Below are positions 1 to 24,958 of a stretch of 24,958 nt of DNA, piece by piece. Each line of letters starts with the position of its first letter. The first letter of the stretch is position 1. The notes beneath the pieces were generated by a model that had not been told where the DNA came from, did not search any database, and was given only the letters and a program-made list of their open reading frames with translations. Source of the stretch: a virus; IMG/VR virus record IMGVR_UViG_3300030104_006918, positions 1 through 24,958 of that record. One strand, written 5' to 3'. A program made the position numbers and the translations under genes.

Positions 1-1
1 T

Positions 2-214
2 AAAGCACAATGGGTATATGAAGATAATACAATTTATATTTATTATCCAAATATGGATAGTGAAGAAGATGTTATTAGATCTATTTTACATGAACTTGAA
101 CACACCCATCAAGATGAAGAAAAAAATAAAGAATATCGTAAATTAGGATATGATAATAACCCTAATGAAATAGCTGCTAGAAAAGCAGAAAAAAATTGGA
201 AAAAATATATATAA
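2..214 (+). CDS. HExxH metallopeptidase-like protein (C-terminal end, cut by window edge)
   Basis: The reading frame is open from base 2 to the TAA at 212-214 and encodes the last 70 residues of a protein that begins upstream. About 35 residues into this piece is I-L-H-E-L-E-H-T-H-Q, an HExxH zinc-binding motif. About 25 residues later comes N-P-N-E-I-A-A-R, where the Glu could be the third zinc ligand, as in gluzincin-like peptidases with a P-x-E-x-x-A helix. The stop overlaps the next ATG (TAATG), so it is probably co-transcribed with the virion genes that follow. Seen: motif, frame and overlap. Inferred: peptidase activity. The N-terminus and any targeting sequence are outside the window. 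Confidence 0.6.
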   Translation, partial: KAQWVYEDNTIYIYYPNMDSEEDVIRSILHELEHTHQDEEKNKEYRKLGYDNNPNEIAARKAEKNWKKYI

Positions 215-1086
215 TGGATTATTTTAATTTAAAAAAATATTTAGCTGAAAATAAATTAATTGAAGATATTTCTGAAGAAGAAATGGAATCTTTTGCTGAA
301 GGTAGAGGTGAAGGTGCTAAAACAATAGCTGATAATGCTAAAGAAAAAGGAGGGGATTCTATATTAACTTATCACCATTTTAAAGTTAAATCACCTTATT
401 ATAAAAAAGCATCAGATGGTAATTTTAATAAAGATGAATTTACTGAAGATTATAAAGGATTTTTAGAAGAATTATATGAAAAAACTAAAGATGGTATGAA
501 TATTGAACCTGTAGCTTTTCAAGAGCTTATGGGTAAAATTGAAGTATTAGGTGAACTTTTAGTTGAAAATAAAGAATCATTAAACGAATCTAAAATGCCT
601 ACCCAAGACCAAGTAGATAAATTCTTTGCATTAACTCAAAACGAAATGCATTATCTAAATTCTAAACCAGTAGCTGGTCAAGAAAAAACTTTCAATAAAA
701 TGGAAGTCAAACCTTGGGATGAATATGATTTATCTAATTTTAATGCTTTAGTTAGGAAAGCTAAATCTAAAGGTAAACTAAACGAATTCGTAGGTAAAGA
801 ATTAGAAGATAGTAATATAGTCCCTGAAGCTGAGTTAATCTTACCTAGAGGCAAAAAAGTAATTCTACAAGCCGAAGACACAGACTATAAAAGAGGTTTA
901 ATAGTTGAACTACTAGACAATGGTGGTTACGAAATGGCTTATTGGTATGATAAACCAGATAAACCATATCCAGTTGAAATATTAGTTGATGGTCAAAGTA
1001 TTAAAGAAGATGGTAAAGTAGTTGAAATGAAATTTCACCCACAAGATTATTATGATGAGCAAGATAAATTAAAAAATAAAAAATAA
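214..1086 (+). CDS. putative capsid-targeted internal protein with shared 68-residue cassette
   Basis: This encodes 290 residues of unknown function. I chose the ATG at 214, which overlaps the upstream stop, over an in-frame TTG at 196. It then begins MDYFNLKKYLAE-NKL, almost identical to the start of the next gene, and L10-A-E12 fits the L/I-x-E site cut by T4 gp21 on internal proteins. Residues 124-191 (bases 583-786) are a cassette repeated in the 6722-8335 gene with 63 of 68 residues identical. The C-terminal third (about 192-290) is a separate segment rich in beta-type residues, with K-K-V-I-L and Y-E-M-A-Y-W-Y. There is no signal peptide or clear membrane segment. Packaging into the head is inferred from the N-terminus and gene context only. 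Confidence 0.7.
   Translation: MDYFNLKKYLAENKLIEDISEEEMESFAEGRGEGAKTIADNAKEKGGDSILTYHHFKVKSPYYKKASDGNFNKDEFTEDYKGFLEELYEKTKDGMNIEPVAFQELMGKIEVLGELLVENKESLNESKMPTQDQVDKFFALTQNEMHYLNSKPVAGQEKTFNKMEVKPWDEYDLSNFNALVRKAKSKGKLNEFVGKELEDSNIVPEAELILPRGKKVILQAEDTDYKRGLIVELLDNGGYEMAYWYDKPDKPYPVEILVDGQSIKEDGKVVEMKFHPQDYYDEQDKLKNKK
583..786 (+). repeat. 68-codon cassette, copy 1 (in 214-1086 gene)
   Basis: These 204 bases encode a segment starting N-E-S-K-M-P-T-Q-D-Q and ending K-G-K-L-N-E. It recurs in frame at 7301-7504 with 63 of 68 residues identical and many identical base stretches. The flanking sequences are unrelated between the two genes, so the edges are sharp. Confidence 0.95.
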
Positions 1087-1087
1087 A

Positions 1088-1798
1088 ATGGATACATTCG
1101 ATTTAAAAAAATATTTAGCTGAAAATAGGCTATTTGAAAATGAAGATATAATTAGTGAAATTAGTGATACTGATATCATTAAAGCTGTAGCTACAGCAGC
1201 TGATGTATCACCAAAAGAATTAGTAGCAAAAGCTAAAGAATCTGAAGGTGAAAATGTTGATGAAGCAATATTATCAACAGTGTTAACTGGTATAACTATA
1301 CTAGGACTTATCCCACCAGCTTTAAAGTTAATAGGTAAATTAACTAATGCTACTTCACGAGCATTTAAATTAACGGATGATGAAAAAGAAGACTATAATT
1401 TATTATCACTTCAAATAAAAAATTCTAGTGGAGATGAAAAAGAAGCATTAGAAACAGAACGTGATGAAAAATATGGGTCTAAAGTAGGAAATTGGTTTAA
1501 AGATGCTGGTACTGATTTACACCACAAATATACTGCTCCAATAAGAAAAATGCTTAATTTCGCTGGTAAGTTTGCTAAAGAAGGTAGTAGTCTTAAAGAT
1601 AAAGAAAAAAATGAAGTTAGAGCTAATATTATTTATGCTGTTTTAATGGCTGGTATAGCAGGGTTTGGAATATGGTCACATATAGGACATTTAAAAGGAA
1701 TTGCTCCTGTAGCTGGTTTTATAGCAGACTCAGTTAAAGGAGGAAAAAGTATAGCATCAATAATTGAAGGTGCTTTTGAACTTGCAAGTTTAGCATAA
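1088..1798 (+). CDS. putative internal virion protein with two hydrophobic segments
   Basis: This encodes 236 residues of unknown function. The ATG lies two bases after the previous stop. The start MDTFDLKKYLAE-NRL is a close copy of the previous gene's start, with 27 bases identical between 227-253 and 1101-1127. It carries the same possible gp21 site, L10-A-E12. There are two hydrophobic stretches, near residues 63-88 (I-L-S-T-V-L-T-G-I-T-I-L-G-L) and 182-215 (I-I-Y-A-V-L-M-A-G-I-A-G-F-G-I-W). They are separated by a charged helical region, so a membrane-active or hydrophobic-core cargo protein is plausible. Its TAA overlaps the next ATG. The role is inferred from context and the leader peptide. 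Confidence 0.65.
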   Translation: MDTFDLKKYLAENRLFENEDIISEISDTDIIKAVATAADVSPKELVAKAKESEGENVDEAILSTVLTGITILGLIPPALKLIGKLTNATSRAFKLTDDEKEDYNLLSLQIKNSSGDEKEALETERDEKYGSKVGNWFKDAGTDLHHKYTAPIRKMLNFAGKFAKEGSSLKDKEKNEVRANIIYAVLMAGIAGFGIWSHIGHLKGIAPVAGFIADSVKGGKSIASIIEGAFELASLA

Positions 1799-2073
1799 TG
1801 ACTAGAGAAAGATTAGACGAAATAATTCAAGAATCTTTACGTGACTGGTTTAAGAAAGAAAACTGGGTGCGTATTAATACTTCAGGTAATATAGCTGGTG
1901 ATTGTGGTACTATGAAAAAAGGTAAAGCAACTACTAGATGTTTACCTAAGAAAAAAGCTCAATCTTTAACTAAAGCCGAACGTAAAGCTACTGTTGCTAA
2001 AAAAGTTCGCGGTGATAAAAAAGGTAAACAATTCGTTAAAAATACAAAAAAAGCAGAATACAAGAAAAAATAA
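1798..2073 (+). CDS. small basic two-cysteine phage protein
   Basis: This encodes 91 residues, strongly basic, and overlaps the previous stop as TAATG. The N-terminus MTRERLDEIIQE-S could be a short targeting helix ending in I-Q-E. The middle has D-C36-G-T-M-K then R-C48-L-P-K-K-K-A-Q-S, followed by T-K-A-E-R-K-A, and the tail is Lys-rich. The CG...RCLP..KAQ....ER.A pattern recurs in small proteins of T4-like marine phages, from memory and not checked here. Two cysteines 12 residues apart in a very basic chain suggest nucleic-acid binding or a small metal or disulfide-stabilised fold. No enzymatic motif is visible. It ends the first gene block, about 80 bases before the next. Confidence 0.65.
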   Translation: MTRERLDEIIQESLRDWFKKENWVRINTSGNIAGDCGTMKKGKATTRCLPKKKAQSLTKAERKATVAKKVRGDKKGKQFVKNTKKAEYKKK

Positions 2074-2115
2074 CAATAATCACGTAAAAATACGCGATTA
2101 GGAACTATTTCGATA

Positions 2116-2129
2116 TATTTATAAATAAA
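2116..2129 (+). promoter_or_regulatory. putative late promoter element TATTTATAAATAAA
   Basis: TATTTATA occurs here as part of the 12-bp perfect palindrome TATTTATAAATA, 37 bases before the ATG at 2153. The same octamer precedes six other genes in this window. Its reverse complement, TATAAATA, is the T4 late promoter consensus, so the palindromic sites satisfy both orientations. It sits in an 80-base gap between gene blocks. Confidence 0.55.
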
Positions 2130-2152
2130 CCCAACTAAAATAAAAATTTAAA

Positions 2153-2836
2153 ATGAAAAAATCTGAATTAAAAGAAATTATTAAAGCATCATTTCTAGCT
2201 GAAGCTGAGGATTCCAAAAAAGGAAACAAAGAAGAGCAAAAGCGTATGGAAGGTGCTATCCGTGATGATAGAGATCATATTAAAAATCTTGAAAAAGACA
2301 TCAAGGATAACGAAGAAAAATTAGCTAAGCTTAAAAAAGACTTCAAAGATGACGTTTCTGAAGAAATGAGAGGTGATGACATGGATGAAGCTATGAGAGG
2401 TGATGACATGGATGAAGAAATGAAAAAAGATGACGTTGACGAAGCAATGCGTAACAGGTATGAAGATGATACAATGAGAGAAGCTGAAGAAGATGATGTT
2501 AATGTTGATGTTGAAGATGAAGAAAACATTAACGTTGATGTTGAAAAAGATGTTGACGTAGATGATGTATCTAAAGAATCAGACATTGAAGTTAAATCTG
2601 AACTACCAGGTGAATCAGCTGATACAGCCGCAATTTTAGGTCTTTTAACTAAAGCTCAAGAAAAAGCTGAAAGTATGGGAGATGAAAAACTACTTGATCA
2701 AATTGGAAATACAATTACTTACTATACTAGAACTCACGTTGTTGCTTCAACTAACGAAGGTAAAGAAGAAGTAGATGAAAAAGTAGAATTAGATGAATCT
2801 CTAGCTAGATTTGCTAAATTAGCAGGTTTAAAATAA
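2153..2836 (+). CDS. coiled-coil, acidic, putative prohead-core/internal protein
   Basis: This encodes 227 residues. The leader MKKSELKEIIKASFLAE-AE ends at L15-A-E17 followed by Ala, which resembles T4 internal-protein capsid-targeting sequences. Residues about 25-65 are a charged coiled coil. Residues 70-96 are three 9-residue repeats of the type E-x-M-R-G-D-D-M-D (bases 2360-2440). Residues about 113-139 alternate acidic and aliphatic residues (D-V-N-V-D-V, D-V-D-V-D). The C-terminus L-A-R-F-A-K-L-A-G-L-K resembles the end of the gp22 scaffold in this window (A-R-F-K-K-L-A-G-I-I). The combination suggests a second core or scaffold-like protein, or a cargo protein using a scaffold-type anchor. 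It has its own late-type promoter. Confidence 0.65.
   Translation: MKKSELKEIIKASFLAEAEDSKKGNKEEQKRMEGAIRDDRDHIKNLEKDIKDNEEKLAKLKKDFKDDVSEEMRGDDMDEAMRGDDMDEEMKKDDVDEAMRNRYEDDTMREAEEDDVNVDVEDEENINVDVEKDVDVDDVSKESDIEVKSELPGESADTAAILGLLTKAQEKAESMGDEKLLDQIGNTITYYTRTHVVASTNEGKEEVDEKVELDESLARFAKLAGLK
2360..2440 (+). repeat. three 27-base tandem repeats
   Basis: Three in-frame nine-codon units encode E-E-M-R-G-D-D-M-D, E-A-M-R-G-D-D-M-D and E-E-M-K-K-D-D-V-D. The first two are nearly identical in DNA and the third is diverged. A partial fourth (E-A-M-R) follows. Confidence 0.85.
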
Positions 2837-2864
2837 TAAGTTACTAACAATAAAATTTATAAAG

Positions 2865-3038
2865 ATGAATACTCAAGAACTATTCGAAAGATTAGATGTT
2901 CTGTTTGAAACATTTAAAGATGAGCATGGAGGTAAATCCAAAGCTGCTCATGGTCGTGCAAGAAAAGCATTAGGTGAAATTAAAAAACTTGTAACTGAAT
3001 ACAGAAAAGCATCTGTAGCAGAAGATAAAGCAAAATAA
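2865..3038 (+). CDS. small histone H1/Hc1-like basic protein
   Basis: This 57-residue gene starts with ATG at 2865 and ends at the TAA at 3036-3038, two bases before the next ATG. The sequence runs F-E-R-L-D-V-L-F-E-T-F-K, then K-S-K-A-A-H-G-R-A-R-K-A-L-G-E-I-K-K-L, then V-T-E-Y-R-K-A-S. This resembles the small Bacteroidetes Hc1/histone-like proteins, in which a helix is followed by N-K-A-A-x-x-R-x-R-K-A-x-x-E-L-K-K. The middle is basic and predicted helical. A DNA-binding or head-packaged nucleoid role is inferred from this resemblance. Tight spacing with the next gene and the length of the frame support it being real. Confidence 0.6.
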   Translation: MNTQELFERLDVLFETFKDEHGGKSKAAHGRARKALGEIKKLVTEYRKASVAEDKAK

Positions 3039-3039
3039 A

Positions 3040-4815
3040 ATGGCGATAAACGAACGTAAACTGTCTAAAGACGAACTTAAGAAAAGAGAAGATATTATCA
3101 TGAAAATGAAAGGTAACAAACGTGACCTTGTAAAAAAATATGGTAAAGATGCTGAAGCAGTAATGTACGGACGTGCTACTAATATGGCTAAAGGTAAAAC
3201 CGATGAAATTAAAAATATCGAAAACACAAGAATACCTAAAATCACTGAATTAATTAAAGATGCTTTAAAAAATCCTAAGAAAGCTGACTTAAATAAAGAT
3301 GGTAAATTATCTGACTACGAAAAAACCAGAGGTAAAGCAATTGAAAAATCAATAGATAAAGATAAGGTAGATGAATACGATTCAGCTCCACCTAATGCCA
3401 ATGTATTTTTTAAAGGTAAAACTAAAGCAGGTGATAATCCAAATGCAGATAAAGTAGATAAAGTAGATGAGGATTTAGATTTAGGACATGAAGATAATGA
3501 GCCAGGTATGATTAAAGGTGATTTATATCAGATTGGTAAAGCATCTATGGAGTTATATAAAGTACTAGATCAATTTGATGATGCAGGTGAAGTAGATTTC
3601 CCATCATGGTGGCAAAGTAAAATATTCAAGGCAAAAGAGGCTGTGGTTGGTGCTCAAGAATACCTTGAATTTGAACTTAGAGAACCAGCAATTGATGCAA
3701 TAGCAGATGATGCTACTTTAGAAGAAATTAACTTTAAAAAAATAGGAAAAGCAATAAAAAAGGGTGCTAAAGCAGTTGGAAAAGCAGTAGCATCTACAGT
3801 TAAACCTAAAAGCTCAATACTGAACAAAATATTAGGTCCTATATTACCAACAGTATATAGAGGTGTTATTAAAAATTTACTAGTAACAACAACAAAAGAT
3901 GCAGATGGTAATGAAATTGAAAAACCTAAAACACCAGAACAATCTACTAAAACATTTACAAGTATAGTTAAAAAGAGTCCAAAAATTGCTTTAGAATTAG
4001 CAAAATTACCTCAAGCTAAATCTATTACTTTATTAGATAAGGATGGAAAAGAAGAAATTAATTTAGTTGCTAAATATAAAGAATTAACAGGTCAAAAAGT
4101 TAAAGAAGCAATTGGACAATTAGGTACAGATGACGATACAGGATTTACACCTAATCTATATACACCAAATGAAGTAGGAGATGAAGCAGTTCACCAAAGA
4201 GCAGCATCAGGAGCATTTGAAGAAAATTTAAATAAAAACAAAGACATGAAAGAAATAAAATCATCTATAGCAGAGAAAATAGCTAAAAAATTAAAATCAT
4301 CAGAAATTGATTTTGAAAAAGTTGAAGATGCAAATACAAGTGGTGTTGGTGATGGTTTAGCCGAAGACTTACTTAAAAAAGGTGGTAAAATAGCAAAGGC
4401 TTTAGATGCATTAGAAAAAGCAGCTGAAGAAGCTAAAATATCAGGTGATAAAGCTAAAGAATTATTTGCTAAATTTAAAGAAGAAATGGCATTAGCAGAG
4501 CAAATGCCTGGCGATCCAGAAAGATTTGTTGGTTCAGGTGGTGATGAAATTGATTCAGATAATATTGATAATGTAACAGTTGATAGACCAGATAAAGATG
4601 CTGAAATAGGATTTGCATTAGATGAAGAAGAAACTAATGAATCCTTTAGTTCATTAGCTAAAAAAATCGACAAACAAAAAGGTAAAACTAAAAAAGATGC
4701 AGCTAACATAGCTGGATATATAGCTAATATTAAAAGAAAAGGTGGTGGATCAGGTCCAACTGCAAAACAAAAGAAAAGAATGGCTGAGACCGTTCTTAAA
4801 CAACTAAGAAAATAA
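3040..4815 (+). CDS. large modular virion-associated protein with EF-hand-like loop
   Basis: This encodes 591 residues and starts two bases after the previous stop. Several modules follow one another. Residues 1-52 are charged and helical, with D-L-V-K-K-Y-G-K-D-A-E-A-V-M-Y-G-R-A. Residues 83-94 are a complete EF-hand loop, D-L-N-K-D-G-K-L-S-D-Y-E, with acidic or amide residues at positions 1, 3, 5 and 12. Residues about 158-213 are a helical unit, G-D-L-Y-Q-I-G-K ... W-W-Q-S-K-I, that I recall from other marine T4-like phage proteins. Residues 230-265 are Lys/Ala-rich. The basic C-terminus (about 548-591) has I-A-G-Y-I-A-N-I-K-R-K-G-G-G. No enzymatic motif is apparent. I read it as a structural or internal head protein, possibly calcium-binding; the family-level recollection was not verified. 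Confidence 0.65.
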   Translation: MAINERKLSKDELKKREDIIMKMKGNKRDLVKKYGKDAEAVMYGRATNMAKGKTDEIKNIENTRIPKITELIKDALKNPKKADLNKDGKLSDYEKTRGKAIEKSIDKDKVDEYDSAPPNANVFFKGKTKAGDNPNADKVDKVDEDLDLGHEDNEPGMIKGDLYQIGKASMELYKVLDQFDDAGEVDFPSWWQSKIFKAKEAVVGAQEYLEFELREPAIDAIADDATLEEINFKKIGKAIKKGAKAVGKAVASTVKPKSSILNKILGPILPTVYRGVIKNLLVTTTKDADGNEIEKPKTPEQSTKTFTSIVKKSPKIALELAKLPQAKSITLLDKDGKEEINLVAKYKELTGQKVKEAIGQLGTDDDTGFTPNLYTPNEVGDEAVHQRAASGAFEENLNKNKDMKEIKSSIAEKIAKKLKSSEIDFEKVEDANTSGVGDGLAEDLLKKGGKIAKALDALEKAAEEAKISGDKAKELFAKFKEEMALAEQMPGDPERFVGSGGDEIDSDNIDNVTVDRPDKDAEIGFALDEEETNESFSSLAKKIDKQKGKTKKDAANIAGYIANIKRKGGGSGPTAKQKKRMAETVLKQLRK

Positions 4816-4816
4816 T

Positions 4817-5275
4817 ATGACCAAAGCAGAACTAAGGGAAAAGATAAGATTGCTTGTCCCAACTGTTGTTGGTAATAAAAAGCAAGCTGAAGCAGCTGCA
4901 GTTGAATACGACGAACTTACAAAATTCCCAGAATTAAAAGCAGTAATTGTTGACTTATTAACACATGAGTTTGACAATTTTATTGCATCTATAGATTGGG
5001 TAGCTCCAAAACCTACTACGTTTAGAATTAATTTAAAAAACGATCAAGATTTTTATTTAATATATTCAAGAACAAGTTGGATAGCTCAAGTTGAAGGTAA
5101 AAAATATTATTTACTTAATTTACCTGAAGAAGAAAGAGCTACTGAAGCAATTGCTCGTATATTAAGATATGGAACTACATCATCAGATGAAGCAGCTGAT
5201 ACTGATAGTGATACTGATAGTGGTAGTGAAGATGTTGATGTTGAAGTAGATGATAACGTTGACATAGATATATAA
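4817..5275 (+). CDS. conserved-looking phage protein with acidic (DV)n tail
   Basis: This encodes 152 residues, starting one base after the previous stop and abutting the next ATG. The N-terminus MTKAELREKIRLLV resembles the short helical leaders of the neighbours but has no clear L-x-E site. The middle (about 40-115) looks like a compact alpha/beta domain with F-P-E-L-K-A-V-I-V-D-L-L, I-D-W-V-A-P-K-P-T-T-F-R-I and S-W-I-A-Q-V-E-G-K-K-Y-Y-L-L. The tail (about 121-152) is acidic with D-S-D-T-D-S and D-V-D-V-E-V-D-D, like tracts in the 2153 gene and gp22. Function is unknown. It was probably translated together with the next gene. Confidence 0.6.
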   Translation: MTKAELREKIRLLVPTVVGNKKQAEAAAVEYDELTKFPELKAVIVDLLTHEFDNFIASIDWVAPKPTTFRINLKNDQDFYLIYSRTSWIAQVEGKKYYLLNLPEEERATEAIARILRYGTTSSDEAADTDSDTDSGSEDVDVEVDDNVDIDI

Positions 5276-6700
5276 ATGGATAATATAACAAAATATTTAA
5301 ATAGGATTGCATATAAGTTTCCTAAAGGATATCCTGACATGAATAATGATCAGGATGTTTTGTTGTTGGAGACACTTATTAGTGAAGTTATAGGTGAAAA
5401 ATTTAGCTTAGAAGAAACACCTTTAACCCCAAAAGAATTACAGAAAACTAATTCAAAAACAGGAGAGTCTCGTATTGATATTTTAATAGGAAAAATCCAA
5501 AAGGGTGAAGAGTTAGAATTAGATGCTGGTGGTACTTTTACTGTAGATAATAAAGATGAAGCTATTAAAGCTTTAAAAAGTGAAATACCAAGAAGTGGAG
5601 TAATATTAATAGACTCAGAAGGCAACCAAATTTCAACATCAAAACTTAAAAAATCAACTGAATTTGGAGGAGGAAAAGGTTCAGGGGGTGGTGCTGCTCA
5701 AACAGATCAACAAGAATCAGCACAAAGTTTAGTAAACGCTTTAGCACAAAAATTAGGAAATGATATTAGTGTTGAAGATCTTACTCCAGAAAATTTAAAA
5801 TCAGTAGCAGGTGAAGTAGATATTACATCTCCTATAAGTGATACTATAGATTTTATTACTAATTCCCCAAATTGGTCTGATACATTAATTCATACAGCAA
5901 AATTAGTGAATGATTTTATTGGTCAAGATGTTGAATTTCATAGAGGATCTCCATTTGTAGATAGTATTTACTCTTCTTGGAATCAAGCCAGAAAAGCAGA
6001 TAAATTAGGAGGAATAAAAAACGATAAATGGAACCCATCAGATATATGGGCTGTATCTCCTGATGTTAAATCTATAGAATTTAAAACAGATTTAGCAGAG
6101 TTAAATAATCAATTAATAGATTTATTTGATGAAAGAAAATTAGTAGGTATATCATTAAAAAAATTAGGCCCTGATTCTAAAATTACGGTTAGAGCTAAAG
6201 AACCACAAGTAGAAAAAGATGGATATGTAGAAGCTACAATTTCACCAACATCTAAAGATGCATATATTAATTTCACCTCAGGAGCTAAAATGCAATTAAG
6301 AACATTTAGTAATGATGGAACAAGTTTTCAAGGTGAATTAAAAGGTAAAACTGCAAATCAAGGTAAAATTGGTGGGGGTGTTTTACGTTCTATTCTTTCT
6401 AGAAATGGGTTAGATTTAATTCCATCACAAAAAGAAGCATTAACAAAAGCAACTGACCTTTCAGATAATTTTATTAAAGAATTCATAGAATTAGCTAAAA
6501 AATATGGTAAATTTGATATTACTGAAGAGGAATTAAAATCTAAAACCGTTGATTGGATATCATCAAAATATCAAGCTTTATTAGTTATTAAGGCAATAGA
6601 AGATGGAAGTAAAGAAAATGTTGAAGACGCTTTAACAGATATAAGAAATTATGCAGGTTCAACTAGTTCTATATCTTCGGTACATTTAAAAGTAAGTTAA
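5276..6700 (+). CDS. multi-module virion-associated protein, possible nuclease-like domain
   Basis: This encodes 474 residues and starts directly after the previous stop. Residues about 5-35 form a short module, Y-L-N-R-I-A-Y-K-F-P-K-G-Y-P-D-M, which I recall as recurring in marine phage virion proteins. Residues about 50-105 are a second module with L-T-P-K-E-L-Q-K-T-N-S-K-T-G-E-S-R. A glycine-rich linker (131-139) leads to a large C-terminal domain. There, K-W-N-P-S-D-I-W (251-258), E-F-K (268-270) and L-V-G-I-S-L-K-K-L (289-297) are spaced like strands of a PD-(D/E)xK-type fold with S-x-K in place of E-x-K. That reading is speculative. No signal peptide or membrane segment is visible. Confidence 0.6.
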   Translation: MDNITKYLNRIAYKFPKGYPDMNNDQDVLLLETLISEVIGEKFSLEETPLTPKELQKTNSKTGESRIDILIGKIQKGEELELDAGGTFTVDNKDEAIKALKSEIPRSGVILIDSEGNQISTSKLKKSTEFGGGKGSGGGAAQTDQQESAQSLVNALAQKLGNDISVEDLTPENLKSVAGEVDITSPISDTIDFITNSPNWSDTLIHTAKLVNDFIGQDVEFHRGSPFVDSIYSSWNQARKADKLGGIKNDKWNPSDIWAVSPDVKSIEFKTDLAELNNQLIDLFDERKLVGISLKKLGPDSKITVRAKEPQVEKDGYVEATISPTSKDAYINFTSGAKMQLRTFSNDGTSFQGELKGKTANQGKIGGGVLRSILSRNGLDLIPSQKEALTKATDLSDNFIKEFIELAKKYGKFDITEEELKSKTVDWISSKYQALLVIKAIEDGSKENVEDALTDIRNYAGSTSSISSVHLKVS

Positions 6701-6714
6701 TATTTATAATAAAT
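6701..6714 (+). promoter_or_regulatory. putative late promoter element TATTTATAATAAAT
   Basis: TATTTATA begins right after the preceding TAA, 21 bases before the ATG at 6722, and fills the only gap between these genes. It matches the other six sites at all eight core bases but lacks the palindromic extension. Confidence 0.5.
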
Positions 6715-6721
6715 TAAAATT

Positions 6722-8335
6722 ATGTGTCAAAAATGTGGATGTAATACGTGTGAAACTAAAAGTACTGCGTTAGTACTTAATGAGAGCAAAGCTCCGAAGA
6801 CTATATTGTCTGAGGGTTTAAAACACCATATAGACACTAATAAACCGCTTACTGAGCATTTATATCGTGCTGGTTCACGTGCTTACTTTGATTTATTTGC
6901 AGAAGCAAGATCATTATATAGTAGAGGTATTTTAGAATTTACTCATGAAGATGATTTAGCATTGTTAACTGAAACTAATTTAGGCCATTTTGGTTTATAT
7001 GAAACTGTAAATTTTGAAGGTGAAGAATATGATATAATATCAAAAGATGGGGATTGGGTTTATCTTAGATCAATTTATGATACACAAGTAGGTAGAAAAG
7101 AAATTAAAGTTAAAGAAAAAGATATTACAATAAATGAAACTAAAGTACCTTTAGATTTTCCTATTGAATTAAATGAACAAATGGATATATATGATGACAT
7201 TGCAAATATGGAATTTGGAATGGATTATGATCAATTAGGTTCAAATGAACAAGAATGGGTTCGTGATGAAATTGATAACATGGAAATGAGAGAATCATCA
7301 AATGAATCTAAAATGCCTACTCAAGACCAAGTAGATAAATTCTTTGCATTAACTCAAAATGAAATACATTATTTAAATTCTAAACCAGTAGCTGGTCAAG
7401 AAAAAACTTTCAATAAAATGGAAGTTGAACCTTGGGATGAATATGATTTATCTAACTGGAATTCATTAGTTAGAAAAGCAAAATCTAAAGGTCAATTAAA
7501 TGAAAATAAGATTAATGATTTTGTAGATAAATGGGAAGATAAAATAGAAAAAATACCAGTTATTGGACCTATGATATCTAAAGGTATAGATAATTTACAG
7601 GGTAAAGTTAATACACTTGTAAAAACTGCTAAAGAAGAAGCAGGTGAAACTAGAGAAGCTATGAAAATAGTTGCTCAGTATATGAGAGGTGAAACTGTAG
7701 GTAAAGAAAAAAATGATTTTTTAAAAACACAATTAAAAGATCTTTTTAAAATTAGTGGTGCTGTTTTAGCTGCTATTGGATTCCCTCCAGCAGCTGTTAT
7801 TGGTTTTATAGTTGCTAAATTAGGATTAGGAAATGAATTATTTAAATTAGATGATGCTGATAAAACAACTACTAGAGGTAAAGATGAAAGAAAATCTATA
7901 GCAGGTAAAATTAAAACATTTGATGGTGTAAAGTATGTTCCTTATAAAGATATACTTCCTTATCTAGAAAAAGGAGATATTTCATTAGGAGAAGTAAAAA
8001 GAATAGATGAAGCTATTGCTAATATATTAGATGAAAAGAAAAAAGCTAAGAAAAAAGACAATAGACCAATAGGAAAACCAATGCGTTCTTCTTCAGGTGG
8101 TAAAGCATATAAAGTATATGTTAAGGATCCTAAAACTAAAAAAGTTAAAACTGTTAGATTTGGATCTGGTGGTTTAAGAGCTAAAATTAATGACTCAAAA
8201 GCAAGAAAGGCTTTTGCAGCAAGACATAAATGCTCACAGAAAAAAGATAGAACTAAAGCTTCATATTGGAGTTGTAGATTACCACGTTATGCAAAATTAC
8301 TCGGACTTAAATCAAGCTTCTCTGGATTCTGGTAA
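6722..8335 (+). CDS. mosaic virion protein with Cys-rich N-terminus and shared cassette
   Basis: This encodes 537 residues. The first ten hold four cysteines (C2, C5, C7, C10) in a C-x2-C-x-C-x2-C pattern that could bind a metal. Residues 28-95 are a helical module (I-L-S-E-G-L-K-H-H-I). Residues 194-261 (bases 7301-7504) repeat the cassette of the 214-1086 gene. Residues about 275-368 include a hydrophobic stretch, I-S-G-A-V-L-A-A-I-G-F-P-P-A-A-V-I-G-F-I. The C-terminal 90 residues carry Y-K-V-Y-V-K-D-P, F-A-A-R-H-K-C-S and Y-W-S-C-R-L-P-R-Y-A-K, ending S-G-F-W. I recall this C-terminal pattern in cyanophage and other marine T4-like virion proteins. The last 47 bases overlap the next gene. 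Function is unknown and a structural or cargo role is inferred. Confidence 0.65.
   Translation: MCQKCGCNTCETKSTALVLNESKAPKTILSEGLKHHIDTNKPLTEHLYRAGSRAYFDLFAEARSLYSRGILEFTHEDDLALLTETNLGHFGLYETVNFEGEEYDIISKDGDWVYLRSIYDTQVGRKEIKVKEKDITINETKVPLDFPIELNEQMDIYDDIANMEFGMDYDQLGSNEQEWVRDEIDNMEMRESSNESKMPTQDQVDKFFALTQNEIHYLNSKPVAGQEKTFNKMEVEPWDEYDLSNWNSLVRKAKSKGQLNENKINDFVDKWEDKIEKIPVIGPMISKGIDNLQGKVNTLVKTAKEEAGETREAMKIVAQYMRGETVGKEKNDFLKTQLKDLFKISGAVLAAIGFPPAAVIGFIVAKLGLGNELFKLDDADKTTTRGKDERKSIAGKIKTFDGVKYVPYKDILPYLEKGDISLGEVKRIDEAIANILDEKKKAKKKDNRPIGKPMRSSSGGKAYKVYVKDPKTKKVKTVRFGSGGLRAKINDSKARKAFAARHKCSQKKDRTKASYWSCRLPRYAKLLGLKSSFSGFW
7301..7504 (+). repeat. 68-codon cassette, copy 2 (in 6722-8335 gene)
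   Basis: This is the second copy of the 583-786 cassette, in the same orientation and of the same length. Differences are Met to Ile, Lys to Glu, Phe to Trp, Ala to Ser and Lys to Gln. Base-level identity is high, including synonymous positions, which points to a fairly recent duplication or gene conversion. Confidence 0.95.
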
Positions 8336-8600
8336 ACCATATACAGATTTAGAAGTAACAGATGATTATACTTTAAGACAATTTGATGAGTCAATTGACC
8401 CTATTGAATTACTATGGCATCGTGATGATGAGGATAGAGTAGTTGAAATTGTAGGCGATACAGATTGGATGTTACAGTTAGATAATTCTTTGCCGACTTC
8501 ACTTCAAGAGCGTATATTTATACCTAGACATGAATGGCATAGAGTCATTAAAGGAACTGGAATATTAACTTTAAAAATATATAAAAATGATAAATTGTAA
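8289..8600 (+). CDS. small conserved-looking cupin-like phage protein
   Basis: This encodes 103 residues from the ATG at 8289, which overlaps the end of the preceding gene by 47 bases in another frame. An in-frame ATG at 8190 would add 33 residues that fully overlap the preceding gene's conserved C-terminus, so I prefer 8289. The sequence has E-L-L-W-H-R-D-D-E-D-R, D-W-M-L-Q-L-D-N-S-L-P and F-I-P-R-H-E-W-H-R-V-I-K-G-T-G. The spacing of His and acidic residues in a beta-rich chain suggests a small cupin or double-stranded beta-helix fold. I recall similar short proteins in T4-like marine phages. The function is unknown. Confidence 0.6.
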   Translation: MQNYSDLNQASLDSGKPYTDLEVTDDYTLRQFDESIDPIELLWHRDDEDRVVEIVGDTDWMLQLDNSLPTSLQERIFIPRHEWHRVIKGTGILTLKIYKNDKL

Positions 8601-8655
8601 TTGTACGACCTGTAAATGTGGAGTAAGTTGTAGTTGTTCTTGTTGTGATTGTTAA
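8587..8655 (+). CDS. 22-residue cysteine-rich (metallothionein-like) micro-ORF
   Basis: The ATG at 8587 opens a 22-codon frame ending at the TAA at 8653-8655, with the first 14 bases overlapping the end of the previous gene. The peptide is MINCNCTTCKCGVSCSCSCC-DC, with nine cysteines (positions 4, 6, 9, 11, 15, 17, 19, 20, 22) in C-x-C and C-x2-C spacing. All nine are encoded by TGT. Such spacing is typical of metallothioneins and other metal-thiolate peptides, but the peptide is too short for confident assignment. A late promoter follows directly at 8665. Expression is unproven. The extreme composition in an AT-rich genome argues against a chance frame. Confidence 0.5.
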   Translation: MINCNCTTCKCGVSCSCSCCDC

Positions 8656-8664
8656 AAAATATTA

Positions 8665-8678
8665 TATTTATAAATAAA
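8665..8678 (+). promoter_or_regulatory. putative late promoter element TATTTATAAATAAA
   Basis: This is the palindromic form TATTTATAAATA, 28 bases before the ATG at 8693, in the gap after the Cys-rich frame. It is identical over 14 bases to the sites at 2116 and 15778. Confidence 0.6.
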
Positions 8679-8692
8679 TAAAAAATTAAAAT

Positions 8693-9445
8693 ATGGCATT
8701 ACACGGATTTTTTGCAGGGTGGTTTGGGAATGACCTTTCTGCTATTGCTAGTCAAACAAATGTTAAATCAGCTGGATATAGAGTATTTGGCCAATGGGGA
8801 AGAGGTTCAGAACTAAATTACAACACTGGATCCGATGAGATTTCTTGCATTATTAATACACCATCAAATTCAACAATTGGCTCAGTTAATAACAATGCAT
8901 TAAATAATGCTAAAGCTGGTTCATTTGCTACGATGAATGACTGGGGATTAGCATCAACTTGGAATGCAGGAATTTTAGGAGGAGCAAATGGTGGATCAGC
9001 ACCTGAAGAGGCACCTGAAAAACAATTTTTTATAGCAGGATGTATAGAATTTTCTTCATATAATTTAAATGCAGCAACTTTAGGACTCCAATTAGGTGAT
9101 GGTGATGTAGATGGAGCATATAATAACGGTGGAAACCCTCAATTTACCCAACCTGGAAATATTAATGCTGGAACTGATAATTATGCTATAATGTTAGTAG
9201 GTGGTATAAAACAAGGTCAAAGTGTAGCAGGTAGAACTGCATCAAGAATACATTATGTTGTTGCAGATGGTGCATTAGGATCAACTTTAGCAAAATTAAA
9301 TTATTATTATTCTAGTACTGCTGCTTATGGATTAGCAGTTCAAAATTCAGACTCAGATGAATTAGCCGCAGGAAAATGGTTAAAAAATGGGTATGGTATA
9401 CTAGAAAATAAAGGAAGCGAAGTATATTGGGATATTAGCGGTTAG
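8693..9445 (+). CDS. putative abundant virion structural protein
   Basis: This encodes 250 residues of unknown family. It is rich in Gly, Ala, Asn and Ser and poor in Lys and Glu, unlike the highly charged neighbours. It has no signal peptide, membrane segment or targeting leader, and starts MALHGFFAGWFGNDLSA. Beta-type stretches such as Q-F-F-I-A-G-C-I-E-F and Y-A-I-M-L-V-G-G-I occur throughout, so a folded beta-rich particle protein (decoration, tail or fibre-associated) is plausible. It forms its own transcription unit, with a consensus late promoter in front and a strong terminator behind. This suggests high, separately controlled expression. The structural role is inferred from context and composition. 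Confidence 0.6.
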   Translation: MALHGFFAGWFGNDLSAIASQTNVKSAGYRVFGQWGRGSELNYNTGSDEISCIINTPSNSTIGSVNNNALNNAKAGSFATMNDWGLASTWNAGILGGANGGSAPEEAPEKQFFIAGCIEFSSYNLNAATLGLQLGDGDVDGAYNNGGNPQFTQPGNINAGTDNYAIMLVGGIKQGQSVAGRTASRIHYVVADGALGSTLAKLNYYYSSTAAYGLAVQNSDSDELAAGKWLKNGYGILENKGSEVYWDISG

Positions 9446-9510
9446 AATTAGATAATTAAACATTAAGACTGATTCATAGCCAGTCGCAAGTAAAAGAAGT
9501 ATTGAGATCT

Positions 9511-9542
9511 GTGGCCTCCATTTGGAGGTCACATTTTTTTTT
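9511..9542 (+). terminator. Rho-independent terminator
   Basis: A nine-pair stem, GTGGCCTCC/GGAGGTCAC with one G-U pair, closes a four-base loop and is followed by A then an unbroken T run. It lies about 65 bases after the stop at 9445 and separates the 8693 gene from the accessory block. Confidence 0.88.
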
Positions 9543-9552
9543 CGTATATTAA
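9521..9552 (+). promoter_or_regulatory. weak Bacteroidetes-type promoter candidate overlapping the terminator
   Basis: TTTG at 9521-9524, in and beside the terminator loop, is followed after 20 bases by TATATTAA (9545-9552). This is a partial match to TTTG-N19/20-TAnnTTTG. The spacing is the same as in the better site at 21447-21478. Some promoter is needed after the terminator for the 9575 gene. A partial T4-like octamer, TATAAATT at 9558-9565, is an alternative. Confidence 0.25.
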
Positions 9553-9574
9553 TAATATATAAATTAAATTCTAA

Positions 9575-11005
9575 ATGAACAAAAACGTAGTAATTGTAGG
9601 AGCAGGAGTAGCAGGTGTAAATGCTGCTACTAAATTGGTCGATAATAATTTTGAGGGTAAAATTACTATTATTGATATGGGTAAAGATCCATATAAAAGA
9701 CCTTACGAAGAAGTAATGACTGGGTACTTAGGTGCAGGTGGTTGGTCAGATGGTAAATTAACTTATTCTACTCAAATTGGTGGACAATTATCTAAATATG
9801 TAGGTGATAAAAAAGCAATGGAGTTAATGAAGCAAGTAGTAGATAATTTTACTAGATTTCACCCCCACCCTGAACAAATAATCTTATCATCACCAGATGA
9901 AGAACCTGAATTTATTAAACCATATTTTGGTTTAAGGTTATTTCCATGTTGGCACATTGGTACTGATTATTTACACGAAATAGGTAAAAGCTGGTATGAT
10001 TATTTAGTTGATAAAGGTGTAGAATTTATTTGGGAAACTAAGGTTTATGATATAGATTTTGAAGATCAAGTAGTATATGTAAATGAATTAGAAGGTTATA
10101 TATATGATAAACTTATTTTTGGTGTAGGCAAATCAGGTATTGATTTTACTTCTGAAATAATGCAAAAATACGAATTACCAACTGAGGAAAAACCAGCTCA
10201 AGTAGGTGTTAGATTTGAGGCACCACAAAAACACTTTCAAAAGTTAATTGATGTAGCTTATGATTTTAAGTTATATAGAAAATTTGAAGATGAAGGTGTA
10301 TCACTAAGATCATTTTGTACAAATAATAATGCTGCTTATGTTGCTGTAGAAGAAACATATGGTGATCACAGTTATAATGGTCACGCTAAAAAAGATGAAG
10401 CATTTAGAAACGATATGACGAATTTTGGCATATTAATGGAAGTACAAGGTATTGATAAACCATTTAAGTGGGCTAGAGAATTAGTAGGTAAAGTACAAGA
10501 AAATAGTACAGGTTTATTTTATAGTCCAACCAGAGAGCCATCATCAACTTCAGAAGGTATAGATGTATCAGCTACTAAAATTAATGATTTAGATGTAGTT
10601 AAAGATGCATTTAAGGGATATTATAAATACATAGAAGATTTTATTAATGATATGAAAAAAGTATTCCCAACATTAAAAGATGATTGGGGTATTTATATAC
10701 CTGAAGTTAAGTATTTAGCTCCTGAGCCATTAGTAAATTATAAGGATTTATCTTTAACAAAATATCCAAATGTTCACTTTGTTGGTGATGCATTATCTGC
10801 TAGGGGGATTTCAGTATCAGGAGCTCATGGTACATTAGTAGCAGAACAATTATTAAAGGATCAAAAAGAAATAAATGATTTTTTAGAGCATGTAGATAAA
10901 CCAGGACCTTGGTCTGAAGAAGATGATAAAATTCATACTATAGGGGGTTTAACTAATGATAAAGAAGGATCATTTATGAAATTTCAAAATAAAATAAATA
11001 AATAA
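9575..11005 (+). CDS. FAD-dependent oxidoreductase (COG2509-like)
   Basis: This encodes 476 residues. Residues 5-20 (V-V-I-V-G-A-G-V-A-G-V-N-A-A-T-K) are the dinucleotide-binding GxGxxG Rossmann motif. It is followed by I-I-D-M, with the acidic residue after strand two that binds FAD ribose. Residues 53-62 (G-A-G-G-W-S-D-G-K-L) and 403-412 (V-G-D-A-L-S-A-R-G-I) match the signatures of the uncharacterised FAD-dependent dehydrogenases of COG2509, as I recall that family. The length fits the family. The substrate is unknown. It is the first gene of an accessory block between a terminator and a late promoter, and is not a usual T4-type structural gene. An auxiliary redox role in the infected host is inferred. 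No signal peptide is seen, so it is probably cytoplasmic. Confidence 0.8.
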   Translation: MNKNVVIVGAGVAGVNAATKLVDNNFEGKITIIDMGKDPYKRPYEEVMTGYLGAGGWSDGKLTYSTQIGGQLSKYVGDKKAMELMKQVVDNFTRFHPHPEQIILSSPDEEPEFIKPYFGLRLFPCWHIGTDYLHEIGKSWYDYLVDKGVEFIWETKVYDIDFEDQVVYVNELEGYIYDKLIFGVGKSGIDFTSEIMQKYELPTEEKPAQVGVRFEAPQKHFQKLIDVAYDFKLYRKFEDEGVSLRSFCTNNNAAYVAVEETYGDHSYNGHAKKDEAFRNDMTNFGILMEVQGIDKPFKWARELVGKVQENSTGLFYSPTREPSSTSEGIDVSATKINDLDVVKDAFKGYYKYIEDFINDMKKVFPTLKDDWGIYIPEVKYLAPEPLVNYKDLSLTKYPNVHFVGDALSARGISVSGAHGTLVAEQLLKDQKEINDFLEHVDKPGPWSEEDDKIHTIGGLTNDKEGSFMKFQNKINK

Positions 11006-11006
11006 A

Positions 11007-11282
11007 ATGGCAAAAGGCAAAAAATTATTTGAAGAAAAAGTAATAAAATATAAAGGTGCAAGACATTATTTAATTAGAATGGAAGGTGAAGAACATTTTA
11101 AACATCATAGATGGGATGCACCTGCAATAGTTCCTTTATCAAGAAAAAGTGAATTTAAAAAAAGTTATTTTTTAAGTGGTATTGAATATCCTGAAGATGT
11201 TTATAACGATATTATGAGAGAAAGAGAAGGATTACCATGGTATAAACAATCAGCTCCTAAAGGAGAAACATATAGAAACTAA
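11007..11282 (+). CDS. small YwqK-like phage protein
   Basis: This encodes 91 residues, starting one base after the FAD oxidoreductase stop. The segment Y-L-I-R-M-E-G-E-E-H-F-K-H-H-R-W-D-A-P-A-I resembles the H-R-x-D-G-P-A-I repeat of YwqK/MORN-like phage proteins. It is followed by a Y-F-L-S-G-I-E-Y-P-E-D-V-Y segment, equivalent to Y-x-x-G-x-x-x-x-x-x-x-Y in that repeat. Only one repeat is visible. The function of such proteins is unknown. Its stop overlaps the cupin start as TAATG, so translation of the two is likely coupled. Confidence 0.55.
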   Translation: MAKGKKLFEEKVIKYKGARHYLIRMEGEEHFKHHRWDAPAIVPLSRKSEFKKSYFLSGIEYPEDVYNDIMREREGLPWYKQSAPKGETYRN

Positions 11283-11692
11283 TGAGAGAACATACACTAC
11301 AAGCAATGCCTTATAAAGGAGAAATCCATAAAAAAGCTTGGGGTCATGAGTTATGGATTGTTAATAATGAACTTTATTGTGGTAAATTATTAGTATTTAA
11401 AGCAATGAAAAAATTCTCTATGCATTATCATATGTTAAAAGATGAAGCATGGTATATTTCTAAAGGTGAATTTCAATATAGTTGGATTGATACTGAAACA
11501 TCAGAAATAAAAGAACGAATAGTTAGAGAAGGGGATTGTATTCATTTAATGCCAGGACAACCTCACCAAATGTTGGCTTTGCAAGAAGGAAGTTGTATAT
11601 TCGAGGTATCAACACAACACTTTGACAGTGATAGTTATAGGGTTTTACCTGGATCATCACAAGAAGATAATAGTGATAATTTACCATTTTAA
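11282..11692 (+). CDS. cupin-domain protein (sugar isomerase-like)
   Basis: This encodes 136 residues of a single cupin fold. The first cupin motif is visible as H48-Y-H50, then E55 (D-E-A-W-Y). The second is seen in G-D-x-I-H-L-M-P-G-Q-P-H95. Together H48, H50, E55 and H95 would form a metal site. The N-terminal K-K-A-W-G-H-E-L-W-I resembles the start of type II mannose-6-phosphate isomerase and other sugar-phosphate cupins (W-G-x-E). It sits beside an FkbM methyltransferase, which would fit sugar or glycan modification, but the substrate is not determinable. The tail after about residue 123 is acidic and Ser/Asn-rich. Confidence 0.75.
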   Translation: MREHTLQAMPYKGEIHKKAWGHELWIVNNELYCGKLLVFKAMKKFSMHYHMLKDEAWYISKGEFQYSWIDTETSEIKERIVREGDCIHLMPGQPHQMLALQEGSCIFEVSTQHFDSDSYRVLPGSSQEDNSDNLPF

Positions 11693-11694
11693 AT

Positions 11695-12384
11695 ATGGAA
11701 AGAAACGGAAAACAGTTTTATACAGTTGGGGGAAAATTAATTGATATTTCAAATTGGGATATTAATGGAAGTATTGCTGACTTTGAAAGAAATTATGGCT
11801 GGGAAGGAGCAATGGCTTATGGAAATTTAGTACACGATGAATTAAATCAACATGGTCTTGGTATAAAACCAGGTGATGTGTATTTAGATTTAGGGGCAAA
11901 TATAGGTATGTCGGCTTTAAGAGCTGAATTATGTGGTGCCTCTAAATTATACTGTATTGAACCAGATCCAGGTGTATATAAAGCTTTAGAAATGAACAAA
12001 TCAGATAAATGGGAAACATTTAATTTAGCAATTGCTGATTATGATGGGGAAATAAATATACCTAGATGGCCTAATTGGAGAGATAATGTTTTACGTTCTT
12101 GTATTACTTTAGAAAATTTTATTTATTCTAATAAAATCTCACACATTGATTATATGAAAGTAGATATTGAAGGACATGAAATCCAAATTATGCCTCAAAT
12201 TACTAAAGCAATATATAATAAAATTTCAAAAATGTTTGTAGAATATCATGAGGATACTACAATTTCTAATGAAGAAAGAGATGCAAATAGGTTAAAATTT
12301 ATCGAATCAATTTTATCAAAAGGTTATAATAACTTTCATGTTCATCTTGGATGGGCTCAAAGTTGGTTATATTTTTGGAAATAA
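11695..12384 (+). CDS. FkbM-family SAM-dependent methyltransferase
   Basis: This encodes 229 residues. SAM motif I is V-Y-L-D-L-G-A-N-I-G (62-71), the acidic residue after strand two is in C-I-E-P-D-P (87-92), and M-K-V-D-I-E-G-H-E (154-162) is the hallmark of the FkbM family. The length matches a single FkbM domain. FkbM enzymes O-methylate sugars, antibiotics and surface glycans. In phages they may modify host or virion glycans, or host small molecules. The gene follows the cupin by two bases and precedes the kinase-like gene by ten, in one operon. The target is unknown. Confidence 0.85.
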   Translation: MERNGKQFYTVGGKLIDISNWDINGSIADFERNYGWEGAMAYGNLVHDELNQHGLGIKPGDVYLDLGANIGMSALRAELCGASKLYCIEPDPGVYKALEMNKSDKWETFNLAIADYDGEINIPRWPNWRDNVLRSCITLENFIYSNKISHIDYMKVDIEGHEIQIMPQITKAIYNKISKMFVEYHEDTTISNEERDANRLKFIESILSKGYNNFHVHLGWAQSWLYFWK

Positions 12385-12394
12385 ATAATAAGTT

Positions 12395-12925
12395 ATGAAA
12401 ATAGGATTTTGTGGAACAATGTCAGTGGGTAAAACAACTTTAGTTAATGCTTTAGCTGAATTACCTGAATTTAAAGATTATAAATCAACAACAGAACGAT
12501 CTAAATATTTAATGGGGTTAGGTATTCCTTTAAATACTGATTCTACAGTTAAAGGTCAAGCTGTATTTTTAGCTGAAAGAGCTAGTGAATTAATGAATGA
12601 TAATATTATTACTGATAGAACTATTATTGATGTAATGGCATTTGCTAAATGTTCTAAATCAATGAATTATATAGAAGCAAATGATTTTTGTCATTTTGCA
12701 AGTAATATGTTAAATGAGTATGATTATATATTTTATGTATCTCCTGAAGGTGTTGATATAGAAAATAATGGGGTAAGAGAAACCGATGCAGATTATAGAA
12801 AACAAATTGATGAAACAATTCAATTATTAATTATTAAATATAGACATAAAATTAAAAATTTAGTTGAAATTAAGGGATCAACAAAAGAACGTATAAAATC
12901 AGTTAAACTATCAGTCCTTTCGTGA
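12395..12925 (+). CDS. AAA_28/NadR-type P-loop kinase
   Basis: This encodes 176 residues. Walker A is G7-T-M-S-V-G-K-T-T15. I-I-T-D-R (71-75) gives the D-R pair typical of nucleoside and nicotinamide-riboside kinases after strand three. N-G-V-R-E-T-D-A-D-Y-R (125-135) resembles the lid and acceptor region of NadR-kinase/AAA_28 proteins. This family includes the nicotinamide riboside kinase domain of NadR, so NAD salvage is possible, but deoxynucleotide or other small-molecule kinase activity cannot be excluded. It is the last gene of the accessory block. A late promoter follows immediately after the stop. Confidence 0.75.
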   Translation: MKIGFCGTMSVGKTTLVNALAELPEFKDYKSTTERSKYLMGLGIPLNTDSTVKGQAVFLAERASELMNDNIITDRTIIDVMAFAKCSKSMNYIEANDFCHFASNMLNEYDYIFYVSPEGVDIENNGVRETDADYRKQIDETIQLLIIKYRHKIKNLVEIKGSTKERIKSVKLSVLS

Positions 12926-12939
12926 TATTTATAACCAAA
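12926..12939 (+). promoter_or_regulatory. putative late promoter element TATTTATAACCAAA
   Basis: TATTTATAA begins one base after the kinase stop and 25 bases before the ATG at 12951. It is non-palindromic on the 3' side, which shows that the conserved part of the element is TATTTATA on the coding strand. Confidence 0.5.
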
Positions 12940-12950
12940 ATACTCTTAAA

Positions 12951-13496
12951 ATGAAAAAATCTGAATTCAAAAAGGCTATAAAAGAAGAAATAATTGAAAT
13001 ATTATCTGAAGCAGAAACAGCTGATGACATTAATGATAAAGCAAAGGCACAAGCTGAATTAAATAAGGAATTAGAAAAAACTAAAGAACTTACTACTGAA
13101 GAAGGTAAAGATTATTATGCTGATTATGAAGATATAGCTCAAGACTATCTATTAGCACATAATAGTTTTAAAAACCAAAGTAATGAGTACCTAGAAAAAT
13201 TAGGTAAAAAAATAGTTGATGATTTATATGATGGTGATATAGGTAAAGCATATGATGAAATTGTATTAAGTGATTTTGAAAAAACAATACAGAAGGAAGA
13301 AGAGGAGCCAAAAGCAGGTGATTTAAAAGGTGATTCTGTATCTAAATTAGGTACTAAATTACAACAAACAACAGCTGAAATGAAACGAGTAGTTAAAAAA
13401 TGGAAAGATGCTGAAGGTGCTGAAAAAGTTAAATTAACTGATAGATTAAGAGAATTAACAAAAATTAAAAAAGAGATAGAATCTCTACTACAATAA
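12951..13496 (+). CDS. putative capsid-targeted internal protein
   Basis: This encodes 181 residues, highly charged and helical. The leader MKKSEFKKAIKEEIIEILSE-AE matches the start of the 2153 gene (MKKSELKEIIK...AE-AE). It ends at L18-S-E20 before Ala, a good gp21-type cleavage site. The rest is predicted helical with coiled-coil-like stretches (A-E-L-N-K-E-L-E-K-T and the C-terminal 50 residues) and no membrane segment or enzyme motif. It follows the accessory block, under its own late promoter, and precedes two small membrane proteins. The function is unknown and head packaging is inferred from the leader. Confidence 0.65.
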   Translation: MKKSEFKKAIKEEIIEILSEAETADDINDKAKAQAELNKELEKTKELTTEEGKDYYADYEDIAQDYLLAHNSFKNQSNEYLEKLGKKIVDDLYDGDIGKAYDEIVLSDFEKTIQKEEEEPKAGDLKGDSVSKLGTKLQQTTAEMKRVVKKWKDAEGAEKVKLTDRLRELTKIKKEIESLLQ

Positions 13497-13500
13497 AGTT

Positions 13501-13803
13501 ATGAAAAGTATTTGGAAAATTATTATAGCGATTGGAGGCACAATTGCAGGGATATTAGCCATATTTGCCTCATCGAAAACTAATCAAAGTAAAAAAGAAT
13601 TTAATAATAGAGTTAAGGCTAACAATGATAAATTAGATTTTATTACAGGCCAAGCTGCTAATGTAGAAAAAAAGAAAAAAGCTACTAAGGCAAAAATTAA
13701 AAAAACATCTACTAAAATTAAGTCTACAAAATCAAAAGTAAAAAGTACTAAAAATGCTAAAAGTACAGTAGATAGTTTTGAAAAGAAGTACAGAAAAAAA
13801 TAA
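13501..13803 (+). CDS. small membrane protein with Lys-rich tail
   Basis: This encodes 100 residues. Residues 3-24 are a strong hydrophobic segment (I-W-K-I-I-I-A-I-G-G-T-I-A-G-I-L-A-I-F), an N-terminal membrane anchor or uncleaved signal. The rest is soluble and very basic, with Lys/Thr/Ser repeats of the type K-S-T-K-S-K-V (about 56-89). It begins four bases after the preceding stop and ends one base before the next ATG. The tail could be cytoplasmic (DNA or membrane association) or periplasmic. Together with the next gene it might form a lysis pair, but neither holin nor endolysin motifs are seen. Confidence 0.6.
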   Translation: MKSIWKIIIAIGGTIAGILAIFASSKTNQSKKEFNNRVKANNDKLDFITGQAANVEKKKKATKAKIKKTSTKIKSTKSKVKSTKNAKSTVDSFEKKYRKK

Positions 13804-13804
13804 C

Positions 13805-14188
13805 ATGAAAAATATTTTATTATCATTATTAATGATTATAACTTTTAATTGTTATAGTCAAGACAAAATAGTAGAAATTCCTGAAAGTGAACTTGAAGGT
13901 TTTTTCTTAGCTATTGATACTCTTAAACAACAAGATGAAGTAAAAACTATTTTAATCTTTGATTTAGAATCACAAATTAGAAACTATGAAATGCTATCTA
14001 AACAAGATAGTATGATTTTAAATTACAGACTTCAACAAGTAAAACTTCTTAATGAACAAATCAAATTATATGATGATAGATTAAACCAAGTAGATAAATG
14101 GTATAAAAAACCTTGGGTTGGTGTAGTTGGAGGAGTTGTAGGTACAATTATCACAATTCATGTAATAGATTATTCATTACCAAAATAA
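13805..14188 (+). CDS. exported protein with C-terminal TM: candidate unimolecular spanin
   Basis: This encodes 127 residues. I chose the ATG at 13805 over an in-frame TTG at 13778 because it gives a proper signal peptide, MKNILLSLLMIITFNCYSQ-D. Such Y-S-Q or F-x-Q ends are common in flavobacterial signal peptides. Cys16 could instead be lipidated, but Asn before it is a poor lipobox. Residues about 35-100 form a helical, coiled-coil-like region (L-E-S-Q-I-R-N-Y-E-M-L, L-Q-Q-V-K-L-L-N-E-Q-I). Residues 104-121 are a C-terminal membrane segment, W-V-G-V-V-G-G-V-V-G-T-I-I-T-I. N-terminal export signal, periplasmic coil and C-terminal anchor is the unimolecular spanin topology. Its stop overlaps the terminase start. 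Confidence 0.6.
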   Translation: MKNILLSLLMIITFNCYSQDKIVEIPESELEGFFLAIDTLKQQDEVKTILIFDLESQIRNYEMLSKQDSMILNYRLQQVKLLNEQIKLYDDRLNQVDKWYKKPWVGVVGGVVGTIITIHVIDYSLPK

Positions 14189-15768
14189 TGGCTGAGGATA
14201 TAAAAAAAATAATAAGACAAGAATATATAAAATGTGCTAAAGATCCTGCTCATTTTATGAAAAAATATTGTTTTATCCAACACCCACAAAGAGGAAGAAT
14301 CCAATTTGGGTTATACCCATTTCAAGAAAAATCATTACATTTATTTAGAGATAATCCTTATTCAATTATCTTAAAATCAAGACAGTTAGGTATTTCTACT
14401 TTATCAGCAGGTTATTCTTTATGGTTAATGTTATTTCATAAAGATAAAAATGTATTATGTATTGCAACCAAACAGGAAACAGCACGTAATATGGTTACTA
14501 AGGTTAAGTTCATGTATGATAACTTACCTTCATGGCTGTCAATTAAAGCAGAAGAAAATAATAAACTATCATTACGACTTAGTAATGGATCAATTATTAA
14601 AGCAACATCAGCAAGTAGTGATGCTGGTAGATCAGAAGCAGTATCTTTACTATTAGTTGATGAGGCAGCTTTTATTGATAATATTGGAGAAATTTGGGCA
14701 TCGGCTCAACAAACACTAGCAACTGGGGGTGGAGCTATAGTATTAAGTACACCTTATGGTACAGGAAATTGGTTCCATAAAACATGGGTTAATGCTGAAT
14801 CTGGAGATAATCAATTTTTACCTATTAAACTACCTTGGTGGGTTCACCCTGAAAGAGATCAAGCATGGAGAGATGAACAAGATTCATTATTAGGTGATCC
14901 TAGATTAGCAGCACAAGAATGTGATTGTGATTTTAGCACGTCAGGTGATATTGTATTTTATTCTGAATGGATTGATTTCTTAAAAGAAACAACTATTAAG
15001 GATCCAATGGAAAGAAGAGGAGCAGATCAAAATTTATGGGTTTGGGAAGCAGCTGATTATTCAAGAGAATATATGGTAGTAGCTGATGTAGCTAGAGGAG
15101 ATGGTAAAGATTTTTCTGCATGTCATGTAATGGACATTCAGTCAAATACTCAGGTTGCTGAATATAAAGGACAAATGCCACCCAAAGAATTTGGATATTT
15201 TTTAACAGGGTTAGCTACAGAATATAATAACGCAATGTTAGTAGTTGAAAATGCTAATATTGGTTGGGCATCTTTAGATGCAATAAGGGAAAGAGGATAT
15301 AGAAATTTATACCAATCACCAAAATCTGATGCATTAACAGCAGAATCATTTTTGAGAGTATATGAGGGTAATTCTGAAATGGTACCAGGATTTACAATGT
15401 CAATGAAAACTAGACCTCTTTGTATAAATAAATTTAGAGAATTTGTTGGTGATAAATCAGTAACTATACGTTCAAAACGCTTGCTAGAAGAAATGAAAGT
15501 GTTTGTTTGGAAAAATGGAAGACCAGAAGCTCAAACAGGCTACAACGATGACTTGGTTATGTCATTTGGGATTGGTATGTTCCTACGTGATACTTCATTG
15601 AAGTTTCAACAACAAAGTTTAGATATGGCTAGAGCAGCGTTAGGTAGTATAAAAAGTAATAAATCAACTCAAACAGGAGCATACACAGGTTTGGGAAGAG
15701 AAATTGCAAATCCATATGAAGTTAAAATAGATGGAAAGGCCCATGACATAAAATGGTTATTAGGGTAA
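14188..15768 (+). CDS. terL: terminase large subunit (T4 gp17-like)
   Basis: This encodes 526 residues of the ATP-driven DNA packaging motor and nuclease. The ATG at 14188 overlaps the preceding stop; an upstream in-frame start (14113) lies wholly inside that gene and is rejected. The ATPase part has a Walker A-like S64-R-Q-L-G-I-S-T71, Walker B L-L-L-V-D-E-A (154-160) and a coupling motif S-T-P-Y-G-T-G (187-193). The RNase H-like nuclease part has V-A-D300-V-A-R-G-D, V-V-E354-N-A and Y-N-D454-D-L-V, the three acidic positions expected of the family. T4 gp17 is about 610 residues, so this is a shorter relative. No small terminase is recognised in the window. Confidence 0.95.
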   Translation: MAEDIKKIIRQEYIKCAKDPAHFMKKYCFIQHPQRGRIQFGLYPFQEKSLHLFRDNPYSIILKSRQLGISTLSAGYSLWLMLFHKDKNVLCIATKQETARNMVTKVKFMYDNLPSWLSIKAEENNKLSLRLSNGSIIKATSASSDAGRSEAVSLLLVDEAAFIDNIGEIWASAQQTLATGGGAIVLSTPYGTGNWFHKTWVNAESGDNQFLPIKLPWWVHPERDQAWRDEQDSLLGDPRLAAQECDCDFSTSGDIVFYSEWIDFLKETTIKDPMERRGADQNLWVWEAADYSREYMVVADVARGDGKDFSACHVMDIQSNTQVAEYKGQMPPKEFGYFLTGLATEYNNAMLVVENANIGWASLDAIRERGYRNLYQSPKSDALTAESFLRVYEGNSEMVPGFTMSMKTRPLCINKFREFVGDKSVTIRSKRLLEEMKVFVWKNGRPEAQTGYNDDLVMSFGIGMFLRDTSLKFQQQSLDMARAALGSIKSNKSTQTGAYTGLGREIANPYEVKIDGKAHDIKWLLG

Positions 15769-15777
15769 TAAATATTA

Positions 15778-15791
15778 TATTTATAAATAAA
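15778..15791 (+). promoter_or_regulatory. putative late promoter element TATTTATAAATAAA
   Basis: This is the palindromic form TATTTATAAATA, 20 bases before the portal ATG at 15798, in the 29-base gap after the terminase. It is the same 14-mer as at 2116 and 8665. Confidence 0.6.
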
Positions 15792-15797
15792 TAAAAC

Positions 15798-17720
15798 ATG
15801 GCAGATAAAGGTTTATTTTCAAGATTAAGAAGATTATTTTCTACGGATGTAATTATCCGTAATGTAGGAGGCAATCAACTTAAGGTTTTTGATGTTAACA
15901 AAATACAGCAATCTGGGGAGATTGAAACAAATACATTAATTGATAGGTTCAATAGAATTTATTCAAATTCATCAACTTCACTGTGGGGTCAACAATCACA
16001 TTTCAATTATCAATATTTAAGACCACAATTATACTCAGAATATGATGCTATGGATACAGATGCTATTATTGCATCTGCATTAGATATTATAGCAGACGAA
16101 TCTACACTCAAAAATGATATGGGTGAAGTGCTACAAATAAAATCTTCAGATGAAGATATACAAAAAATATTATACAATTTATTTTATGATGTATTAAACA
16201 TTGAATTTAATCTTTGGCCTTGGGTTAGAAACTTAGCTAAATATGGTGACTTTTTCTTAAAATTAGAAATTGCTGAAAAATTTGGTGTTTATAATGTTAT
16301 ACCTTACACTGCATTTCATATTGAAAGAATAGAAGGTGGATTAGGGGATGATGGTAAAAATCCAACTGAAGTACAATATAGATTCTCACCAGATGGAGTA
16401 TCAGCTTCTGATTATGGATATTATAATGTACCAAATACTGGTACGTTTGAAAATGCTATTATATTTGATAATTATGAAATGGCTCACTTTAGATTATTAA
16501 CAAATATGAATTTCTTACCTTATGGTAGATCATATATTGAGCCAGCTAGAAAATTATTTAAGCAATATGTGTTAATGGAAGATGCAATGTTAATTCATAG
16601 AATTGTACGTGCACCTGAAAAACGTATTTTCTATATGAATGTTGGAGCTATTCCTCCAAATGAAGTAGATGCGTTTATGGAAAAAACATTAAGTAAACTT
16701 AAACGTACTCCTCACGTAGATGAAAAAACAGGTGAATACAATTTAAGATATAACATGCAAAACCTACTTGAAGATTATTACATCCCAGTAAGAGGTAATG
16801 ATGCAAGTACTAAAATTGAAAGTGCAAATGGCTTACAGTGGGATGGTATTGCTGACGTTGAGTATTTAAGAGACAAATTATTTGCAGCTCTTAAAGTGCC
16901 AAAAGCATTTATGGGTTATGATGAAAATACAGATGGTAAAGCTACATTAGCAGCCCAAGATATTAGATTCGCTCGTACAATTGAAAGAATCCAAAGAATT
17001 GTAGTTTCGGAATTATATAAAATAGCATTAGTTCATTTATACACTCAAGGTTATAAAGATGAACAATTAGCTAATTTTGAGTTATCATTAACTACACCAT
17101 CAATTATCTATGATCAAGAAAGAGTAGCATTAATGAAAGAAAAAATGGATTTAGCTGCTCAAATGGTTGAAACAAATATATTCCCAACAGACTTTATTTA
17201 TGATCATTTATTCCATTTAAGTGAGGATCAATATGAAGACTTTAGAGATTTAATTAGAGAAGATGCTAAACGTGCATTTAGAATTGCTCAAATTGAAGCT
17301 GAAGGTAATGACCCAGTTGAAACAGGTCAATCATATGGTACGCCTCATGATTTAGCTACCTTATATGGTAAAGGAAGAATGTATTCAAATCCAGGTGATA
17401 CACCAGAACCAAATGATAAAGGTCAATATATAGGAGACAGAACAACAAAACGTGATAAAACTCCATTAGGTAGACCTAAAGAAAAAGCATCTAAACGAAA
17501 TACTCAAGATGATAATTTTGGAAAAGATAGATTAGGTGTAAAAGGTATGAAAAGAGATTATAATGATCCTAAAAAAAGTTCTTTAGCTTTAGAAAGTAGT
17601 GCTGAGTTTGTTAAGCATCAATCTATGTTAAAATCAATTCCTAAAAAGAAAAAGTTAGTATTTGAGCAAAATAACGCAGAGAGTTCGTTACTTGATGAAT
17701 CAAACATTAAGGAACAGTAA
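15798..17720 (+). CDS. 20: portal vertex protein (T4 gp20-like)
   Basis: This encodes 640 residues, longer than T4 gp20 (about 520). The portal forms the dodecameric ring at the packaging vertex, docking the terminase and starting prohead assembly. Supporting segments are A-S-A-L-D-I-I-A-D-E-S (near 85), E-R-I-F-Y-M-N-V-G-type strand (K-R-I-F-Y-M-N-V-G), N-L-L-E-D-Y-Y-I-P-V-R-G, and V-P-K-A-F-M-G-Y-D-E-N-T-D-G-K-A-T-L-A-A-Q-D with I-R-F-A-R-T-I-E-R. All are typical of T4-type portals. The extra length is mainly a polar C-terminal tail after about residue 510. Position right after the terminase and before gp21 fits the T4 head order, but sheath and tube genes (18, 19) are not between them. Confidence 0.92.
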   Translation: MADKGLFSRLRRLFSTDVIIRNVGGNQLKVFDVNKIQQSGEIETNTLIDRFNRIYSNSSTSLWGQQSHFNYQYLRPQLYSEYDAMDTDAIIASALDIIADESTLKNDMGEVLQIKSSDEDIQKILYNLFYDVLNIEFNLWPWVRNLAKYGDFFLKLEIAEKFGVYNVIPYTAFHIERIEGGLGDDGKNPTEVQYRFSPDGVSASDYGYYNVPNTGTFENAIIFDNYEMAHFRLLTNMNFLPYGRSYIEPARKLFKQYVLMEDAMLIHRIVRAPEKRIFYMNVGAIPPNEVDAFMEKTLSKLKRTPHVDEKTGEYNLRYNMQNLLEDYYIPVRGNDASTKIESANGLQWDGIADVEYLRDKLFAALKVPKAFMGYDENTDGKATLAAQDIRFARTIERIQRIVVSELYKIALVHLYTQGYKDEQLANFELSLTTPSIIYDQERVALMKEKMDLAAQMVETNIFPTDFIYDHLFHLSEDQYEDFRDLIREDAKRAFRIAQIEAEGNDPVETGQSYGTPHDLATLYGKGRMYSNPGDTPEPNDKGQYIGDRTTKRDKTPLGRPKEKASKRNTQDDNFGKDRLGVKGMKRDYNDPKKSSLALESSAEFVKHQSMLKSIPKKKKLVFEQNNAESSLLDESNIKEQ

Positions 17721-17728
17721 TTTTAGTA

Positions 17729-17742
17729 TATTTATAAAAAAA
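17729..17742 (+). promoter_or_regulatory. putative late promoter element TATTTATAAAAAAA
   Basis: TATTTATAA lies 23 bases before the ATG at 17752 in the short gap after the portal gene. It matches the seven-site octamer fully, without the palindromic half. Confidence 0.5.
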
Positions 17743-17751
17743 TAAGTATTG

Positions 17752-18609
17752 ATGTATATAAAACATTCAAAATTCAGGAATACTGGTATTTTATTTGAGG
17801 TGGTAGTTAGAAAAATTACCTCCGAAACGTTATCAGGTAAAGATTCCCCCGCAATTAAAATATTAAAAAAACATTTTGTTAATACAGAATTAGGTAAAGA
17901 ATATAAACTTTATGAAACTATTTTTAAATCACAGAATTTAAATGATAATAAAGCAAATACAACTTTAACTACAGTATTAGAACAATCTAAAAAACTTAAT
18001 AGAACTAGGATTAGAAAAGAAAAATATAACCTAATAAGTGAATTAAAAGAGCATTATAATGTAGCAGATTTATTTAAAACTAAAATGAATGATTATAAGG
18101 CACAAGCATCACTTTATACTTTAGTAGAGGCATATAATACAGATAAATTAGTAGATCCTAATCAAATTATAGATAATAAAGTAACTATTCTAGAATATTT
18201 AACATCTAAAGAAGTAGTTAGAGATAATGTAAAAGATGATATCATCTCAGAGTTTAAATCACAGGATAAAGATATTCGTACATTAACATATCATGTAATG
18301 TTAGAAAAATTTAATTCTAAATATGATACTTTAAATTCTAAACAAAAATCAATACTTAAAGAATTTATTGAGTCTGTAGATAATACATCTAGATTAAAAG
18401 AATTTTATAATACAGAAGTTAAAATAATTAAAGAAACAATCAAATCTACTTTACCTAAAGTTAAAAGTGAAGTTGTTAAAATTAAATTAAATGAAGTTTC
18501 ATCATTAATCACAGAATTAGATAAAAGAACTATAATTAAAAATAATCATTTAGTTGATTTATTACAATATCACTCATTGTTAGAAGAATTAAGTAAGGTA
18601 CATGGATAA
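17752..18609 (+). CDS. conserved-looking T4-type head-region protein of unknown role
   Basis: This encodes 285 residues. I chose the ATG at 17752 over the adjacent TTG at 17749. The start MYIKHSKFRNTGILFEVVVR, followed by a G-K-D-S-P-A-I-K-I-L-K-K-H-F segment, is one I recall from the head-gene neighbourhood of marine T4-like phages. The rest is helical and charged, with no enzyme motif, signal or membrane segment. It sits between portal and prohead protease, where T4 has genes 67 and 68, and overlaps the next gene by eight bases. A role in prohead assembly or as an internal structural protein is inferred from position. Confidence 0.65.
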   Translation: MYIKHSKFRNTGILFEVVVRKITSETLSGKDSPAIKILKKHFVNTELGKEYKLYETIFKSQNLNDNKANTTLTTVLEQSKKLNRTRIRKEKYNLISELKEHYNVADLFKTKMNDYKAQASLYTLVEAYNTDKLVDPNQIIDNKVTILEYLTSKEVVRDNVKDDIISEFKSQDKDIRTLTYHVMLEKFNSKYDTLNSKQKSILKEFIESVDNTSRLKEFYNTEVKIIKETIKSTLPKVKSEVVKIKLNEVSSLITELDKRTIIKNNHLVDLLQYHSLLEELSKVHG

Positions 18610-19693
18610 AACTAAAATAATTAATAGAATAGTTAAAGAAATACTGTCAGAAGCTCCTGGAGATGATTTACCTAAAGTTGATAAAAGTGGTAAAGCAAAA
18701 GTAGGAGATGTTAAAATTAGTAATGGTATAAAATCAACAATTACTGATATAGATAAAATAACAGGGGCAATTAAATGGAAAATAGATTATTTACCTAATT
18801 TTGATAAATTATTTGATGATGTAACCGATTTAGTGGGCACAGCAAAAGGTGTTTATACTAAAGCAAAAGATGACGATGTATTAAGAGTAATATATGATGA
18901 ATCTCGTTTACTAAGAAATAAAATTCGTACACATATTAGAAATGAATATCCTGAAGAGTATAGAAGGATAACAATGAGTGAAGGCGAATTAGAAGAAATG
19001 TCTACAACTGGAGGCGGTGCTGGATCAGCTACATTTACACCAGGTACAGGAATGCAGTATGCAACACCTTATGCTTTTAATAAAAATAAAAAAGCAAAAG
19101 GAACTGATGATGATATCTATACTAAAGAATTTGGATATAAATTAGTTAAAGAAAACGGAGGCATACCATCACGTATGGTTGCTTTACCAAACCCACAACA
19201 AGTTGAAGATCAATTAGCTGACTTAGCTCAAGCTATAAGTAGAGAAGAATTTGCTATGAAAGTTATTTATGAATTACCATATAAGTTAAAAAAAGACATT
19301 TTGTCTCATATGCAAAGAATATTTACACAAAAGGAAGGAATAGGTGCTGATTTAGGACCAGGTCCTAAAGCATCTGAGGATGGAGTTAAAGATAATTCAT
19401 ATGTAAAAGAATTTGGGTATAAATTAGTACCAAGTAAAATCAAAGGATCAGGTTTAGAAGTAAAACAATTATTTGAAGCGGCTGAATCATCAGATGATTT
19501 TCAAGGTGGAAGGTTAAAAGCATTTGATCGCATTGAACAAGAAATAAATGATATTTATAAAATGTTGAGTAATGCTAAAAATGAAACAGCTGAATACTAT
19601 AAAGAAAATCCTGGTTCATATAGTGTCGTTAAACCAACGGATTTAGTTTTAGACTATATAAAAGATATTAAAGACTTATTAAAAGGAGAATAA
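18602..19693 (+). CDS. putative prohead-core protein with gp23-like N-arm segment
   Basis: This encodes 363 residues. The leader MDKTKIINRIVKEILSE-AP ends at L15-S-E17, a gp21-type site. Residues 135-154 (T-T-G-G-G-A-G-S-A-T-F-T-P-G-T-G-M-Q-Y-A) match residues 63-82 of the major capsid protein in this window at 16 of 20 positions. They follow a second possible site, L130-E-E132. A ten-residue motif, Y-T/V-K-E-F-G-Y-K-L-V, occurs twice (173-182 and 267-276), framing a helical unit, so the protein looks internally duplicated or modular. It is translationally overlapped with the preceding gene. Core or capsid-lining function processed by gp21 is inferred from these features and from its position before gene 21. 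Confidence 0.7.
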   Translation: MDKTKIINRIVKEILSEAPGDDLPKVDKSGKAKVGDVKISNGIKSTITDIDKITGAIKWKIDYLPNFDKLFDDVTDLVGTAKGVYTKAKDDDVLRVIYDESRLLRNKIRTHIRNEYPEEYRRITMSEGELEEMSTTGGGAGSATFTPGTGMQYATPYAFNKNKKAKGTDDDIYTKEFGYKLVKENGGIPSRMVALPNPQQVEDQLADLAQAISREEFAMKVIYELPYKLKKDILSHMQRIFTQKEGIGADLGPGPKASEDGVKDNSYVKEFGYKLVPSKIKGSGLEVKQLFEAAESSDDFQGGRLKAFDRIEQEINDIYKMLSNAKNETAEYYKENPGSYSVVKPTDLVLDYIKDIKDLLKGE

Positions 19694-19696
19694 AAA

Positions 19697-20797
19697 ATGA
19701 AAACATTACAAGAACAATACAACCAAATAAAAAAGGGAAAAGGTAGTAAAGAAATTTTCCTTAAAGAGGTTAAATCAAAATACCCAAATTTAGTGCGTAA
19801 CGCAGCTCAGTTTGAAGAAGCATCTGCTATTTTAGCAAAAAGAAATATTATATCAGAAAATTTATATGTTACTAATAAACCAAAAGACCCTAATTGGTTT
19901 AAATTATTTGATGAAAATATGAATCTTGTTTCTTTAGAAGAAGCAAAAGCAATTGAAAAAAAAGTAACTAAAGAAGTAACTGATTTACAAGCACCAACTA
20001 AAGGGTATGACTATAAAAATGATAGTCTAATTGATAATGTATCAGGTGAACAATTCCGTCAAGGTTACTATACAGAACTTACGGATTCAGCTAATGCAGA
20101 TAAATCTAAAAAAGAACTAATTGATTTAGTTATTAAAAATATGTCTAAAAACCCACAATATTATACTGAAGAAGCTCAGTTTGGTGTTAAAGGAATAGGA
20201 TACACAGAAGATGCTCCGGCATTAGGAAAAGGAAAACAAGTAAAAGACTCAGGTGTTGGTGGTGGATATGGTGAAGCTACTAAAAAAGACTTTGATAAAG
20301 GAGAAGTTGGCACCGGTTATTTAGAATTAAAAGAAAACAAAATGATATCATTAATAAATCTACTAAACGAATCACCATTAGGTGAAAAACCAAAGGTTAA
20401 AAAAGTAAAAAAAGTTAAAAAAGAAACAACAGAAAGTAAATTAGCTGAAATTGAAAAAAATGGTAAAATTGCTACTATGGAACTTCAAATAGATGCTATA
20501 TCTGAAATTATTGAAGGTAAGAAAGAAAGAATTTCTATGGTTACTGAAGATGATAGTCTATCAGAATTAGTTGACAAAGCTAAAATGAAAGAAATGCAAC
20601 GTGAAGTTAAAATTCTTGAAAAAAGAAAATTGAAAATGGAAAAGGTTTACGAAAAAATGAGTGGTAAATCTTATAAAAAAATGGTTGACGAAGGAAGTAA
20701 TGATAATTCAAATCTAGGATCTAATGATAATAGTAATGAAAATTCAAACGACAACCCAGAAACATACTCAGGACTAGAAAAGTTCAGAACAGCATAA
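19697..20797 (+). CDS. putative prohead-core coiled-coil protein
   Basis: This encodes 366 residues. It has one of the few clear Shine-Dalgarno-like sequences in the window (AAGGAG about nine bases upstream, inside the end of the preceding gene). The N-terminal 60 residues (Y-N-Q-I-K-K-G-K-G-S-K-E-I-F-L-K-E) and a middle segment (Y-Y-T-E-E-A-Q-F-G-V-K-G-I-G-Y) are patterns I recall from marine T4-like phages. Residues about 250-320 form a strongly charged coiled coil. The last 35 residues contain Asn/Ser/Asp repeats (N-D-N-S-N). No catalytic motif is visible. It lies immediately before the prohead protease, where small core genes occur in T4, which suggests a scaffold or core role. Confidence 0.6.
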   Translation: MKTLQEQYNQIKKGKGSKEIFLKEVKSKYPNLVRNAAQFEEASAILAKRNIISENLYVTNKPKDPNWFKLFDENMNLVSLEEAKAIEKKVTKEVTDLQAPTKGYDYKNDSLIDNVSGEQFRQGYYTELTDSANADKSKKELIDLVIKNMSKNPQYYTEEAQFGVKGIGYTEDAPALGKGKQVKDSGVGGGYGEATKKDFDKGEVGTGYLELKENKMISLINLLNESPLGEKPKVKKVKKVKKETTESKLAEIEKNGKIATMELQIDAISEIIEGKKERISMVTEDDSLSELVDKAKMKEMQREVKILEKRKLKMEKVYEKMSGKSYKKMVDEGSNDNSNLGSNDNSNENSNDNPETYSGLEKFRTA

Positions 20798-20798
20798 T

Positions 20799-21401
20799 AT
20801 GAGTCAATTATTAATAGAAACACACGTATTTAAACCTAAAGGGGTAAGCTTAAATGAATCACGTTCAAAACGAGGTTTACCTATAGTTGAAGGGATCTTA
20901 GCTACTGCTGAAGTAAAAAACGGTAATGGTAGATATTATTCTAAAGAACTTTGGGATAGAGAAATAGATAAATACAAAGTGTTAGTTGATGAAAATAGAG
21001 CAATGGGTGAATTAGATCATCCTGAATCATCAGTAATAAATTTACAAAATGTATCTCATAATATAGTAGAAATGTATTGGGATGGAGATAATGTAATGGG
21101 TAAAATTGAAATTTTACCTACTCCAAATGGTAATATACTTAAAGCATTAGTTGAAAGTGGAATTACAGTTGGTGTTTCTTCTAGAGGAATGGGTTCATTA
21201 GAAGATAGAGGTGGTGTAATGGAAGTACAAGATGACTTTGAATTACTATGTTGGGACTTTGTTTCAACACCTTCAAACCCAGATTCATTTATGCATTTAG
21301 TAAGAGAAAATAAAGAATTTAAGGCGCAAGATCAATACAAAGAAGTAAATAATGTGTTACGTGAGATATTATGTTCACATGGTTCTTGCCCTATTATATA
21401 A
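20799..21401 (+). CDS. 21: prohead core protease (T4 gp21-like)
   Basis: This encodes 200 residues, close to the length of T4 gp21 (about 212). This serine protease matures the prohead by cutting scaffold, core, internal and capsid proteins after L/I-x-E. G-E-L-D-H74-P-E supplies the catalytic His. G-V-S-S-R-G (125-130) supplies the Ser, and W-D-F-V-S-T-P-S-N-P-D (152-162) is the conserved following motif. The N-terminus contains two possible self-cleavage sites, L5-I-E7 and L18-N-E20. It lies just before gp22 and gp23 but is separated from them by a terminator and a promoter-like element. Its targets are probably the L-x-E leaders found across this window. Confidence 0.93.
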   Translation: MSQLLIETHVFKPKGVSLNESRSKRGLPIVEGILATAEVKNGNGRYYSKELWDREIDKYKVLVDENRAMGELDHPESSVINLQNVSHNIVEMYWDGDNVMGKIEILPTPNGNILKALVESGITVGVSSRGMGSLEDRGGVMEVQDDFELLCWDFVSTPSNPDSFMHLVRENKEFKAQDQYKEVNNVLREILCSHGSCPII

Positions 21402-21431
21402 TTAAAAATTTTACCCCTGATTCCTGAGAAG

Positions 21432-21461
21432 AGGCGTTTTCAATTTTTTGAAGCGCCTTTT
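21432..21461 (+). terminator. probable Rho-independent terminator after gene 21
   Basis: An imperfect hairpin pairs AGGCG(TT)TTCAA with TTGAA(G)CGCCT across a short T loop, followed by TTTT. It lies about 30 bases after the gene 21 stop. The stem has one small internal bulge and a short T tract, so termination may be partial. Confidence 0.7.
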
Positions 21462-21478
21462 CATTTTTAATATCTTTG
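21447..21478 (+). promoter_or_regulatory. Bacteroidetes-type housekeeping promoter candidate for genes 22 and 23
   Basis: TTTG (21447-21450), 20 bases, then TATCTTTG (21471-21478) fits the Bacteroidetes -33/-7 consensus TTTG-N19/20-TAnnTTTG. The -33 part lies within the terminator hairpin. Transcription would start near 21485, giving a leader of about 100 bases before the gene 22 ATG. No TATTTATA element is found in this gap, so this is the best candidate promoter for the scaffold and capsid genes. The consensus is established; activity here is inferred. Confidence 0.5.
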
Positions 21479-21498
21479 CATATACGTATAAACATAAT

Positions 21499-21561
21499 AT
21501 GCCATCTTCTATATGGCATTAATTTAATACAAACCCCCTATTACGTTTCTTAATAAACGTA
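21499..21561 (+). other. two short hairpins in the gene 22 leader
   Basis: ATGCCAT and ATGGCAT (21499-21505, 21513-21519) form a seven-pair stem with a seven-base loop. TACGTTT and AAACGTA (21542-21548, 21555-21561) form a seven-pair stem with a six-base loop. The second ends about 26 bases before the ATG at 21588. Neither is followed by a T run. They may protect or regulate the long leader of these highly expressed genes, but chance pairing in AT-rich DNA cannot be excluded. Confidence 0.4.
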
Positions 21562-21587
21562 GTTTCCCAACAAAAAATTTAGGAAAA

Positions 21588-22883
21588 ATGAACAGAGACT
21601 TTTTAAAAGAAGCAATCGCTGATGCTAAAGCAGTCAAAGAATCTGCAATAGCAAATGCTAAAGTCGCTTTAGAAGAAGCTTTCTCTCCACAAGTTCAAGC
21701 CATGTTCGCTAGTAAAATAGAAGAAATGGAAAAAGAAGATGTGAAAGAAGCTTACGATGAAGTAGACGAAGCTAAAAAAGATGATGCTGATAAAGTTGAT
21801 GAGGAAATGTCAAATCCTGTAATGCGTAAGGGTCTTAAAGGTGATAATAAAGCCGAAAAAGAAACTGAAAAAATGCGTTTCAAAGAAGAAAAAGATGATA
21901 TGGATGAAGACATGGACTTAGATGAAATATTAGCAGAATTAGAAAAAGATGAAGATCTTAAAGAAGATGCTCGTACAGACGCTGAAGAAGAAGGCTACAA
22001 AGACGGTATGAAGGACGAAAAAGAGGACTTGAAAGAGGACGAACGTACTGATGCTGAAGAAGAAGGCTACTTAGACGGTGAAAAAGACGAGAAAGAAGAT
22101 ATGGAAGACGAGGAAGATGAAGATATCGACCTTGATGACTTATCGGAAGAAGACCTTAAGAAATTTATCGAAGACGTAATCGAAGATATGGTTAACGCTG
22201 GTGAAATTGAAGCTGGTGAATCATTCGAAGATGATGTAGACGTTGATGTTGACGTAGATGGAGAAATTGAAATAGAAGATGATGAAGAAACTTCTGTGGA
22301 TGTAGCCGAAGCTAAAGAAGACATTGATGAAGCAAAAGAAGAAGTTGACGAAAAGAAAAAACAAGGATACGATGCAAGATTGGATGATGCTGAAGGTGCT
22401 AGACATGGTAAGAAGAAACAAGATATGGCTCAAAGAAGAGCTGATTCTGAAAACATGGAAAAAGCTGACGGTAAAAGAAAATTTGCAGGAGACAAAGAAA
22501 TGGACAAAGTCAAAGAAGAATTAGCTGAAGCATACGCTACAGTTAAAACTTTAAAAACTGAGTTAAATGAAATCAACTTATTGAATGCTAAATTACTCTA
22601 CACGAACAAAGTGTTCCGTGGCAAAAACTTAACTGAATCACAAAAAGTTAAAGTATTAGGAGCTTTTGACAAAGCTGAATCTGTAAAAGAAGTAAAACTT
22701 GTGTTTGAAACTATCGATGGTAGTGTTAAAACAAAAGTATCTAATAAATCTATAAGCGAAGGCTTTAGATCTAAAGGAAGTGCTTCTAACATGACAGCAA
22801 ATAAAAAAGAGGCTAAGAAACAACCTATTGTTGAATCAGATGAGATGGTCGCTCGCTTTAAGAAATTAGCTGGAATAATCTAA
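21588..22883 (+). CDS. 22: prohead scaffold/core protein (T4 gp22-like)
   Basis: This encodes 431 residues, longer than T4 gp22 (about 270). The scaffold fills the prohead and is degraded by gp21. The N-terminus (L-K-E-A-I-A-D-A-K-A-V-K-E-S-A-I) and the helix F-S-P-Q-V-Q-A-M-F-A-S-K-I-E-E-M resemble gp22 of T4-like marine phages. The middle is very acidic. It contains a 24-residue tandem duplication (residues 122-145 and 146-169; bases 21951-22022 and 22023-22094) and a D-V-D-V-D-V-D tract. The C-terminal part returns to coiled coil and ends A-R-F-K-K-L-A-G-I-I, likely the conserved capsid-contacting end. Gene order 21-22-23 supports the assignment. The repeats probably account for much of the extra length. 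Confidence 0.88.
   Translation: MNRDFLKEAIADAKAVKESAIANAKVALEEAFSPQVQAMFASKIEEMEKEDVKEAYDEVDEAKKDDADKVDEEMSNPVMRKGLKGDNKAEKETEKMRFKEEKDDMDEDMDLDEILAELEKDEDLKEDARTDAEEEGYKDGMKDEKEDLKEDERTDAEEEGYLDGEKDEKEDMEDEEDEDIDLDDLSEEDLKKFIEDVIEDMVNAGEIEAGESFEDDVDVDVDVDGEIEIEDDEETSVDVAEAKEDIDEAKEEVDEKKKQGYDARLDDAEGARHGKKKQDMAQRRADSENMEKADGKRKFAGDKEMDKVKEELAEAYATVKTLKTELNEINLLNAKLLYTNKVFRGKNLTESQKVKVLGAFDKAESVKEVKLVFETIDGSVKTKVSNKSISEGFRSKGSASNMTANKKEAKKQPIVESDEMVARFKKLAGII
21951..22094 (+). repeat. 72-base tandem duplication in gene 22
   Basis: Two adjacent 24-codon units both begin E-D-L-K-E-D and contain R-T-D-A-E-E-E-G-Y and K-D-E-K. They differ at three residues (A/E, K/L, M/E) and at several synonymous bases, so the duplication is not brand new. 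Confidence 0.88.
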
Positions 22884-22927
22884 TTCAATTAAAAATTAAT
22901 AATAACTAAACTTAAAATTGTAAACAA

Positions 22928-24643
22928 ATGTCACAATTAAATTCTCTATTAGAAAGTGCTAATCCTTACAAGTCGCTACAAAGTGATGCGGCTAGATTAG
23001 CAAACAAATGGAATAAGACAGGTTTATTAGAAGGTATCGGTAACGAAACTGAGAAAAATAATATGTCTATTATTCTTGAAAACCAAGCTAAGCAGTTGGT
23101 AATGGAAGAAAGTAATACTGGTGGTGGTGCAGGTTCAGGAACATTTACTCCTGGAACTGGTGCTCAATGGGCTGGTGTAGCTTTACCATTAGTAAGAAAA
23201 GTATTTGGTCAAATCGCAGCAAAAGAATTTGTTTCGGTTCAACCAATGAACTTACCTTCTGGCCTAGTATTTTATCTTGATTTCCAGTATGGTACTACAA
23301 AAGAACCATTTACTGCTGGTAATTCATTATTTGGTAATACAGTAACAACTCAAACAGGTCCTATTAATGACGTAACTTCTCCATTTGGTAACACAAATGA
23401 AGGTGGTCTTTATGGTGCTGGTAGATTTGGTTACTCTATTAACAACACACAATCAGCTGCTTATAAGCCAGTATCGGCTTCAGTTGATTGGTATGTAGAT
23501 TTACAAGCTGATTCTAGCTTATCACAATCTTATACTGCAGGTGCTGTAACTAACGCTGCTGGAACAGGTATTACAGGTGCTAAGCAAATTGGTATGTTCA
23601 ACGTACCAGTAGCTTCTTTACCTAATTATGATACTAGAGCCGTAAAAGGATTCTATTTATCAGGTTCATTAGCAACTATTCCTGCAACTACAGTTCAATA
23701 CCCACAATTTACAAAAGTAACGCAATCAGCTGGTGTTGATGTAATTGCTTTCTTCGTAGATTCTGATATTGATGCTGCTGCAGCAGGTGCTGATGTTAAA
23801 GTTGTTTATACTCTTCAAACTTCTGACAATGAAAGAGGTGATTTCGAAGATGGTAACACTAACTTAAACGGAAACAATGATCCAATCACTATCCCTCAGA
23901 TTAACATTCAAATGCAATCAGAGGCTATCGTTGCTAAAACTAGAAAATTAAGAGCAGTTTGGACTCCTGAGTTCGCTCAAGATCTTAACGCTTACCATTC
24001 TCTAGATGCTGAAGCAGAATTAACTTCAATCATGAGTGAGTACATTTCATTAGAAATTGACTTAGAAATTCTTGATATGTTAATTGAATCAGCAGCAGCT
24101 GGTACAGAGTGGTGGAGTGCTCAGAACAACTTAGCAGTTGGTTCTACAGGTGTTGTAAATGCTGACTTAGGGTTCTATAACTCTCAAGGACAATGGTTCC
24201 AAACTTTAGGAACTAAAATCCAAAAGTTAAGTAACATCATTCACCAGAAAACTCTTAGAGGTGGTGCTAATTTCTTAGTATGTTCTCCAACAGTAGCTAC
24301 AATTATCGAATCTATTCCAGGATTTGCTAGTACTTCTGATGGTGATGCTGCTAAAGCTTCTTACGCTTTTGGTGTACAGAAAGCTGGTACTATCAACTCT
24401 AGATATACTGTTTATAAGAACCCTTACATGACTGAAAACACAATCCTATTAGGATTTAGAGGAGGTCAGTTCTTAGAAGCTGGTGCTGTATTTGCTCCAT
24501 ATATTCCGTTAATCATGACTCCATTAGTATACGATCCAAATACCTTTACTCCAAGAAAAGGTCTATTAACTCGTTACGCTAAGAAAGTCGTAAGACCAGA
24601 ATTCTATGGTAAAATCTTTGTTAATGGTTTAAATACTCTTTAA
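22928..24643 (+). CDS. 23: major capsid protein (T4 gp23-like)
   Basis: This encodes 571 residues, somewhat longer than T4 gp23 (521). The N-terminal delta domain (1-60) is helical, with I-I-L-E-N-Q-A-K-Q-L-V. It ends at V58-M-E60 before E-S-N-T-G-G-G, close to the position where gp21 cuts T4 gp23 (after residue 65). The mature part begins with a Gly-rich N-arm. It contains the gp23 signature V-S-V-Q-P-M-N-L-P-S-G-L-V-F (T4: V-Q-P-M-N-S-P-T-G). Later segments such as R-K-L-R-A-V-W-T-P-E-F-A-Q-D-L and N-F-L-V-C-S-P-T-V-A also fit. The gene is followed by a strong terminator. No separate gp24 vertex paralogue is seen in the window. Confidence 0.95.
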   Translation: MSQLNSLLESANPYKSLQSDAARLANKWNKTGLLEGIGNETEKNNMSIILENQAKQLVMEESNTGGGAGSGTFTPGTGAQWAGVALPLVRKVFGQIAAKEFVSVQPMNLPSGLVFYLDFQYGTTKEPFTAGNSLFGNTVTTQTGPINDVTSPFGNTNEGGLYGAGRFGYSINNTQSAAYKPVSASVDWYVDLQADSSLSQSYTAGAVTNAAGTGITGAKQIGMFNVPVASLPNYDTRAVKGFYLSGSLATIPATTVQYPQFTKVTQSAGVDVIAFFVDSDIDAAAAGADVKVVYTLQTSDNERGDFEDGNTNLNGNNDPITIPQINIQMQSEAIVAKTRKLRAVWTPEFAQDLNAYHSLDAEAELTSIMSEYISLEIDLEILDMLIESAAAGTEWWSAQNNLAVGSTGVVNADLGFYNSQGQWFQTLGTKIQKLSNIIHQKTLRGGANFLVCSPTVATIIESIPGFASTSDGDAAKASYAFGVQKAGTINSRYTVYKNPYMTENTILLGFRGGQFLEAGAVFAPYIPLIMTPLVYDPNTFTPRKGLLTRYAKKVVRPEFYGKIFVNGLNTL

Positions 24644-24672
24644 TCAATAGATTTTAAATTATAGTAATTAAG

Positions 24673-24699
24673 AGCCCCGCATTAGCGGGGCTTTTTTTA
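24673..24699 (+). terminator. strong Rho-independent terminator after gene 23
   Basis: AGCCCCGC and GCGGGGCT form a perfect eight-pair GC-rich stem around the loop ATTA, followed by a run of T. It lies about 30 bases after the capsid gene stop and is the most GC-rich patch of the intergenic DNA, as expected for an efficient terminator. Confidence 0.93.
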
Positions 24700-24730
24700 T
24701 ACTATTTGGCTACCTAGTTAGTAGTTAGTA

Positions 24731-24744
24731 TATTTATACTCAAA
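24731..24744 (+). promoter_or_regulatory. putative late promoter element TATTTATACTCAAA
   Basis: TATTTATA lies 30 bases before the ATG at 24761 and after the gene 23 terminator, which is where a new transcript must start. The bases after the octamer diverge, so only the octamer is conserved with the other sites. Confidence 0.5.
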
Positions 24745-24760
24745 CAAAACAGTTATTAAA

Positions 24761-24958
24761 ATGAAAGAAACTCCCTCACAGTTACAAATTCAAAGTTACG
24801 TAATGAATTTCCCACATACTTTTTCAACAAATGATCCAAATAATGTTTGGATGAAAGAAATGTCAGAAAAAGAATTAACAATTAATAGACCTAAAGCATA
24901 CAAACAATTTATGGATTTGTATAACTTTATGGCAGGACAATCATTAGTACATTTATTA
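24761..24958 (+). CDS. N-terminal part of an unidentified protein, possibly amidinotransferase-like
   Basis: The ATG at 24761 opens a frame that runs to the window edge (66 codons, no stop). The protein starts MKETPSQLQIQSYVMNFPHT and continues S-T-N-D-P-N-N-V-W-M-K-E-M, then K-A-Y-K-Q-F-M-D-L-Y-N-F-M and S-L-V-H-L-L. P-N-N-x-W-M and the following helix resemble the N-terminus of DDAH/amidinotransferase-like proteins I recall from phages, but the catalytic region lies beyond the window. That identification is weak. It starts a new transcription unit behind the capsid gene, with its own late-type promoter. Confidence 0.45.
   Translation, partial: MKETPSQLQIQSYVMNFPHTFSTNDPNNVWMKEMSEKELTINRPKAYKQFMDLYNFMAGQSLVHLL

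Follow-up and report, generated by a model that had tools for sequence, protein, structure and literature searches.

A nine-cysteine micro-gene in marine phages encoding a putative minimal metallothionein

Classical metallothioneins are of low mass and rich in cysteine, with CxC motifs and no aromatic residues. To our knowledge, the supply of metals during phage infection has been little studied, and a search of open-licence PMC full texts returned no report of a phage metallothionein. Animal and wheat metallothioneins contain M3Cys9 or Zn3Cys9 domains (PMC10612145), and a short fungal metallothionein of 26 amino acids carries seven cysteines in the arrangement X2-[CXC]-X5-[CXC]-X3-[CXC]-X2-C-X3 (PMC4755600). 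Contiguous Cys codons are also found in the polycysteine leader ORFs of mycobacteria, which act as attenuators in cis (PMC9031893).

The window, i.e. the whole 24,958-nucleotide stretch of phage DNA analysed here (IMG/VR record IMGVR_UViG_3300030104_006918), carries a 22-codon ORF with nine Cys codons. Its product shares with metallothioneins a very high cysteine content with CxC and CC motifs, a low mass and few or no aromatic residues and histidines. Screening against Pfam, PHROGs, NCBIfam and the PDB gave no significant match, and none to an SmtA/PmtA-type family among the NCBIfam and Pfam models; the best non-significant resemblances, wheat Ec-1 (2kak, E 6.8) and Pfam Metallothio_2 (PF01439, E 2.4), are both metallothioneins.

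The nine-cysteine reading frame and its conservation

The features concerned are as follows:
8587..8655, + strand: nine-Cys peptide gene of 22 codons, encoding MINCNCTTCKCGVSCSCSCCDC and ending in the stop TAA, recognised from its translation and family conservation.
8587..8600, + strand: 14-nt overlap between the first codons of the peptide gene and the last of the upstream gene; similar junctions (-14, -11, -8, -4 nt) occur in relatives.
8289..8600, + strand: gene of a cupin-like protein of ~103 aa directly upstream, its start uncertain; a frequent, not obligatory, neighbour.
9575..11005, + strand: FAD/NAD-dependent dehydrogenase-like gene (hereafter the FAD gene), which marks the commonest slot of the peptide.

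The window peptide has the pattern C-x-C-x2-C-x-C-x3-C-x-C-x-C-C-x-C, immediately followed by the stop. A sequence-only reading of this DNA had proposed a 22-residue ORF with nine cysteines at 8587-8655, and translation reproduces its coordinates, frame, length and Cys count exactly. The C-x-C and C-x2-C spacing given there is present and was incomplete, a C-C pair and a C-x3-C step occurring as well. The overlap with a small upstream gene also stands, that gene being cupin-like and more likely to span 8289-8600 than the mechanical ORF 8190-8600. The 14-nt overlap suggests that translation of the peptide is likely coupled to that of the upstream gene.

Being very short and overlapping another gene, the ORF might have arisen by chance and have no function. 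In 200 simulated windows (Markov-2, with the same trinucleotide statistics), no ATG ORF of 15-45 aa attained 41% Cys; the highest Cys count was 7, with 3-4 being typical. In the real window the runner-up ORF contains 15% Cys, as against 41% for 8587-8655.

Relatives were fetched from IMG/VR through the two neighbour genes, the peptide itself not being used as a query; the upstream cupin-like protein (8289-8600) and the downstream FAD-dehydrogenase-like protein (9575-11005) returned 80 loci each. The nine-Cys peptide was found behind the cupin-like gene in 17-19 of the 80 loci, and in 17 of the 80 it is a 22-aa ORF with the same start place, overlapping the cupin-like stop. In one locus (L030) it lies ~550 nt farther downstream, and in another (L020) the two frames are joined, a fusion that hinges on whether an A-run counts 3 or 4 bases and that may stem from misassembly. 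Beside the FAD gene the peptide was present in 29 of 80 loci; its absence from the other 51 indicates that it is dispensable. All neighbour-fetched peptides are 20-22 aa long and keep all nine cysteines in the identical spacing CxCx2CxCx3CxCxCCxC-stop. Copies found by pattern have nine cysteines by construction, the neighbour-gene sets alone being unbiased in this respect.

With the criteria relaxed to at least 5 Cys and at least 20% Cys, a scan of the 80 FAD loci and of loci L001-L203 revealed no copies of the family with six to eight cysteines. The stops, frameshifts and Cys losses that the sequence-only reading had named as evidence against the gene were thus looked for and not encountered; in the scanned loci the gene is either intact or absent, never partly degraded.

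The sequence-only reading had also suggested comparing synonymous with non-synonymous change, and this was done on the neighbour-gene set (31 distinct DNA cores, 27 peptides), counting pairs with up to 20 differences. The set was extracted with the nine-Cys pattern, but this hid no degenerate copies, as the relaxed scan shows. Heterozygosity at the three positions of the Cys codons was 0, 0 and a mean of 0.30. Pairwise differences in these codons amounted to 1190 synonymous and 0 nonsynonymous, at fixed Cys spacing, while the non-Cys codons of the same pairs showed 661 synonymous and 2541 nonsynonymous differences. Variation of the Cys codons at the third position only argues that the ORF is translated and that purifying selection maintains the cysteines of its product. 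A functionless chance ORF has a negligible probability in view of this absolute Cys conservation with synonymous change, the many contexts and the occurrence in at least three bacterial assemblies, and it was rejected on the conservation in neighbour-gene loci with only synonymous Cys-codon change. That the micro-gene is real we regard as near certain; its mechanism is held less firmly.

Pooling the IMG/VR pattern scans with the neighbour-gene sets gave at least 119 distinct peptides of the nine-Cys type in at least 199 loci, the carrier count being a lower bound and some of the 199 loci overlapping on one contig. The carriers are marine: well over a hundred fragments of phage genomes, and a few bacteria. 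Among the listed peptides (at least 119), 85 have 21 aa, 19 have 22, 13 have 20, one has 23 and one has 36, with a family consensus of approximately M-K-C-N-C-K-x-C-N-C-G-T-S-C-D-C-T-C-C-N/D-C-stop (consensus peptide MKCNCKVCNCGTSCDCTCCNC). All but one of the 119 listed contain nine cysteines within 20-23 residues, the exception being the 36-aa form, which has more. This form (MRNRQNCNCENCKCQKACNCMKCNCSKSCDCACCDC; L114, IMGVR_UViG_3300030102_006951) looks like a partial duplication of the nine-Cys module. Phenylalanine, tryptophan and tyrosine occur in none of the 119 and histidine in one, and every one ends in Cys-stop; G9, S11 and N/D at positions 2 and 18 are the conserved non-Cys residues of the core. 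The gene measures 63-69 bp, below the usual gene-calling limits, which would explain its absence from family libraries. A tblastn search of INPHARED with the consensus peptide gave no match, a result that carries no weight because the BLAST low-complexity filter acts on such a query.

Other short Cys-rich frames were seen. A second micropeptide family, MKEKICKAICKITFNKVCLGWCDTKCCK-like with 6 Cys, occurs in the same region in L330, L340, L353, L357, L362-L367, L371, L004-L009 and L015, and one version of it, MKKLICNIIYYITFKQVCLGYCKK, overlaps the cupin-like gene at the very place expected for the start of the nine-Cys peptide. A further ORF of different spacing, MPCNCGDGGIFPPCLCEDKENCTCDSCTC, lies at L006:3905-3994.

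Genomic contexts and neighbouring genes

Gene order around the peptide varies between phages, and several contexts were found. The commonest is ahead of the FAD gene, from which the peptide is separated in the window by a 250-aa gene at 8693-9445; in others it lies behind a cupin-like gene and ahead of a primase-like gene, or between an uncharacterised gene and the gene of a zinc-ribbon-like protein, with a clamp-loader-like gene beyond. A position among late virion genes, as first described, applies to this window; elsewhere the peptide stands beside primase, clamp-loader and nuclease genes or on bacterial contigs, so that a virion role is not indicated. No metal-regulation gene or site was identified near the peptide gene.

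A T4-type large terminase match was present on 10 of 18 sampled carrier contigs, and the portal protein of the window is closest to those of Flavobacterium phage immuto (58% identity) and Microcystis phage Mel-JY01 (49%). The source phage is probably T4-like, with a marine Bacteroidetes bacterium as host. Neither the immuto nor the Melnitz phage genome yielded a real copy of the peptide in pattern searches; with up to 3 mismatches allowed, the sole match in the immuto genome does not read as the peptide.

The peptide was also found on apparent chromosomal contigs of at least three Flavobacteriales assemblies (L318; L428; L430/L431). In a Cryomorphaceae MAG (L318) it stands beside glutamine synthetase, PurM-like, pirin and MsrA genes; in two related Flavobacteriales it occurs on a contig with tufA, nusG and ribosomal-protein genes (G411) and beside an FMN-reductase-like gene (G529). 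The latter two copies abut tRNA-like sequence, as read by eye, and tRNA sequences are a usual insertion place of mobile elements. A real copy was present in 1 of 396 genomes of the order, that one being the seed genome. Bacterial occurrence is a minimum, undercounted because the first GTDB pattern scan was dominated by TGT/TGC repeats, and there is a small residual chance that the bacterial copies stem from MAG contamination. Taken as they stand, these rare copies speak for a function of the peptide outside the virion. Furthermore, the unrelated contexts and the bacterial housekeeping contigs fit a self-sufficient function rather than that of a subunit of one complex.

The upstream protein has no Pfam match. 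Its AF2 model (mean pLDDT 84) retrieved cupins as the top-ranked PDB entries in Foldseek (E ~4e-4, TM ~0.5, identity 10-16%), consistent with the double-stranded beta-helix fold of cupins, and H44, D46 and H84 are invariant. The fold and these residues suggest a metal-cupin, of which the peptide could be a dedicated metal donor, chaperone or accessory. Among the 84 distinct peptides listed, 21 lie directly behind a cupin-like gene, in at least two larger contexts and often with overlapping stop and start (mostly -14, -11, -8 or -4 nt), and the joined frames of L020 would point the same way unless they stem from a misassembled A-run. However, where the upstream sequence is long enough to tell, at least 56 distinct peptides lack a cupin-like gene ahead of them, most cupin-like loci lack the peptide, and metal binding by the cupin-like protein is itself putative. 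We consider such a dedicated partnership unlikely; the pairing of a metal-cupin with a metal-peptide is attractive and, because of these at least 56 peptides, would not be general.

The protein encoded from 6722 begins MCQKCGCNTC (window 6722-6751), and its relatives keep MCxxCGCxxC or MCxCGCxxC. We take this N-terminus to resemble the N-terminal nickel motif of HypB. The suggestion that the peptide acts together with it is not supported: the motif is also present in relatives without the peptide (L004-L007, L021, L022), and many neighbourhoods of the peptide contain neither a cupin-like nor a structural partner. A special link between the two was rejected, the motif occurring with and without the peptide. 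The genes at 196-1086 and 6722-8335 share a near-identical internal segment of ~70 aa (SKMPTQDQVDKFFALTQNE...NSKPVAGQEKTFNKMEV...DEYDLSN...LVRKAKSKG), which would represent either a shared module or a recent duplication.

A conserved RNA-like element precedes the FAD gene at 9466-9552 of the window and at the equivalent place in FAD loci. It consists of a hairpin with the invariant loop GATTCATAGCC and a covarying stem (RNAalifold: compensatory change in 6 of 8 predicted pairs), followed by a second inverted repeat with CTGTGGC, a T-run and CGTATATT. The element has no match in Rfam; it may combine a terminator with a promoter, or be a regulatory RNA of a new kind.

With such a terminator-like region between the peptide and the FAD gene in its commonest slot, a short ORF rich in Cys codons could be a cis-acting, cysteine-sensing leader, in which ribosomes stalling at the nine Cys codons control the downstream terminator and gene. 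The polycysteine leaders of mycobacteria offer a precedent (Canestrari et al., via PMC9031893), both being tiny ORFs dominated by Cys codons. However, 45 FAD loci have the hairpin motif but not the peptide, the motif is not found within 150 nt downstream of 140 of the 197 listed peptide copies, and in about half of the contexts the next ORF begins less than 40 nt behind the peptide stop. The nine-Cys ORF thus lacks the leader structure of Cys attenuators, as judged for this hairpin, to which the terminator scan was confined. Moreover, in contrast to the contiguous codons of the mycobacterial leaders, its Cys codons are set apart at invariant intervals, and no terminator follows consistently downstream; a leader would also have no need of the conserved G9, S11 and N/D at 2 and 18. 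Cysteine attenuation is therefore rated very unlikely.

Predicted function and relation to known metallothioneins

The metallothionein composition, the nine cysteines packed into 19 residues, the lack of a leader segment and the fixed spacing with a CC pair are read as those of a stand-alone metal-thiolate peptide. We put at roughly 0.7 the probability that it is a cytoplasmic metallothionein-like peptide, made with and probably coupled to the cupin-like protein, whose nine thiolates would wrap a single cluster, most likely M(II)3Cys9 with Zn or else a Cu(I) cluster, and which would buffer or carry a thiophilic metal in the infected cell. The stoichiometry is probably ~3 Zn(II), since nine cysteines equal the known M3Cys9 domain, or several Cu(I) per peptide. 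The preferred role would be zinc buffering or supply for the zinc-ribbon enzymes of a large phage, with Cu(I) sequestration as the alternative. Both conservation and composition lend good support to the original description as a minimal metallothionein-like peptide of a kind usually missed.

Short peptides with very many cysteines can also be precursors of modified or disulfide- or thioether-bridged products, RiPP-like or antibacterial, with no role as metal ligands. Against this, no leader segment is present, nearly all members having 1-3 residues ahead of the first cysteine. Furthermore, the odd number of cysteines argues against a purely disulfide-bonded peptide, and aromatic residues are missing. 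Radical-SAM genes occurred in 3 of 12 carrier contigs, one above the curated cut-off and none adjacent to the peptide, and a radical-SAM partner was rejected on this ground. We regard a bridged product as extremely improbable.

Returning to the metal-thiolate reading, the peptide looks to be among the smallest metallothionein-like proteins yet described. At somewhat better than even odds, the family would form a new minimal metallothionein class (20-22 aa, nine Cys), possibly the smallest known, serving as an auxiliary gene of marine Bacteroidetes phages and sporadically of bacteria, by which the phage would manage zinc or copper. If it does bind metal, the peptide would push the lower size limit of metallothioneins further down; at this length it can be made by direct chemical synthesis, which makes metal binding readily testable. 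The gene also offers a test case for the movement of micro-genes among phage genome slots and bacteria.

The fungal and bacterial metallothioneins known to date appear to be longer than the peptide, which counts against the metallothionein reading. The bacterial SmtA and PmtA are likewise Cys-rich and intracellular metal buffers, a role predicted here; they are longer, SmtA having a zinc-finger fold with His ligands (PMC10612145), whereas the present peptides comprise 20-22 aa with practically no histidine. The short fungal Cu-metallothioneins (Neurospora crassa, Agaricus bisporus; Binz and Kagi family 8) are similarly minimal, single-domain, Cys-rich, CxC-based and of comparable size. In contrast, the phage peptides have nine cysteines in 20-22 aa, a CC pair, a terminal cysteine and another spacing that does not follow the fungal seven-Cys pattern, with no detectable homology. 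The M3Cys9 domains of animal metallothioneins and wheat Ec-1 resemble the peptide in having nine cysteines in one segment with CxC motifs, a likeness by Cys count, any homology being conjectural; there the domain is part of a longer protein, whereas here it is the entire protein.
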